Assembly: GCA_024742875.1 (NCBI GenBank)
Contig: JANSXP010000020.1
Span: 1-64,000, forward strand
Direction of reading: 5' to 3'
DNA from: Planctomycetaceae bacterium
GTDB taxonomy: Bacteria > Planctomycetota > Planctomycetia > Planctomycetales > Planctomycetaceae
DNA length: 64,000 nucleotides
Part shown: positions 1 through 64,000 of the stretch, one piece after another
Numbering within the stretch: the first letter of the stretch is position 1
Layout of the letters: each line of letters opens with the position of its first letter
Program-made: the position numbers and the translations under genes
The notes under the pieces: model-generated
The model's input: only the letters and a program-made list of their open reading frames with translations
The model's database searches: none
Told to the model about the DNA's origin: nothing

Positions 1-1472
<1,472 letters not shown>

Positions 1473-1734
1473 GCTTCTTTAATTTCCCGAATTGAAAACA
1501 CACAGATAAGTTCTGACTGCCATCCAGCAGTGGTGCTGGCGTGCGTTGAGGGACTCCCGCCGCCACGATCACCGGACACAGGTCGAAGAAAAAAAACTGT
1601 CGTGCCCCACACCCACCGAACACTCTGACGATTTGTTGCCAAACGGCATCACTTGCCTGCCTGCAGGGGCGACTGCAGAATGAGGTACAGATTTGCGACG
1701 TCTGAAGTTTTGATTCCCGTGCGAAAGCTCAGTG

Positions 1735-3264
1735 ATGCGTGCCCCTTTCTCTGTCCCGACCCTGACCGTCCTGCTGGCCTGCATGCTGTTGCGAAGCAGC
1801 GTCGCGGAGGACACCACGCCCGGCGAACGCCCCAACATTGTCTTCCTGCTGGCGGACGATCAGTCCACATGGTCGATGGGCTGTTACGACACACCGGGAG
1901 CCAGCACGCCTCACCTGGATCAACTGGCAGCCGATGGCATGGTGTTTGATCGCCACTACGACACGACGGCCATTTGCATGGCCAGCCGGGCAACGATCAT
2001 GACAGGGCTGTTCGAATACCGAACCGGCTGCAACTTCGAACACGGTCCACTCACCGCATCGCGCTGGCAGCACGCCTATCCGGTCCTGCTCCGAAAAGCG
2101 GGCTACCGGACGGCGTTCGCCGGAAAATTCGGCTTTGAGGTCACGCCGGCCCCGGGCAAAAAGGGTCAACTGCCCGAAGCAGACTTTGACGTGTGGGGCG
2201 GTGGCCCCGGGCAGACGTCATACGCCACAAAGAAGAACAAATCGATGGCTCGCTACGCGGCACAGTATCCGCACTCCACGCGATCGTACGGCGCCTTCGG
2301 AGCGGACTTCATCGCCGAGTCCGCCAAATCCGCAGCCCCCTTTTGCCTGTCCATCAGCTTCAAGGCGCCCCACCACCCGGTTGACCCGGACCCAATGTTC
2401 GATGATGTCTTTCGCGATATGACATTCTCCAAACCTGGCAACTACGGCCGCGAATTTGGCGAACATCTCAGTCAGCAAAGTCGCCAGGGACGCCAGTACG
2501 AACGGTTTGACTCCTGGCACTATCGCGATCGCTACGATGAGACCATGGCGCTTTATTTTCAGCAGATCTACGCCATTGACTATGCGGTCGGCATGATTCG
2601 AACGGCGCTCAGGAAAGCGGGCGCGGCCGACAACACGGTGGTCATCTACACGTCTGACAATGGTTTCATGAATGGCTCCCATGGCTACGGCAGCAAGGTC
2701 ATCCCCTATGAAGAATCCACGCGAGTGCCCCTGATCGTCTTCGATCCACGTCACATCAGCAGCGGACAGAAACTGCGATGTCAGTCGCTGACAGGCAATG
2801 TGGACATCGCCCCCACCATTCTAGATCTGGCCGGGGTGCCACAGCCCGACGACCTGGACGGCCAGAGTCTCATGCCGCTGTACGATGATCCCACGTCAGA
2901 CGGTCACGCATTCCTGCCCCTCATCAACGCCTGGGGGCCGCGCGAGGTGCATAGTCTGGGCGTGGTCACCACCGACTGGAAATTTGTCTACTGGCCGTGG
3001 GCGCAAGGAGAATTCACCGCCACAGAAGAGCTTTTTCATCTGACGACTGATCGCCTCGAACTGACAAACGTCCGCAATGATCCCACACAAGAAACGGCCG
3101 TCAGGCAGATGCAGCAACTCTACGATCAGGCCGTTCGGCACTGGCAGGGCCATGCCGTGCCCCATCACAACTACACGCCATTTGGCCGACTGTTTGATCG
3201 CGGACTGTCGTGGGAACAAAAGCAGGCAGCCTTCAGTAAACGCAAACGTGGCGCGAAAAAATAA
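1735..3264 (+). CDS. Sulfatase (arylsulfatase family), exported
   Basis: The 509-residue protein begins with a signal peptide (about residues 1-24) and belongs to the formylglycine-dependent sulfatases. Visible family features are NIVFLLADD (metal-ligand Asp41/Asp42), STPHLDQLAADG, the active-site signature CMASRATIMTG with Cys81 as the residue converted to formylglycine, and YTSDNGF followed by YEESTRVPLIV (second metal site). The signature has Ala where the classic motif has Pro (CxASR), a variant I recall from planctomycete sulfatases. It probably removes sulfate from a polysaccharide outside the cytoplasm; the substrate cannot be read. GTG at 1732 directly precedes the chosen ATG and is an alternative start. 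The gene is monocistronic. Confidence 0.93.
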   Translation: MRAPFSVPTLTVLLACMLLRSSVAEDTTPGERPNIVFLLADDQSTWSMGCYDTPGASTPHLDQLAADGMVFDRHYDTTAICMASRATIMTGLFEYRTGCNFEHGPLTASRWQHAYPVLLRKAGYRTAFAGKFGFEVTPAPGKKGQLPEADFDVWGGGPGQTSYATKKNKSMARYAAQYPHSTRSYGAFGADFIAESAKSAAPFCLSISFKAPHHPVDPDPMFDDVFRDMTFSKPGNYGREFGEHLSQQSRQGRQYERFDSWHYRDRYDETMALYFQQIYAIDYAVGMIRTALRKAGAADNTVVIYTSDNGFMNGSHGYGSKVIPYEESTRVPLIVFDPRHISSGQKLRCQSLTGNVDIAPTILDLAGVPQPDDLDGQSLMPLYDDPTSDGHAFLPLINAWGPREVHSLGVVTTDWKFVYWPWAQGEFTATEELFHLTTDRLELTNVRNDPTQETAVRQMQQLYDQAVRHWQGHAVPHHNYTPFGRLFDRGLSWEQKQAAFSKRKRGAKK

Positions 3265-3338
3265 CGTCGCGTCACCATCCGGAGCGGAAGACGACGCAGC
3301 AGGCTGTCCTGAACGGCAGCGCGCAGATCGGTCGGCAA

Positions 3339-3376
3339 CCTGCCGTGGTCGCCAGCCTGCCGTGGTCGCCAGCCTG
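3339..3376. repeat. 17-bp intergenic direct repeat
   Basis: The 17-mer CCTGCCGTGGTCGCCAG occurs twice head to tail (3339-3355 and 3356-3372), followed by four bases of a third copy. It lies between the convergent sulfatase and ychF genes. No clear terminator stem was found there, so the repeat is the main content of this 139-bp gap. Confidence 0.85.
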
Positions 3377-3403
3377 ATGTCACGCGGTTGCCCGCCGCGG
3401 GCC

Positions 3404-4495
3404 TTACTTATTGAACAGAAAGTGGCAGATGTCTCCGTCCTGCATGACGTAATCCTTGCCTTCCACTCTCATGCGACCGGCCGCCCGGATCTCTTTTTCG
3501 CTCTTTAGTTCCTGCAGATCCGGCACAGCGTAGACCTCACAGCGGATGAAGCCCTTTTCGAAATCCGTGTGAATCACGCCAGCCGCCTGAGGGGCCGTAG
3601 CGCCAACAGGGATTGTCCATGCGCGAACTTCTTTTTCGCCGGCCGTGAAATAACTTTGCAGCCCGAGTGTCTTGTAGGCGGCACGAGCGACGGTACCCAG
3701 GGCGGGTTCCGTCAGGCCAACCGATTCCAGCATTTCCAGACGGTCCGCGTCGTCCAGTTCGCCCAGTTCTTCTTCAAAGCGAGCACACACGGGCACCACC
3801 TGAGCGCCCACGGAATCTGCGTGCTCCCGAACCTTCTGCACGTATTCGTTGTCGCCCGCCACGCCATCTTCGTCCACATTGGCAATGTACAGAATCGGCT
3901 TGGCCGTCATTAACCCCAGACCACGAACAACGCGTGCTTCGTCCGGTGTGAATTCCAGAATCCGCAGCGGCTTCTCCTGATCCGCATGGGCCGAACACCG
4001 CTTGATGACGTCGACACGCAGCGCCGCCTCTTTGTCACCACCACGAGCCGCCCTTTCCGCTTTGGGCAGCGCATTGGCCAGTGTTTCCATGTCGGCCAGC
4101 AGCAGTTCCATCTCGATGACTTCAATGTCCGAGATCGGATTGACGGCCCCCGTCACGTGGGTGATGTCTTCGTTTTCGAAGCAGCGAACGACCTGCAGGA
4201 TGGCGTCGACCTCACGAATGTGGCTGAGGAACTTGTTACCCAGCCCCTCGCCCTTGCTGGCGCCTTCCACAATGCCGGCAATATCCACCAGCTTCAAGAC
4301 GGCGGGAATCACCTTCTGCGGCGGAATGAAGCTGGTGATGATATCCAGTCGGGGGTCCGGCACACTGACGATGCCCTCATTGGGCTCGATGGTGCAGAAT
4401 GGATAGTTGGCGCTCTGAGCCGCGCCGGAGCTGGTGAGCGCGTTAAAAAGTGTGCTCTTGCCGACATTGGGAAGTCCAACGATTCCCGCTTCCAT
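3404..4495 (-). CDS. ychF: Redox-regulated ATPase YchF (Obg-like)
   Basis: The 363-residue protein matches the full usual YchF length. The P-loop GLPNVGKST lies at residues 7-15, followed by the switch region [12 protein letters not shown] and the G3-like DIAG. The C terminus carries the TGS-like domain ([26 protein letters not shown]) ending in HFLFNK, as in other YchF proteins. YchF is a ribosome-associated P-loop NTPase that prefers ATP and is linked to oxidative-stress responses. ATG 4495 gives the canonical [14 protein letters not shown] start. The gene is followed by the sulfatase in convergent orientation. Confidence 0.97.
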
Positions 4496-4630
4496 GTGAC
4501 TGCAATCCTCTGGCCAAAGTTCAAATACATCGGGGACAGGGATGGTAGCGAACAGACGCGGGCAGAGAAACGGGAGCGTTCGACAACCGCCCGCATTCCG
4601 GAGAATGGCACTTCATTCAGATCGATTCGT

Positions 4631-5233
4631 TCAGGCCGATTCGCACATCTGCTGCAGTTGAATTTCGTCGGCCGCATCCTGCATGGCGCAGACATCTGCC
4701 CGCGCGTAAACGCGACGTCGATGGCGAATTCCGGCGACCAGTTCGGCCGCCGAGCGGCTTGCCATGCCCACAAACACGACAAATGCGACAACGAAAAAAA
4801 CAACGATGGCCAGCAGGACGTTCGGCCAGTCACGCCACAGCGACTGCTGGATGATGCGAATGTTCTCGGCCGAAATTCCGCGCTCGGTCATCGCTTCGCT
4901 GTGAGATCTGCCCAGTTGTTCCAGATTGCGGTCCTGAGTTTCCGGATCAGAATCCCACACCGTCAGAGATTCCAGGAAAACGGGAAACGGCATCACGCGC
5001 TCAAAGAAATAGGTCGTCGAGACAAAAGCAATCAACCCGATCAGCAGTGCGGGCGTCAGCAGGTTGCCCGCGTGAGCTGCCAGGGATCGGTATTCCCGAT
5101 TGCTGCGCCTTTGGGAAAAAGACCCATCCAGCCGATACGAGTTTTGCTGCATCATCTCCCAGCAGGAGAAGGGAATGGTGGCCACAAACAGGAACGCCAG
5201 CAACAGGGGCGTCAGGAATAGTGCAACAAGCAT
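4631..5233 (-). CDS. Hypothetical inner-membrane protein, about 200 residues
   Basis: I do not recognise the family. The 200-residue protein has three hydrophobic segments: residues 1-25 (LVALFLTPLLLAFLFVATIPF), about 58-80 (LLTPALLIGLIAFVSTTYFF) and about 138-158 (VLLAIVVFFVVAFVVFVGMA). A hydrophilic loop rich in Glu and Asp lies between the second and third. The C-terminal 40 residues are Arg/Ala rich and probably cytoplasmic. It lies between ychF and the OleA-like gene on the same strand. Consistent codon usage and membrane topology support a real gene. Confidence 0.7.
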   Translation of the reverse strand: MLVALFLTPLLLAFLFVATIPFSCWEMMQQNSYRLDGSFSQRRSNREYRSLAAHAGNLLTPALLIGLIAFVSTTYFFERVMPFPVFLESLTVWDSDPETQDRNLEQLGRSHSEAMTERGISAENIRIIQQSLWRDWPNVLLAIVVFFVVAFVVFVGMASRSAAELVAGIRHRRRVYARADVCAMQDAADEIQLQQMCESA

Positions 5234-5305
5234 CGCGTACCTCCTTCTGTCAGACCTGCATACTGTGCCTGGTCGACTTCAAAATAGGAAGCACCAAAAC
5301 AGGAT

Positions 5306-6352
5306 TCAGGTCTCAATTCCAAGCATCACGGAATTCAGCCCGCTGCCAATGCCCAGCAGCGCCAGTCGGGTACCAGGCGGCGGTGGATCCTCCTGAAGGC
5401 CCATCGCCAGAGCCATCGGCAGGGCCACGGCGCCCGTATTGCCGAATCGCTCGACCGTCGGAAAGTCAAGATGGGGATCGAGTTCCAGCGTTTCCAGCAG
5501 CAGCGCTCGGTGCTGCTTTCCAACCTGATGCGTGTACACCCGATCAACGTCTGCGTTGGCCCACCCCAATTCCCGACGCGTGACTTCCCACGTCTTTTTG
5601 GCCAGTCCAATTCCGGCATGCAACAGGGCCTCGGAATCCGTTTCCATCCGCGGTCGGCTGTCTCCGTGAACGTCGGCCTCCACGCCGCCAGCACAGAGGT
5701 TGTGATGTGAGGTATCAGACAGGACCGCCCCACCCTTCAACCGACGTTTTTTCTGACTCAGGCTGTCATGACACAACACGATCGCCGCACTGCCGGATCC
5801 AATTGTTAGTGACGCGAACGCGCCTTTGATGGACTTGCGGGTGAGCGACTCATCTTTCAGCAGACTATCGATGGTACCTTCCACCAGACCACGGCCGGTC
5901 TCGGTGCCCACAACGACGCCCGCCCTGATGCGGCCCAGTTCAATCAGATCGGCTATCACCAGCATGCCGTTGAGCAGCCCCAGACACGCATTGCTCAGGT
6001 CCATCACGACTGCGGCATCCGGCAGGCCGGTCCCCGCATGCACACCGGCAGCCGTGGCCGGCTCCATCTGGTCCCGGCACACCGAGCCATGAATCAGTGC
6101 GCCAAAATGCTGTGGATCCAGTCCGGAGGCTTCCACCGCCATGCGGGCTGTCTGTGCGCTGATCTGTCCGGGAAGTGTCCCGGAGGGATAGAATCGCCGT
6201 TCCGTGATGCCGGTCATCAGTTCGAGCCGGCCAAACGGCAGCCGCAGCCGCTCGTAAACCGGAGCCAGCTTCTGCTCGAGTTCGTCCGAAGACACCACAA
6301 TCTCTGGAGGATTGTGGACGACAGCTTCAACACAGACTTGCTGATACAGCAT
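5306..6352 (-). CDS. OleA-like ketosynthase (3-oxoacyl-ACP synthase III/thiolase superfamily)
   Basis: From the ATG at 6352 the protein has 348 residues. It carries the thiolase-fold catalytic triad: Cys123 in SNACLGLLNGM, His275 in THQVG and Asn305 in FGNTGAVALP. The match to OleA is stronger than to FabH: MEPATA contains the Glu (Glu97 here) that OleA supplies across the dimer, and the C-terminal LLGIGSGLN block is the same. OleA condenses two fatty acyl-CoAs to a beta-keto acid in long-chain olefin biosynthesis. No OleB, OleC or OleD homologue is nearby. The frame is open to 6421, but the 23 extra residues do not fit the family start. The product here is inferred, not shown. Confidence 0.85.
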   Translation of the reverse strand: MLYQQVCVEAVVHNPPEIVVSSDELEQKLAPVYERLRLPFGRLELMTGITERRFYPSGTLPGQISAQTARMAVEASGLDPQHFGALIHGSVCRDQMEPATAAGVHAGTGLPDAAVVMDLSNACLGLLNGMLVIADLIELGRIRAGVVVGTETGRGLVEGTIDSLLKDESLTRKSIKGAFASLTIGSGSAAIVLCHDSLSQKKRRLKGGAVLSDTSHHNLCAGGVEADVHGDSRPRMETDSEALLHAGIGLAKKTWEVTRRELGWANADVDRVYTHQVGKQHRALLLETLELDPHLDFPTVERFGNTGAVALPMALAMGLQEDPPPPGTRLALLGIGSGLNSVMLGIET

Positions 6353-6544
6353 GACATCAGGTGACAGCGGGACACAAAAAAAACGCGACGCAAATTGCGA
6401 CGCGCGGCAGCAGTGTATCACAGTCGCTCGACGGCACCCGGATGATGCCGGAGATTTCTTGAGAGAAGATCAACCCACTCCAGCCCCCTGGACAGGTGGC
6501 CCCTGTTGGTGACCGTTGCAGCCGCCCCGTGCAGGCGTCAAACA

Positions 6545-6751
6545 TCAGACGTCAGCGGTCGCCAGCGGATCGGTGGCTTCCAGACGCTGGGACAGCATCT
6601 GAATGTTGTCCAGCATATCGCTGCGACGCGCTTCATCGGACGGTTCGGGGTCCCGCTGTTCCAGCATAATGGAACGGCGAACGAACCGCAGACCCTGCAG
6701 CAGGACATCACGTTCGCTGGTGGTCAGTTCAACCTGGAGGACTTCATCCAT
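6545..6751 (-). CDS. Small conserved hypothetical protein, 68 residues
   Basis: The protein is short, acidic and probably all-helical, with no signal peptide, no Cys and no membrane segment. The stretch LTTSERDVLLQGLRFVRRSI looks like a well-formed amphipathic helix, and the Met-rich tail DMLDNIQMLSQRL looks like a second. I recall similar short proteins from planctomycete genomes but know no function. It lies between the OleA-like gene and floA on the same strand, with about 270 bp of empty sequence on its upstream side. Confidence 0.65.
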   Translation of the reverse strand: MDEVLQVELTTSERDVLLQGLRFVRRSIMLEQRDPEPSDEARRSDMLDNIQMLSQRLEATDPLATADV

Positions 6752-7022
6752 CGCGTTTCATTCCCGAAAACTGGGTATCAGAAACGCACAAATGCGGTCA
6801 CATCCTGTTTCCGAATTCATGCACCGGAGTCATCTTACGCTCAGCCGCACTCATGCTCAAGCAGTTCCTGGCGTGCGCTCCGCTCCGAGGTCACGTCGTC
6901 GCATGACCAGCTCAGGCTTGAGATTTTCGCCGATCAGCGGCTGATCCTTCCGACCGGCTCATCTCAGGTGACCCGCCAGAACAGCATGACCCGGTCAACC
7001 GGACACACTCTCGAATCAGCCC

Positions 7023-8006
7023 TTATTCGCCGTCGGCCCGCAGACTGCCGGCCCGATAGGCTTCGGCCATGGATTTGGGAATTTCGGCTTCAGCCAGCAC
7101 AACCTCGGCCTTATGCTCCTGAGTGAGGGCCTTCATTTCCTGCTCGCGGGCGACCGCCTGGGCGCGACGCTCTTCCGCCTTGGCTCGGGCAATTCGCACG
7201 TCCGCCTCGGCCTGATCCGCCTGCAGCCGAGCGCCCACATTATCACCCACGTCAATGTCAGCGATATCAATCGAGACGATGGCATAGGCCGTCTGCGAGT
7301 CCAGCCCTTTGTTCAGGACCGCCTTAGCAATCAGCATGGGATTGGCCAGAACCTCCTTGTGCGTCTCGCAGGAACCGATGGCTGAGACGATCCCCTCACC
7401 CACGCGGGCAATCACGGTTTCTTCCGTCGCCCCGCCGACCAGCTGTCCAAGGTTGGTTCGCACGGTCACACGAGCGCGGGCCTTCAGCTGAATGCCGTCC
7501 CGCGCGACTCCATCAAGTGTCGAACGGCCATGTCGAGAGGGATCGGGACAGTCAATAATGGCCGTCTTCACACTTGTCTGCACGGCTTCCATGACATTGC
7601 GCCCCGCCAGATCAATGGCCGATGCCGTGTTCCAGTCAAGGGGGATGTTGGCACGGTGAGCGGCCACTAAGGAGCGAATCACTATCGGCACGTTACCACC
7701 AGCCAGATAGTGAGATTCCATGGCGTTGGTGCCAATGTCATTCAACCCCGCCTGAACGGCCATAATTCGTGAATCGACAATCACGGTCGGATTCACCTTT
7801 TTGAGTTTCATGACCACCATCTGCATCGGTCCGATGCCTGCTCCCGACATAAAGGCGCGAAACCAGAGCGGCGCCACAGGGGCGAACATGGCGATGAAGA
7901 TCAGCAAGAACAGGCCAAAGATCGCACCGAGGCCAATCAGCAGAATCATCGGCATCGTGAGCTCTGCCATCATGGGCAGGCTGGCGGTCAACTGGTTCAC
8001 GTCCAT
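7023..8006 (-). CDS. floA: Flotillin-like protein FloA (SPFH-related)
   Basis: The 327-residue protein matches FloA/YqfA of Gram-positive bacteria across its length. A membrane segment (about residues 20-46, [21 protein letters not shown]) is followed by a conserved cytoplasmic region with [30 protein letters not shown] and [25 protein letters not shown] long Ala/Glu coiled-coil tail ([24 protein letters not shown]) follows. FloA scaffolds functional membrane microdomains. In Bacillus a NfeD-type partner usually sits beside floA; none is present here. The upstream intergenic region is shared divergently with ridA. Confidence 0.95.
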
Positions 8007-8331
8007 CAGAATTCCTTCCGCGATCTTTCACGTCACTCAGTCAAAGAAAGAGGACGTGCTGGTGTTTTCGCAAGGGCACAAATGGGCTGTACCCCACCTT
8101 TTTTTATTCTACGGTGACCACCGGCCGTTTCGCAACTTAGGCCGCCTGTCAGGCTCCGTTCGCTGCTGTCGTCATACGGCCCGTGAGCAGGCGACCGTTC
8201 GATCTGGACGCCACGCCGCACGCTGTTGAAGACAGCAGACGTCGACTACGATGGAGACTCGGAAGGAACGATGCCTTCCCGCCTCCGGATCGTCAAACTT
8301 TGGGAATTCCTTTTTTTGAGCGGAAATCGGC
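8007..8331. other. Divergent intergenic region between floA and ridA
   Basis: These 325 bases separate the floA start (minus) from the ridA start (plus) and must hold both promoters. I see a pyrimidine-rich tract with a T run at about 8092-8106 and another T run just before the GAGCGGA-type ribosome site of ridA. No open frame with gene-like composition, no tRNA and no strong hairpin is visible. Confidence 0.5.
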
Positions 8332-8793
8332 ATGTCAGTGGAAGCAAAACTCGAAGAAATGGGACTCGTCCTGCCCCCCGCTCCGGCCCCGGCCGGCACC
8401 TACAGCCCGGTGGTCGTTTTGGACAGCCTGGCGTACGTTTCCGGCCAGGGGCCCGTAACGGCAGACGGAACCTACCTGACCGGACGAGTGGGAGAAGACT
8501 TAACAGAAGAACAGGGAGTGGCGGCCGCCCGCACAGTGGGGCTGACGATGCTGGCGACTCTGAAAGCCCAGCTGGGATCGCTCGATCGGGTCAAACGCAT
8601 TATCAAGGTCCTGGGCATGGTCAATTCGACGAGCGACTTTCAAAATCACCCGGCTGTGATTAACGGCTTCAGCAATCTGATGGTGGAGATCTGGGGCGAA
8701 GACGGACGGGCGGCCCGCAGCGCTGTGGGGATGGGCTCTTTGCCGGGCAACATTGCGGTCGAAATCGAAGCGATCGTACTACTGCAGGACTGA
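8332..8793 (+). CDS. RidA family (YjgF/UK114) protein
   Basis: The 153-residue protein has the RidA layout: the N-terminal strand with TYSPVVVLDSLAYVSGQGP, the ARTVGLTMLATLKAQLGSLDRVKRIIKV helix-strand unit, and C-terminal ARSAVGMGSLPGNIAVEIEAIVLLQD. RidA enzymes hydrolyse reactive enamine/imine intermediates such as 2-aminoacrylate. In the canonical RidA the substrate-binding Arg lies in a motif near R-x-(A/C)-V; here RSAVG preserves an Arg at that place, but the strand resembles the longer RidA-like subgroups, so deaminase activity is likely but not certain. A GAGCGGA ribosome site precedes ATG 8332. Confidence 0.9.
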   Translation: MSVEAKLEEMGLVLPPAPAPAGTYSPVVVLDSLAYVSGQGPVTADGTYLTGRVGEDLTEEQGVAAARTVGLTMLATLKAQLGSLDRVKRIIKVLGMVNSTSDFQNHPAVINGFSNLMVEIWGEDGRAARSAVGMGSLPGNIAVEIEAIVLLQD

Positions 8794-8819
8794 CACACGC
8801 TGCCGCCAGGAGCCAATCG

Positions 8820-10367
8820 ATGGCCTGCTCTGCAACCGTCTGCGGGATTGGTGTCCGCTGCGTCACTGCTCTGACCGTCCTCGCTGTGATTGGCCGGATG
8901 TCTTCCACGACTGCCGCCCAGCCTCCGCACGACTCACGGCCCCGGCCTCCAGCTGGCGCAGCTGTGCGGCAGGCCGAAGAACGTGTGCTTCGCACGTTTG
9001 GCAAACAGCTGGCCAGCGTTCCCAGCCGAACCACTCGCGTTCAACTCACGGAGAGACTGCTTTCCACGGCAAATGAAACCCAGCAGCTGGCGGACGCCTG
9101 GGTCCTTTTGCAGCAGGCGCAAAGTCTGGCCATCAGGGCAGGCTCCTATCCGCTGGCAGAGCGGTGCATCGCAGCCAGGTCACGCCGCTTTCAAATTGAC
9201 GTCGGACGTATGCAGACGGAGGCATTCCTCCAGATCGCGCGCGAGTCCGCTTCCATCTCTGACCGCAGTGACCTGCAGGCGGCCGCCGCGGCGCTGATGC
9301 AGCGGATGCTGCAGGCTTCCAGCCCGGACGCGGCTCTGGAGGTGTGTGACGCGCTGGAGGACTACGCGCAACGGGTGCGGGCCGCCGCGCTGCAAACGCT
9401 GGTGAACCACTGTCGCAGTCAGCTGCAGGACGCTCAGCGGCTGGAAAGGTCGACTGACACGCTCGACGGTCGGGGACGTTATCTGTGTTTTGCGGCCGCA
9501 CAGTGGGAGCAGGGACTGCGGCTGCTGAGCGACAGCACCCGAACATCGCCGCTAAAACACATCGCAACACTTGAACAGAATTCCCGACAGTCGGGCCCCG
9601 AACGGGCAATGCAGCTGGCCGAGGAATGGTGGGAGTTTGGCCAGCGGCAGACAGGACTCGTGCAGGAAGCCGCGCGGCGGCGCGCCGCGCGCTGGTACCG
9701 TATCGCGGCCCCCCGTCTGCAGGGACTGGACAAAGCCCGGGCCGACCAGGTCCAGCAGCTGGTCGGCAAAAAATCACTGCTGTTTTCCGGCGACTGGGAT
9801 GCCTCGAATATCGACCTGCTCCTGCGTGTGACGCCTGACGATCTGGTCGACGATTCCTGGCGGCTGACAGATGGTCGCCTGATTTCCACCGCGCGGGACC
9901 GCACGGCCGTTCGCATACCCTGGCAGCCCGGATCAGAATACGATCTGACACTGACGGTGCGGCGCCGATCAGGCAACTCGTTCCTGATGATTGGTCTTTG
10001 CCACCCGCAGTCCCAGTTCACCGCCATCCTGAACGCACCGGAAGGCGGCCGATTCGTCAGCGGCCCCAGCCTGCTCGACGGCCGCGGCCTGAAAGGCAAT
10101 CCGCTGACGTCCCAACACGCCGCCCTGTTCCCAATCGACGAGCCGGTCCGCATCAGCTGCCGAGTGCGTCAGCAGTCACTGACAGTCGAGGTGGGCCAGC
10201 AGACAGTCATTGCTTTCCGGGGCGATATGAGCCGACTGACCATTGGCCCCTTCTGGCGAATCCGCAACGTGTCCACCATGTTTCTGCGATCCGAGTTTTC
10301 CGAATTCGAAATCGAATCACTGCTGCTGAATCCCATCACTGGCACCGCCAGTGAGCATCGACCCTGA
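8820..10367 (+). CDS. Secreted protein with helical N-terminal region and C-terminal beta-sandwich
   Basis: The 515-residue protein has a signal-like N terminus (hydrophobic stretch about residues 10-25, then ATTAAQ-type end). Residues 45-300 are Gln/Ala/Arg rich and predicted helical, with no recognised motif. Residues about 320-505 look like a concanavalin/LamG-type beta-sandwich: SWRLTDGRLISTARDRTAVRIPWQPGSEYDLTLTVRR-type strands, as in planctomycete DUF1080-like proteins. That relationship is inferred from pattern only. The ATG is 26 bases after the ridA stop with an AGGAG ribosome site, so it is probably co-transcribed with ridA. Function unknown. Confidence 0.75.
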   Translation: MACSATVCGIGVRCVTALTVLAVIGRMSSTTAAQPPHDSRPRPPAGAAVRQAEERVLRTFGKQLASVPSRTTRVQLTERLLSTANETQQLADAWVLLQQAQSLAIRAGSYPLAERCIAARSRRFQIDVGRMQTEAFLQIARESASISDRSDLQAAAAALMQRMLQASSPDAALEVCDALEDYAQRVRAAALQTLVNHCRSQLQDAQRLERSTDTLDGRGRYLCFAAAQWEQGLRLLSDSTRTSPLKHIATLEQNSRQSGPERAMQLAEEWWEFGQRQTGLVQEAARRRAARWYRIAAPRLQGLDKARADQVQQLVGKKSLLFSGDWDASNIDLLLRVTPDDLVDDSWRLTDGRLISTARDRTAVRIPWQPGSEYDLTLTVRRRSGNSFLMIGLCHPQSQFTAILNAPEGGRFVSGPSLLDGRGLKGNPLTSQHAALFPIDEPVRISCRVRQQSLTVEVGQQTVIAFRGDMSRLTIGPFWRIRNVSTMFLRSEFSEFEIESLLLNPITGTASEHRP

Positions 10368-10389
10368 TGCACCCGAAAAGCGGCGACTC

Positions 10390-11358
10390 TCAGCGACTGA
10401 CCACGTTTTGCGGTTCTCCATTCAAAAACGCCCTGATGTTTTCGCAGCACCCCAGCGTGAGGATGTCCAGCCCCTCGGGCGTCTGGTCGGCACTGTGCGG
10501 AGTGAGCACTGTATTGGGGCAGTTTGAAAGAGGATGGTTGGGCACCACGGGTTCCTGATCGTAAACGTCAATCCCCGCGCCAAACAGTTGCCCCTGATGC
10601 AGGGCCTTTACCAGTGCATCCGTGTCGACCACAGCCGCTCGCGCCGTGTTGATCAGGATGGTGCCAGGATTCATCAGCGCCAGTTGCGCGGCGCCAATCA
10701 GGTGCCGTGACTGCTCCGAAAGCCGCACATGCAGACTGATCACGCTGGAAGTTTGCAGCACTTGTTCCAGGCTGACGTATTCAAAACCAAGTTCTTCGGC
10801 CAGTTGCGGCTGCGGATGAAACGACCAGGCCACGACACGCATCCCCAGAGCGCGGCACAGACGAATCATTTGTCGTCCGATGTTGCCGGTGCCAATGACA
10901 CCCACCTGTTTGCCGATCAGTGACGTGCCCAAATCGTCGGGCCAGTGTCCGGACGCCACCTGTCGCGTCATGTCGGGAATCCGCCGCGCCACAGACAGCA
11001 TCAGAGCAAACGCGTGCTCGGCCACCACCGTGGCCGTACGACCGGGGATGTTCGAGACAACAATCCCGCGCTGCGAAGCAGCGTCCAGATCAATCGAATC
11101 GTAGCCGATGCCGCACACGGCGATCATCTTCAGTCGTGGCAGTCGAGCCAGCAGATTGCTGCCAACCTTCACAGCGCTGCGGGAGTTCAGCAGAATGTCG
11201 GCCGGCTGCAGACGCTCCAGCATTTCTTCCTCCGTCTGCGGGAGGTCACTGTGGAGACGGACATCGGCGATTTGTCGCAACTGCTCCAGATGAGCCGATC
11301 GTCCCACCATCGCCGGATAATCGGCAGGAATCACCACGACCGCTTTTTGCTCTGACAA
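10390..11358 (-). CDS. D-2-hydroxyacid dehydrogenase (NAD-dependent)
   Basis: The 322-residue protein has the SerA/PdxB-type fold: catalytic domain, then the Rossmann motif VGVIGTGNIGRQMIRLCRALGM, then the return of the catalytic domain. The characteristic MNPGTILINTARAAVVDTDAL block supplies the substrate-binding Arg, DVYDQEP the catalytic Glu/Asp region, and NTVLTPHSADQT the catalytic His. It reduces a 2-oxoacid or oxidises a D-2-hydroxyacid with NAD(P). Substrate (glycerate, phosphoglycerate, lactate or other) cannot be told. It lacks the ACT domain of long SerA forms. It is convergent with the preceding plus-strand gene. Confidence 0.92.
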   Translation of the reverse strand: MSEQKAVVVIPADYPAMVGRSAHLEQLRQIADVRLHSDLPQTEEEMLERLQPADILLNSRSAVKVGSNLLARLPRLKMIAVCGIGYDSIDLDAASQRGIVVSNIPGRTATVVAEHAFALMLSVARRIPDMTRQVASGHWPDDLGTSLIGKQVGVIGTGNIGRQMIRLCRALGMRVVAWSFHPQPQLAEELGFEYVSLEQVLQTSSVISLHVRLSEQSRHLIGAAQLALMNPGTILINTARAAVVDTDALVKALHQGQLFGAGIDVYDQEPVVPNHPLSNCPNTVLTPHSADQTPEGLDILTLGCCENIRAFLNGEPQNVVSR

Positions 11359-11382
11359 CTGCTGACACTCCTTGAGGGTTCA

Positions 11383-11637
11383 TCAGGTTTCAAATCGATC
11401 GAACCGAATGTTCAGGTGGAACAGCGACGCGGCCGACATCAGGCCGGACAGCACATACACAACCAGCCATGGTATCGACGCCTGACCGGGCTCAAAACAA
11501 GCCAGAAATCCAACGCCCGCGTAGACCATCACCCCCAGCAGAAACACGTTCGCCACGAGCCGGCCAAGCCCGGCTGCGGAAAGCCCAAGTCCTGCTCCTG
11601 CCAACAGTGCCGCCACAACAATCAGACTGAAATTCAT
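11383..11637 (-). CDS. Small membrane protein, 84 residues
   Basis: From ATG 11637 the product has three hydrophobic segments: about residues 3-22, 28-48 and 55-75 (IPWLVVYVLSGLMSAASLFHL). The frame is open up to 11814, but the extra N-terminal part is Arg/Ser rich and unlike a membrane leader, so the internal Met is preferred. I recognise no family. It ends 24 bases before the hydroxyacid dehydrogenase start on the same strand and may be co-transcribed with it. Confidence 0.65.
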   Translation of the reverse strand: MNFSLIVVAALLAGAGLGLSAAGLGRLVANVFLLGVMVYAGVGFLACFEPGQASIPWLVVYVLSGLMSAASLFHLNIRFDRFET

Positions 11638-11884
11638 GATCACCCTTTGCGAAACCGACCTCACGAGTGTGTGAGTCAGACGTTCAGCGAATGGTGTGCC
11701 AGAACTCCGACGGAAAGTCGAAAGGACTGGGGAAGCCGCCGGCAGCACTGGAGAAATCGCACGTTGACAGCATCCAGCAGCCAAAATCACGAGGCGAAGA
11801 CGCCTGACGATCACGGCAAAAGACGGCGAATGACGGGCCTGCGTGACGCCCCGGCCTTCTGATCAATCGGTTTGTCTGTGTGCC

Positions 11885-11904
11885 GACTGCAGCCGCCTGC
11901 AGTC
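11885..11904 (-). terminator. Possible stem-loop after the beta-sandwich gene
   Basis: GACTGCAG and CTGCAGTC form a perfect 8-bp stem with a CCGC loop, 29 bases past the stop of the minus-strand gene at 11933. No T run follows on the minus strand, so intrinsic termination is uncertain. Confidence 0.35.
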
Positions 11905-11932
11905 CCCGGACTGCAACTGAACAGACGTTTGT

Positions 11933-12595
11933 CTAACGGCCGTAGATACGTACATCATCAAAGTCATTCATGTCATCAAACGAACCCAGCCCAATGCGCC
12001 CCGCACCAAAAGTGGTGTCAGCAACTTCCATGTACGGCTTGCTCATGTCGTCAAAGTAAACGCGAATCCGCCCGTCTTTGGCCCGTCTGGTGATCCTGAC
12101 GTTGTGCCAGGTCGCGTTCTTCCATGGCGTGGGATTCTCGTTCTTTGTCAGCGCCAAACGCGGGGCATCATTCACGATCATAATTTGTCCGCTGTGCGGG
12201 TCGGGGCGTGCACCGGTATGGCAGTAATAAAAGTGGGTGGGATCCTGGTGGCAGAAAAAGATACAGCAGTCCCGATGATTGCCCGTATCTTTGGTACTCA
12301 TCACACGAAAGGTCATGACAAACTCAGACAGCTTCAGATCCTTCACCAGCGCGATGTTGTGAGGACTGCGAACCTTCGGCTGATAGTCACTCCTGCGTCT
12401 GTTCAGACCAAACACATGATTGCCATCGACCTCGCGATGTGTCCACGCGGCCGGATCGGTGACCTCCCAGCGATCTGTCCCGTGTTCAAAGTCCTCTTCG
12501 AAAACCAGAGGCAGGTCGGTGACCTGGTCATCAGCACAGACCGGCGACAGGCACAGCGAACCCAGCAGCAGGGCAGACAGCAGTTCACGCTTCAT
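11933..12595 (-). CDS. Secreted beta-sandwich (DUF1080/LamG-like) protein
   Basis: From ATG 12595 the product has 220 residues with a clear signal peptide (KRELLSALLLGSLCLSPVCA). The mature part has the jelly-roll pattern seen in planctomycete DUF1080/LamG-like proteins: an opening FEEDFEHGTDRWEVTDPAAW, central DCCIFFCHQDPTHFYYCHTG and closing GRIGLGSFDDMNDFDDVRIYG. Such domains often bind or act on glycans, but no catalytic residues are evident, so this may be a binding module alone. A GTG at 12610 would add five residues; the ATG is followed by a better signal peptide. Confidence 0.8.
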   Translation of the reverse strand: MKRELLSALLLGSLCLSPVCADDQVTDLPLVFEEDFEHGTDRWEVTDPAAWTHREVDGNHVFGLNRRRSDYQPKVRSPHNIALVKDLKLSEFVMTFRVMSTKDTGNHRDCCIFFCHQDPTHFYYCHTGARPDPHSGQIMIVNDAPRLALTKNENPTPWKNATWHNVRITRRAKDGRIRVYFDDMSKPYMEVADTTFGAGRIGLGSFDDMNDFDDVRIYGR

Positions 12596-12746
12596 AACAC
12601 AACTTCTCACAGGTTAGCGGTCAGCAGGGAGCGGGATGCGGTCCCGCGCCGCGGCGGTGTCGGCGCACAAAAACAGCGGCAAAGATGACTTCGCCGCCCG
12701 ATTCCATTCAGTGATCCCGATGCGCGATCGGTGATTGGGTGGTATC

Positions 12747-13025
12747 CTAGTACCGACCGCCACCACCACCGCCACGTCTTGGTTCACGTGGACGAGCTTC
12801 ATTCACAACAATTTGCCGACCATCCAGATCCGATCCATTCAGGGCGTCGATTGCTTCGTCTGCTCCAGATTCCATTTCGACGAAACCAAAACCTCGTGAG
12901 CGTCCAGTTTCCCGGTCGGAGATGACTTTTGCAGAAGTCACCGTTCCGAACTGACTGAAGGCCTGCTCAAGACCCTCAGACGTGGTCGCCCACGCAAGGC
13001 TACCGACAAAAATGTTCTTACTCAT
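12747..13025 (-). CDS. RRM-type RNA-binding protein, glycine-rich tail
   Basis: The 92-residue protein is a single RNA recognition motif with RNP2 (IFVGSL, residues 4-9) and RNP1 (RGFGFVEM, about 43-50), followed by the short tail EPRRGGGGGGRY. Bacterial proteins of this type (cyanobacterial Rbp family and planctomycete relatives) bind single-stranded RNA and are often cold-induced. GTG 13028 directly precedes the chosen ATG 13025. The leader upstream is long and AU-rich compared with its surroundings, which would suit post-transcriptional control; that is inference. Confidence 0.93.
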   Translation of the reverse strand: MSKNIFVGSLAWATTSEGLEQAFSQFGTVTSAKVISDRETGRSRGFGFVEMESGADEAIDALNGSDLDGRQIVVNEARPREPRRGGGGGGRY

Positions 13026-13502
13026 CACTTACCCCGAGCATGACAGCTCAAAAAACACAGAAACACAACAGCCAACTTCGGCCGCAGTACCATTTCACCT
13101 CTGACACAACCAGTCGAAAATTCGACTATGCCAGAAAGCTGCCCAAAGCCCCGTTTGAATAGTCTTTGTCACCGGTGAGTTACCATTGCAGGACAACAAA
13201 GACAAACCGAAGTAATCAAGAACAAATGAGTCAGTCGGTCCGCTATTCGATCTGGGAACCCCAAAAGAGCTCGCCTATTCCTAAATCTACGAATTCCATT
13301 TCAAATTCGCAACACGCAACCGACACATAGTTTGGCACTCGCGAAATCTCGTCAATTTGTTACGGAGCGTCCGGAAGGCTCGCGGGACACACTTTTGCGC
13401 GCCGGCGACACGATGTGGCGCGGCATGCGACACGCCACAGAGGCGACTGCTTCGCCACACGGACCTTCGTTTGTATCACAGCGCATCAGGCAGCCGGTCA
13501 TC
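13026..13502. other. Divergent intergenic region with nested inverted repeats
   Basis: This 477-base stretch separates the RRM gene (minus) from the nitroreductase (plus) and is AT-rich for the window. GTCTTTGT (13162-13169) and ACAAAGAC (13196-13203) form an 8-bp inverted repeat, and the perfect palindrome TCACCGGTGA (13169-13178) sits at the left arm. They could be an operator or part of the RRM leader. An open frame extends upstream of the nitroreductase start from 13332 but looks non-coding. Confidence 0.45.
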
Positions 13503-14126
13503 ATGACACACCCACACTTTCCATCAGCGACAGCCATTGAGACACTCAATAAGGTCATTCGCACGCGCCGATCCATCAAGCCTGCCGAATTTTCGGCGGA
13601 GCCGGTTTCCGACGATGTGATCAATGAAATGCTTGAGAATGCCAACTGGGCCCCCACTCATGGCATGACTGAGCCGTGGCGATTCTTCGTCATCAGCGGG
13701 AATGCCCGAATACAATTCGGCGAATATCTGAGTCGTCTGTACCTGGAAATCACTCCCGCTGAACAGGTGAAGCCAGCCAAGGCAGGGAAGCTGAAGAACA
13801 ACGCTGAAGCCTCTTCCCACATGATTGTCATCGCCATGAAACGACAGCCGTCCGGCAGGATTCCAGAGATTGAAGAGGTCGAAGCGGTCGCCTGCGCAGT
13901 TCAGAATCTGCATCTGACAGCCACCGCCCACGGAGTCGGAGGATACTGGTCATCGGGCAAAGCAATCTGCAATGACCGACTTCGCGACGATCTGGGCCTG
14001 TCAAAAGAGGACAAGGTGCTTGGGCTCTTTTATGTGGGCATGCCAGCCGGCGACTGGCCAGATGGCACACGCACGGCGATGGCCGACAAAGTCACGCACC
14101 TGACCGAGCGTTTCGAAGTCACCTAA
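13503..14126 (+). CDS. Nitroreductase family protein (FMN-dependent)
   Basis: From ATG 13503 the product has 207 residues, the usual size. It starts with the FMN-phosphate binding block VIRTRRSIKPAEF, followed by the ANWAPTHGMTEPWRFFVISG motif (Asn/Pro/Trp contacts). GVGGYWSSGKAICNDRLRDDLGLSKEDKVLGLFYVGMPA is the family C-terminal core. It resembles the YdjA/TdcD-type short nitroreductases. Substrate unknown; such enzymes reduce nitro groups or quinones with NAD(P)H. The frame is open back to 13332, but the added 57 residues are not family-like. Confidence 0.92.
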   Translation: MTHPHFPSATAIETLNKVIRTRRSIKPAEFSAEPVSDDVINEMLENANWAPTHGMTEPWRFFVISGNARIQFGEYLSRLYLEITPAEQVKPAKAGKLKNNAEASSHMIVIAMKRQPSGRIPEIEEVEAVACAVQNLHLTATAHGVGGYWSSGKAICNDRLRDDLGLSKEDKVLGLFYVGMPAGDWPDGTRTAMADKVTHLTERFEVT

Positions 14127-14138
14127 GGGGACTCACGG

Positions 14139-17100
14139 TCAACGAGCCTCACCATTGCTCTTCGCTTCCACCCGGGTGATGGAGATGTCGTCGATCAGAA
14201 CATCGCAGTCACCTTCCGCCACCACGAACAGCGTCATCGGTTTTGTCTGATGCGTGAGTCCGGCAAATTTTTCGCCCCGTAGTTTCACCCGGGGGCGTGG
14301 CGCTTGAAACTGGCCCTCAAAACACGTCCAGTCGAACGCACCCGCGGGAATTTCCATCAATGGCGTCAGATCTTCCTGCCCTTCACGTTCAACGGCCAGA
14401 TACACGGCCCCGGCATTCGTCTGCTTTGACTTCACCCAGAAACGAACCGTGTACGTTTCTTCTTCGACCACCGTAATCGTCTGACGCGTAACAGCACGAC
14501 TGCCGCTGTTGAAGCCACGCGCTCGCACATGCAGCGCGCCCTGGCCGGAGTGCGCTGCGCCTGTCTGCACGATGGCTTCGGACTCCCCATCACCTTCCAG
14601 CTGCCATGGCATGTAATCTGGATTGCTCCACTCGGGCGACAGCGGACGTTCGAACCCGCCGTTGTGAACGGGCACATCAAAGCAGGCGGCCGGTTGGAAG
14701 TTGGGGGCAATGGCGTCCGCTGAAATCGGAGGATTGGCCTCGATGGCCGCGATGACGGACGCCGCTCCCAGACGCTCGGCTTCAGCCAGAATGTCATCCA
14801 TGGTACAGGCAGGATGCAGACGTCTTGCCTGACTGATGCCCTGGGCGGCCGCCTCCGGATCCCCCGCACGAACCTGAATACCGCACAACATCAGCAGAAT
14901 GTCACTGGCATGATGATCGGTCCGCACGAGCGAAAACGCGCGTTCCAGCGACAGTCTGGCCGTCTCATCGTTCTGCTGCGACAAACACACCTGCCCGAGG
15001 CCAATGGCCGGACACTCCGCCGTCGGGTTGAGTCGAACGGCCTTTTCAAAACACGACCGGGCGAGCGGCCAGTCTTCGTCGTGCAGCGCGATCAGTCCGC
15101 GAATGGTCCACGCGTAATCAGGAACCTCTTCCGCTTCGCAAGCCTGTTCGGCGAAACGTCGCGCGGTGGCAAAATGGCCACGACTGACGTGCCCCCCCGC
15201 CAGCGCCGCGAGGACACACGACCGCTGATCGCCCTGCTCCACCATGGCCGTCAGACGCGGGATCATGCGGCCGGTGCCACGAATTTCCTCCATATCCACG
15301 AGACTGTCGAGTGAGTCCGCACGAAAGCGAAAGTTCAGCTGGACTGCCAGAGCGTAAGCCGCCATGGCATCCTCCACACGACCTACGGCCAGCAGCGCGT
15401 GCCCATGATGCCAGTGAATGAAGCCGCGGCGGTCCCCCCGCTTCAGACCTTCCTCGGCATACTTCACACAGCTTTCCAGCAGGTCAGCACGACGGCGATC
15501 AATGTCTGTTGTGTCGCCATCTTCCCCCCGCAGAATCTGACTTCTGGGCAGCACCTCGTATTCCAGCAGGCAGATCGTTGACAGATCCGAGTAGGCAAAT
15601 GGCAGATCCGGCTGCAGCGAAATACATCGCCCAAACGTCTGACGACACGTATCGAACTTCTGCCAGGCCTCCGGATCAAATCGTTCAGGATGAGCGGGAT
15701 CCGGTTCTGCGGCGGCCTGCGCGGCCAGATACTGGCTTTGAGCCAGCACCAGATGCACCCAGTATTCCTGGGGCCCCATCTCTGAGGCAATCGCCATCGT
15801 CTCCTGGGCGCTCATCAGGTCATCCTGCACATCTCGATAGCCCGAAAAGGGAAACACGGGGCTGGCCGCCCGAGTCACCGTGAGGATACCCAGTTCATAG
15901 GCATCGGCCGCATTGCGGGGAGGCTTCAGCTGCCAGGGACGCACCAGCACGGGCGCGTTGGTCAGGCGAAAGGCGGCCATGCCGCGATACCAGCGGAGGC
16001 ACTCCGCGTAGCGAAAGCGACTGGCCATGTCACAGATGCGCAACGTGGCCAGTCCCTCAGCGCGGCCGTCTTCACTGCGGTACAGGGCCATGCGTTCGTC
16101 AGCGTCTTCCGGAATGGGCTGGCCCTTCAGCGTTTTGGTGGCCGTCTGCTTCAGCAGCGTGCTGGCTAAAAGAGCAAGGCTGCGATAGACGTCATCCTGC
16201 AGCTGCTCCTGCTGCGCGATTCGCAGATCCTGTCCTGGCAGATGGTTCCACCATTCCGGATTGTCCCAAACGCCCAGCAGACCCAGTCCCCGCACGGTCG
16301 CCGAGACTTCATCCTGATCGAGTGCCAGATAGTTGGCCTCCTGCGCCTTGCGGGCCAGCATCCGATACTCACTGATTCGGCGAATCCGATCTGCCATCGC
16401 GATCAAACGCGCCCGCTCGTCGGCAAACGTTGATTCCGGCGCCAGGATTTTGATTTCCTTCTCCAGCATGGACGTTGCGGAATCAAATCGCCCGTTGTCC
16501 AGTTGTTCACGAACGATCTTCTCCGTCAGCTCGAGGCTGTCACTCAGCCGCGTCAGACGCACCTGGCGGTCCTGCTCGATTTGTGCTTCACGCTGTTCCC
16601 GGCTGTGTTGAATTTCGCTCCAGATCACGCCACCGGTGATTATCAGCACGCCCGCCACCGCAGACGCCACCGCCAGCGTTTGATTGCGTTTCACCCAGCG
16701 GATCATCCGCGTCGCCAGCGAATCACGATGCACAGAGACTGGCTCATCGGCCATCCAGCGCTCGATGTCGTCACTGAGTGCCCGTGGCGATTCGTACCGC
16801 TGCGCTGGCCGCACCGACATGGCCTTCAAACAAATGGCCTCCAGCCCTTTGGGGACCCCCGAGTTGAGCGCAGAGGGACGTGGGAACTCGCCGTGTTCCA
16901 CCCGATCGAGCACGCGCTGCAGCTGGTCTTCCCGCTGCGGCGGTTCATTCGTCAGAACCTGATAAAGGGTTGCGCCCAGCCCAAACACGTCGGTCAGGGG
17001 CCCCATTCGATCGAGCCGACCGGCCGCCTGCTCCGGGCTCATGTACTGTGGTGTCCCCACCGCACTGCCAAACTGAGTGGGCGCCGATCCGCTGCCGGTG

Positions 17101-18131
17101 TCTGACAGAATGCGCGACTCACCCACATCGCTGAGCCGTTCCTCTTCGACGCCCACCTGCTTGGCCAGCCCCCAGTCCACGACAAGCGTTTCCCCGTATC
17201 GCCCCAGCATAATGTTGGCCGGCTTCAGGTCGCGATGAATGACGCCGCGACTGTGGGCGTAATCAATTGTGTTGCAAACGTCGACAAATCGCCGCAACAA
17301 ACTGCGGAAGTCGACCGACTGAAAGTTGGCCGACTGAAAGTTGGCCGACTGAAAGTCGGCTGACTGAAAGTTGGCCGGCTGAGGTTTGGGCGACTGAAAA
17401 TCTCCCGACGCAGTGCTTTCGGATACTCGCTCTGCCTGCGTGCGCTCGGCTCCACCGGCAGCGCAGTGAAATGCAGCGGTGGCCTCTTCCAGACTGCTGC
17501 CTCGGATAAACCGCATCGCATAATAGATCTCACCATCTGCCCGTCGCCCCAGTGCGTACACGGGCACCACGCCGGGGTGCTCCAGCCGGCCCGTGATCTC
17601 CGCTTCCAGCTGAAAGCGGCTGCGGGCCTGTTCGTGGGACGCCCATTTCTCACGAATTCGTTTGAGTGCCACCTGGCGATTCAGCTGTCGGTCGCGGGCC
17701 AGCAATACCTCCCCCAGACCACCCCGCGCGTGCTCTTTGATGACTTCAAATCGCTGACCGTCATCAACGATCTCCAAAGAAGCGGACCGCGCCTTTTCCC
17801 AGCGAGCCATACTGGCTTTCAGCTGATCACTGTCCACACTGCCCAGAGCGCTGTTCAGCTTGCCAAAGAAACTGTCATCCATGCTCTCAGCGAGATCTGT
17901 GTCCGGCAGGCTTTCCACAGCGTCCACCAGGGCGTCCAGTTGTCCCCGCGCGTCCGCATTCAGGCCAGCGACCTCAGTCAGCATGTCCAGCAGTGACCTG
18001 CCGGTTCCCGCCGAGCCTTCGCTCGCCGTCCACAGCCTGACCGTCTCGGCCAGCTGATCCGCTGTGACAATTTCCTGTTCCACAGCGCGGGCGGCCAGCA
18101 GAAAATCACGATCGTCGACACGGCGTGTCAT
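14139..18131 (-). CDS. Receptor-type Ser/Thr protein kinase with TPR and carbohydrate-binding-like C terminus
   Basis: From ATG 18131 the product has 1330 residues. The kinase domain spans about 128-460: glycine loop GGLGEV (137-142), Lys157 in VALKRI, HRD at 299-301, DWG (for DFG) at 319-321 and GTPQYMSPEQ. A low-complexity insert of pentapeptide-like repeats sits at 222-274. A membrane segment (486-504) follows, then a long TPR-like region (about 560-1120), and a CBM4/9-like jelly roll at the C terminus (VHNGGFERPLSPEWSN ... DVLIDDISITRV). It is probably a membrane kinase whose outer part senses a glycan; the ligand is inferred. It is divergent from a sigma factor gene. A longer frame to 18848 would overlap that gene and is rejected. 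Confidence 0.9.
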   Translation of the reverse strand: MTRRVDDRDFLLAARAVEQEIVTADQLAETVRLWTASEGSAGTGRSLLDMLTEVAGLNADARGQLDALVDAVESLPDTDLAESMDDSFFGKLNSALGSVDSDQLKASMARWEKARSASLEIVDDGQRFEVIKEHARGGLGEVLLARDRQLNRQVALKRIREKWASHEQARSRFQLEAEITGRLEHPGVVPVYALGRRADGEIYYAMRFIRGSSLEEATAAFHCAAGGAERTQAERVSESTASGDFQSPKPQPANFQSADFQSANFQSANFQSVDFRSLLRRFVDVCNTIDYAHSRGVIHRDLKPANIMLGRYGETLVVDWGLAKQVGVEEERLSDVGESRILSDTGSGSAPTQFGSAVGTPQYMSPEQAAGRLDRMGPLTDVFGLGATLYQVLTNEPPQREDQLQRVLDRVEHGEFPRPSALNSGVPKGLEAICLKAMSVRPAQRYESPRALSDDIERWMADEPVSVHRDSLATRMIRWVKRNQTLAVASAVAGVLIITGGVIWSEIQHSREQREAQIEQDRQVRLTRLSDSLELTEKIVREQLDNGRFDSATSMLEKEIKILAPESTFADERARLIAMADRIRRISEYRMLARKAQEANYLALDQDEVSATVRGLGLLGVWDNPEWWNHLPGQDLRIAQQEQLQDDVYRSLALLASTLLKQTATKTLKGQPIPEDADERMALYRSEDGRAEGLATLRICDMASRFRYAECLRWYRGMAAFRLTNAPVLVRPWQLKPPRNAADAYELGILTVTRAASPVFPFSGYRDVQDDLMSAQETMAIASEMGPQEYWVHLVLAQSQYLAAQAAAEPDPAHPERFDPEAWQKFDTCRQTFGRCISLQPDLPFAYSDLSTICLLEYEVLPRSQILRGEDGDTTDIDRRRADLLESCVKYAEEGLKRGDRRGFIHWHHGHALLAVGRVEDAMAAYALAVQLNFRFRADSLDSLVDMEEIRGTGRMIPRLTAMVEQGDQRSCVLAALAGGHVSRGHFATARRFAEQACEAEEVPDYAWTIRGLIALHDEDWPLARSCFEKAVRLNPTAECPAIGLGQVCLSQQNDETARLSLERAFSLVRTDHHASDILLMLCGIQVRAGDPEAAAQGISQARRLHPACTMDDILAEAERLGAASVIAAIEANPPISADAIAPNFQPAACFDVPVHNGGFERPLSPEWSNPDYMPWQLEGDGESEAIVQTGAAHSGQGALHVRARGFNSGSRAVTRQTITVVEEETYTVRFWVKSKQTNAGAVYLAVEREGQEDLTPLMEIPAGAFDWTCFEGQFQAPRPRVKLRGEKFAGLTHQTKPMTLFVVAEGDCDVLIDDISITRVEAKSNGEAR
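17302..17402. repeat. 15-bp tandem repeat encoding xFQSx pentapeptides
   Basis: The 15-bp unit GACTGAAAGTTGGCC and close variants repeat about five times inside the kinase gene. On the minus strand they encode (A/V)(N/D)FQS pentapeptides at about residues 252-274. The array lies in the loop before the DFRSLLRRFVDVCNTIDYAHSRG helix, a part of the kinase fold that tolerates inserts. Confidence 0.9.
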
Positions 18132-18326
18132 AAAGCCCGGAGTCCCCTGGTCACAGAATCGGTTGCCTGTGGCCCGCTGCCCGAAGCCGCGAGCCCTGGC
18201 GGCAGCATACCGATTTTGGGGCAGTTGCAGAATTTGAATCCCTCGACAGTTCCCCATTCGCCCGTGAATCTCAATCATCAGTCGCCAGAACGCTTCCCAA
18301 CCGTCCTCCAGCCACCGATACACAGC

Positions 18327-19082
18327 ATGTCGCAGCCCGATGACAGCCCTTCCAGTCGCATCAGTCGCATCGAAACCATGTGGTCGATCGTCCGCACCGC
18401 TGCCGGTGATGATTCGGTTGATTCTCAGTCGGCACGCCAGCAAATGCTGGATCGCTACGGCGCGGCCGTGAAACGCTACCTGCTGGGGGCGACGAAGAAC
18501 GAAGACCTGGCGGATGACCTGTTTCAGGAATTCGCTGTCCGTTTTCTGACGGGCAAATATGACAGCGCCGATGCAGAGCGCGGCCGCTTTCGCAGTTTCC
18601 TGAAGACCATCCTGTTCCGGCTGGTGGCCGAGCACCATCGCCGAGCCGGACGCGACAAATCTGTCACGATGGGCAGCCTTATGCCGGATGCGGCCGATGA
18701 CTCCGCCGGCACCGTGGAGGACGGAGAGTTCAACCAGGTCTGGAGCGACGAGTTGCTGAAGAAAGCCTGGTCCGCGCTCGCCCGTCTGGAAGAAAGATCG
18801 GGACGGCCGCTGTTTACCGTGATGCAGGTCAAAGTCGAAAATCCGCAATTGAAGTCTCCGGACATTGCCAGACTGGTGAGTGAGAAAACGGGGCGGGAAC
18901 TGTCAACGGGCAACACGCGCGTCATTCTGCATCGGGCGCGGGAGCAGTTTGCCGAACTGCTGGTGGATGAAGTGCAGCAGTCGCTGGCTACCACAGACAC
19001 GGAACGCATCGCGGACGAACTGAGAGATCTGAATCTGTATGCCTACTGCAAACCGATTCTGGAGAAACGCGAAGATGGGTGA
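18327..19082 (+). CDS. Sigma-70 family (ECF-type) sigma factor
   Basis: From ATG 18327 the product has 251 residues. Region 2 is visible as LGATKNEDLADDLFQEFAVRFL (core-binding helix) and FRSFLKTILFRLVAEHHRR (-10 recognition). Region 4 is SPDIARLVSEKTGRELSTGNTRVILHRAREQFAELLVDEV. The linker is longer than usual. It diverges from the receptor kinase gene across a 195-bp region, an arrangement known in planctomycetes where the kinase is thought to control the sigma factor by phosphorylation. No anti-sigma gene is adjacent. A 37-residue upstream extension is open but not family-like. Confidence 0.88.
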   Translation: MSQPDDSPSSRISRIETMWSIVRTAAGDDSVDSQSARQQMLDRYGAAVKRYLLGATKNEDLADDLFQEFAVRFLTGKYDSADAERGRFRSFLKTILFRLVAEHHRRAGRDKSVTMGSLMPDAADDSAGTVEDGEFNQVWSDELLKKAWSALARLEERSGRPLFTVMQVKVENPQLKSPDIARLVSEKTGRELSTGNTRVILHRAREQFAELLVDEVQQSLATTDTERIADELRDLNLYAYCKPILEKREDG

Positions 19083-19101
19083 CCTCCCGTCATGGCAAAA
19101 A

Positions 19102-19129
19102 GCCGTCGGGACATCTCTGTCCCGACGGC
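19102..19129. terminator. Strong stem-loop between convergent genes
   Basis: GCCGTCGGGACA (19102-19113) pairs perfectly with TGTCCCGACGGC (19118-19129) around a TCTC loop. An A run flanks the left arm, giving a T run on the minus strand, and an outer CATGG/CCATG pairing extends the stem. It sits between the plus-strand sigma gene and the minus-strand IPT gene and can serve as a bidirectional terminator. Confidence 0.8.
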
Positions 19130-19222
19130 CATGACGGTGAAGTCAACTCAACCAACTCACATCCCGCATCACTTCACCGCCCTCCCGTGGGCATGCTGAT
19201 GCCAGTTGAATCCCGTCAACGG

Positions 19223-20041
19223 TTATCGCTGAGCAAACGCGGGGCCTGCAGGAGCCGCAGGTGCTTCGATCGCAGAGGCCGGCTGCAGGGTGATGTCGAC
19301 CTGCTCCGCCAATTGCCCGGTTGCCGTCATGATCTGCACGGAGGCCGGAACGGCATTGGTGAAAGCCAATGAAGGCAGTGTGGCCTGCACGGATGTCTCA
19401 CCCCACTGCAGCACGCGAGCATGCAGCGTGAGTGCACCAATCACCACCTGAACGCGACCGGCAGTCGGGCCGAATGCACGGCCGTCCAGCGTCACCGTCT
19501 GTCCGGCAGACACAGTGGGACGTGAGGGTGCCGGATTCTCAGCCGGTGTCGGCGGCGCGGCCAAAGCGGGCTGCAATTCGACTTCACTTTGATCGGCCAC
19601 TCTGCCGAAAGCTGTTTTCACAACAATCGTTGCCCGCACGGGTGCCTGCAGAGGCATGGTCGGCAAAACAACGACCGCCTGAGTGGATGACCAGCGGACA
19701 ACCTCTGCCGGAAGTGCTGTCGCCCCGATCTGCACGAGGACGGCTCCGGGCTGACTGCCGAAAAACCGACCGTCGATCGTGACCTGCTGCCCGACGCTCA
19801 CTTTGACAGCGGTGGGCTGACTCTTGGCGATGCCGGCGGCGGACGCCGAAACTCCCGAAACGAGACACTCGGTGTCGCCACCTCGCCACGGAATCGGGGG
19901 ACCTGGCTGCCAGCGAATGTGACCGCCGACCAGGGGTGGCCCCGGAACTGGTCGGACAACATGGCCACCTGATTTGCACTGAGCAGGGGCCCAGCTGGAC
20001 AGAACAACAGTCAAAACGGCAGCAAGAGTGAGTGTTTTCAT
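19223..20041 (-). CDS. Exported protein with two IPT/TIG-like domains
   Basis: The 272-residue protein has a signal peptide (LTLAAVLTVVLSSWAPAQ). Two repeats follow the IPT/TIG pattern: VSVGQQVTIDGRFFGSQPGAVLVQIGATALPAEVVRWSSTQAVVVLP at about 80-150 and VSAGQTVTLDGRAFGPTAGRVQVVIG at about 180-255. Each has the strand, the G-x-x-F-G turn and the ALPAEVV/ALTLHARVL strand. IPT domains are immunoglobulin-like folds in surface proteins and give no enzymatic function. The Pro-rich stretch near 30-50 and the Pro/Ala linker separate the units. Role unknown; probably surface- or periplasm-exposed. Confidence 0.8.
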   Translation of the reverse strand: MKTLTLAAVLTVVLSSWAPAQCKSGGHVVRPVPGPPLVGGHIRWQPGPPIPWRGGDTECLVSGVSASAAGIAKSQPTAVKVSVGQQVTIDGRFFGSQPGAVLVQIGATALPAEVVRWSSTQAVVVLPTMPLQAPVRATIVVKTAFGRVADQSEVELQPALAAPPTPAENPAPSRPTVSAGQTVTLDGRAFGPTAGRVQVVIGALTLHARVLQWGETSVQATLPSLAFTNAVPASVQIMTATGQLAEQVDITLQPASAIEAPAAPAGPAFAQR

Positions 20042-20172
20042 GGGTCGAGGCTTTCGTCAAACGGGAGTGGATGTTTGTCTCACACTCCTCATTTGCGCGG
20101 CCCGCGAACTGTTACAGCGATTCCGTAAAAAAGATCCGAGATCCGGCCGGAGACAAAATTCCACCACATGAC

Positions 20173-20829
20173 TCAGGGTATCAGGATCACCTGATCACGC
20201 TGTTCGCCGTTCGGCCAGCCTCCGTTGTCCGGCATGGGCATCGCGGCGGCTCCATGAGGATCATGTTGGACTTCGCGCATCAGCAGCAAGCAGTCCTGCC
20301 CATCATGCACAGTAACGTCATAGCTCCCTTCAGAAATGGATGCTGGCAGTGTCCACGTCCATCGAACGTTCCACCAGCAATCCTGCCAGCCGGAGCGAAT
20401 CAGCCGCCTCCGACTGACCACGAGAGTCTGCAGCGAAACCTGCCTGATGGTTTTCACCTTCCAGGATTTGTCGCATTCCCAAAGCCGCAGCGACCAACAC
20501 GTCTGATGATGGGGCTACTGACCGGGAGCTGGCCCGTGCCAGGTGGCCTCAAGAATCAGCGGTGTGCGAAGATCCACAGAGCAAACTCTCTGCTGCTGAC
20601 CATTCACCAGCATGCGAACAGCCTGTGGCTGCAGGCGGCTGAGCCGACTGCGAGTTCCCTTTTGCAGTCTGCCAAGCTCTTTCCATTCCTGCATGGCGTC
20701 CGTCACCGCGCTGGCCACCTGCTGGGGGTTGGGTGGCGGCGGAATGGGAATCGGACGGATTGCGGCAGAAACGATGTGCCCCACCGTCAGCAGGCACAGG
20801 GCCGCCAGAGCGTACGCCGTTTTTCTCAT
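20173..20829 (-). pseudogene. Exported protein gene split by an in-frame TAG
   Basis: The frame from ATG 20829 encodes a signal peptide (KTAYALAALCLLTVGHIVSA), a Pro-rich spacer and a folded-looking region ending ATWHGPAPGQ, then meets TAG at 20515-20517. The same frame stays open without another stop to 20173 and continues with gene-like sequence (SLRLWECDKSWKV, TWTLPASISEGSYDVTVHDGQDCLLLM). A CAG-to-TAG change would explain it. It may be a nonsense-mutated gene, two coupled small genes, or an assembly error. I cannot name the family; the second half looks like a beta-sandwich. Annotated as a broken gene of about 218 codons. Confidence 0.6.
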
Positions 20830-20946
20830 CCCACGTCTCCTGCTGGCCGCCAGTCTCTTCGTCCGCAATTGCTGGAGATGACGTCTGACGCAAAAAAACG
20901 CACCCAACACCTGTTGAGTACGTTTTGATAGCCGGGACTGTGAGCG

Positions 20947-20966
20947 AAAATCCTCCCGATGGAGGA
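20947..20966 (-). terminator. Rho-independent terminator after the glutathione peroxidase
   Basis: On the minus strand TCCTCC-ATCG-GGAGGA forms a short GC-rich stem directly followed by TTTT (plus-strand AAAA at 20947-20950). Outer GGACTG/CAGTCC pairs extend it. It lies about 35 bases past the peroxidase stop. Confidence 0.7.
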
Positions 20967-20999
20967 CAGTCCGCGTAAGAGAAGTCTGCTGTGAGCGCG

Positions 21000-21569
21000 T
21001 TAGTTGCCCAGCTGCTCTTCGATCATTTTGACCACTTCCGGAGCATCCGGCTGTGTGCGGGTTTTAAACCGGGCAATCACTTTGCCCTCTTTGCTGACGA
21101 GAAACTTCTCAAAGTTCCAGCCGATATCGCTGTGATCGTCAGCGCTGCTCTTCAAAAACGAATACAGGTCCGACTGGCCGGGACCGTTCACTTCCAGTTT
21201 TTCAAACATCGGAAACTTCACGCTGTACTGCGTGGAGCAGAATTCCTTGATCTGCTTTGAGTCGCCGGGCTCCTGAAAACCGAACTGATTGCAGGGAAAG
21301 CCCATCACGACCAAACCCTGATCCGCATATTTTTCGTGCAGCTTCTGCAGCGGGGCGTACTGCGGAGTGGCTCCACAGCGGCTGGCCACATTCACCATCA
21401 GCAGAACTTTGCCCTTGTACTTGCTCAGGTCAACTTCTTTGCCTTCCAGCGACGTCATCTTCAGGTCATGAACGGTGCTGACCTTCTTTGCCGCTTTTTC
21501 TTCTTCCGCCAACGCGTTAACTCCCAGAGTGCAGACTGCGGCCAGTGCCACATAGCTGAACAGTTTCAT
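21000..21569 (-). CDS. Glutathione peroxidase-like thiol peroxidase, exported
   Basis: The 189-residue protein starts with a signal peptide (MKLFSYVALAAVCTLGVNALAEE), so the enzyme is probably periplasmic. The Gpx core is complete: catalytic Cys65 in NVASRCGATPQY, Gln95 in FPCNQFGFQEPG, and Trp151/Asn152 in IGWNFEKFLV. It reduces hydroperoxides; the catalytic residue is Cys, not selenocysteine, and many such enzymes use thioredoxin. Cys93 and Cys111 are candidate resolving residues. It is divergent from the subunit III-like gene. Confidence 0.95.
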   Translation of the reverse strand: MKLFSYVALAAVCTLGVNALAEEEKAAKKVSTVHDLKMTSLEGKEVDLSKYKGKVLLMVNVASRCGATPQYAPLQKLHEKYADQGLVVMGFPCNQFGFQEPGDSKQIKEFCSTQYSVKFPMFEKLEVNGPGQSDLYSFLKSSADDHSDIGWNFEKFLVSKEGKVIARFKTRTQPDAPEVVKMIEEQLGN

Positions 21570-21758
21570 GTGATGATTCTCCTGGCGTGAATTCGCCGGA
21601 CAAGGTAAACAGGTGAGGCTATAATGGTGGGCAGACAGAGCCGCGTGCCACGCTCAGGCGTTATCCCGACGGGACGGTCGCGGTTTGTCTGTAGCTCTTT
21701 CCATTCTTACCGGATTCCCGGGCCCGGCAAGTCGCCGAGTTTGAATTCAGTCAAAACA

Positions 21759-22325
21759 ATGAGCTCTCGCTGGGCGGAACACCAAAGTTCAATGGCTCGT
21801 CGGTTCTTTCTGGCGACCATCCTTCAGGCTGTTGTCTGTCTGCTGCTGGCACTGGGCCTGGGCTTCGTCTGCGGAGCCCCGCCGCAGACCGATCGCATTC
21901 GCCTGCCGGCCGCCTTCCAGTTTGGCACCGCCTTTCTGGCCGTTGGCAGCTACTTTCTGCATGTCAGCCGCAAACATGTGCAGCTGGAGCGCCAGCCCGA
22001 GTTTCGCCGAGCGTTAATGCTGGCGCTGATTTTTGCCATCCTGTTTGTGGGTGTGCAGTCGTTCGGCCTGTGGGGCTTTATGAAGAGCACGAGGGATTAT
22101 CAAAACCCGCAGCTGAACACACACGGATTTGTATTCATGTTCACAGCCCTGCACGCGATGCACTTTCTGGTGGCTCAGTCCGTCCTGCTGTGGGTCACCC
22201 TGGCCGCCTTTTACGACCGGTATGATCATGAGTATTACTTCGGTGTGACGTTTGCCACGTGGTTCTGGCACGCTCTGGGCATCGCCTGGCTGGCGATTCT
22301 GTGGGTCTTTTCGGTGGCCTCCTAG
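21759..22325 (+). CDS. Heme-copper oxidase subunit III-like membrane protein
   Basis: From ATG 21759 the 188-residue protein has five hydrophobic segments. The last, FATWFWHALGIAWLAILWVF, matches the subunit III signature with its conserved His. HGFVFMFTALHAMHFLVAQ matches the preceding helix pair. Subunit III stabilises the catalytic subunit I of cytochrome oxidases. Subunits I and II are not in the window, so this is a stand-alone paralogue or part of a split cluster. The frame is open back to 21624 but the extra part is not membrane-like. Confidence 0.8.
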   Translation: MSSRWAEHQSSMARRFFLATILQAVVCLLLALGLGFVCGAPPQTDRIRLPAAFQFGTAFLAVGSYFLHVSRKHVQLERQPEFRRALMLALIFAILFVGVQSFGLWGFMKSTRDYQNPQLNTHGFVFMFTALHAMHFLVAQSVLLWVTLAAFYDRYDHEYYFGVTFATWFWHALGIAWLAILWVFSVAS

Positions 22326-22451
22326 CTGCCATCCGGGAGGACTTCCGTCAGGCGTCGGCTTAACATTGGCAGCCGACTCGATACGATGAGGGGTCGCTCA
22401 CCGCTTATCCGGGGGGTATTGCCCTGCCCCGCCACCATCAAGGAGCCAGCC

Positions 22452-24698
22452 ATGTCGCGCGCCACTGCGGACTCACCCTCCTGGGATCGCCTTCGTCTGT
22501 TTGCCCGTCTGCTCATTGTGATCACTCTGCTGGTCGGCAGCATGGTGGCTGCTCCCGGCAAAGACCCGGACCGGCATCGTGTCCTGGAGGCAGGACTGCA
22601 GCCGGACGACGTTCGACTCGGACCACCAACGGACCTCAACGGGTACTTTCCGTTTCAGGTTCCCGCATCGAAGGCCGCCTGGCAGGCCCGTGCCCGGGAA
22701 CTCCGACAGCGCGTGCGGATTTCCACAGGCATGTTTCCCATGCCTGAAAAGACGCCTCTGAACGCCGTGATTCATGGCAAAGTGCAGCGCGAAGGCTTCA
22801 CCATTGAGAAAGTCTATTTTGAAAGTGTCCCCGGACACTACGTTAGCGGACTGCTGTTTCGACCGGACGATGGGAAGACGGGCCCTCGGCCGGCCGTGCT
22901 CTCTCCCCACGGTCACGGGGGACGCCAGTACGACTACGGCAAAGACAAAATGAAGGCTCTGCTGGCTGATGGCTCCGAGCTGTATTCCGAGTCCGGCCGA
23001 TACCCCAAGCTGTCCCGCTGTGTGCAGCTGGCGCGAATGGGCTGCGTCACGTTTATTTTTGACATGCTGGGCTATGTCGACAGCCAGCAGATCTCTTATC
23101 AGCTGGCTCACCGCTACTCAAAGCGACGCCCGGACTTTGAAAACAACAAAGCCTGGGGCTTTTACAGTCCACAGGCAGAAGCTCGACTGCAGAGCATTTT
23201 TGGCCTGCAGTCCTGGAACTGCGTCCGGTCGCTCGATTTTCTGGCCAGTCTGCCGGATGTCGACGCCAAACGCATGGCGGTCACTGGCGGCAGTGGAGGC
23301 GGCACACAGACCATTATTCTGGGCGCCATTGACGATCGCCACATCGCCGGTTTTCCCAACGGCATGGTATCCACCGCCATGCAGGGAGGCTGCACGTGTG
23401 AAAACTGCAGCCTGCTCCGCATCGGCACCGGCAACGTCGAACTGGCCGCGCTGTTTGCCCCCCGACCACAGGGAATGACGGCCGCCAGTGACTGGACGCG
23501 GGACATGATGACCAAAGGGTATCCGCAGTTGCAGCAGCTGTACGAAATGCTGGACGCGCCCAACAACGTTTACTGCGAAGAGATGCTGCAGTACCCACAC
23601 AACTACAATGCCGTCACACGCAAAATCATGTACGAATGGATGAACACTCATTTGCAGCTGGGTTGGGAGACACCCATCGTCGAACGGGATTATGTACCGC
23701 TGACCGAGCAGGAGTATACCGTCTGGGATGAGCAGCATCCGGCACCGGATGGAGGCGACAACTACGAGCGGCGCCTGCTGCAGCAACTGAATGATCGTGA
23801 CCTCACCGCGCTCTATCACCACGCACCAAAAACGGACACGCAGACACAGAATTATCTGAGCAACACCCGTAGCGCGTGGCAAACGCTGATTGGCCGCTCC
23901 ATGCCATTAAGCTCTGACGTGCAGCGAACCAAGGGCTGGAAACAGGTGCGCGCCGGCTACATCGAATTTGGTGATCTGATTTCTCTGACCACTACCGGCG
24001 AACAACTGCCCCTGATTTCCCTTTATCCCAAATCGGTGGCGTGGAATCAGCAAGTGGTGCTGTGGGTGGACGGTCAGGGCAAAGCGGGTATGTTTCCCAG
24101 CGGTCAGGCGCATCCGGAGGTCCTGCGCCTGATTGACGCGGGCTATTCGGTGGTGGGAATGGACCTGTTTGGTCAGGGCGAGTTCACCACAAATGGCGAA
24201 GCATTGACGACAAACCCCACTGTCAGCAATCCCCGCGAATTCGCGGGCTACACCTACTGCTACAACGACTCGCTGTTTGCCCGTCGAGTACACGACATTC
24301 TCACGGTCACCGCCTGGATTAACGGCGATGAACACAGTCCCAAAGCACTGCATGCGGTGGGGGTTAACGGCGGCGGGCCACTGCTGGCGGCCGCCCGAGT
24401 CATCGCCGCAGAGCAGATTTCTGCCGCCGCCATCGACACAGGCGGCTTTCGCTTTGCCGATCTGGCCGACTGGAAAGACGCCCATTTCCTTCCTGGCGCG
24501 GTGAAGTATGGCGACATGCCTGCGCTGCTGGCCCTGTCGATGCCCCAGAAGCTGTGGATTGGCGGCGAGTCAGCCATCCCCGCCATCGTGGAGTCAGCCT
24601 GTCGGCACCACGGATCAAAGCCGGCCAGCGTGATCGCCACCGCGAACGGACGACTCGATACCCTGTCTGCGGCGGTGGACTTCATCCTCGAGCAGTAA
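22452..24698 (+). CDS. Exported two-domain alpha/beta hydrolase (acetylxylan esterase-like)
   Basis: From ATG 22452 the product has 748 residues with a signal segment (LFARLLIVITLLVGSMVAA). The N-terminal half is an alpha/beta hydrolase: PAVLSPHGHGGRQYDYGKD, a lid, then nucleophile elbow VTGGSGGGTQTIILGAID (Ser in GGSGGG), and a catalytic-His candidate in QYPHNYN. The second half is another hydrolase-like fold (NQQVVLWVDGQGKAGMF, AGYSVVGMDLFGQGE, ALHAVGVNGGGPLLAAA), where the elbow has Asn-Gly-Gly instead of the Ser motif, so it is probably inactive. A polysaccharide or ester substrate is likely. An AAGGAG site precedes the ATG. Confidence 0.82.
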   Translation: MSRATADSPSWDRLRLFARLLIVITLLVGSMVAAPGKDPDRHRVLEAGLQPDDVRLGPPTDLNGYFPFQVPASKAAWQARARELRQRVRISTGMFPMPEKTPLNAVIHGKVQREGFTIEKVYFESVPGHYVSGLLFRPDDGKTGPRPAVLSPHGHGGRQYDYGKDKMKALLADGSELYSESGRYPKLSRCVQLARMGCVTFIFDMLGYVDSQQISYQLAHRYSKRRPDFENNKAWGFYSPQAEARLQSIFGLQSWNCVRSLDFLASLPDVDAKRMAVTGGSGGGTQTIILGAIDDRHIAGFPNGMVSTAMQGGCTCENCSLLRIGTGNVELAALFAPRPQGMTAASDWTRDMMTKGYPQLQQLYEMLDAPNNVYCEEMLQYPHNYNAVTRKIMYEWMNTHLQLGWETPIVERDYVPLTEQEYTVWDEQHPAPDGGDNYERRLLQQLNDRDLTALYHHAPKTDTQTQNYLSNTRSAWQTLIGRSMPLSSDVQRTKGWKQVRAGYIEFGDLISLTTTGEQLPLISLYPKSVAWNQQVVLWVDGQGKAGMFPSGQAHPEVLRLIDAGYSVVGMDLFGQGEFTTNGEALTTNPTVSNPREFAGYTYCYNDSLFARRVHDILTVTAWINGDEHSPKALHAVGVNGGGPLLAAARVIAAEQISAAAIDTGGFRFADLADWKDAHFLPGAVKYGDMPALLALSMPQKLWIGGESAIPAIVESACRHHGSKPASVIATANGRLDTLSAAVDFILEQ

Positions 24699-24700
24699 CG

Positions 24701-25327
24701 CTACAGGTTCTCGATTTCTTCGGTGTCATGACACAGACGACAGGCCGCAAAATTGTCGTGTCCGCGGTGCTGCGCAAGGAACTGCCGGCGTGCCGCAGGC
24801 AGCCCTGTGTGGCAGGTCACACAGGCCAGACCTGGATGATTGTTTGCACCTTCGGCCACTGCTGCCGCTGGCCCAGGCACACCGGCGGCACACATCAGCA
24901 CGACATCCGGCGCACTGATCTGCTGCAGCCAGTCACTGTCCCGCAGTGACGCGGGAATCACGCTGGCGCCAAAATCGGCCAGCGAATCACGGTCGGTTCG
25001 CCGGGGCGCACTCCCGGGTGACGGTCCGGCCGACCAGGCGGCCACAGCAGACGGCTCGGACAAACCACGACCGAGCATCATCCCCAGCACCAGACTGGCC
25101 ACAGCGACCATCACCACAGCAGGCCAGGCGATTGGCGCACGACCGGAGGTTGACGCACGACCGGAGGTTGACGCACGACCGGAGGTTCGCGCACGACCAG
25201 CGGCAGCAGCGACAGCCCCATCGTCCGGTCCACCCCCCAGGCATTCTCCAACGCGCGTATCCAGCGCGTCTGAGGGACGTTGCACGGACATTTGCTCCAG
25301 CAGTCGTTCGATTCGCGATTGTGTCAC
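24701..25327 (-). CDS. Anti-sigma-like membrane protein with two c-type heme motifs
   Basis: The 208-residue protein overlaps the stop of the sigma factor by four bases (ATGA), so it is translationally coupled. A short cytoplasmic N terminus (1-45, SRIERLLEQMSVQRPSDALDTRV) is followed by a Gly/Arg/Ser/Thr spacer, a single membrane helix (68-87) and an outer domain with CVTCH (169-173) and CRLCH (196-200). The layout fits a membrane anti-sigma factor whose outer part carries two covalently bound hemes. No zinc HxxxCxxC anti-sigma signature is present. A redox, oxygen or nitric-oxide sensor is inferred. It ends three bases past the esterase stop in convergent orientation. Confidence 0.75.
   Translation of the reverse strand: MTQSRIERLLEQMSVQRPSDALDTRVGECLGGGPDDGAVAAAAGRARTSGRASTSGRASTSGRAPIAWPAVVMVAVASLVLGMMLGRGLSEPSAVAAWSAGPSPGSAPRRTDRDSLADFGASVIPASLRDSDWLQQISAPDVVLMCAAGVPGPAAAVAEGANNHPGLACVTCHTGLPAARRQFLAQHRGHDNFAACRLCHDTEEIENL
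25132..25204. repeat. 18-bp tandem repeat in the anti-sigma spacer
   Basis: The 18-bp unit GACGCACGACCGGAGGTT occurs about three times with a degenerate fourth, encoding SGRAST-type units between the cytoplasmic part and the membrane helix of the anti-sigma-like protein. Its start GACGC(A/G)C resembles the 18-bp intergenic unit near 53131-53214. Confidence 0.85.
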
Positions 25328-25821
25328 AGCTGACCTCGCAGTTTCTCTTCAAGTTTCAACAAAGCTCGGCGGTATCGAGTGGCCACCGTCTTGGGAGACT
25401 CTTCCAGCACACGGCCGACCGCATCAAACGTCAGGCCGGCAAAAACTTTCAGCACCACCACTTCACGGTCCGCAGAATCCAGTTCGTCGACCGCCATCCG
25501 CAGAATCTGATCTCGCTCGCGTGTCAGCACATCGTCAGCCGGATTGTCAACTCGCTCAGGCGGCACATAGCCATTGAACAGGGACTCGGTACGTTCTGAC
25601 TGCACACGTCGGTAGCGGACTGCATCTCGCGATGCATTGCGAACGGCTGCAAACACATAGCTGACCAAATCGCCTGCCGGCCGCTTCTCCTGGCGACACA
25701 GGCGTTCGAATGCCACATGAATGGAGTCTTCGGCCAGCTGAGCGCAGCGGGTCACAGACAGCGCCATGGCAAACAGGCCCTGCCGATGAGACCGATAGGT
25801 TTCCTCCAGCTGCTGGCGCAA
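25324..25821 (-). CDS. ECF-type sigma factor
   Basis: The 165-residue product has region 2 (LFAMALSVTRCAQLAEDSIHVAFERLCRQ and VSYVFAAVRNASRDAVRYRR) and region 4 (LDSADREVVVLKVFAGLTFDAVGRVLEESPKTVATRYRRALLKLEEKL). The start appears to be TTG at 25821: TGA lies three codons upstream in the same frame, and no earlier ATG fits. Its stop overlaps the start of the anti-sigma-like gene by ATGA, so the two form an operon. It probably directs a regulon controlled by the heme-bearing partner; targets are unknown. Confidence 0.88.
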   Translation of the reverse strand: MRQQLEETYRSHRQGLFAMALSVTRCAQLAEDSIHVAFERLCRQEKRPAGDLVSYVFAAVRNASRDAVRYRRVQSERTESLFNGYVPPERVDNPADDVLTRERDQILRMAVDELDSADREVVVLKVFAGLTFDAVGRVLEESPKTVATRYRRALLKLEEKLRGQL

Positions 25822-26034
25822 TCCGACGACTCATTTCGTGTGACGTGGTACGAACAGTCTCAACACGCACGGCAGCCACAAAATCCTTCACCGAACCGGG
25901 ACAAAATCGCCGGATTGATCCAATTCGGCAGATTTCCCGGCAAATGGCGGGCTTTCAGACAGGGGACGGGGCACACAGACCACTGAACGGTCGGACCGAC
26001 GGGCCAGTTTCCAAAGTGCCCGGCCTGATCGGGC

Positions 26035-27201
26035 CTACCGCAGATGTCGCGCGGCACTGAGCGCCTCCAGCAGTCGATCCATGTCGGACGGCGTGTTGTA
26101 CAGGTGCGCCGAGACCCGCAAAAAGCGGCAGCCATTCCACGATGCCACCGGGGTTTCAATGCCGTATTCGTCCCGCAGTTCGACCTGCAGCGGGTCCGGA
26201 TGGCCGTGATAACCTGGTTCCCAGTTGTCCGGCTGCGGTAACTCTACGGCGCACATGCTGACCACATCATTTTCTGTCGCCGTGCAGAACACGCCCACGC
26301 CCTCCAGCTGCAGCAAGCGACGGCGCACACCGCAGATCAGTTCGTGGGCATGGCGGCGAAATTCGGACAGTGCACCCTGCTGCATAAAATCGATCGCCGT
26401 CGGCAGAGCCAGCTGACCGGCCGGATCACGCGTGCCCAGCCAGTTAAGGCGATCCTGCCAGGCCGCCGGACGCCCCGAGATCGAACCGCCCCAGCTGACG
26501 ATTGGGCACCTGACTTTATGATGATGCCGCGGATGAACGTAAAGAAATCCGGTGCCGAAGGAACCACACAGCCACTTGTGACAGCTGGCACAGTAAAAGT
26601 CGCACCCCAGTCCATCCAGATCCACGTCCAGCATCGCGACAGCATGCGGCCCGTCGATCGCCGTGATCACACCCTGCTTTCTTGCCAGCTGACACAGCGC
26701 CTGAACGGGCAAAATGGCGGCGGTGGGCGATGTGACATGACTCATCACCAGCACGCGAGTGTTGTCATTGATGGCAGCCTCCACAGCGGTCACCACAGTG
26801 TCATCCTGCAAAGGCGCGGGAAGAGCCACAGTGACAACGCGGGCACCGGCCGCCCGACAGCGTTCCTGCCAGATGTTTCGTACCGCCCCGTATTCATGAT
26901 CGGTCAGCAGCACCTCGTCCCCCGGCTGCAGTTCCACGCTGGCTGCGGCGATGTTCATGCCCACCGTGGCGTTGTCCACCAGGGCCAGTCGAGAGGGTTT
27001 GGCTTTCAGAAATTTGCCCAGCGCTGCCGCAGACGTCTCCAGGTGTTCTTCCATTTCCCGACAGAAGAACCTCATCGGCTGACGTTCCAGTCGCTCTGTC
27101 CACTGCTGTCGCGCTTCACGTACGCAGCGGGGAGAGGGCCCGAACGAACCGTGGTTGAGGTAGGTCGTCTGCTCGTCGATATCAAATTCACTGGCGTACA
27201 T
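26035..27201 (-). CDS. Class V aminotransferase (isopenicillin N epimerase/cysteine desulfurase-like)
   Basis: From ATG 27201 the product has 388 residues. It is a fold-type I PLP enzyme: DNATVGMNIAA and HEYGAV bind the cofactor phosphate region, DGPHAV supplies the Asp near the PLP nitrogen, and SCHKWLCG carries Lys209, the Schiff-base lysine. Catalytic-loop Cys residues typical of cysteine desulfurases are not evident, so epimerase- or lyase-type activity is more likely. Substrate unknown. The frame is open to 27348, but the added N terminus is not family-like. It follows the MATE gene by 53 bases on the same strand. Confidence 0.87.
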   Translation of the reverse strand: MYASEFDIDEQTTYLNHGSFGPSPRCVREARQQWTERLERQPMRFFCREMEEHLETSAAALGKFLKAKPSRLALVDNATVGMNIAAASVELQPGDEVLLTDHEYGAVRNIWQERCRAAGARVVTVALPAPLQDDTVVTAVEAAINDNTRVLVMSHVTSPTAAILPVQALCQLARKQGVITAIDGPHAVAMLDVDLDGLGCDFYCASCHKWLCGSFGTGFLYVHPRHHHKVRCPIVSWGGSISGRPAAWQDRLNWLGTRDPAGQLALPTAIDFMQQGALSEFRRHAHELICGVRRRLLQLEGVGVFCTATENDVVSMCAVELPQPDNWEPGYHGHPDPLQVELRDEYGIETPVASWNGCRFLRVSAHLYNTPSDMDRLLEALSAARHLR

Positions 27202-27254
27202 AATGCATCCCGAATGAGTGCCTGGGGCAATGAATCCGGCCACGGCCGCTCCCG

Positions 27255-28730
27255 TCAGGTGAGTCGAATTTTCTTCCAGCGACCGGACAAAAATCGCAGC
27301 GCCATGGCTGTGCCCATGAGCGTGATGTGCCCCGTGCACGTCAGCCAAAGACGATCCACGGTGGCAGACTCCATCTGTGCGATCAGCCAGGCCGGAATGG
27401 TCATCACCACCCAGCTGGAAAACAGGGTAATGACCATGGGAAACAGCGTGTCTCCTGCGCCCCGCAAAGCGGACGCAAACACGACGGCCATGGCATCGAA
27501 AATGGAATACACGGCCACAAACGTCAGCAGACGAGAGGCGGCCGGCAGAACTGAGCGAATGGACTGCGCTGAATCACCGGTGGCCGACACATCTTCAAAT
27601 GCCAGGAACGGCTGCAGACTGGCGTCCGGAAAGAACACCAGCAGGATGGCGGCTCCCCCCGTCCAGATGACCCCCATCAGAATCGCATTCCATGTGGTCC
27701 GGGAGGCGGCCGCCTGCAGACCGGCCCCAATATGGTGGCCCACCAGCGTCTGCACGGCCGTTCCAAAACCCAGCAGGGGAATGAAGATGATGCTGTTCAC
27801 GCGAAACGCCAGATTGGTGGCTGCCATGGCGTCACGATTCAGGCTGCCAACAATCAGCAGAAAGAACAGAAAGCTTGAGGTGTCCAGAAAATGGTGCAGC
27901 CCGCTCGGAAGGCCATAACGCAGAAACTTCTTAAGCATCTCACCATCCGGCCGCCAGGTTCCGCCGAGTGGATACCTGCCGCGACTGTCTCGAAGGATCA
28001 GCCCGCCGTACATCAGCAGTTCACAAACGCGGGCAAATACGGTGGCGGCCGCCGCCCCCGTGATCCCCAGCTGTGGCAGTCCCCAGTGGCCGAAAATCAG
28101 TCCGTAGTCACACACCACGTTGATGGTCACACTGATCAGCGTCACGTACATCACGACGGCCGTTTTCTGACGACCGCTGAAGTAACAGCTCAGCGCATTC
28201 GCGGCGAGGTGAAAGACGGACCCCAGACACAGCATGTCAAAATAAGCCGTTTCCTGACCAACGACAGCCGGAGTGTGTCCGGCCAGGCGGAACATGTCTG
28301 CCGAAAACGGAATGAACAACAGCAGCAGCAATCCGGAAACGACAGCCAGCCAGACGCCCTGCCAGAAAGCGACCGTCAGCGATCGCGGCTGCCCTGCCCC
28401 ATCAAACTGAGAGATAAACGTATTGGCGTAGAGAATCGTGCCCATCGGGATACAGGCGATACTCCAGTACATCATGCCGGCGGGAGTCACGGCCGCAATC
28501 ACGTCCAGTGTCGTCGCCGCAAGTCCACTCGAGGTGTCCGGCGCATAACCGGCCAGCATCATGCAGTCAGCGATGCCCATCAGCGAATGCGATCCGGCAC
28601 TGATGATCAGCGGCAGTGAGACGACCAGCAACTCACGAAAACTGCCAGCCGTGTGTCGCGAGGCACACACATCGCTGCCAGAATCCTCCCGTGACTCAGA
28701 CACTGCTGACGAGTCATTCGAATCCCGCAT
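27255..28730 (-). CDS. MATE-family efflux transporter
   Basis: The 491-residue protein has about 12 membrane segments in two related halves, with MATE-type blocks LPLIISAGSHSLMGIADCMMLAGY near the N terminus and RYGLPSGLHHFLDTSSFLFFLLIVG opening the second half. An acidic and Ser-rich cytoplasmic tail of about 30 residues precedes it. MATE transporters export cationic compounds using H+ or Na+ gradients; the drug is not predictable. It starts 12 bases after the crcB stop. Confidence 0.93.
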   Translation of the reverse strand: MRDSNDSSAVSESREDSGSDVCASRHTAGSFRELLVVSLPLIISAGSHSLMGIADCMMLAGYAPDTSSGLAATTLDVIAAVTPAGMMYWSIACIPMGTILYANTFISQFDGAGQPRSLTVAFWQGVWLAVVSGLLLLLFIPFSADMFRLAGHTPAVVGQETAYFDMLCLGSVFHLAANALSCYFSGRQKTAVVMYVTLISVTINVVCDYGLIFGHWGLPQLGITGAAAATVFARVCELLMYGGLILRDSRGRYPLGGTWRPDGEMLKKFLRYGLPSGLHHFLDTSSFLFFLLIVGSLNRDAMAATNLAFRVNSIIFIPLLGFGTAVQTLVGHHIGAGLQAAASRTTWNAILMGVIWTGGAAILLVFFPDASLQPFLAFEDVSATGDSAQSIRSVLPAASRLLTFVAVYSIFDAMAVVFASALRGAGDTLFPMVITLFSSWVVMTIPAWLIAQMESATVDRLWLTCTGHITLMGTAMALRFLSGRWKKIRLT

Positions 28731-28742
28731 AAGATGACTCGT

Positions 28743-29171
28743 TCAGGAAGCAGGCTGCTGAGGTGGCACGGGGGGTTCGGGCAAAACGACGTGAGCGGCG
28801 CGTATCCCCAGCCAGACCAGTATCAGACCGAAGACCAGACTGCCGCACACGTACATCAATGCCGAGCCGACACGCCCCTTCTCCAGCAGGTTCACCGCAT
28901 CCAGCGAAAAAGTGGAAAACGTGGTCAGCGCTCCCAGCAGGCCGGTGGCCATGCACTTGTGCATCTGCGGCGACAGCCCGGGAATCTTCTCCGCCACCAC
29001 CACCATCACACCCATAAAAAAACAGCCGACCAGATTGACGACCAGCGTTCCGTACCACGCTGACTCCTCGCCCACAGAGCGTGCCACAGCAGTGGACACA
29101 TAGTACCGGGTCAGCGCGCCGGCAAAGCCGCCCAGCCCGACCGCCACTGGAATGGGAAGATGAGAAATCAA
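28743..29171 (-). CDS. crcB: Fluoride channel CrcB/FluC
   Basis: The product is a small four-helix membrane protein. Family blocks are LGGFAGALTRYYVS (Gly/Arg core), GTLVVNLVGCFFMGV with the channel Asn, and GLLGALTTFSTFSLDAVNLLE with the conserved Thr/Phe region. FluC dimers export fluoride. The start is uncertain: TTG at 29171 gives 142 residues beginning at the family start, while TTG at 29288 would add 39 Cys-rich residues. No fluoride riboswitch was visible upstream. It is followed closely by the MATE gene, so the two transporters are probably co-transcribed. Confidence 0.88.
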   Translation of the reverse strand: MISHLPIPVAVGLGGFAGALTRYYVSTAVARSVGEESAWYGTLVVNLVGCFFMGVMVVVAEKIPGLSPQMHKCMATGLLGALTTFSTFSLDAVNLLEKGRVGSALMYVCGSLVFGLILVWLGIRAAHVVLPEPPVPPQQPAS

Positions 29172-29293
29172 TGGGTCTGCTCGAAGACTTACACCAACGG
29201 TGCAACAGCGTTTTTCGAAAACGGACGTGCGTGCAGAACACCCAGGCAGGCGACAGCCGCCACTCCCCTGGGTTTCACAGAAGAGCAAATCGA

Positions 29294-30499
29294 TTAAAAC
29301 GGATCAGCGAACTTCCACATGTGGCCGTCACTGCGAATGTACAGCGCATTGTCGGCCGCTGCCGGGCTGCACAGGATGGTCTCTTCCAGATCAAACTGAG
29401 AGACGATGGTTCCCCCGTCTTTCTCCGGTTTCACAACAAACGCCACACCGCGTTCATTGAAGAAGAACAGATGCCCATTGGAAGCCACGGGCGACGAACT
29501 AAACGGTCCTTTCAGCCGTAGCTGCCACAATCGTTTGCCGCTTTCCGCATCGCCGGCCGCCAGGGCCCCACTGCGATTGACGGAAAACGTCATGCCGTCC
29601 ATCACCACAGCGCTGGGGGTGGCCGGACTGAGGACAGGAGAATTCCAGACCTGCTCAAACGACTGGCCGTCCGCGGTCACCTGCAGCGTGGTGATCCCGT
29701 GTGATGGGATGTAGATGCGGCCGTTCACCACAGACGATGAGGGTGTTGTGGACGCGCCTTCGGTGAAGTCCCAGACCACATCACCAGTTTCCGGATCCAC
29801 GGCCGTCAGTCCGGCCGAACTTTGCAGCAGTGCTAAAGTGGGCCGCCCGCCTTCGCCCGGCAGGATCGTGGGGGACGTCCAGTTGGCGCGTCGCGGACGC
29901 TCAATGCGCCATTTGGTGTCACCGGTCGCTGCGTCAACGCCGATGGCAAACGCTTCGGCGTCGGCTTCCACCTGAGCAATGACGGTTGAGCCCACCACAA
30001 TCGGCGATGATGACATCCCCAGACTGTTGCTGGCATTCGGAAATTCTTCACCCAGGCCCCGATACCACAGCAGGTCTCCCGCCAGGTCCGTGCAAATCAG
30101 ATCATTGCTGGAGTAGAACGAGAAAATCCGTTCGCCATCGCTGGCAGGAGTGGGCGTGGCCACACACATTTTTTCATGACAGATCGTGCGACCGGTGGCC
30201 TGAAACTGGCGTTCCCACTGCCGCTCTCCGGTCTCTGAATCGAAGCTCATCACATGCAGACGATCTTCGTTGTAACCGGAGCTGGCCGTCAGAATCACCT
30301 GGTCGCCCACCACGATTGGGCCGGACAGACCACGTCCTGGCAGTTCCACCTTCCACGAGATGCTGCCACCACTGAGTTCTGTCGGCAGCGACTCGCCCAC
30401 GGCGATGGAATTGGCCAGGTTGCCTCGAAACTGCTTCCAGTCTGCGGCATTTACAGAAACGGCGACAGCCGCCAGCAGGAGAAATGCAATTCGTTTCAT
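29294..30499 (-). CDS. PQQ-like beta-propeller protein, exported
   Basis: The 401-residue protein has a signal peptide (KRIAFLLLAAVAVSVNA) and opens with ADWKQFRGN, the usual start of planctomycete PQQ-like (BamB-type) propellers. Blade motifs include SETGERQWERQF, DLAGDLLWYRGL, VDAATGDTKWRIERP, VDPETGDVVWDFTEG and AESGKRLWQLRL. No dehydrogenase residues are seen, so it is probably a binding scaffold. Its ATG at 30499 overlaps the stop of the upstream gene by one base, which suggests translational coupling in a three-gene operon. Confidence 0.9.
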   Translation of the reverse strand: MKRIAFLLLAAVAVSVNAADWKQFRGNLANSIAVGESLPTELSGGSISWKVELPGRGLSGPIVVGDQVILTASSGYNEDRLHVMSFDSETGERQWERQFQATGRTICHEKMCVATPTPASDGERIFSFYSSNDLICTDLAGDLLWYRGLGEEFPNASNSLGMSSSPIVVGSTVIAQVEADAEAFAIGVDAATGDTKWRIERPRRANWTSPTILPGEGGRPTLALLQSSAGLTAVDPETGDVVWDFTEGASTTPSSSVVNGRIYIPSHGITTLQVTADGQSFEQVWNSPVLSPATPSAVVMDGMTFSVNRSGALAAGDAESGKRLWQLRLKGPFSSSPVASNGHLFFFNERGVAFVVKPEKDGGTIVSQFDLEETILCSPAAADNALYIRSDGHMWKFADPF

Positions 30500-31659
30500 T
30501 AGTGGGATCCTTTCGCCGCAGAGGCAGTTGTCTTCACAGGAGCAATGGCTGAGCCGGTACGGTCACACACACGCAACTGAAACTGGTAACGCTGCGCCCA
30601 GGGCTCGTCCTGCTCGTTCTGGCAGACCTTCAGCATGATCACGTTGTTTCCCGCCTTGAGCGACACGGGAATGCGGTACTGATCCATCCGCGTGCTGCGA
30701 TGATACTCTTCGCGTTCAAACACCAGATCGCCATTGACCCAGAGCTTCCAGGCATTTGGTGTGCCCAGACGAAACTGCACATCCTGCGAGCGGCCGCTGT
30801 TGTAAGTGGTGGTGGCGTACATCAGCGAACCTTTGTAGTTCTCGATCTCATCCGCAATGTTCATCAGTCCGTAGTCGTCTTCCGTCACATACTGCTGCCA
30901 CTTCACTTCGCCCATCTGACCGTCATAGGCGGCCGCCAGATCAATGGCGGACTCCGGTGGATAGGCAATCGGATAGCCCTTCTTTTCCTTATTGTCAAAG
31001 GGCCCGATAATGTGCCAACTCGTCAGAAATCCAAAATGCTTCTGCAGGTCGACCTCTTCACCCGCGTCCCGCAGCGCTTTGGAAACAGCGGTCACCTGAT
31101 CCTCGTGGACGGCTCCCTTGAGGGCCTCTCGATACAGCCCAACGGCGTCATCACCTGAGGCTTGCTCCGCCTGATCCAGCAGTCGTTTGACGGCGTCGCG
31201 GCGAAATTCCGGACTGGGATCGAGCAGCATTTTGGGAATCAGCTCCGCTTCCAGTTCCGGCGTGCGTTTCAGCAGCCACTCATAGGCCAGCCGACGGGCC
31301 TGCGGAGACCCCTGGGTGTCCATCACGAACTTCAGCAGTTCGTCCTTGGGCAGGTAGTTGCCCTGTTTGATCTCCGCGTCGGCAATCCCTTCAAACGCTG
31401 ACCGCAGCCAGTTTTGAGCCAGCACCGAGCTGCCTTCAAAAGCCTGCAGAATGGGAATCAGATTGTCGGTTCCGGCGGCCGCCAGCCGATCTCGCGCGGC
31501 GCGAGCTTCTGTCGCGCCCTGGCTGCCTGGCCCCACACTTTTCAGAACGTCGATGTCATCGGCGGAAGCGGTCCCGGACGTGAGAGCGACGATCAACAAC
31601 ACTGGAATTTTCATGATGGGAACTCCCCCAAAAACAACGGGCCGTGCCGTCTGATTCAT
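30499..31659 (-). CDS. Exported HEAT-repeat protein with C-terminal beta-sandwich
   Basis: The 386-residue product has a signal-like segment (PVLLIVALTSGTASA, residues about 19-33). Residues 50-200 are HEAT-like (EARAARDRLAAAGTDNLIPILQAF, SPEFRRDAVKRLLDQAE). Residues 215-375 form a beta-sandwich with RLGTPNAWKLWVNGDLVFEREEYHR and GNNVIMLKVCQNE, resembling the sugar-binding or GH2-type lid of planctomycete proteins. The ATG 31659 overlaps the upstream SGNH hydrolase stop as ATGA. Met16 (31614) is an alternative start with a shorter signal peptide. Function unknown. Confidence 0.8.
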   Translation of the reverse strand: MNQTARPVVFGGVPIMKIPVLLIVALTSGTASADDIDVLKSVGPGSQGATEARAARDRLAAAGTDNLIPILQAFEGSSVLAQNWLRSAFEGIADAEIKQGNYLPKDELLKFVMDTQGSPQARRLAYEWLLKRTPELEAELIPKMLLDPSPEFRRDAVKRLLDQAEQASGDDAVGLYREALKGAVHEDQVTAVSKALRDAGEEVDLQKHFGFLTSWHIIGPFDNKEKKGYPIAYPPESAIDLAAAYDGQMGEVKWQQYVTEDDYGLMNIADEIENYKGSLMYATTTYNSGRSQDVQFRLGTPNAWKLWVNGDLVFEREEYHRSTRMDQYRIPVSLKAGNNVIMLKVCQNEQDEPWAQRYQFQLRVCDRTGSAIAPVKTTASAAKGSH

Positions 31660-33041
31660 GGCAGTTTCTTCAGTTCAAAATGACGCAGCTGCGGCTGGTT
31701 GGCCGCATAGATTTTGTCTTCAATGGCCAACGCCTCCGCTTTGGCCGTACGAATCGTGTCCGCCAGTGTGGCCAGTCGCGACTCGTCCTTCGCGATCGCC
31801 TGCACGAGCTGAGTGTTGCCCGGCTGTGATTTCAGATCCCGCGTGCGACGAGCCCAGGACTGAAACAGACGCCAGCTGTCACGCAGCGTCCGCACAGGAC
31901 CTTCATTTTTCTGTTTGTTCAGCAGGGCCACCTGCAGCGCCTGCTGATACTGAGGCGTCTGACTGTTGCCCTGCAATTCGATGTGACGGGACAGAGCGAC
32001 GTGGGTGTATTGTCCCACCGACGTGCCATCGATCAGCAGCTCGTATCGCCCCGGAGAGAGTCCATGAATTTCGAGCGACTCTTTGGTGGCTTTGTGTCCC
32101 AGCTTCAGAAGATCCACACCCGGTTGTGCTTCCGGTGGCAGCACCCACGGCAGCGCATCGGCCGTCCAGTCGAACTGCAGCCCATCGTCCGTGGCCGTCA
32201 GTTTTGAGACGGACCCACCACTGGCCCGCGCCTTCCAGCCGCTGGCCCCCGCTTCGAGACGAATGCCGGACAGCGGCTTTCTCAGTCCCAGGTCGTCAAT
32301 CATGGCATAAGCCATCACAATCTGTCCGGGAGGATCCGGGTGGATGGCATCGCGAATCATGGTGAACTGTGGGTCTTCGCCGCGGGCAAGCCGTGTCAGA
32401 TCATTCAGCCGACCATACATGTCCACGTAAGCCAGCCCCGACTCCAGCGCCTGATCCTGCAGCCAGCGGCCGTAATAGGCCAGCACGCTGTTGTACTGAC
32501 TGAGCATGTCTTCCGATCGGGGTCGTCGCGGATTGGGACGGCTGCGGGCCGCCCGCGCATCAAACATCGTCGGGGACATCAGTAGGGGCACGGCGCCGCC
32601 GGCGCGGATGCGATCCACCAGTGTGGACATGTCCTGCTGATAGGTGGCAAATACGTCAGCATCAAACGGCCGGTAGCTGCCGTCATTCATGCCCAGCAAA
32701 ATGGACACATACCGGGGACGGTACTGCAGGACGTCGTCGCTGAGTCGGGCGAGCGCATCCCACGCTCTGGCTCCGCCGACGCCCGCATTGTGAAAGTGAA
32801 TACGACGATCCGGAAACCGCTGGTAAAAGAAGTCTTCCACATACTGCGTGTACAAACGCTGATGGGTGATACTGTCCCCCAAAAAGACGAACGTATCGCC
32901 GTCCTGCAGATCTATGGCGGCCGGCCGGCTTGCAGGGGCCGCTGGAGCTGCTGGAGCTGCCGCATTCTGAGCAGAGCACACACTGCCGCACAGCAGCACA
33001 GTGCACGTCAGCAGGCGGACGCAGACAGGTGAAACTTGCAT
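31656..33041 (-). CDS. SGNH/GDSL-family esterase, exported
   Basis: The 461-residue protein has a signal peptide followed by an Ala/Pro rich spacer. SGNH blocks are FVFLGDSITHQRLY (nucleophile Ser), NAGVGGARAWD (Gly), LLGMNDGSY (Asn) and IRDAIHPDPPGQIVMA (Asp/His). SGNH enzymes deacetylate or de-esterify carbohydrates and lipids; a carbohydrate target is suggested by the neighbourhood only. A long C-terminal extension (about 265-461) has helical, Arg-rich character. It begins a three-gene operon with the HEAT and PQQ genes. Confidence 0.88.
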   Translation of the reverse strand: MQVSPVCVRLLTCTVLLCGSVCSAQNAAAPAAPAAPASRPAAIDLQDGDTFVFLGDSITHQRLYTQYVEDFFYQRFPDRRIHFHNAGVGGARAWDALARLSDDVLQYRPRYVSILLGMNDGSYRPFDADVFATYQQDMSTLVDRIRAGGAVPLLMSPTMFDARAARSRPNPRRPRSEDMLSQYNSVLAYYGRWLQDQALESGLAYVDMYGRLNDLTRLARGEDPQFTMIRDAIHPDPPGQIVMAYAMIDDLGLRKPLSGIRLEAGASGWKARASGGSVSKLTATDDGLQFDWTADALPWVLPPEAQPGVDLLKLGHKATKESLEIHGLSPGRYELLIDGTSVGQYTHVALSRHIELQGNSQTPQYQQALQVALLNKQKNEGPVRTLRDSWRLFQSWARRTRDLKSQPGNTQLVQAIAKDESRLATLADTIRTAKAEALAIEDKIYAANQPQLRHFELKKLP

Positions 33042-33266
33042 CTTCGACTCCGGAATTCGGCAGGATATGCGGGACTGGCTGCCGGACTCTCAGCGAGGAA
33101 ATCCGCCAGCAGGCTGGAGGGGCGGGTTCCCGTTGGCGACAAACCCAAAGAGCCGTAATCTGCCCTGATGTGAGGTCGCCGGTCTCCCAGGCGACCATCG
33201 TCACCGATTCTGTCGAGATTTGCCAGCGTCCCGCGCGGGTTGGCAGACAAACTTCGAGACGCCATC

Positions 33267-33494
33267 ATGAAACGCCTCGCCTGCCTGAGCTTGCTGTTGC
33301 TGTGCACCACAGGCTGTCATGGATTGCTGCATGAACTGCAGCCACACCGACTGCATCGCTGGAACTACATGAAAAATCCGGGCCGTGCTGATGCGGGCAT
33401 GTACAGCGTCACTGACGACCTGAGTCAGCCAGTGACCGGCCCGATCAGTTCCCCGCTGCCCGGCACACCGGAAACAGTTGCTGAGACGTTGTGA
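33267..33494 (+). CDS. Small lipoprotein, 75 residues
   Basis: From ATG 33267 the product begins MKRLACLSLLLLCTTGC, a textbook lipobox (TTGC) with Cys17 as the lipidated residue. The short mature part contains RWNYMKNPGRADAGMYSVTDDLSQP and a Pro/Thr-rich tail. I recognise no family. A GTG/ATG at 33240 in the same frame is possible but would add nine unlikely residues. The gene is divergent from the SGNH operon and convergent with DUF3050. Confidence 0.7.
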   Translation: MKRLACLSLLLLCTTGCHGLLHELQPHRLHRWNYMKNPGRADAGMYSVTDDLSQPVTGPISSPLPGTPETVAETL

Positions 33495-33594
33495 CGACCC
33501 GATCGCCAGACTGGCCAACACGAACGACGCGTGGCCGGCTGCCTGCGGACGGCCTGCAAACGGCTTTCGGTCGCCGTCGCTTTCCGCTGGCTGA

Positions 33595-34377
33595 CTAACT
33601 CATGGCCGACAGTACGCCGTCCCACAATTCGATGCGATTGGCAATAGCACTGCGGGCGGCGGCAACAACGTCGTGAAGCATCTGCGGCGAATCGCCACAC
33701 AGCAGATTGACCATCTCCAGGGCCAGCGGCCCGTGATGATCACCGTCCAGTTCGATGTGGCGTTCGATGTAGTGCTGCAGCGCGGGCGTGGCGACACCAG
33801 ATGACTGAAATCCCGCCAGCAGACGCTCAAACATATCCGGAATGATGTCTTCCCGCCCGAAGCAGAAGGCAGCCGCCACCTGAGCCGCGCTGCCTGTCGT
33901 CGCCAGGTCGTAGTTGGTGGTGGTGAAGCGACGCACGGACGCAGGAACATCCAGCTGGCACAGTGCCGCCGGCACACTGCTCGCATTGTTCAGCAGCGTC
34001 AAGAACTCGTCGATGCGGGAAGTCTCTGCTCCCACGTCATCCATGGCAGCACGGTACAGCTCAAAGTGACTGCGATACCCGCCCTGACCGTCTTCGTCGG
34101 ACTCTTCACCGAGAACAATCTCATTGATGAACCGCGCCAGCTGAGGGTTGGCCGGTGGTGTCCACGGGTTGGCTGTCCCGCAAATCTCTCGCTGAAGACG
34201 TTTCAGCAGCCACATAAAATCGCACACAGCGAAGACATGATGGCTCATGAACGTACCCAGCTGATCGATCGACCTGACCGATTCATAAATCGGATGCGCC
34301 AGCAGTTCCGCACGCAGGTCGGCCGTCTGCTGCAGGACAGTTTCAGCCGGAGAGAGGGCGATTTCCGAGACAGACAT
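33595..34377 (-). CDS. DUF3050 protein (heme oxygenase-like fold)
   Basis: The 260-residue protein matches DUF3050 through AHPIYESVRSIDQLGTFMSHHVFAVCDFMWLLKRLQREI near the N terminus and FCFGREDIIPDMF and HYIERHIELDGDHHGPLA near the C terminus. The conserved His, Asp and Glu residues (SHHVF, YIERHIELDGDHHG) fit the metal-binding heme-oxygenase-like diiron fold. Some relatives are diiron oxidases; the substrate here is unknown. A short helix-rich N terminus precedes the fold. Confidence 0.88.
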   Translation of the reverse strand: MSVSEIALSPAETVLQQTADLRAELLAHPIYESVRSIDQLGTFMSHHVFAVCDFMWLLKRLQREICGTANPWTPPANPQLARFINEIVLGEESDEDGQGGYRSHFELYRAAMDDVGAETSRIDEFLTLLNNASSVPAALCQLDVPASVRRFTTTNYDLATTGSAAQVAAAFCFGREDIIPDMFERLLAGFQSSGVATPALQHYIERHIELDGDHHGPLALEMVNLLCGDSPQMLHDVVAAARSAIANRIELWDGVLSAMS

Positions 34378-34574
34378 GACAACGACCTTGGGGGGAGAAG
34401 TTGGGACTGTCCGATTCTAGACCAACAGCGCCCGACTTCGAGATCAGCCGACCGATTTCCGACGAATGTCGACCGGGCTCTCAGCTTTGAAATACGGCCG
34501 ATTCCTGCTGAGAATTCCGCCGATATTTCCGCTCACCGAGCCACGCCCGCCGGGACCGTTGAACGATTGGCTGC

Positions 34575-34600
34575 AAAAACGGGCGTCGATCACCGCCCGT
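34575..34600 (-). terminator. Rho-independent terminator of the CRTAC1-cytochrome operon
   Basis: On the minus strand ACGGGCG pairs with CGCCCGT around an eight-base loop (34579-34600 on plus), followed directly by a T run (plus-strand A run 34575-34579). It lies about 75 bases past the last stop of the operon. Confidence 0.75.
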
Positions 34601-34675
34601 TGCGAGCACCATCATGGGGACTGTTTTTCTCTACAGACGTCACAGGCAGCGTTGCCAGCCCGCTGGGCCGTCCGG

Positions 34676-37573
34676 TCACTGAACGTCGTCTCGAAACTGG
34701 GGCGTTCCGCCGGACTGCCGCACCGTCATGCGTGCCGACAGGACAACGTCCCGGGCCGACTGTTTTTCTCCGGAAGGCCATTCGATCGTGATCGATTTCA
34801 CCCGACGATTTTCCGGGAGTACAAGCCAGACACGCTGCTCATTTGCCACCAGGTAGCCACCGCCAGCGTGCAGAGTGTGTGTGGCACTGTGGTCACCAGC
34901 TTTGACGGTAACTTTTGCGCCAGCGGCATGACGCAGGCCCGTCGTGGCGATCAGCCGTAGTGCACAACGCGGCGACTGGCCCGACTGGTTAATGAGAATG
35001 CGAGGCCGACCTCGGCGATGCGTCGCCAGCAGATCCGGTCGACCATCCTCGTTCATATCTGCAACGGCCAGTCCGCGCCCCAGGCGAGTTTCCGCAAAAT
35101 ACCCGGCGGACGCTGTATGGCTGTGAAACATATCTCCGGTATTGCGATAAACCTGCGGACGCATCGGCCGGTCATGCAGCTGACCATTGAGCATGATCAG
35201 ATCTTTACGACCGTCGTCATCCAGATCCAGCAGCTGCGTGCCCCACCCCATCGTGGCATAGCTACTGCGTGCCAGATCTTTCGCGGCCGTGTCGTCGACA
35301 AACGTACGACCATCGATATTGCTGTAATAAGAATTGGTCTGCGACTCAAAATTGGTGACGAAAATATCGGCGAAGCCATTGCCGTCCAGATCATCACTGG
35401 CAATGCCCATGGTGGCTTCCGCCGTACCATCAGACGCCACGGCGACACCTGACGTGACGGACTCATCCTCGAACAGGATCTGCCCGGCTGAAGCGTTGTA
35501 GAGCAGACGATTGTGGGTCGTGTCATTGCCGACAAAAACGTCGAGTCGGCCATCGCCGTCAAAGTCCCGCACCACGACGCCCAACCCTTTCCCATGGGAA
35601 TTCACGATGCCGGAAGATTCTGTGATGTCGCGAAATGTGCCATCCCCCGCGTTCTCGTAAAGCCGATCCTGCACGGCCGGCACATGCATCGGACCGCACT
35701 CTTCATCGGCGCGTTCGTCATCCCGACACCGTTCGCGAATCAGGTAGTTGGCCACATACAGATCGGGATCGCCGTCACCATCAAAGTCGCCAAAGGCGGC
35801 GCTCACACTCCAGTCACGGCTCGTGATTCCCACATCGTCGGAAGCCTCACGAAAGGTGCCATCGCCATTGTTCAGATACAGCTGATTGTGACCGTCGTTG
35901 GTGACGAACAGATCAGGAAAGCCATCGGCGTCGACATCCGCCACGGCCGTGCCGTGACCATAGTCACTGGCACCGATCCCGGCCGCCAAAGAGACGTTGC
36001 GAAACACGCCCGCCACCCGTCGATACAGGGCGTCCTGGTCAGCGCGCTCTGTGGACCAGGGAAAATCACCTGCCTGTGGGAAAAACAGGTCCGTGTGACC
36101 ATCGCCGTCAAAATCCAGCGCCGCCACCCCGCCGCCGAGCGACTCCAGAATGGATGGCCGGTCAACGGCAGGAAATGTGTATTCGAAATCCAGCCCAAGG
36201 GCGTCTGTGAGGTCGACAAAGTCGATGTCAAACGACGTGGGCTCAGCCCCAGACGGTTCGCCGACTTCCGGTGGTGTCTGCAGGAGGGACAGATCAACGT
36301 CCGTCAGTCGGGATGTACGAGGTGGCTTCAGCTGTGAGGGTGGCAGCGACACAAGAGCACGCAGCCGCTGATCAGCACGACGGGCGGACTCCAGCTCGTA
36401 CCCCTCTGATTTCAGCCACGTCAGGCAGATTCGTGCCTCTCTCCAGGCGCCGGCAGAAATCAGCTCGTCGATCGCTTCAGGAAACCGTTCTGCGGCTTCC
36501 TCAATGGAGGGCAGCCGCAGAATGGACTCCACCCTGGCGCCGAGCTGCTGCAGCACGCGTTTTTGTTCCAGCAGACGGGCCGCCTCGTCCGGGTCTGTCT
36601 GTTGCAGCAAGGCCGACAGCACGAACAGAGGTTCAGGATCAAACGGATCCAGCTGCACGGCGTTGCGATACGCGGCGATGGCCGCCTGGGTTTGATCACG
36701 CTCACGAAGGACCCGCCCAACGGCCAGCCAGTAAGCGTCGAACGACTGCCCCTGCGTGCCCACCTGCTGCAGGGCGGCGGCGGCGGCCTCGAAATCCCAC
36801 CGCAGAATGGCCAGTTCGGCGGCCGCCTGCTCTACCATCCAGACATCCTGCGACACACTGCGATCCCGCGCCGTGGCAATAACGTGGGCCGCTTCCTCCA
36901 GTTGGGCCATGGCCATGTAGTTACCAGCCAGCGCATAAACAAGGGAGCCTTCATCGGGATCGTTCTGCCAGGCCGCAATCAGCCGCCCGACGTTTTCCTT
37001 CAGATCGTAAGTCACGCGGCGGCCGGAGCAGAACAGGAAGACATCCTGCGCTGTGCAGCGTCCCAGGCCGTCCAGCGCGACAATCAGCTGTCGCAGCCGC
37101 AGCACATTCATCAGGTTGCCTTCGAGGTTGGCCAGCAGCCGAATGGCCTCTTCGTTTTCCGGCATGCGTTTGATGGCGAGATTCAGATACCGCCGCGCCG
37201 CGACCAGCCTGGGGATCTTCAGAGCGTGCTGTGCGGCCATCGTCAACAGCCGGGGGTCCTCTTCAAATCCGGAAATTCCAGACAGAACATCGAGCGCACG
37301 TTCATCGTGACCGCGCAAACCTTCAATCACCGCCAGCAGATAAAGGACTTCTGAATCATCAGAGGATTCACGCAGCGCGGTGACAATTGTGTAGGCCCGC
37401 TCAATATCTCCGGCATCGAGCGCGGCGGACGCTTCGGCGACCAGTTGCTGCTGACTGACCGGCTCGGCCGGACGCAGCAGCCACCATGCTGCAGCCATCA
37501 CCACCACCGGAATCCCCAGCAGCAACAACAGCCGCCCCACAGGCGAACGGGCCTCCCTGGATGCGCGCCTCAT
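34676..37573 (-). CDS. CRTAC1-family FG-GAP/ASPIC-UnbV protein with TPRs (second copy)
   Basis: The 965-residue product has a membrane anchor (about 14-33, LLLLLGIPVVVMAAAWWLL) and an N-terminal TPR region (about 40-400). Residues 450-870 contain FG-GAP/VCBS blades with DxDGDGxxD-type loops (AALDFDGDGHTDLFFP, VADVDADGFPDLFVTNDG, FGDFDGDGDPDLYVANY). The ASPIC/UnbV-type domain follows at about 880-955 (LIATTGLRHAAGAKVTVKAGD ... IEWPSGEKQ). Such proteins are abundant, exported and of unknown function, and probably bind Ca in the propeller. It is the last gene of a four-gene operon, 54 bases after the cytochrome stop. Confidence 0.9.
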   Translation of the reverse strand: MRRASREARSPVGRLLLLLGIPVVVMAAAWWLLRPAEPVSQQQLVAEASAALDAGDIERAYTIVTALRESSDDSEVLYLLAVIEGLRGHDERALDVLSGISGFEEDPRLLTMAAQHALKIPRLVAARRYLNLAIKRMPENEEAIRLLANLEGNLMNVLRLRQLIVALDGLGRCTAQDVFLFCSGRRVTYDLKENVGRLIAAWQNDPDEGSLVYALAGNYMAMAQLEEAAHVIATARDRSVSQDVWMVEQAAAELAILRWDFEAAAAALQQVGTQGQSFDAYWLAVGRVLRERDQTQAAIAAYRNAVQLDPFDPEPLFVLSALLQQTDPDEAARLLEQKRVLQQLGARVESILRLPSIEEAAERFPEAIDELISAGAWREARICLTWLKSEGYELESARRADQRLRALVSLPPSQLKPPRTSRLTDVDLSLLQTPPEVGEPSGAEPTSFDIDFVDLTDALGLDFEYTFPAVDRPSILESLGGGVAALDFDGDGHTDLFFPQAGDFPWSTERADQDALYRRVAGVFRNVSLAAGIGASDYGHGTAVADVDADGFPDLFVTNDGHNQLYLNNGDGTFREASDDVGITSRDWSVSAAFGDFDGDGDPDLYVANYLIRERCRDDERADEECGPMHVPAVQDRLYENAGDGTFRDITESSGIVNSHGKGLGVVVRDFDGDGRLDVFVGNDTTHNRLLYNASAGQILFEDESVTSGVAVASDGTAEATMGIASDDLDGNGFADIFVTNFESQTNSYYSNIDGRTFVDDTAAKDLARSSYATMGWGTQLLDLDDDGRKDLIMLNGQLHDRPMRPQVYRNTGDMFHSHTASAGYFAETRLGRGLAVADMNEDGRPDLLATHRRGRPRILINQSGQSPRCALRLIATTGLRHAAGAKVTVKAGDHSATHTLHAGGGYLVANEQRVWLVLPENRRVKSITIEWPSGEKQSARDVVLSARMTVRQSGGTPQFRDDVQ

Positions 37574-37627
37574 TTGGGATCTCCAGTCGATGCCAGGCGA
37601 ACGTCACGCTGGCGAAGAGCTGACGAG

Positions 37628-39457
37628 TTACTTTTGCAGCTCATTGGCCATTTGACGGTGGTAGTCCGACTTATCCGAATTCTCAAGCAGCTCATAGAGT
37701 GTTGCCAGAATGGAATGCGCGGAGGCGTTTCGGGGATTAATCTCAACGGCTCGCTCCAGCGATGCGATGGCATCTTCTGTCTGATCAAGGTTCTGGGCAA
37801 CCAGACCACGATAAAACCACGCTCGGGGATCCCTGCGAATCGCAGTCAGCTCCCGAAGCAGTTCATAGGATTCTTCGAATCGCTGCTGACGAAATCTCAG
37901 TTCAGAAACAACCTGCAGGGCCGTGGCCCGCCCTTCGGAAGGTGAGTCATCAAGATCAAGCGCAATCGTCCCCCACTTCTCGATCATCGGGTCGAACCTG
38001 GTGATTTCCGCGATATTGGCCAGTCCCGCGGCAACGTCGACATCACCCGCTCCTTTGTCCCAGGCTTCCTGCAGCAACTCCCGGGCTCCACGCAACAAGC
38101 GTTCGTCGCGCGACTGCGGCCTGGTCTGATAAATACTCAATGCGGCCAGCCCGCTGACCCGTGCCTGATCGGCCCGCGGCAGCGACGCAGGCTCGAGCAT
38201 AGACAAAATCTGCCCGCGGGCAGGTGCCGCCGCCGAGTCATCATCCGTCTCGTGAATGCCAATACGATGGTGGGTGAAAGCCACATGCGGCACTTCGGTC
38301 GGCGCCGATGGCATGTGACATTTGGTGCAATGATTTTCAGCCTTTTGTGTGCGGACAAGCGGTACTTCACCGCAGTCCTCATCCTGATGGCAGGTCAGGC
38401 AGATCGCACGGTACTGATCCAGCGGCGCAGTGTCGCTCTGGTCCTGGTGCGGGTGGTGGCAGGTCGTACACGTCAAGCTGTCTGTCTCTGTGAAACACGC
38501 ACTGCGGTGCATCTGTGCAACGTGCCCCACAATGGTCATCTGATCATCCGCTGCACCAAATCGAAAGTCCCGGCGGAAGGCCGATAGCGGCAGACCGGGA
38601 CGATAATCATCAAAGTCATGACCACGAACCATTACCTGCGCGTCCGCCTGAAGGTGGCACTGCTGACAGATCGCTTCCTGTAATTCGCGATCCAGATGCG
38701 CTGGGTTCACGATGGAATAGTCCACGTCGTCTTTTGATCCACCTGCCACGCTGGAGTGCTTTTGCACGTGAAGCTCTCCGGGGCCGTGACACCGCTCGCA
38801 GCTGATAAAGCTCTCATGAACCTGGACGTGGTAGTCATTATCGCCAATGGATTCGACCGGACCGGCATGACAGTAAAGGCAGCCAGCCGCCACGTTACGA
38901 CGAAAGGAAAACTGCGTTGGAAAGTCGTAACCCGGCGACATTCCCCATTGCTGTCGATCGGAGTACCACGTGAGTGGAGACTGAACCAGAAATCCATCCA
39001 TTTCCGCCAGATAGCTGCGGCCAAACCTTCCGGAGCCAACCGCCCAGCGAATCAGGATGTCACGCGGCGCAAGCTCCTTCTTTCCCACCAGCAGAGATTC
39101 GGTGTGCAGCAACTCACCGTCATCGCCAGTGCGGGAGCTGTAGCTGTAACCGGATAGCGGGTGTGGTACTTCCGCTGGTGAAGTGACCTGCCCGCGGGCT
39201 TCTGCCATGGAACGACTGTGGCGTGTCTTTGAAAAATGAGCGTGCACATCGGCATGACACTCCTGGCACGACTCACTGCCCACGTAGCCCACACCAGCTC
39301 GGGTGTTCAAAAATTCGGATTCGGGAACGACCGGTGCCGGGCTGGCCGCGTACATATCCGGCTCAGCAGACCTCTCTTCTGCATTGGACTGCGAAGCGGG
39401 TTTCTCTGTCGAACAGCCTGACAGCATCACAACGACCAGACACAGTAGGAATCTCAC
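37628..39457 (-). CDS. Seven-heme cytochrome c lipoprotein with TPR tail
   Basis: The 609-residue protein has a lipobox LSGC (Cys15). Seven CxxCH heme motifs are visible: CQECH (64-68), CLYCH (193-197), CERCH (220-224), CQQCH (264-268), CTTCH (330-334), CLTCH (353-357) and CTKCH (377-381). The last four are arranged as in cytochrome c554/doubled-CXXCH proteins. Residues about 470-605 form TPR-like repeats (RFEESYELLRELTAIRRDPRAWFYRGLVAQNL). The motif count is read directly; distal His ligands are not assigned. Start and upstream stop overlap (ATGA). A periplasmic or outer-membrane electron-transfer or heme-binding role is inferred. Confidence 0.9.
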   Translation of the reverse strand: MRFLLCLVVVMLSGCSTEKPASQSNAEERSAEPDMYAASPAPVVPESEFLNTRAGVGYVGSESCQECHADVHAHFSKTRHSRSMAEARGQVTSPAEVPHPLSGYSYSSRTGDDGELLHTESLLVGKKELAPRDILIRWAVGSGRFGRSYLAEMDGFLVQSPLTWYSDRQQWGMSPGYDFPTQFSFRRNVAAGCLYCHAGPVESIGDNDYHVQVHESFISCERCHGPGELHVQKHSSVAGGSKDDVDYSIVNPAHLDRELQEAICQQCHLQADAQVMVRGHDFDDYRPGLPLSAFRRDFRFGAADDQMTIVGHVAQMHRSACFTETDSLTCTTCHHPHQDQSDTAPLDQYRAICLTCHQDEDCGEVPLVRTQKAENHCTKCHMPSAPTEVPHVAFTHHRIGIHETDDDSAAAPARGQILSMLEPASLPRADQARVSGLAALSIYQTRPQSRDERLLRGARELLQEAWDKGAGDVDVAAGLANIAEITRFDPMIEKWGTIALDLDDSPSEGRATALQVVSELRFRQQRFEESYELLRELTAIRRDPRAWFYRGLVAQNLDQTEDAIASLERAVEINPRNASAHSILATLYELLENSDKSDYHRQMANELQK

Positions 39458-40764
39458 GGCAAACTCCTTTCCCCCGGGACCGGCAGTGCGGCGATCTTCT
39501 GGCTGCGCTTCTGAAAATCCCGCAGGGCCTGAGCGGCCCTTTCATCAGTGGGGTTAATTTGCAGTGCCATCGTGATGAACTGGATTCCCATCTCACGAGA
39601 GTAGTGTCGCAGCATGCGTTCACCCAGAGACACCTGCAACTCCATATCGCTGACACGTTCCGCAAGCACCTGGATATCCGACTCGATGTCCTGAACGGCT
39701 TTGTCCGCCTGTGTCCAGCGTTCAACCAGTTGACGAGAGCGATCACCCCGTCCCAGCTGTGCCTCCGCCCGGGACAGGACGTACAGCGTGGCCACATCTT
39801 CGGGCCAGATCTGCAACAGATCCGTTGCAATGGCAACAGCAGACTCTGGGTCGTCTGTGTCCAGGTCGATCTCGGCGATGGCTCGCCGGGCAGCAAAATT
39901 CTCAGGCATCAATGCCAGTACTCGCAGGTAGGCCGACCTGGCTGAGGCGTAATCGCCCGTTTGCCGCAGCGCGTTGGCGAGTCCTTCCCAACCTGCGGCG
40001 TTGTCGGGCTGCCGGCTGGTCACCCACTCAAACTGCACGATGGCTTCCTGACCGCGCGCCAACTGATTCAGACATTCTCCCATGCGCAGACGTGTCGCCG
40101 CAGCGTCCGGCTGACGCTGCAACGCTTCTGTGTAAGAATCAATGGCCTGCTGCCAACGCGTCAGAGTTTGATGCATCAGCCCCTCGTGATGCCAGGGGCG
40201 GTGGTCGTCCGGCCAGTCTCTCCGCCAGGCATCCAGCAACTGAGCGGCTTCGCTGAATCTTCTGTTCAAACGAAATCCAACCGCGTACGCCTCGCAAACG
40301 TCGCGTTCATCGAGACGTGGATCCCGCAGCAACGCAGCCAGTCGACCATCGATGCCGCCCGACAGCTGACCGCGGCGCGCTCGATTCAGAGTCCTTTGCT
40401 GACTGACCTGGGCAGCAGAATCGATTGTTGACTCGTAACGCAGCAACAGGCGATCCGCCTCATCCGGATCACCCGCCATGCGCAGAGTCTGCACGATTAA
40501 CAAACTCATTTCGGCGGTACCCGATTTGCCGCTGTGAGCAACCGCCATTTCCCGCGCCTCCGCAATGCGGCCTGCCTCCAGCAGACTGCTGAGCTGGCGC
40601 TGATACAGAATCGGACGCCCCCACAGCCAGACCAGACACATGACAGCCGGCAGTACCAGCAGGCAGGTCACCCAGCGTCGGGTCAATGACGCACGCAAAG
40701 TGTCTCCCGGGCTGGAGTTGGCAGATGCCGATTGATGGGACAATTCGGTCATGGACTTAGCCAA
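39454..40764 (-). CDS. Membrane-anchored TPR protein
   Basis: The 436-residue protein has a short cytoplasmic N terminus, one membrane helix (about residues 31-50, WVTCLLVLPAVMCLVWLWG) and a solenoid of TPR-like helical pairs up to the C terminus (RWQQAIDSYTEALQRQPDAAATRLRMGECLNQLARGQEAIVQFEWV). It is predicted to expose the TPRs outside the cytoplasm. TPRs mediate protein assembly; here it may organise the flanking CRTAC1 proteins and cytochrome. It overlaps its upstream neighbour by 16 bases and its downstream one by four, so coupling is tight. Confidence 0.85.
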   Translation of the reverse strand: MAKSMTELSHQSASANSSPGDTLRASLTRRWVTCLLVLPAVMCLVWLWGRPILYQRQLSSLLEAGRIAEAREMAVAHSGKSGTAEMSLLIVQTLRMAGDPDEADRLLLRYESTIDSAAQVSQQRTLNRARRGQLSGGIDGRLAALLRDPRLDERDVCEAYAVGFRLNRRFSEAAQLLDAWRRDWPDDHRPWHHEGLMHQTLTRWQQAIDSYTEALQRQPDAAATRLRMGECLNQLARGQEAIVQFEWVTSRQPDNAAGWEGLANALRQTGDYASARSAYLRVLALMPENFAARRAIAEIDLDTDDPESAVAIATDLLQIWPEDVATLYVLSRAEAQLGRGDRSRQLVERWTQADKAVQDIESDIQVLAERVSDMELQVSLGERMLRHYSREMGIQFITMALQINPTDERAAQALRDFQKRSQKIAALPVPGERSLP

Positions 40765-43649
40765 TACGGCGACTGTCGACCTTCAACGAGCGACAGTCTC
40801 TGTTTGGTGGGAACCTGCAGATATTCATCAATGTGACCGGACGGCCAACGCACTTCGACTTTATCGACAACATCCTCAGCTAAACCTCCGACGCTTAATC
40901 GCCGTTCATTCGAGCAATAGTACCCATCACCCGCCTGCTGCTGAAGGACAATACGAGTGTCTCCACTGACTACGCTGACAACAGCGCCCACCGCAGAACG
41001 ATTCGACTCGGTTCCCGTTAACCGCAGAGAAATCCATCCATCAACGGCCTTTGACCGATTTTCCAGCAGAGCCGGACGGCGATCCAGGTGCGTGATCAGC
41101 AAGTCGTCTCGACCATCGCCGTTCCAGTCCAGCCGGGCGACAGATCGTCCAAGCGTACGCTGCGCACCATACTCACCAGCCGCCTGCGGAGGACAACGAA
41201 TAAACAACCCGTCATTCGTGTTCTGAAACAGGTCAACTTTCATGCGAAATGGGGCGCCCAGATGCGTGTAGTCGTCCACGTGCCCATTCGCCACGACAAG
41301 ATCAAAATCACCGTCAAGATCGGCATCGAGCGCCTGAACACCAAATCCGAGCTGGCTTCTGGAATGAACGCCGAGCTGTGAGGCTTCCGTGCTGTCGCGA
41401 AAGAATCCCCCCCCAACAGACCGGTAAAATGTGTTGGTTTCATTCAGAAAGTTGGTGACCACAAGATCCACCTGAGAGTTTCCGGAAAAGTCGGCCGCAG
41501 CAATTCCCATGCAGGCTTCCAACTGACCTTCCCCGTTGCGCGCCAGTCCGATGACTTCTGCCTGATCCGTCAGGTGAATGCCGGAATGATCCGCGGCGAC
41601 CTTCCAGCAGTGATTTGCTGACAGGTCATTGGCCACAAAGATTTCCAGCCCTGGCAGGCCATCGAGATCTGCGGCCAGCACACCAAGGCCCCGACCACGT
41701 CCGGTCTGCAGGCCGCTTGCTTCGGACAGATCTGTGGATGATCCGTCGCCGTTATTGCGTGCGAGGCGATCAGGGGAAGGCTCAAACAGGGAAGGCAGAC
41801 AGCTGCGTTCGCGAAACACTCCCCCAACCTCGCCTCCACAGACACGCTCAAACGGCTCGCTGCCACTGAGATATTGAGCATCATAAAGATCGTCAAATCC
41901 GTCGCCATCAATGTCCGCCAGCAGACAACTCGTCGTCCATGCTTGTGGTCCGAGATCGATTTGCGACTCACTGAACGTACCATCGCCGTTATTCAGCAGG
42001 AGACGATTGTCTCCGATGTTGGCCACGTAAAGGTCTTCGAACCCGTCCCGATTCCAGTCCCCGACGGCGACACCCTGACCGAAGTCGGCCTCATCGGGAA
42101 TGGCCAGCTGATTTGACTGTTCGAATTGCCCATGTCGCTGTCGGTACAGCAGATCCTGCTGAGCTGGCGGCAGCGATTCGGGAGGTGGCCAGGAGCAGGC
42201 CTGCGTCAGAAATACGTCTGGATGGTCATCATTGTCATAATCGATGACGGCCACTCCACCGCCAAACCCCTCAAAGATCTTCAACCCACCGCCACCATCG
42301 CTCACACCAGGCGCATAAGGCAATGACAATCCGACTGCCTCACTGCAGTCCTCGAATGAGAGGTCGGTTTGAGTCCCCGCCTCGGACGACCGCGCAAGCG
42401 GGACGCTGTCGATCGCCATTTTGGCTGACGCGGCGACGTCCAGCGCCGTGAGCCAGCGCGATCGGCTCTGCTCAGCAATGCCGGCAAGCTCCGCACGCGA
42501 CGGAGCGTCTACTGCTGGCGTATCCGCAAATATGGACATTCCAGCCAGCCACACCACCGCCAGATCAGCCTCCCCCAACTGAGCGCATAGTTCAGCCGCG
42601 GTCAAAAAATCGGCAGGACGCTTTTCTCCCAGCAGCATCTCATGCATGAGCAGTTCGAGCTGATCAATCGTGGCAGCACGCTGTGTGAAGATTCGGCCCT
42701 CGCTTTCAAACTGAGGACGGCGACTCAGCAGAACACCGAGTGTCTGACAGGCTGAGCGGTGCAATGGATCAACCGACACCGTCTCGACAAGATATCTCAC
42801 CGCCTCTTCCGCGTTGCCCTGCTGTTCAGCCAGCCAGCCGAGGAGAAAACTGACGTTCGGATGGTGGATATCCTGTTGTCTTACCGATCGCCTCCATTGC
42901 TGTAGTTCAGCCTGAAGCCCCTGGCGGAAAAGTGACAACCCCAAACCGGCCCATGCAAAACCACACTGCGAATCCAGATCGAGCGCACGCTCAAAGTTGC
43001 TGTGGCCTGCGGCAAATCGATTCCGGGATAACTCCCAGGCTCCCAGGGCGGCGTAAATGCTGGCAGTAGGCTCTGCCTGAAGGGCAATGGTCAGCCCCTG
43101 TTCGTCTTCAAGAACTTCTCGCCGCGTGCACAAAAAGATCAACTGCTCCAGTGAAATGGAATTGGCCCGCAGCAGTCTCCGAAGTGTGGAGTTTGCAGGA
43201 ACTGTCTGCCCGAGTCGCAGCTGGAGATCCGCCAGAGCCTGTTGCGCTGAAGTGTCGTCGGGGTTCTGCTTCACCTGGAGAACCAGACAATCGAGGGCCG
43301 TCTCGTAGTATCCAACATCCAGCAAACGCCGCACCTGGTCTGCTTCCAGCGCCAGCTTTGATCGCCACGATTCGTGTTCACCAAGGAATTCCGCCAGCTG
43401 CTCGTCGCTGGCTATCTGCAGAACAGTCTTAAGCGCTGCCTGCTGCACCTCGCGGTCGAGTGGATAGTCAGCAAGTATCTGGCGAATCTGCGCTGCGGCA
43501 GCTTCGGGGGATTCAGCACCGCGCAGCCTCAGCACTCGCAGTTGCTCGACAGGGTTGCTCTTCTCCCTGCCAAGCCACCACCATCCGGAAAGGGCCAGGA
43601 CGAGTGTCGCCACAGCCAGAAACGTTGTCAGGAAATTCTTCTGCATCAC
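40749..43649 (-). CDS. CRTAC1-family FG-GAP/ASPIC-UnbV protein with TPRs (first copy)
   Basis: The 966-residue product starts GTG 43649 or ATG 43646, immediately after the T run of a terminator-like hairpin, and no Shine-Dalgarno sequence is visible. A membrane segment (about 7-25) is followed by TPR-like helices (40-400). FG-GAP blades span about 450-870 (AVIDYDNDDHPDVFLTQ, VGDWNRDGFEDLYVANIGDNRLLLNNGDG). The ASPIC/UnbV-type domain is at about 875-955 (ESNRSAVGAVVSVVSGDTRIVLQQ, VEVRWPSGHIDEY). It closely resembles the last gene of the operon, suggesting an old duplication. Exact function unknown. Confidence 0.9.
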   Translation of the reverse strand: MMQKNFLTTFLAVATLVLALSGWWWLGREKSNPVEQLRVLRLRGAESPEAAAAQIRQILADYPLDREVQQAALKTVLQIASDEQLAEFLGEHESWRSKLALEADQVRRLLDVGYYETALDCLVLQVKQNPDDTSAQQALADLQLRLGQTVPANSTLRRLLRANSISLEQLIFLCTRREVLEDEQGLTIALQAEPTASIYAALGAWELSRNRFAAGHSNFERALDLDSQCGFAWAGLGLSLFRQGLQAELQQWRRSVRQQDIHHPNVSFLLGWLAEQQGNAEEAVRYLVETVSVDPLHRSACQTLGVLLSRRPQFESEGRIFTQRAATIDQLELLMHEMLLGEKRPADFLTAAELCAQLGEADLAVVWLAGMSIFADTPAVDAPSRAELAGIAEQSRSRWLTALDVAASAKMAIDSVPLARSSEAGTQTDLSFEDCSEAVGLSLPYAPGVSDGGGGLKIFEGFGGGVAVIDYDNDDHPDVFLTQACSWPPPESLPPAQQDLLYRQRHGQFEQSNQLAIPDEADFGQGVAVGDWNRDGFEDLYVANIGDNRLLLNNGDGTFSESQIDLGPQAWTTSCLLADIDGDGFDDLYDAQYLSGSEPFERVCGGEVGGVFRERSCLPSLFEPSPDRLARNNGDGSSTDLSEASGLQTGRGRGLGVLAADLDGLPGLEIFVANDLSANHCWKVAADHSGIHLTDQAEVIGLARNGEGQLEACMGIAAADFSGNSQVDLVVTNFLNETNTFYRSVGGGFFRDSTEASQLGVHSRSQLGFGVQALDADLDGDFDLVVANGHVDDYTHLGAPFRMKVDLFQNTNDGLFIRCPPQAAGEYGAQRTLGRSVARLDWNGDGRDDLLITHLDRRPALLENRSKAVDGWISLRLTGTESNRSAVGAVVSVVSGDTRIVLQQQAGDGYYCSNERRLSVGGLAEDVVDKVEVRWPSGHIDEYLQVPTKQRLSLVEGRQSPYWLSP

Positions 43650-43687
43650 AAAAAAACCGATGAGTAGAGAAAACTCTACTCACCGGT
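43650..43687 (-). terminator. Strong intrinsic terminator/attenuator between DUF1559 and CRTAC1 genes
   Basis: On the minus strand TGAGTAGAG and CTCTACTCA pair perfectly around a TTTT loop, with outer ACCG/CGGT pairs, and are followed by seven T residues (plus A run 43650-43656). The T run ends one base before the CRTAC1 start codon. It could end DUF1559 transcripts or act as an attenuator for the downstream operon. Confidence 0.85.
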
Positions 43688-43719
43688 CCTGTTCCGTAAC
43701 AGATGCTGTCTGCCGAGTT

Positions 43720-44811
43720 TTAGAACTCGCCGATAACTTCCGTTCCCGATTTTGTGCCGAGTGCACCCCAAACACCGTATGGGCTGCGACCACCGCTGGT
43801 GCCGGGATCTACGGCGAAGGAGTCACCGCTGTCGATGTTCTCGCTGATGAAGCGAACAGAACCGTCTCCCAGAAGAACCTGAACACCACCTGTGTGGCGG
43901 CTCTGGGTCGAGTAAACACCCCAAGTGCCATCCCAGGTGTTGGCGGCACAACGAGGTCCGTTTGGAGGCAGGACGGTGTTGAAACCAGTCATCGACACGT
44001 TGCTGTCACACCATTTGTCGCCCGACCAGGCAACCAGTTCACCAGCTGGAATGTTAGGGTCAAAACGGTTGCGGTCGTTAGCATCCAGCTGTGCGAGACA
44101 GGTGGCCGGTACATCCAGCCCGCCGATGTTGTTACGAGTCTGTCCCAGCTTAGTGCGATCGCCGAGGCCACCGAGCGAACGAACCAGCTCACCCATCATG
44201 ATGGTGTTGCTGGTGCCGTCAGTACAGTCGCGAACGCCGTAGGTTGTCTGCTTGGCAAACATGCCTCGCGTTTGACGCTCATTCGAGGAAGCGAAGATAG
44301 AGTCGCCATTGCAGAACGCGTAGTTGACCTTGCCCTGTGAACCACGGCCATTACCGGAAGTGGGGGCGGAGTCAGATGGGCACAGGAAGGCGGAAATCTG
44401 AGCACGCCACGGCGTGTACGCTTCGACCCATGGCTCAGGCCCGAATGCCGGGTAGGTCACACCATCGATCGTCTGCTGTGAGGCGATCTGGTTGTACAAG
44501 TTGGCCTGCTCAATGCAGGGCAGCAGTCCGATGAAACCACTCAAGCGGTCCCAGTTGCCCGAACCAGAGGTCACCCAGCCCGTGCCACCTTTGTGGAAGC
44601 AGAACTTGCCGTACACGTCGTGGTAGTTGTGCAGGGCCAGACCAAGCTGCTTCAGATTGTTCTTACACTGGGTGCGGCGGGCAGCTTCACGTGCCTGCTG
44701 TACAGCGGGCAGCAACAGGGCAATAAGAATTGCAATGATTGCGATCACAACCAGCAGTTCGATGAGGGTAAACCCTTTCAAACGTCGGCTTTTTGTCGTC
44801 GGTTCGCTCAT
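43720..44811 (-). CDS. DUF1559 prepilin-like protein with H-x9-DG motif
   Basis: The 363-residue protein has a type IV pilin-like N terminus: a basic leader, then G13/F14 of [20 protein letters not shown], the likely prepilin-peptidase cleavage site, and a hydrophobic helix running into [16 protein letters not shown]. The body contains the DUF1559 features [15 protein letters not shown] and the C-terminal H-x9-DG motif [12 protein letters not shown]. Planctomycetes have many paralogues of this family; a role in surface or pseudopilin-like structures is inferred. It ends 70 bases before the CRTAC1 operon with a terminator between them. Confidence 0.96.
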
Positions 44812-45254
44812 GCGAATCTCCTAAAACAAAAGAAAGGAAAGAAGAAGAGAGAGTTAAGAAATGTGCGGGAACAACACCCACACTTCATAGAGTCTCGTTC
44901 TAGACGTGGTGATTGGCAACAAAACTTCGTTGGATTGTGACAAATTCAGGCTGCGAAACCCCACCTGCCGGTGGATGGGCGTTCAATGGCTGCGAAAACA
45001 CTCAAATGTTCACACTTAATGAGTGAACATTCCCTGCAACCATAGGCGCTCGCCCTCCTGAACATAAAAGAAGTGTAGCACTCTTGAAACCGGTTTCAAG
45101 ATGAAGTTAACTAAGTGTTAGGATGATCGGACAAATCGCTGTCAACTTGAGAGATAACTGCTTGAAACGTCCGATCTCGTCCGTTGTTAAAGTCGCCGTG
45201 CGACCTAACATTGTGACGTCGAATCTGCTTGAACTCTGACTGGAAAGACTCGTT
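44812..45254. promoter_or_regulatory. Divergent regulatory region with operator-like palindromes
   Basis: This 443-base region separates the DUF1559 gene (minus) from the small lipoprotein (plus) and is AT-rich. It holds a perfect 20-bp palindrome TCTTGAAACCGGTTTCAAGA (45082-45101), a 9-bp inverted repeat AATGTTCAC/GTGAACATT with a nine-base spacer (45005-45031), and a short CCACC/GGTGG hairpin at about 44961-44974. A purine-rich AAGAAAGGAAAGAAG run lies at 44828-44845, at the DUF1559 ribosome site. No coding frame is evident. Confidence 0.6.
45082..45101. promoter_or_regulatory. Perfect 20-bp palindrome, LacI-family-like operator
   Basis: TCTTGAAACCGGTTTCAAGA is fully self-complementary. 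Its centre AACCGGTT has the CG dyad usual for LacI/GalR-family operators. It lies 154 bases before the small lipoprotein start and about 270 before the DUF1559 start. No LacI-type gene is in the window, so the binding protein is unknown. Confidence 0.5.
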
Positions 45255-45431
45255 ATGAAACGCTTTGGACTGCTGTCCCTGTTTGCTTTTGCCTGCTCTT
45301 TGTCTTTGGCTGGTTGTGGCAGCGATGAAGACCCTGCACCGCTGGAATCCACTGAAGAAACACAGCAGCTGCAGGAAGAATCGGCTTCGGGTATGGAAGA
45401 AGCCATGAAGAAGATGGGCAAAGGCAAATAG
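45255..45431 (+). CDS. Small acidic lipoprotein, 58 residues
   Basis: ATG 45255 begins MKRFGLLSLFAFACSLSLAGC, a clear lipobox LAGC with Cys21 lipidated. The mature part is acidic (SDEDPAPLESTEETQQLQEES) and ends in a short basic tail KKMGKGK. The gene is followed by a perfect terminator hairpin, which supports it as a real transcription unit. Upstream is a regulatory region shared with DUF1559. No family recognised. Confidence 0.75.
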   Translation: MKRFGLLSLFAFACSLSLAGCGSDEDPAPLESTEETQQLQEESASGMEEAMKKMGKGK

Positions 45432-45445
45432 TCTGCCCCGCAACA

Positions 45446-45477
45446 AAATAAGCCGCTGCAACTGCAGCGGCTTATTT
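45446..45477. terminator. Perfect 15-bp stem-loop terminator
   Basis: AAATAAGCCGCTGCA (45446-45460) pairs perfectly with TGCAGCGGCTTATTT (45463-45477) around a two-base AC loop. It lies 14 bases past the small lipoprotein stop and before the convergent LRR gene end, and U-rich flanks exist on both strands, so it can end both transcripts. Confidence 0.9.
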
Positions 45478-45511
45478 GCTTTACGCTTTGTCAGAGTATC
45501 CGTTGGGAAGA

Positions 45512-46531
45512 CTACATGTCCCATTCCCATGCGGTCTGTGATGTGGGTGGAAAGTGCTTTCGGATCCCTGCTTCTGTCACAGTCGTCCCCCGAACCTTAA
45601 CGGAGAACAACACGGGCGTACCGGCCATATCACCGACAGCGTCATCTGTTACCCGTGTGTTATTGGCCGTGAGACCATTGAGTGTCAGAAAGCCGGCCCC
45701 ACGAAATCCAACTCCTGAAAACTGTGTATCCGAAACATCGAGCGTCTTGAGCAACTCGGCCGGACCAAGCTTCAGAATGGCGTCATTGCTGAGGTCGCAT
45801 CCCGCCAGCATCAGATGTTCCAGGGTGCTGATCTCCGAAAGTCTTCCAAGTTTATCACCGGAGATGGGACACCCGCTCAGTGACAGTTTCATCAGCGACT
45901 TCATGCCGGCCACCGCGTCAATGACTGAGTCATCAATCCCGTCCGAACGAACGTAGAGAATCTTCAGATCCGGCAGGCCGGCGACGATCGTCCTGACGCC
46001 CGCCACTGTGATTTGGGTATCGACAATCTGCAGTTCTTCGAGGTTTGCGATTGTAGCGAGCGTTTCGCAGGCCACGTCGGTCAAAGGCGTATTGTTGAGT
46101 CGCAGGACGCGCAGATGAGCCTGATCTTTCAAAGCGGCCACGACCTCGTCACTGCATTGAGCGCTCCCTGACAGGTCCACATCACTTAGCGTGCGGGATT
46201 TTGCAATGGCCTGAAGAGACTGACTTCCCGCCCCGGAGCCAGACAGGGTAACGGACTTGAGTTTTGGCATCCCAACAATGGCGGCAACCTGCTCATCCGT
46301 AAGCCCGTCTGCGTCCCCGTGAAAATCCTGCAGCGAAGGCAGCCCCTGCAACTGCTCAACGATATCCGTCGGCACCGAAGCGTTCGTGAATCGAACGGAT
46401 TTGGGACTGCCGTCAAGCCCTCGAGAGACCTGCCCTCCCGCCTTTTCCAGTGAGTCAATGATCCCCGCTTCCTGCTGGCAGCCAACTCCGACGAACAGCA
46501 AACCGACCAGACAAACGCTCCGCAACCTCAT
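45512..46531 (-). CDS. Leucine-rich-repeat lipoprotein
   Basis: From ATG 46531 the product has 339 residues and a lipobox-type start MRLRSVCLVGLLFVGVGC (GVGC). The mature part is a solenoid of leucine-rich repeats with LxxLxLxxxxIxxxxLxxL spacing (HLRVLRLNNTPLTDVACETL, ANLEELQIVDTQITVAGVRTI, STLEHLMLAGCDLSNDAILKL). About nine repeats can be counted. It is probably a surface-exposed binding protein; the ligand is unknown. The frame is open to 46579 (GTG) but the extra residues precede a good signal peptide. Confidence 0.85.
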   Translation of the reverse strand: MRLRSVCLVGLLFVGVGCQQEAGIIDSLEKAGGQVSRGLDGSPKSVRFTNASVPTDIVEQLQGLPSLQDFHGDADGLTDEQVAAIVGMPKLKSVTLSGSGAGSQSLQAIAKSRTLSDVDLSGSAQCSDEVVAALKDQAHLRVLRLNNTPLTDVACETLATIANLEELQIVDTQITVAGVRTIVAGLPDLKILYVRSDGIDDSVIDAVAGMKSLMKLSLSGCPISGDKLGRLSEISTLEHLMLAGCDLSNDAILKLGPAELLKTLDVSDTQFSGVGFRGAGFLTLNGLTANNTRVTDDAVGDMAGTPVLFSVKVRGTTVTEAGIRKHFPPTSQTAWEWDM

Positions 46532-46750
46532 AATGTTCTCTCGCTGAAACAGGACTGTTGGACGCCGGCAATCTATCACAAGATGCAGTGATTAACAGGA
46601 TGGTTTGTGTAAGGAATGCGGTGAACGGCAAACTTGCGGGACGTCCGTTAACATGCTGGATTCGAGGTCACAGCCACAAACTGACGAAGCAAAACGTGCA
46701 GGCAGGCGGTCATTACTGCGTCAATGCTGCTGAGCAGGAGGAGCCCCACA

Positions 46751-48484
46751 ATGAACTGTCAAAAACGTTGCGGAATCACGCTACTCATGATTCTGATTCC
46801 GTTTCCAGGCTGTACGAAAACGACTTCCGAATCAGGCTCAGGCTCCGAACGTCATTCGGACACGATTGCCACTGTCGAGAACGACGGCAGGCAAGAGCCA
46901 GTGCTGCAGTTTCGAATTCGGTCCGGGACCGAAGGCATTGAATTCGTCAGTCGCAATGGGGAGCAGTCAGAGCAGTTCACCATTCTGGAATCGCTCGGTG
47001 GCGGGGTGGGGCTCATCGACATCAATCACGACGGCTGGGACGACGTCCTGCTGCCCGGCGGTGGCGAAGTGAGTGAAGCGGCTGTTCCTTCCGGCCTGCC
47101 CTGCGGGCTGTTTCAAAACCTGAGACACGCCACATTTACCGATGTGAGCCGTCCTGCAGCAGTGGGCAACAAACAGCTCTATTCGCATGGCATCGCGCGG
47201 GCCGATTTTGACAGTGATGGCTTTGCCGATTTTCTGATCACCGGCTATGGAACACCGCAGCTGTTTCGCAACCTCGGAGACGGCACGTTTGAACGCACGG
47301 CCGCCTTTGAGGAAGCCAGCAGCCTGTGGAGCAGCAGTGCCGCCTGGGGAGACATCAACGGCGATGGGCATCCGGATGTCTACGTTGCCCGCTACGTCAA
47401 CTGGTCGCCCGACAACAATCCACCCTGCGATGACGGCACAGGCGAACGAGATGTCTGCCCTCCCCGCGATTTCGACGGACTGCCTGACAGTCTGTACATC
47501 TCCGACGGCAGCGGACAGTTTGAGGATGTCACAACAGCGTATAGCCTGAGCCCTGACGGGAAAGGCCTGGGCGTTATCCTCGCGGATCTGGATGCGGATC
47601 AGGATGTCGACATTTACGTCACAAACGACACGGTCCCCAACCACCTGTTTCAAAACGCGGGCAATGGCTCGTTTGTTGACATGTCGCTGGTCAGCGGCGG
47701 CAGCGTGAGTGGTTCCGGCGTACCACAGGGCAGCATGGGGGTGCAGCTGCTGGACTACAACAGCGACGGACGATTCGACGTGTGGGTGACCAACTATGAA
47801 AAAGAGGCCAGCGCGCTCTACGAGGGCATCGGCGGATTTCTGTTTCGGCACGTGAGTCAAAAGACAAAAATCACAGATGTGGGCGCCATGTATGTGGGCT
47901 GGGGCGTGCTGAACATTGACGCGGATCACGATGGTGACGAAGACGTTTTCATCGCCAACGGGCACGTCATCCGTCACCCACAGTCTGCCCCGTTGCGACA
48001 GACATCGCTGCTGATGCAAAACGACAATGGCACTTCGTTTCGCAATGTGACGGCAACTGCCGGCGACTACATTTCGTCCCCTCACATGGCCCGTGGCTGC
48101 GGGGCCAGCGACCTCGATCACGATGGGGATCTGGACATCGTCATCACCCACACCAACGAACCTGCTGTCGTGCTGGAAAATGCCACACTGTCAGCCAACT
48201 GGCTGCTCATCGACCTGGTGGGAGTCAAGTCGGCACGGGATCCTGTCGGTGCCACTGTGACGGCCACAACGTCAACCGGACAGATCCATCGCCAGTTTCT
48301 GGCGGGTGGCAGCTATGCGTCCAGCAGCAGCCGCCGTTTGCACTTCGGCATCGGCAGCGATGAAACTCTGGAGGAACTGATTGTTCAGTGGCCCTCAGGA
48401 ACCCGTCAGAGTTTTCGCAATGTGCCCGCCAATCAGACGCTCTGTCTGGTGGAAGGCCGCAGTCCGCGGACGCTCAGAGACTGA
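46751..48484 (+). CDS. CRTAC1-family FG-GAP/ASPIC-UnbV lipoprotein (third copy)
   Basis: From ATG 46751 the product has 577 residues and a lipobox FPGC after a hydrophobic stretch (GITLLMILIPFPGC). It lacks the TPR region of the two operon copies. FG-GAP blades run from about 70 to 470 (GLIDINHDGWDDVLLPGGG, RADFDSDGFADFLITGYG, ILADLDADQDVDIYVTNDT, NIDADHDGDEDVFIANGH). An ASPIC/UnbV domain closes it (SARDPVGATVTATTSTGQIHRQ, ELIVQWPSGTRQSF). A strong AGGAGGA ribosome site precedes the ATG. It is divergent from the LRR lipoprotein. Confidence 0.92.
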   Translation: MNCQKRCGITLLMILIPFPGCTKTTSESGSGSERHSDTIATVENDGRQEPVLQFRIRSGTEGIEFVSRNGEQSEQFTILESLGGGVGLIDINHDGWDDVLLPGGGEVSEAAVPSGLPCGLFQNLRHATFTDVSRPAAVGNKQLYSHGIARADFDSDGFADFLITGYGTPQLFRNLGDGTFERTAAFEEASSLWSSSAAWGDINGDGHPDVYVARYVNWSPDNNPPCDDGTGERDVCPPRDFDGLPDSLYISDGSGQFEDVTTAYSLSPDGKGLGVILADLDADQDVDIYVTNDTVPNHLFQNAGNGSFVDMSLVSGGSVSGSGVPQGSMGVQLLDYNSDGRFDVWVTNYEKEASALYEGIGGFLFRHVSQKTKITDVGAMYVGWGVLNIDADHDGDEDVFIANGHVIRHPQSAPLRQTSLLMQNDNGTSFRNVTATAGDYISSPHMARGCGASDLDHDGDLDIVITHTNEPAVVLENATLSANWLLIDLVGVKSARDPVGATVTATTSTGQIHRQFLAGGSYASSSSRRLHFGIGSDETLEELIVQWPSGTRQSFRNVPANQTLCLVEGRSPRTLRD

Positions 48485-48510
48485 AGCCGATTTCAACAGC
48501 GAATCGGACG

Positions 48511-48527
48511 ACAGGCCGCCAGCCTGT
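48511..48527. terminator. Short hairpin between convergent genes
   Basis: ACAGGC and GCCTGT pair around CGCCA, 26 bases past the third CRTAC1 stop and just before the ABC permease end. No T run follows, so termination is uncertain. Confidence 0.35.
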
Positions 48528-48531
48528 GAAC

Positions 48532-49329
48532 TCAACGCGTCCGGCCACTCATGCTCATGGCAAAAAATCGCCGCAAAATCCACTCGCCGATCACCGTGAC
48601 CAGTGCGAACATGATCACGCCCAGCAGTGTGGAAACGAAGACTGTGGCATAGAGTTCGTCCGTATCGAATCCGCTGCGTTTGCGCTCAATCATCACGCCC
48701 AGTCCCGTGAGGCTGGATCCCACAAAAAACTCGCCCACGATGGCCCCCACGATGGAGGCTCCGCCGGCAATGCGAATGCCACTAATCAGGTAAGGCAATG
48801 CGTGGGGCAGCTGCAGTTTCCAGAGTGTCTGCCAGCGACTGGCCGTGTTCAGACGAAACAATTCCAGCAGCTGTGGATCCACCTGCAGCAACCCCGTCGT
48901 CGTGCTTGTGATGACGGGAAAGATGCTGATGATGGCTGCGATCAGACTGACTCCATAAAAACCGCGTTCCACGGCAATCACCACAATGGGAGCCACGGCA
49001 ATGATGGGGACCGTCTGCAGCAGAATGGCATAAGGATAAAACGCACTGCGGATCAGTGACGACTGGCTGAAAGCAAACGCACACAGCACGCCGAGTCCAA
49101 TGCTCAGCGCCAGGCCCGCCATAGCGGCTTTGGCCGTTTCCACACTGGCAGACCACAGTCGTGAGCTGTTTTCGACCAGCGCCTGTCCGACAGCAACCGG
49201 CGAAGGAATGACGATGGGCGGAACCTCAGCCAGCGTCACGGCCAGGTGCCAGACAATCAGCACAAGCACGGTCACCACCAGCGGCGCGGCGATCTGTAAG
49301 AGCTGTTGCCGAAAACGAACTGACGTCAT
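48532..49329 (-). CDS. ABC transporter permease (nitrate/sulfonate/thiamine-precursor type)
   Basis: From ATG 49329 the product has 265 residues with six membrane segments. The conserved loop before the fifth helix reads RLNTASRWQTLWKLQLPHALPYLISGIRIAGGASIVGAIVGEFF, the EAA-like motif of the BPD family, and LGVMIERKRSGFDTDELYATV follows. It resembles SsuC/TauC/ThiX-type importers. The start lies one base after the ATPase stop. No periplasmic binding protein is beside it, so the substrate is unknown. Confidence 0.9.
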   Translation of the reverse strand: MTSVRFRQQLLQIAAPLVVTVLVLIVWHLAVTLAEVPPIVIPSPVAVGQALVENSSRLWSASVETAKAAMAGLALSIGLGVLCAFAFSQSSLIRSAFYPYAILLQTVPIIAVAPIVVIAVERGFYGVSLIAAIISIFPVITSTTTGLLQVDPQLLELFRLNTASRWQTLWKLQLPHALPYLISGIRIAGGASIVGAIVGEFFVGSSLTGLGVMIERKRSGFDTDELYATVFVSTLLGVIMFALVTVIGEWILRRFFAMSMSGRTR

Positions 49330-49330
49330 G

Positions 49331-50293
49331 TCACCCTGTCCTGTCGTTTGAGGGCGTGCCGCCAGAGGGCGTTTTGTCAGACAACATTTCTTCGGACGTT
49401 TTGCCAGGAGGCTTTTCGCCAACAGACCTGCTGTCAGCAGGCCCGTCGCTTTCCATCCCATTGGCCCGGTACAGCGACTGAGTGACTTTCTCCACCAGCG
49501 CATGAAACGCGGGTGCCGAACGCAGCGACTGATCACGCTCGGACAGATCGATGGGAATGTCGGCGGCCACTCCCGACGGTGTGCCGCCCAGCACCACCAC
49601 ACGATCGCTCATGAACACCGCCTCGTTGATGTTGTGCGTGACCAGCAGCGTCGTGAGACCCCGCTGAGAATGAATCTGCCGCACATCTTCCTCCAGTTGC
49701 ATACGCAACAGATCGTCCAGCGCGGCAAACGGCTCATCCAGCAGCAGCAACTGGGGTTCGAGCACCAGCGCCCGGGCAATCGACACCCGCATCTGCATCC
49801 CCCCCGACAGTTCGCCGGGACGCTTTTGCGTGTCCTGCTGAGCAAAACCCACCATGTCAAACAGCTCAGCCAAACGGCGCTCGTCGATCGTCCGTCCCTG
49901 TCCCAGTTCGGACGGCAGCAGCACATTATCACGCGCGGATCGCCATGGGATGAGCGTGGGAGACTGAAACACCATTCCCGGGTTGCCGGCCAGCCCTCGT
50001 CGATGGATCCGGCCAGTCGTTGGCAACAGCAGGCCAGCCACCAGTCGCAGCAAAGTTGACTTGCCGCATCCGGAAGCCCCCAGCACACTGACCAGTTCGC
50101 CACTGCTTACGCCAAGTTGCTCCACAGACAGCACGTGTGGCAACCGATCATTATAAGCGAACGTCAACTGCTCCACTGCAATTGCAGAATGGTCGCTGCG
50201 TTCGCCTGTCGGCCCCCCTGCTCCTTCGAGGGGCGTCTGATCGGCGTGGAGCGCCTTTGGCTGCTCCTGACTTGTCCTGCTGTGCTCACCCAC
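49331..50293 (-). CDS. ABC transporter ATP-binding protein (nitrate/sulfonate type)
   Basis: The 320-residue protein has Walker A GASGCGKST, the Q-loop MVFQSPTLIPW, signature LSGGMQMR, Walker B LLLLDEPFAALD and the H-loop VTHNINEA. The size up to about 265 fits SsuB/TauB-type importers. An unusual C-terminal tail of about 55 residues (GEKPPGKTSEEMLSDKTPSG) is Lys/Ser/Pro rich and follows repeated DNA. An N-terminal extension of about 30 residues is also present. Start is GTG 50293. It is operonic with the permease. Confidence 0.92.
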   Translation of the reverse strand: MGEHSRTSQEQPKALHADQTPLEGAGGPTGERSDHSAIAVEQLTFAYNDRLPHVLSVEQLGVSSGELVSVLGASGCGKSTLLRLVAGLLLPTTGRIHRRGLAGNPGMVFQSPTLIPWRSARDNVLLPSELGQGRTIDERRLAELFDMVGFAQQDTQKRPGELSGGMQMRVSIARALVLEPQLLLLDEPFAALDDLLRMQLEEDVRQIHSQRGLTTLLVTHNINEAVFMSDRVVVLGGTPSGVAADIPIDLSERDQSLRSAPAFHALVEKVTQSLYRANGMESDGPADSRSVGEKPPGKTSEEMLSDKTPSGGTPSNDRTG

Positions 50294-50345
50294 CGCTAAA
50301 CACTCTGCCTGTTCTCATATTCGCCCGGCAAAGATACCGTGCGTT

Positions 50346-53042
50346 TTACATAATGTCGCGCTGACGAAACGTCATCTGTGTCAGATCGGCCTTTTGCTCA
50401 GACTCACCGATCTTTTTGATGGTGCCTTTGCCAAGTTTGAATCGATAGCGATTGGTGATGGGGTCAGGAACCCGATGCACCACACTGTTGGGTGGCTGAT
50501 CGGCATGCAGAGCATTGCTCCACAGCACGCCCGGTCGAATCGCCGTGGTGACGATGGCAACCGCTTCGTAACTGCCCTTGCCAATTCGGATCAGGCCCGC
50601 CTTTTCCAGCCCGGCAAACGACTGACTGTCACTTTCCACACCCACAAACCCGCCCGTTTGAATCAGCACGTCGTTGTTTTCCACACGCACCAGATCACCG
50701 CTTTCAATCCCGCGGGAGGTGGCATCATTGGGATGAATTTCCACAAACTGCATGGGCCATCGCTGCTTTATGTAGTCTGTGCGACGACCATCAAAGTTGG
50801 TCTGCCAGATCTCGTTGATGCGGCCCATCGTGACCCACAATTCGTCACCACGCGGCGTGATGCGATTATAGAAGTCCGCAAATTCTGACCACGGCGTTTT
50901 GTGCAGCAGCCCTTTTCCCGAATGGGAGCCAAACGCGGCCATCCATTTCATGTGGACCGTGGGGCCCTCGGGCGAGCCAAAGTCCATGTCATGATCGTGC
51001 AGTCGCTTGGTGCCGACGATAGCCCCCCGCGCGGCCTCATCACTGAACGATCCGGCATAGTCACGATAGGCGGCTGACTCGGTCAGTTGCTCCCGCCAGC
51101 GAACGGGAGTCTGAATACCGGTGGTGCCCAGCCTGGACAGCAGTTCATGTCCCGTGATGCCCATCTGCCGGGCATAGGCCACCAGAGGCTGATAGTTGAG
51201 AATGCCTTTGCGACCGAATCGGGCGGCCTGCTCAAACACATCGTTGCTGTTTTTCCAGTCGTAGTCTTTGAAACCCATCCGCTGGGCAAACTGACTGATG
51301 ATCCACCAGTCCGGTTTCGCCTCACCGGGCGGATCACAGAATTTTGAGTACAGTCGCAGTCGTCTCTCGCCGTTGCAGCGTGTGAAGTTCTCTTCGCCCC
51401 ACGTGGCGGCCGGCAGAACAAGGTCGGCAAATTCGGTGCCCATGGGCGCGACGGGATAGATGTCCTGATGCACAACCATCATGCCGCCGTTGTCGACCCG
51501 CGCAATCAAAGCGGCCACCGCCTGGTCAACGGTCGCCGCCGTCACCTGGTGGGGCGACTGGGATGTCATCGCACGAAACTTCTGCATCAGTTCCTGGCTG
51601 GCCGCCATGGCCTGCGTCCACGTGGTTCCAATCACCCACGCAAATCTCAGATTGCCCGCTTCCACCCAGCGATCCAGGTCGATTTCCTTGCGGCGTCGGC
51701 CCACCTGTTTTTCCGGAGAGAAAATGCGGGGATAAGACTCGGCGCCGTACCAGCCCCGCTGATGGCCCCCCATTCGCGACACCACGCGGCCCTCGCGATT
51801 GCCGGAGCCGCAGATCAGCGCCAGGCTCGAATAGCTGGCCGTGTTCAGATAGTTGTTGCTCCAGTAGTTGCCCTTCTCAAACGCAAACGACGTTTTGGGT
51901 CGTGTGCCGTTGACGGGGCGGGCCATCATTTCGGCCGCCTGACGAATTTTATCCGCCGGGATGCCCGTGACTGTCGAGGCGCTGTTCAGTTCTGCGTCTG
52001 GGTTATTCAGCACCCACTGTTTGTATTCCTCAAAGGAAGCACCAAATTTGCCCCAGGTCGTCCGCCACTGCCAGGGCGTATTGCGGGTGCCGCGGCCAAA
52101 GCCGGAATCAATCTCCCAGCGATTGGCCACCCACTGAGCGATGTAGTCGGCATCTTCCCAGCCGTTTTCCAGAATCAACCGGGCCAGAGCCAGATGCAGG
52201 ATGGTGTCGGTGCCGGGGATGATCTGCAGAAACAAGCCGCCGTTGGCTTCCGCCCAGGCCACTCCCGTCGTCCGCCGCGGCAACACGTAAATGTGCTTCA
52301 CGTCCGGCCGCATCATCCATTCGGTCCAGGCCACAGTCTTGGTTTCATACGGGTCGGTGCCGGAAAACAGGATCACGTCCGACTTCGCCCAGTCGTCATA
52401 TGAGGCACTGAACGGGTTGATGCCGGCATCGTCAATCCCGGCCGTGTCGTTGCCTGGCCCGGGCTTATCATGGGGCGCATAAGCGGGCGTCTGGATCGAC
52501 TCAAACGCGAGACGACTGATGGCATACGTGTTTTCAAAATACTGATAGCTGAAGGTCTTCATCCCCCACGCTTCGCGGCCGTGCTTTTCCAGCACGTGCT
52601 CACTGACACGCGCAAGAATTTCGATTGCGTCGTCCCACGAGACGGGCACCTGCTGGCCATTCACACGCAGCAGAGGCGTTTTGAGTCGATCTTTGGTAGG
52701 ACCATCGGGGTCGAACGGTTTCTTCGCGAGGCAGCCCCCGCGAATGGAATGATTGCCGCCCGGATTGACCACGGTGGCATCGGGATCCGGCAGCACCACC
52801 AGATTGTGTCGCTCGCCGTTGACCATGCAGTGCCCGTGCTCGTTGGGACTGATCCACTGCCCCGACGCTTCAGCAACCGGAAAATCGACGCCCAGCGCAT
52901 TGTCCTCAGCCCGCTCGCCGCCTGCCGTCCCTTCCGGCCAGACGAACGCTTTGTAGCCGCAGCCCACAATACAGTAGTCGCAGGCGGTTGAAACGACGGT
53001 TGCGTCTTTGGGGGGCAGCGGCACACGATTTTCTTGTGACAT
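50346..53042 (-). CDS. AioA/IdrA-like molybdopterin oxidoreductase, large subunit
   Basis: From ATG 53042 the product has 898 residues. The N terminus is CDYCIVGCGYKAF with Cys21, Cys24 and Cys28, and Ser99 in HSIRGG instead of a fourth Cys, matching by position (from memory) the [3Fe-4S] site of arsenite oxidase AioA. RMGGHQRGWY, NGERRLRLYSKFCDPPGEA and the C-terminal molybdopterin domain also match. The Aio His and Glu arsenite ligands appear replaced in HDKPGPGNDTAGIDDAG, so arsenite is doubtful; iodate reductase IdrA is the other known relative. No Rieske subunit (AioB/IdrB) is adjacent. It has no TAT signal of its own. Substrate unknown. Confidence 0.85.
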   Translation of the reverse strand: MSQENRVPLPPKDATVVSTACDYCIVGCGYKAFVWPEGTAGGERAEDNALGVDFPVAEASGQWISPNEHGHCMVNGERHNLVVLPDPDATVVNPGGNHSIRGGCLAKKPFDPDGPTKDRLKTPLLRVNGQQVPVSWDDAIEILARVSEHVLEKHGREAWGMKTFSYQYFENTYAISRLAFESIQTPAYAPHDKPGPGNDTAGIDDAGINPFSASYDDWAKSDVILFSGTDPYETKTVAWTEWMMRPDVKHIYVLPRRTTGVAWAEANGGLFLQIIPGTDTILHLALARLILENGWEDADYIAQWVANRWEIDSGFGRGTRNTPWQWRTTWGKFGASFEEYKQWVLNNPDAELNSASTVTGIPADKIRQAAEMMARPVNGTRPKTSFAFEKGNYWSNNYLNTASYSSLALICGSGNREGRVVSRMGGHQRGWYGAESYPRIFSPEKQVGRRRKEIDLDRWVEAGNLRFAWVIGTTWTQAMAASQELMQKFRAMTSQSPHQVTAATVDQAVAALIARVDNGGMMVVHQDIYPVAPMGTEFADLVLPAATWGEENFTRCNGERRLRLYSKFCDPPGEAKPDWWIISQFAQRMGFKDYDWKNSNDVFEQAARFGRKGILNYQPLVAYARQMGITGHELLSRLGTTGIQTPVRWREQLTESAAYRDYAGSFSDEAARGAIVGTKRLHDHDMDFGSPEGPTVHMKWMAAFGSHSGKGLLHKTPWSEFADFYNRITPRGDELWVTMGRINEIWQTNFDGRRTDYIKQRWPMQFVEIHPNDATSRGIESGDLVRVENNDVLIQTGGFVGVESDSQSFAGLEKAGLIRIGKGSYEAVAIVTTAIRPGVLWSNALHADQPPNSVVHRVPDPITNRYRFKLGKGTIKKIGESEQKADLTQMTFRQRDIM

Positions 53043-53130
53043 GGCGTCTCTGGGCCGGAGGGTCTCTGCGAAAGCGAACCGCCGGATAATACCACCGTGA
53101 CCGCGCAACGAAAATGCACCCCGCTGGCCC

Positions 53131-53214
53131 CAACCCGGGCCCGAGGCGCGACGCGGGCCCGTCGCGCAACTCGCGCCCGTCGCGCAACTCGCGCCCGACG
53201 CGCAACCCGGGCCC
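53131..53214. repeat. GC-rich 18-bp intergenic tandem repeat
   Basis: Units of 18 bp, each ending in CCC, repeat about four and a half times; the two central copies (53161-53178 and 53179-53196) are identical. The array sits between the AioA-like start and the end of the PVC-type gene. It is almost pure G+C and could affect promoter structure or termination. The GACGC(A/G)C start is shared with the 25132-25204 array. Confidence 0.9.
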
Positions 53215-53245
53215 GCGACATTGCGAGGTGCGCGCCGTGCCGCGA

Positions 53246-56200
53246 CTATTTCGCCTGCAGCAGATACGCGAGCAGGTCGGCCATCGCCTGCGGATCGATC
53301 GTCTTTTCCAGCCCCTCCGGCATCAGCGACTGCCCCGTGTTGTGCAGCTTTTCAATGTCGCTGCGCAGCAGAGTGTCGCTGACTCCCTCCGCTCGTTTCA
53401 GTGTGAGGCTGCTCGAACTCTCTCCCACAATCATACCCGTGACTGAACGGCCGCTCTTCAGCGCTGCCACATAGTTGACGTACTGCGGGTTCACCTCAAG
53501 ATTGGGATCCAGCACGTTCACCAGAATCGACTCCGCCCCCCGCGCGGCCATGGTGGCCAGATTTGGCCCCAGTGGCTCGCCAAAACTCTCCACACGATGA
53601 CAACTGGCGCAGTGTTTTCGAAAGATCTGTCGGCCCTGCTCCACACGATTTTTTTCAATGCGGTTACTCGCCATCACAGACCGGTATTCGTCCACCACCT
53701 GACGACGGGCGCCCAACTGCCATGTCGCCAGCAGACCACGCGCCTGCTCCGCCAGTTTGGATGATGTGGAACGGGCGACGCGCTGCAGGCGATCTCGCGG
53801 CAAATCGGTTAACCGCAGTTCGTCCTGCTGGATGGCTTGCAGCACAAGACCAGCGCGGGACTCGGTGGCAAACAGAATTTCGACCGCCAGAGCCTGCTGC
53901 CGCGGGCTGAAGGTCGGCCAGTGCTGCACGATAGTCTCAGCCGCATCAAGTTCCCGGAACGTGCCCAGCGTCTGCAGCGCGGCCTCGCGGACCTCCAGAG
54001 GCTGTTGCGGCTGCAGGCCGGCCGCCAGTGTCTGCCGAATATCGTGGAAGGCCGCAAAGCGAAGACTGGTGATCGCTCTGGCACGACGAGCGGCCGACTG
54101 TGATTCATCGCCGGCTGTCTGTTGAGCAACTTCCAGAAGCTGGCGGATTCGTTGACGGGCCGGCGAAACGTCGGGCCCATCACTGGCTCTGGGTGCCCAT
54201 TTCAGCAGCGAACCATACAGCGGCAGTGCCATGCCGGCGTGCGCGTCGTCCAGGCCATCGAGTGCCCGCACAACGCAATCAAACTCGTCGGGGGATTTCT
54301 GCGCTCCCACCTGATCAATCAACTGCTGCAGGAAACTGTCTGCCGCAGAAGTGTACCACTGCGGATCGTCCAGCAGCCTCTCGAGCAGCCCCGCAGCGCC
54401 CGTCGGTACCGCACTGTGAACCGCCAGTTGGGTCCAGCGACCAGCGTCCTTTCGAATGATGGCCGCCAGCGCCTCGTTCTTTCCTGAATGCTCGCATGGT
54501 CCCAGCGCGTAGGCCACCTGAATGCGGACCTCGGCACTGTCGTCCATCGCCAGAGGCAGCAACTGTTCGACCAGTTGTTTTGAAAACTGACGTCGATCCA
54601 CAAGCCGTACGGCATGACGCCGTACCTGAGGATGCTCATCCTGCAGCGCGGCATTCAGCACATCGGCCGACAGCTGATTCATACCGGAAAGCACATACAG
54701 GGCGTGCATCCGACCCAGCGGAGATGGCGATTTGTGAACCACCGCAGTCAGCGGGGCCACCACACTGGTGTCCTGACGCTCAAACAGCAATCGAGCGGCC
54801 GTTTCGCGGTGCCACGCATTGTCATGATTCAGCAGTTCCACCAGTTCCACGGCCGAAGCTTGTGTCAGCTGCGGCGTCGGCCTGTGTTTGTGACCGGTCG
54901 GCGCAAGACGATAAATGCGGCCACGATCGCGTCCGGCCGTCAGGTCCAGATGTTCTTTGATGCCCGGTGGCAGTGATTTGGGGTGTTCAATCACCTCGCG
55001 ACACGTATCAATCACAAACAGGCTGCCATCGGGCGCATTGGCAAACTGCGATGGTCGAAACCAGATGTCTGTCGAGGCGACGAACTCCGACTGTTCATCA
55101 ATGCGTTCGCCGCGAAACGGCAGACCGTCACCTGTCAGCCGCTTGCGATGCACCAGATTGCTGCCCACATCGCCGACAATCGCCAACCCGCGATCTGCCG
55201 TCGGCCAGGCGTCGCCTCGATAGATCGTGATGCCCGTCGCCCCCGTGAAGTAACCCGCCGCGCGGCCACCCCCTTCCACAGGACCCGGCACGGTTCCCGC
55301 CACGCGCAGTCGAGTGCGGACAATTCGCCAGGGTTCAGCGGGCGAAATGCGAAACACGGCCGCCTGTGGACCATCGGCCGCAATGGAAACACGGGCACCG
55401 GGCGGGCGGCAATAAGGATTGCGTGTCACCAGATGATCTTCATACATCACCTGCTGGATGTGATCGCTGTTGGATGAGACGAATTTTCGGCCCCAGTCAT
55501 CAAAGCACATACCATGCTGGGCAGCCCCGCTGGTGAGTCGAAATTCGCCGCTGCGGGGATCCAGCAGAATGTCGCGGCCGCGAATATTGACCGGTGACCA
55601 CGATGCGCCGACCGTCATCACCTTTCCGCCCACACTGCTGCAGGCCAGATGGATGCCGTTGTCCAGATCCCACCGCATGGAATTCATCAGGCCCTGCACA
55701 TTGGACGTTCCCAACCCTGTGAGTACCGTTCTGCGAACGTCCGCCACACCGTCGCCATCCGTGTCTTTCAGATACAGCACCTCTGGCGCATCGCCCACAA
55801 ACAGCCCGCCGTCATAGGGGAAGATGGCGGTCGGCCATTTCAGTCCGGAGGCAAACGTGGTCCGACGGTCGTAGACGCCATCGGCGTCCTCGTCCACCAA
55901 CAGACCAATCGTGGAAATCTGATCGTCGCGATTCTCACTGTAACCCCGCATTTCGCAGACATACATGCGGCCATCCGCATCCCACTCCACGGCCACTGGA
56001 CTGCCGATCAGAGGTTCGGACGCCACCAGCCGCATTTCGTAGCCATCAGCCACCTGAAATGTATCCAGAGCCTGTGCGGGCGAGGTGGGAGGAATCCGGG
56101 GCAACTCGGCGGCGTAGTCGGGCGCATCATCCAGTTCTTTGAGCAGAGCTTTCACGCCGTCCATCAGCACGCGCTCGACGCCCGGTCCCACTTTGGACGC

Positions 56201-57490
56201 GCGCTCGCTGGTCTCGTAGCCCCCCTGCCCATACGACTTTGCCGTGCCAATGTAACCGGGGCCGTAGTCTCCGTAAGCTGCCATCGCCACGCGCAGTTGT
56301 GGGCGGAGTTTTTTGGCCGCCAGCTGGTATTCCACAAACAGCTCACCGGGCATATGCAGGATCCGCGCATCACCCACCCGCAGACAGGACAGCTCAATCC
56401 CGCGGCCATCGCGACACCGCAGCGCGAAGGCCAGCTGCTCGGGACTGCCCCAGTAGTCTTTGGTTTTCCAGGACGTCAGGTTCTGCTGCAGTTGCTCAAT
56501 CTGCAGATGATCGCCCAGCGGCAGTTTGACGGGAGCGACCGCCCAGCCAATATCGCTGGCCGTCAGCGCAAACTTCTTTGCCGATTCCAGTGATCGCTGC
56601 ATGCCGTCGGCCAGCCTGCGCGCAAGAATCAGCCGATTGGCTGTCGCGCCATCGTTGTACTTGCCGGCTCCGATGTTGCCGCCGGCCCCGTTAAAATGCA
56701 CGTGCAGCGCAGCGGGCACATCCTGGCCGCGCATCAGCCGCGCCAGGCCGGGAAAATCAGGACTGGGCACTCCCGTGCGATAGTAGCTTTGCGGATGACA
56801 GGCGTAGTAACTGAGCACGGCCACCGGCTGGTCGTCGTTCCAGAAGGACAGTGTGGTCACCACCGGATCGATAATCCCTTCCGGCAAAGCGCGAATTTTG
56901 GGATCCCGACACGTTGTATACCGTGTCTGCACCACCTGGCCGGTCTCATCCTGAATGCGGCGATTGCTGGCCACCTTCTCCACCAGCGCTTCGCCAATCG
57001 CCGCATGGGTGACGGGCGTGGCTGTCGTCAGACTGTCTTGCACGGCCCGCTGCAGTCGCTGCAAAACATCTCGCGCAAATCCGCCCTGCAGCGCTCCCAG
57101 ATCGACCACACCGGCATCACGCAGCAGGCGTTCGGCCGTAAAGTCACACCGCGGCGCGTCATGCTGATGCAGTGTCTGCACGGCCACACGGGCCGCTGTC
57201 GTCCCAGCCGCCTGTGCGATCGCCTCACGAAACGCGTCGTGAGCTTCGTTGCCAATACCAATCCAGTCGACCGCACAGAGCACAATCGGCCGGCCAGCGC
57301 CCAGCAGCACGATGCCGCGGCAGCGCAGGCCCAGTTCGTCAACACGCTTCACAGCGTCATAAGCCATCGGAAAGCCGACAGGCGGTGTGGCGTCGATATC
57401 AAACCGAGCCAGCCGAATGTCCTGAGCGTGACTGATCCTGCCCGCCAGACACACCATCAGCATTGTGGTCGCAAACTGCCTTCTCATCAT
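53246..57490 (-). CDS. Ceramidase-like/PVC-type heme-binding dehydrogenase fusion
   Basis: From ATG 57490 (or 57487) the product has 1414 residues with a signal peptide (FATTMLMVCLAGRISHAQ). Residues about 20-455 resemble a neutral ceramidase N-terminal domain: TLHQHDAPRCD is a zinc-ligand-like HxH motif and HVHFNGAGGNIGAGKYNDG a family-like loop. Residues about 475-900 form the propeller of PVC-type membrane-bound dehydrogenases (WDADGRMYVCEMRGYSEN, GDAPEVLYLKDTDGDGVAD). HEAT-like helices (about 925-1270) follow, then a single cytochrome c motif CASCH (1294-1298) with GPNLATM. A link between lipid or glycan hydrolysis and a dehydrogenase is inferred. Confidence 0.85.
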   Translation of the reverse strand: MMRRQFATTMLMVCLAGRISHAQDIRLARFDIDATPPVGFPMAYDAVKRVDELGLRCRGIVLLGAGRPIVLCAVDWIGIGNEAHDAFREAIAQAAGTTAARVAVQTLHQHDAPRCDFTAERLLRDAGVVDLGALQGGFARDVLQRLQRAVQDSLTTATPVTHAAIGEALVEKVASNRRIQDETGQVVQTRYTTCRDPKIRALPEGIIDPVVTTLSFWNDDQPVAVLSYYACHPQSYYRTGVPSPDFPGLARLMRGQDVPAALHVHFNGAGGNIGAGKYNDGATANRLILARRLADGMQRSLESAKKFALTASDIGWAVAPVKLPLGDHLQIEQLQQNLTSWKTKDYWGSPEQLAFALRCRDGRGIELSCLRVGDARILHMPGELFVEYQLAAKKLRPQLRVAMAAYGDYGPGYIGTAKSYGQGGYETSERASKVGPGVERVLMDGVKALLKELDDAPDYAAELPRIPPTSPAQALDTFQVADGYEMRLVASEPLIGSPVAVEWDADGRMYVCEMRGYSENRDDQISTIGLLVDEDADGVYDRRTTFASGLKWPTAIFPYDGGLFVGDAPEVLYLKDTDGDGVADVRRTVLTGLGTSNVQGLMNSMRWDLDNGIHLACSSVGGKVMTVGASWSPVNIRGRDILLDPRSGEFRLTSGAAQHGMCFDDWGRKFVSSNSDHIQQVMYEDHLVTRNPYCRPPGARVSIAADGPQAAVFRISPAEPWRIVRTRLRVAGTVPGPVEGGGRAAGYFTGATGITIYRGDAWPTADRGLAIVGDVGSNLVHRKRLTGDGLPFRGERIDEQSEFVASTDIWFRPSQFANAPDGSLFVIDTCREVIEHPKSLPPGIKEHLDLTAGRDRGRIYRLAPTGHKHRPTPQLTQASAVELVELLNHDNAWHRETAARLLFERQDTSVVAPLTAVVHKSPSPLGRMHALYVLSGMNQLSADVLNAALQDEHPQVRRHAVRLVDRRQFSKQLVEQLLPLAMDDSAEVRIQVAYALGPCEHSGKNEALAAIIRKDAGRWTQLAVHSAVPTGAAGLLERLLDDPQWYTSAADSFLQQLIDQVGAQKSPDEFDCVVRALDGLDDAHAGMALPLYGSLLKWAPRASDGPDVSPARQRIRQLLEVAQQTAGDESQSAARRARAITSLRFAAFHDIRQTLAAGLQPQQPLEVREAALQTLGTFRELDAAETIVQHWPTFSPRQQALAVEILFATESRAGLVLQAIQQDELRLTDLPRDRLQRVARSTSSKLAEQARGLLATWQLGARRQVVDEYRSVMASNRIEKNRVEQGRQIFRKHCASCHRVESFGEPLGPNLATMAARGAESILVNVLDPNLEVNPQYVNYVAALKSGRSVTGMIVGESSSSLTLKRAEGVSDTLLRSDIEKLHNTGQSLMPEGLEKTIDPQAMADLLAYLLQAK

Positions 57491-57583
57491 CCTGCCCCCT
57501 GTGCTGCCGGAAACTGAAGGCCACATTGTGTCAGGTCGCAGTCGCGGTGAACACTACGCCGGAAGATCAGATGGCCGGTGGCA

Positions 57584-58222
57584 TCAGCCGTCGGAGCTGA
57601 CAACCGCATGCAGACGACGGCCCGTGTTGTAGTCCGTGACGACAGGGTGCTGCGGCAGCTGCAGTTGCTCGGCATACACCCTCATTTGTGCCGCCGCCGT
57701 TGGTCGTGATTGTGTTTGCAGCAGTTCCACGCAGGACGCATCATCCGGATGCTCCAGACACACAATCCAGTGGTCCTGCAGGCGCCCATCGCCGGGATGG
57801 TTGCGGTCTCGCCCACGCAGTGTGAGTCGCTTCAGCTGCAGGCGATAGTCGTGCAGTGGCTGCTCCCGGGACACATGCTTCCAGGGTGCCCTCTCGATTT
57901 GCCAGACACGGTCGGACTCGATGCCCACTGTCGTCACCGTGAACAGACAATGAAACGCCCAAAGGACGAGAGCCGCTGGCGCACAAAGCAGCATCCCGCA
58001 GAAGACGGCCAGCAGCATTTCCCCATGACAGGCAGCGACGACCAGACAGGAGCACAGCACAACAAAAAACGGGGTGGCGAACGCCAGCAGCCCCCAGCCG
58101 AAACGCGTCTGCCGATCTGTCCGCACTGCCGGAAGCACGGTCAGATCGAAGGGAGTCTCACGACGGACCCTCTGAATGATTGTCGCTGCTGGAATCTGTA
58201 CGTCGCCCTCCCCTCTGCTCAT
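57584..58222 (-). CDS. Membrane protein, PH-domain-like
   Basis: The 212-residue protein has two adjacent hydrophobic segments at about 42-85 (LLAFATPFFVVLCSCLVVAACHG and LLAVFCGMLLCAPAALVLWAFH) and a soluble C-terminal domain with alternating strands (RLQLKRLTLRGRDRNHPG, HWIVCLEHPDDA) that recalls bacterial PH-like domains. I recognise no specific family. Its ATG overlaps the upstream stop by one base (TGATG), so it is translationally coupled to the big CSLREA protein and may assist its export or anchoring. Confidence 0.7.
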   Translation of the reverse strand: MSRGEGDVQIPAATIIQRVRRETPFDLTVLPAVRTDRQTRFGWGLLAFATPFFVVLCSCLVVAACHGEMLLAVFCGMLLCAPAALVLWAFHCLFTVTTVGIESDRVWQIERAPWKHVSREQPLHDYRLQLKRLTLRGRDRNHPGDGRLQDHWIVCLEHPDDASCVELLQTQSRPTAAAQMRVYAEQLQLPQHPVVTDYNTGRRLHAVVSSDG

Positions 58223-61200
58223 CAGACAATCTCAAAATCGTGATGCGCACTCCACGGTCCCCATACACGGTTCGCCAGCAACACACGCACCCATGCCCGA
58301 TACCGGCCGACATTTAAAGCCTGATCAGGACGAATCGACACGGCCGGGGCGGCAATTTCCCGGTTGCGATAGATCGGCCGGCCGTCAGAAAACAGGGCCA
58401 CCTCATAGCCGTTCGATTCGGTCACCGGCTGCCAGACCAGTTCCGGTCGTCGGTCCTCGGTCTGCACGGGAGAGACCAGCTGTGTCTGCCCACCTATCAG
58501 GAAACTGTTGCCCGGCACCCAGTCACCCACGAATCCCTCGCCATCAGCGCCGCGCACATACCATTGCCATTGTCCGTGTTGCAGATCGTCGGGCGCCAGC
58601 AGCACACCGCTGCCGGACAGCCGCGCTTTGTGTTCGACCTCATCCTGCTGATGCCACAGAACGATCGCGTATGTCTGCGCTCCGTTGACAGCATCCCAGC
58701 GGAATGTGGGCCGCATACTGACAGAGTTGGGCACCGGTTCGATCTGAACAGACGCGTTGGAAAATGCGCGTCCATTGGACTTGTAAATAGCGGGCGCACT
58801 CCACGTCCCGCGTGTGCCGCCCTCAGCAATCGCACGGGCCCAGACTTCGTAGTTGCCGCTGATCGGCAGTGGGACGAATCGCTCGGTTCGCGGGCCGGTG
58901 GAACCATGGAACACGACATCGCGTGTGTCAGCATGCCGCACATACAGCTCGTATTCGCTGGCCCCGGCCACGCCGGCAAACGAAATCCGCACCAGCGGCG
59001 AATCCACGGGAGACTCTTTTTTGGCAAAGACGGTCGTGCGGCCATGAGGATGGAAGACCAGCGGACGACTCCACGAAGAACGCCCGCCGTCAAATTCGGC
59101 TCGCACCCACCAGCGATAATCGCCAGCCGCCAGATCGGCGTCCGGCTGGAAACGCGGCGACTCGATGCCCCGCACGTTCACAACGGACCGTCCGGTCTGC
59201 ACCCAGATCTCGTAACTGACCGCCCCCCGCACCGCGTGCCAGCGAAACTCAGGACGTACATCAAACAAACCGCCCTCGGGCCCCGTCAGTTCAGGCACCA
59301 CCTCATAGCGCACCGGCGGTGACCACCGGGACCAGACACCCGCGGAATTCTGTGTTCGTACCCAGACATCGTTGATACCCACAGACGGGGCAAAAGACTC
59401 TTCAGACTGGCGACCGGGTGAGGTATCAATCTGGTAGGTAACAGGGGCGTGACCGAGCGAGCGATTGACCACGTAAAATTCGGCCCGCACCGCATCCGGC
59501 TGAGACACCCAGTTGTGAACAGCCAGACGGCTGCTGGCTGCGTACGCGGCCGACTGCAGATCCGTCCGCGTGGCGATCTGAAACGTCCGCACCGACCAGC
59601 CGGACAACACACCATCAGCATCCACGCCACGCACCCACACGCGGTAGCGACCGTCCGGCAGATCCGTCAGCTCCATCGCGGTGCCCGCAACAGCACGATC
59701 CACCAGCCAGGAATTCGCTCCCGTCTGACCGCTGGACAGATTTTCCAGCACCAGTTCATGATGAGTCGCGTCATGGCCTGCCTGCCACGTGACCGTTGCG
59801 GACGACAGAAACTCGGACGTTTCGATCCGCAGGATCGACGGCGCAGACGGATGAAACTCCCAGGCACCGGCGTCCAGTTCTTCTCCGGCCGCCGCATCAC
59901 CGGCTCTCACCCGCGCGTGAAATGCGCCGCGCTGATCAAACACCAGCGGCGAAAACGTGACGTCCAGCGCCTGACTGACTTTGCCATGATCAATCGCCGG
60001 ACTATCGGGAATCAGCGGCAGCACGAGCGTGCGCGACGTCGGATCACGATCAGGACGGAGCACCTGTTCCACGCCCAGCAGGCCGCCCTCGAAGCCAACC
60101 GTGTTTGTCCCCTCATCCGCAACTCCTGCCGCAGAGTTGGGATCACCCAGCAGCGAATAGCTGGCCGTCACGGCGCCCCCGTTTGCGGCCAGCAGATCAT
60201 CCGACTGCAGAGCATGGGGTCCCGAACGATTGCCCAGGACGATACTGCTGGCCAGAGTCAGCGGCACCGCGGTGGCCAGACCACCACCCGCCCCGCCCCC
60301 CTCAACCAGTTCTGCGGCCGCCTGATTGCGAACCACGGTGGAGGCCAGCACCGTCAGGCTGCCACCCGCCACGGCCGCCCCTCCGCCCTGACCGCCCGCG
60401 GCGTTGAAAGCAATCGTGCTGTTGCTGATGACGGACTGCAGTCCCGTTACAGCAACACCACCGCCGGACCCCGCTGACGTGTTGTCATGAATGCCACTGG
60501 ACTGCACCAGCAACTGCGTTTGTGCAAACACGCCACCCCCGGCCGCCTCGCTGTGGTTGTCGGACACAGTGGACGTATTGATGCGGACGCCCCCTTCGAC
60601 GGCCGCCAGCGCTCCTCCGTTGCCAGCCGCAGAATTACGCACCAGCTGAGAGGCGGAAATCGTGAGGCTGCCGGTCGAATACAGCCCGCCGCCATCGCCG
60701 CCGGCCGTGTTGTCAGCCACCAGCACCTCATGCAGCTGCAGCTGTCCGCTGTTGACGATGGCTCCGCCCTGGCCGTTCGCCGTGTGGCCGGTCAGCTGCA
60801 CATATTCCAGCGATGTGCTGCCCTGGTTCCACACAGCGGCTGCCGAGTCCGCCCGGCCGTTCACAAGGTTGACGCCGCTGACAGACAACTGAGAGTTCTC
60901 GCCCACCTGAAGCAGACGGTGCTGATCGCCGCCATCAAGCACGACCCTGTCAGCCTGATCCACACTGCCGGAAATTGTCAGCCGACCGACCACCGACAGT
61001 GGCCGCTGCAGTTCAATGCGGGCCCCCAACAGCGATTCATGAAACACGATCTCATCCTGTGCGCCACCAGCCGCCGCGTCTCGATAAGGCGCATTGGTAT
61101 TGGCCGCGATCACCGCCTCCCGCAGTGTCAGTTGTCCGTCCAGAACTTCATTGTCAGCGGCCGATGTGACCACAAACTGCGTCAGCAGCTGACGCGATTC

Positions 61201-61302
61201 GCAGATCTCGGCAGCAGCCGCGACCGGGGACGACCGACGGCGATTGCTCCCAGACCGAAACATGTGCAGATGATCAATCAGTTTTTGCAGACTTAACCTC
61301 AT
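58222..61302 (-). CDS. Exported CSLREA/beta-helix protein with repeated sandwich domains
   Basis: From ATG 61302 the product has 1026 residues. CESRQLLTQ (35-43) is a planctomycete exported-protein motif. NEVLDGQLTLREAVIAANTN is the CSLREA-type block. A right-handed parallel beta helix follows (about 100-400, GGDGGGLYSTGSLTISASQL, GGGVFAQTQLLVQSSGIHDN). A choice-of-anchor-like end is at about 420-460 (LPLIPDSPAIDHGKV). The remaining 550 residues hold about four to five fibronectin-like sandwiches (YRVWVRGVDADGVLSGWS, GDYRWWVRAEFDGGRSSWSRP). Probably a surface adhesin or matrix protein. The frame is open to 61470, but it would overlap a divergent promoter. Confidence 0.82.
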   Translation of the reverse strand: MRLSLQKLIDHLHMFRSGSNRRRSSPVAAAAEICESRQLLTQFVVTSAADNEVLDGQLTLREAVIAANTNAPYRDAAAGGAQDEIVFHESLLGARIELQRPLSVVGRLTISGSVDQADRVVLDGGDQHRLLQVGENSQLSVSGVNLVNGRADSAAAVWNQGSTSLEYVQLTGHTANGQGGAIVNSGQLQLHEVLVADNTAGGDGGGLYSTGSLTISASQLVRNSAAGNGGALAAVEGGVRINTSTVSDNHSEAAGGGVFAQTQLLVQSSGIHDNTSAGSGGGVAVTGLQSVISNSTIAFNAAGGQGGGAAVAGGSLTVLASTVVRNQAAAELVEGGGAGGGLATAVPLTLASSIVLGNRSGPHALQSDDLLAANGGAVTASYSLLGDPNSAAGVADEGTNTVGFEGGLLGVEQVLRPDRDPTSRTLVLPLIPDSPAIDHGKVSQALDVTFSPLVFDQRGAFHARVRAGDAAAGEELDAGAWEFHPSAPSILRIETSEFLSSATVTWQAGHDATHHELVLENLSSGQTGANSWLVDRAVAGTAMELTDLPDGRYRVWVRGVDADGVLSGWSVRTFQIATRTDLQSAAYAASSRLAVHNWVSQPDAVRAEFYVVNRSLGHAPVTYQIDTSPGRQSEESFAPSVGINDVWVRTQNSAGVWSRWSPPVRYEVVPELTGPEGGLFDVRPEFRWHAVRGAVSYEIWVQTGRSVVNVRGIESPRFQPDADLAAGDYRWWVRAEFDGGRSSWSRPLVFHPHGRTTVFAKKESPVDSPLVRISFAGVAGASEYELYVRHADTRDVVFHGSTGPRTERFVPLPISGNYEVWARAIAEGGTRGTWSAPAIYKSNGRAFSNASVQIEPVPNSVSMRPTFRWDAVNGAQTYAIVLWHQQDEVEHKARLSGSGVLLAPDDLQHGQWQWYVRGADGEGFVGDWVPGNSFLIGGQTQLVSPVQTEDRRPELVWQPVTESNGYEVALFSDGRPIYRNREIAAPAVSIRPDQALNVGRYRAWVRVLLANRVWGPWSAHHDFEIV

Positions 61303-61498
61303 CGTGTGACTCCTCGTCCATTGAAAGCCGTGGCGGGCATCTCCATGGACGCAGAAATTCACAGCAGCCGCACGCGGTATTTGGCGAGAAAACGGCGTGG
61401 TCCTTGCACACGGCGGGTCGCCAGCCATCATTGGGACGCCGAACCGAAATCCTGAAAAAACCGCGTGCACCGGTCGTTTGATTTTTCGTCCTGCCGTT

Positions 61499-62113
61499 AT
61501 GGAAACCGCTGTGAACTTTCAACAGGCGCTGCAACAGGCAAGAAACAGTGGGCCGGAGGCTGTCGCTGGACTGCTGAGTCAGTTTCGTGAATTCCTGCGT
61601 TTGACGGCCGCGGCCGCCATTCCCGCCACGCATCGCGCGCGACTGGACGCCTCGGATGTCGTTCAGGAAACCATGCTCAAGGCCAGCAATCGCTTTGAGA
61701 CATTCGCCGGACAGACGGAGGCGGAGCTGGCGGGCTGGCTGCGAACGACGCTCAACAGAACGGTGATAGACGGCCTGCGACGCCTGCAGACAGCGCGGGC
61801 GGCTGACCCCCTGCGTGTCAGATCTGTGGAGGCGATGTTTGATCGCGGTTCACACATTTGCCAGAACCTGCTGGCCGCCAGTGGCACATCCCCCAGCATG
61901 CAGGCCAGTCATCAGGAAGACGCCCTGATTTTGGCGCGGGCGATGGCAACGCTGTCCGAAGACTATCGGCAGGTGCTGATGCTGCGAAGTATCGAGGAAC
62001 GTCCGTGGGCCGATGTGGGCACATTGATGAATCGCAGCGAAGGATCCGTGCGGATGCTCTGGACGCGGGCGCTCGTGCAGCTGAAACCCAAACTCGAAGC
62101 CCAAATGAAATAG
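61499..62113 (+). CDS. ECF-type sigma factor (kinase-linked)
   Basis: From ATG 61499 the product has 204 residues. Region 2 shows SDVVQETMLKASNRFETFAGQTEAELAGWLRTTLNRTVIDGLRR; region 4 shows LSEDYRQVLMLRSIEERPWADVGTLMNRSEGSVRMLWTRALVQLKP. It is of the planctomycete type encoded beside Ser/Thr kinases. The stop lies two bases before the kinase ATG, so the two are co-transcribed and probably coupled. The frame is open upstream to 61397 but that part is not family-like. Confidence 0.9.
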   Translation: METAVNFQQALQQARNSGPEAVAGLLSQFREFLRLTAAAAIPATHRARLDASDVVQETMLKASNRFETFAGQTEAELAGWLRTTLNRTVIDGLRRLQTARAADPLRVRSVEAMFDRGSHICQNLLAASGTSPSMQASHQEDALILARAMATLSEDYRQVLMLRSIEERPWADVGTLMNRSEGSVRMLWTRALVQLKPKLEAQMK

Positions 62114-62115
62114 CT

Positions 62116-64000
62116 ATGTCTGATCCGCAGCAGCGCCTGATGCAGGCCGTCGATCGTTATCTGGAATCTGTCGAAGCCGGTCAGCCCATACCGCCTGAGC
62201 GGCTGCTGGCAGAATACGCCGACGTTCGCGAAGAACTGGGTGACTGCCTGAGCACACTGGCATTCATCCATCGCGCCGCCGCGGAGCCCGCCGCAGCGTC
62301 GTCTGCAGAGATTTGTGAAGAGCAGTTTGCCGCCACGGAAGATCCATTACTGCAAACGGTCCTGGGTGACTATCGCCTCAGGAAACGCATCGGCCGTGGC
62401 GGTATGGGAGTGGTGTATGAAGCCGAACAGCTGACACTGCAGCGACGTGTGGCCGTCAAGGTGCTGCCGTTTGCCGCCGCTCTCGATGATCGCCGGCTCC
62501 AGCGGTTTCGGCACGAAGCCATGTCGGCCGCCGCCCTGCACCACCCGCACATTGTGCCCGTCTTTCTGGTCGGACACGAGAACGCAACCCACTTTTACGT
62601 CATGCAGCTGATTGACGGGCAGTCACTGGCAGAACTGATGGCCCGACAGCAGCACAGCAGGTCTCCCGATCGGGACGGGGCGTCGTCCCTGGAGATGCCT
62701 GACCAGCCGAACGAAGCAAGTCGTCAAACGGAAACCTCGCCAGGCCACGCCGCCTTCACCCACCACGACGGCAGCGCCGAAAAATTTCGCCAGCTGGCCC
62801 GGCTGTTTGCCCCCATTGCCGACGCGCTTGAACATGCTCATGAAACGGGCATCGTGCATCGGGACGTGAAACCGTCCAATCTGCTGCTCGATCATGCGGG
62901 CAAGCTCTGGCTGACCGATTTCGGCCTGGCGATGCGGGCAGACGGACAGGCGCTCACCATGACGGGTGATGTGGTGGGCACTTTGAAATACATGTCTCCC
63001 GAACAGATTCTGGGCAACCGCTCCACTGTGGATCATCGCTCAGACGTGTATTCTCTGGGACTGTCGCTGTATGAGCTGCTGGCTCAGCGTCCTGCATTTC
63101 CCGCCACCCGACGTGCGGCGCTCATGCAGCAGATCTCACACGCCGCTCCGCAACCCCTGCGTTCTGTCAACAGGTTCCTCCCCAAAGACCTGTGCACGAT
63201 TGTCGAAAAGGCGATTGCCCGTGAGCCGCAGGACCGCTATCAGACTGCGGCAGCGTTTGCCGAAGATCTGCGTCGCTTTGCGGCTGGCAGCCAGGTGACC
63301 GCCCGACGCCCCACACTGAAGCGGCGGCTGACGTTGTGGGCGCAGCGGCATTACAAAGCCGTCACGATCGGCGTGGTGACTGGACTGCTGATGCTCGCCG
63401 GCCTGACTGTGGGCAACATTGCTCTGGCGGCCGAACAGCGGCGGACTCAAACGGCCCTGGCAGACTCCCGGGAACTCCTGCAGGAGTATCACACCACGCT
63501 GCGCGATGTCTCGTCTGTGATCAATCGGCATCAGCTGTACGATCAGCCCGTGTATGCGGCCATGATCGGAGACTTTGCCGACGCTCTGAGCACCCACTCG
63601 CGTATCCTGCAGCAACTGGCACAGGACAACCCCGTTGTGCGCAGATCGCTGCTCGACCATTTGCGCAGTGTGGCCGTCGCGTCGTGGAAATCGGGCGATC
63701 AGCCAACCGCCCGACGGCTGTATCAGCAGGTGCGCTGGCTGGCCGAACGCAGCGTTCTGCACAGTCGAAAACAGCTCGATCAAAAGGCCACCCGAACGAC
63801 GGTGAACGCGTGGCTGGCCGCAATGGAAGCACTGGGTAACGCGGAACGCTACGCGGAGTTTGACGATACCGACGGTCGCGAACGATTCGACCAGGCCATC
63901 GCCTTGGCCCGGAAACGGCTTCCCGCCGACCCGGACGGCGCCTCACTGCGATACTGGCTGGGCTTTCTGCAGGCCGAGCGCGTACGCCTGTATGCCGTGG
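62116..64000 (+). CDS. Transmembrane Ser/Thr protein kinase, C terminus outside window
   Basis: The gene starts at ATG 62116, two bases after the sigma stop, and stays open to the window end (628 codons). A short helical region (YLESVEAGQPIPPERLLAEY) precedes the kinase: GRGGMGVVYEAE, Lys115 in VAVKVL, HRD at 248-250, DFG at 268-270 and GTLKYMSPEQ. An insert of about 40 hydrophilic residues lies at 178-220 in the alphaD-alphaE region. A membrane helix (about 414-438) follows, and the outer part begins with helical, TPR-like sequence. It probably phosphorylates or otherwise controls the adjacent sigma factor. Confidence 0.93.
   Translation, partial: MSDPQQRLMQAVDRYLESVEAGQPIPPERLLAEYADVREELGDCLSTLAFIHRAAAEPAAASSAEICEEQFAATEDPLLQTVLGDYRLRKRIGRGGMGVVYEAEQLTLQRRVAVKVLPFAAALDDRRLQRFRHEAMSAAALHHPHIVPVFLVGHENATHFYVMQLIDGQSLAELMARQQHSRSPDRDGASSLEMPDQPNEASRQTETSPGHAAFTHHDGSAEKFRQLARLFAPIADALEHAHETGIVHRDVKPSNLLLDHAGKLWLTDFGLAMRADGQALTMTGDVVGTLKYMSPEQILGNRSTVDHRSDVYSLGLSLYELLAQRPAFPATRRAALMQQISHAAPQPLRSVNRFLPKDLCTIVEKAIAREPQDRYQTAAAFAEDLRRFAAGSQVTARRPTLKRRLTLWAQRHYKAVTIGVVTGLLMLAGLTVGNIALAAEQRRTQTALADSRELLQEYHTTLRDVSSVINRHQLYDQPVYAAMIGDFADALSTHSRILQQLAQDNPVVRRSLLDHLRSVAVASWKSGDQPTARRLYQQVRWLAERSVLHSRKQLDQKATRTTVNAWLAAMEALGNAERYAEFDDTDGRERFDQAIALARKRLPADPDGASLRYWLGFLQAERVRLYAV

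Follow-up and report, generated by a model that had tools for sequence, protein, structure and literature searches.

An ECF sigma factor gene of Planctomycetaceae and its membrane partner with c-type heme-attachment motifs: a possible reporter of cytochrome c maturation

The sigma gene and its membrane partner

We analyzed a 64,000-nucleotide stretch of DNA from a Planctomycetaceae bacterium, referred to below as the window, and compared it with related genomes, which carry G-numbers. The window's own genome (G000) measures 8.18 Mb and is 98% complete. On the minus strand of the window lies a two-gene unit, in which an ECF sigma factor gene is followed by the gene of a predicted membrane protein, here called the partner. 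The features of the locus are:

25324-25821, minus: ECF sigma factor gene, 165 aa from a TTG start (Pfam and NCBIfam matches)
24701-25327, minus: partner gene, 208 aa from a GTG start, for an anti-sigma-like membrane protein with two CxxCH motifs; the gene overlaps the sigma gene by GTGA
25235-25315, minus: two short predicted cytoplasmic helices, putative sigma-binding part, residues 5-31 (AF2 helices 5-12 and 20-31; block pLDDT 78-83)
25064-25126, minus: predicted transmembrane helix, residues 68-88 (AF2 helix; hydrophobicity peak of 2.2 over 19 residues)
24809-24823, minus: first heme-attachment motif, CVTCH, residues 169-173 (CxxCH at this site in 6/6 same-genus proteins)
24767-24769, minus: His187, candidate distal heme ligand, 9 residues before the second motif (His at -9 in 14/14 motif-bearing partners)
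24728-24742, minus: second heme-attachment motif, CRLCH, residues 196-200 (CxxCH at this site in 14/14 partners from three genera)
25863-25890, minus: promoter-like TGAA-N19-CGTGT, some 40 bp ahead of the sigma start codon, a candidate autoregulated promoter by its positional conservation

The sigma gene matched Sigma70_r2 (9.5e-7) and Sigma70_r4_2 (1.9e-9) in Pfam and TIGR02937 (3e-20) in NCBIfam, and its product has the make-up of an ECF sigma factor, with only sigma regions 2 and 4 in about 165-200 residues; in a PDB search, SigW, SigL and RpoE were the relatives of the sigma profile. The initial annotation had described the two genes as overlapping by ATGA. The four-base overlap is present, with the letters GTGA in the window because the partner starts with GTG, and ATGA stands at this junction in the five same-genus relatives. 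An esterase-like gene follows the pair on the opposite strand and is itself adjoined by a frame with a sub-threshold COX3 match (21624-22325, plus). Elsewhere the window holds a second ECF-type sigma gene (61397-62113, plus) and a TPR protein (37628-39457, minus) that is a multiheme cytochrome candidate, with a paired-CxxCH Pfam match over the cut-off and a cytochrome c7 match just under it.

The layout first read from the partner's sequence was borne out: a protein of 208 residues with one hydrophobic helix and, at the end of its outer part, CVTCH and CRLCH, whose starts lie 27 residues apart. The AF2 model of the whole protein was poor (mean pLDDT 59, pTM 0.23), with the tail at pLDDT 60 or below. 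Neither Pfam nor NCBIfam gave an anti-sigma domain match for the partner, and HxxxCxxC was absent from the first 90 residues of all 14 CxxCH partners. The protein thus falls outside the class I anti-sigma domains as judged by Pfam family and HxxxCxxC, and a zinc-finger anti-sigma factor was rejected because HxxxCxxC is lacking. The contrast drawn at the outset, that membrane anti-sigma factors usually carry a zinc finger, is weak, as about 44% of class I anti-sigma domains are reported to have no zinc motif (PMC7406223). A phage origin was also considered, and the partner had no PHROG match. An 18-bp tandem repeat of 3.7 copies (25132-25198) lies in the cytoplasmic linker of the window's partner and is absent from the other aligned proteins.

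Conservation of the heme motifs and distribution of the pair

Searching 98 genomes (own included) with the partner gave matches in seven: the window's genome, five others of its genus and G073, from another family, whose only match (E 6.6e-4) was put down to chance. We also discarded a further G007 match (L008) that is interrupted by stops. In each of the five same-genus relatives the sigma gene lies upstream of the partner. Both motifs are present too, and with their 27-residue spacing they are kept in 6/6 same-genus proteins despite only 26-37% identity to the window's protein. Some copies are damaged: G007 has a frame break in the partner, which was counted only as the piece after the break, and a deletion in the sigma gene, and G002 has an in-frame stop in the sigma gene. 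Two same-genus drafts, G001 and G005 (90 and 93% complete), were found without the partner and without a strong sigma match.

A profile of the six partners added eight further genomes of the family, for a total of 14/170. Seven of these eight partners, from two genera (g47 and g53), have one C-terminal motif, where the window's genus has two, and that of G045 has none. When the same 170 genomes were searched with a sigma profile, 14 of them scored E 1e-65 or better and the G007 copy with its deletion scored 1e-28, the next-best match after this clade being G029 at 1e-30; the search added G167, whose partner has the motif. The sigma clade is thus present in 15/170 genomes of the family and a CxxCH partner in 14 of these 15. 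The initial annotation had proposed that homologues be examined for the same ECF-adjacent layout and for persistence of the motifs, and on both counts the relatives agree: all 14 motif-bearing partners adjoin a sigma gene, and a C-terminal CxxCH persists in 14 of the 15 sigma-bearing genomes. In G163, a remnant tail keeps one motif with no sigma gene beside it. The damaged copies in G007 (L264), G002 (L237) and G163 (L265), which could reflect assembly error or decay, each lie near a ccsBA homologue.

As a control, we examined other sigma loci of the window's own genome. Of 85 sigma matches, 72 were over the family cut-off (the 13 below it were excluded) and 71 were examined; a downstream frame, defined as same-strand and of at least 100 residues, was present at 61 of the 71. 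CxxCH occurred in this frame at only two of the 61 loci, the window's partner being one and a 705-residue protein the other. The latter, at L205 (G000:C162:184700-188600), follows another sigma gene; it contains a hydrophobic stretch, has its single CxxCH at residue 355, and may resemble planctomycete DUF1549 proteins. No CxxCH partner stood directly downstream at the 15 next-best sigma loci of the profile search, at two of which (L122, L128) a partner was not identifiable. Because CxxCH is kept in 14/15 partners and is rare at other sigma loci of the same genome, we regard the motif as kept and specific; a chance motif was rejected on the conservation among relatives and this control.

Beyond the family, a search of 397 class and 372 phylum genomes with the sigma profile found weaker relatives. 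Eight phylum genomes gave E 1e-37 or better and, where a partner is visible, it has a similar N-terminal stretch and no CxxCH; the putative sigma-binding part of the window's partner (residues 5-31) likewise has an 'LLxxMPLxxPSxxLDxRV'-like counterpart in proteins paired with related sigma factors. A PDZ-type protein is encoded by the next gene in G649, G629, G516, G576, G742 and, less clearly, G757 (Pfam-confirmed in G516 and G742); in G495 another protein follows the partner, and the G547 locus is cut. Such operons recur in the phylum (L139, L140, L141, L142, L144, L145), with an ECF sigma factor, a short membrane partner without CxxCH and a secreted PDZ-type protein, and resemble a module for envelope signalling. 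Two further loci carry CxxCH in the gene after the partner. In G045 (L233 4745-5467) a PDZ protein after the pair has two C-terminal CxxCH and a weak MtrC/MtrF-type Pfam match, its PDZ part matching the MamE and MamP models far below cut-off; in G404 (L234 4377-5583) the partner has no CxxCH, and the secreted protein encoded after it has a single CxxCH and a secretin match below threshold. Partner-profile matches in eight class genomes (E 1e-5 to 1e-3) were dropped as unrelated, seven of the eight having been inspected. A scan of named genomes gave no match to the partner and at least 59 sigma loci, mostly distant, of which 12 were examined. The series from no motif, through a motif in the next gene, to one and then two motifs suggests that a heme tail has been acquired by a signalling protein, in an order that is presumed.

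The tail itself was compared with known heme proteins. Single-motif partners end in H-x8-CxxCH, 4 or 5 residues from the C terminus. A third cysteine, partner residue 146 (24890-24892, minus), lies 23 residues before the first CxxCH, is invariant in the six same-genus proteins and is a possible axial ligand. All six two-motif proteins gave Pfam matches to cytochrome c7, c3 and paired-CxxCH families that were sub-threshold (best 7.8e-5), the best scores falling short of the curated multiheme cytochrome cut-offs at 22.9 bits vs 24.8 for c7 and 20.1 vs 20.6 for paired CxxCH; the three single-motif partners scanned gave no Pfam cytochrome family match. The sCache_heme family (PF11845) was touched weakly by two of 13 partners (E 0.05 and 0.83; best 14.5 bits vs a cut-off of 24.1) and not by the window's partner, and Magnetochrome was set aside, no partner in alignment set A3 having matched it. 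Within a close g53 trio (G176, G177, G059), the last 34 residues have a dN of 0-0.012 and the outer linker before them a dN/dS of about 0.6-1.0, over short segments; dS of the tail is also low (0-0.049), and the constancy of the tail may therefore not be wholly due to protein-level selection. By its sequence alone, with CxxCH and a histidine at -9 in 14/14 partners and Cytochrom_C_asm encoded in the window's genome, the partner is likely to carry covalent heme.

Genomic link to ccsBA and a candidate promoter

In 12 of the 14 genomes with a CxxCH partner, about 4 kb or less separates the pair from ccsBA; the exceptions are the window's genome and G006. Four g47/g53 genomes were examined first. 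Downstream of the pair they have a lipoprotein gene and then a very long gene, incomplete in three of these regions, whose protein has about 1,450 residues. A homology map placed sigma, anti-sigma, lipoprotein and ccsBA genes on one strand in 6/6 g53 and 2/2 g47 genomes with the sigma gene, ccsBA running off the sequence end in some of these loci. ccsBA (ResB-CcsA) was identified by its ResB and Cytochrom_C_asm domains, which were present in all four copies that were tested, one from G059 and three from the window's genus. Four of six genomes of the window's genus have ccsBA within about 4 kb, with the opposite-strand esterase gene between. In the window's genome the lipoprotein and ccsBA genes are on another contig, which is why the link is not visible from the window alone, and in G006 they are also unlinked; in G045, whose partner has no CxxCH, ccsBA is about 0.42 Mb away. 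G005, G103 and G105 keep lipoprotein-ccsBA without the pair, and G163 with a remnant only, which argues that the pair is dispensable. The 24 loci from class and phylum genomes, the majority spanning just some 3.5 kb, gave no ccsBA match. From this neighborhood, we think it probable that the pair is functionally tied to cytochrome c biogenesis.

Twelve of the 15 genomes have the sequence TGAA-N19-[C/G]GTGT ahead of their sigma gene. In G002 the spacer is N20 instead, and the sigma genes of G053 and G165 gave no match. The window has a single match where 1.3 are expected by chance, so the case for a promoter rests on positional conservation. In G006, which has three genome-wide matches to the strict pattern, one lies before the sigma gene and one 217 bp before the lipoprotein-ccsBA operon, both of the GGTGT variant; the G of 'SGTGT' was admitted after the ccsBA site had been seen, and the sigma site with the same G was found only afterwards. 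The ccsBA site also sits within an opposite-strand open frame of 182 codons. When the 700 bp before the lipoprotein gene were scanned in 18 genomes, G006 and G000 alone gave a site. That of the window's genome is a weaker site 584 bp upstream of lipoprotein-ccsBA, where the strict pattern has no match, and it may be chance, given 19 weaker-pattern matches in 983 kb of strand (real sites included).

A wider regulon was not visible: across eight genomes of the window's genus the strict pattern had 31 matches (6 at sigma genes) vs 24 for the reversed pattern. Apart from the six sigma genes and the G006 ccsBA site, 16 of the other 23 sites lie inside long reading frames and 7 between them, and no recurring target was seen in the 30 of 31 strict sites inspected by eye. 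In 14 of 18 genomes, whether or not these have the sigma gene, a TANAAT box lies no more than 220 bp ahead of lipoprotein-ccsBA (at 373 bp in the window's genome); one of 14 sigma genes is preceded by the same box. These boxes indicate that ccsBA probably has an independent housekeeping promoter, to which the sigma factor could only add.

Interpretation and comparison with known systems

Taken together, these results are consistent with a two-gene ECF unit whose partner is, to judge by sequence, very likely an anti-sigma factor; whether its tail is a heme-attachment substrate that reports on cytochrome c maturation we put at about even. In the mechanism that we infer, the short N-terminal helices would hold the sigma factor, and the outer tail would offer sites for c-type heme attachment, two here and one in the sister genera, and would itself be a substrate of the cytochrome c synthase CcsBA. 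While heme attachment works, the holo-tail would keep the anti-sigma factor stable and the sigma factor silent; when heme or CcsBA capacity is short, the apo-tail would make the anti-sigma factor lose its hold, probably by regulated proteolysis, and the freed sigma factor would transcribe its own operon, which includes ccsBA in relatives. That the switch runs in this direction, with apo as the on state, is presumed as the economical feedback, and we put the mechanism so stated slightly below an even chance. Purified CcsBA has been reported to attach heme to short CXXCH peptides, requiring both thiols and the histidine and not helix 1 (PMC8112865), which makes a bare tail a plausible substrate; with ccsBA beside the pair, this specificity for CxxCH suggests that the tail may be read by CcsBA. 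More tentatively, the tail could act as a decoy cytochrome: the signal would be the joining of heme to the anti-sigma factor by CcsBA, so that maturation capacity is measured directly and fed back to the synthase gene.

The initial annotation had read the hemes as direct sensors of redox state, oxygen or nitric oxide, for which we found no support beyond the heme motif itself, the conserved neighborhood pointing to ccsBA and cytochrome c maturation. As fixed sensors, the hemes would free the sigma factor on ligand binding or reduction, and the ccsBA linkage would match cytochrome supply to respiration. Heme c Cache domains joined to signalling modules are described as NO sensors, a short cytochrome-derived heme fragment is described as having been recruited into such domains, and the Tll0287 heme has Cys/His ligands (PMC12889525); C146, invariant in the window's genus, could be such an axial ligand. 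However, the conserved histidine at -9 suggests a six-coordinate heme, the 4 or 5 residues after the motif in the sister genera leave little room for a pocket, and four single-motif members have no cysteine outside the motif, and we consider a fixed sensor unlikely.

A tail without heme is more improbable still. The CxxCH tails would then be metal (zinc) or disulfide sites, and the anti-sigma factor would sense metals or thiol oxidation: H-x8-C-x2-C-H does offer four possible metal ligands, and the three single-motif members scanned lack a cytochrome family match, but the pair is linked to a CxxCH-specific heme synthase, the two-motif members give cytochrome c7/c3-like matches and the window's genome encodes cytochrome c assembly proteins. 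We are similarly doubtful that the partner is no anti-sigma factor at all and acts instead as a small membrane cytochrome, or as a helper of CcsBA in heme or apocytochrome handling, that is co-transcribed with the sigma gene. Its position beside ccsBA and the missing Pfam and NCBIfam anti-sigma matches would suit such a role; against it, the partner gene overlaps the sigma gene, the G001 and G005 drafts lack both, and CxxCH-less partners of related sigma factors in the phylum share a similar N-terminal part at loci where ccsBA was not matched.

We are aware of no established mechanism by which bacteria detect that cytochrome c maturation falls short. Were the tail a synthase substrate, as in the reading we favor, it would offer a simple one and a ready-made reporter of CcsBA activity. 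In the literature searched we found no description of an anti-sigma factor with c-type heme motifs; the main ECF reclassification and two planctomycete ECF papers may mention one.

Among known systems, CnrY has a single membrane helix and, as far as we know, no heme motif; a PDB search gave no sequence match between it and the partner. The window's partner may resemble this class II protein, which has a very short two-helix sigma-binding part (PMC7406223), the class being defined by such a part of fewer than 50 residues before the membrane helix; in the AF2 model the partner's predicted helices fall at 5-12 and 20-31, followed by 68-88. As in RseA-DegS/RseP, the ECF sigma factor would be held by a co-encoded membrane protein, and in the wider planctomycete operons a PDZ protein follows the partner; unlike in that system, the partner has neither a class I anti-sigma domain match nor HxxxCxxC, its outer part is a CxxCH tail, and no PDZ gene lies beside the window's pair. 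With GSU0582 and GSU0935 (PMC3460858) and with sCache_heme (DUF3365/Tll0287; PMC12889525) it shares the plan of a signalling protein with predicted covalent heme c outside the cytoplasm, although those are Cache-fold domains and only 2/13 partners touch PF11845. The heme-uptake system HasI-HasS-HasR likewise has an ECF sigma factor and an anti-sigma factor that answer to heme; there, it is the receptor HasR, together with HasA, and not a heme-binding anti-sigma factor, that does the sensing (PMC11442138), whereas in the window's pair the anti-sigma factor would carry the heme itself.
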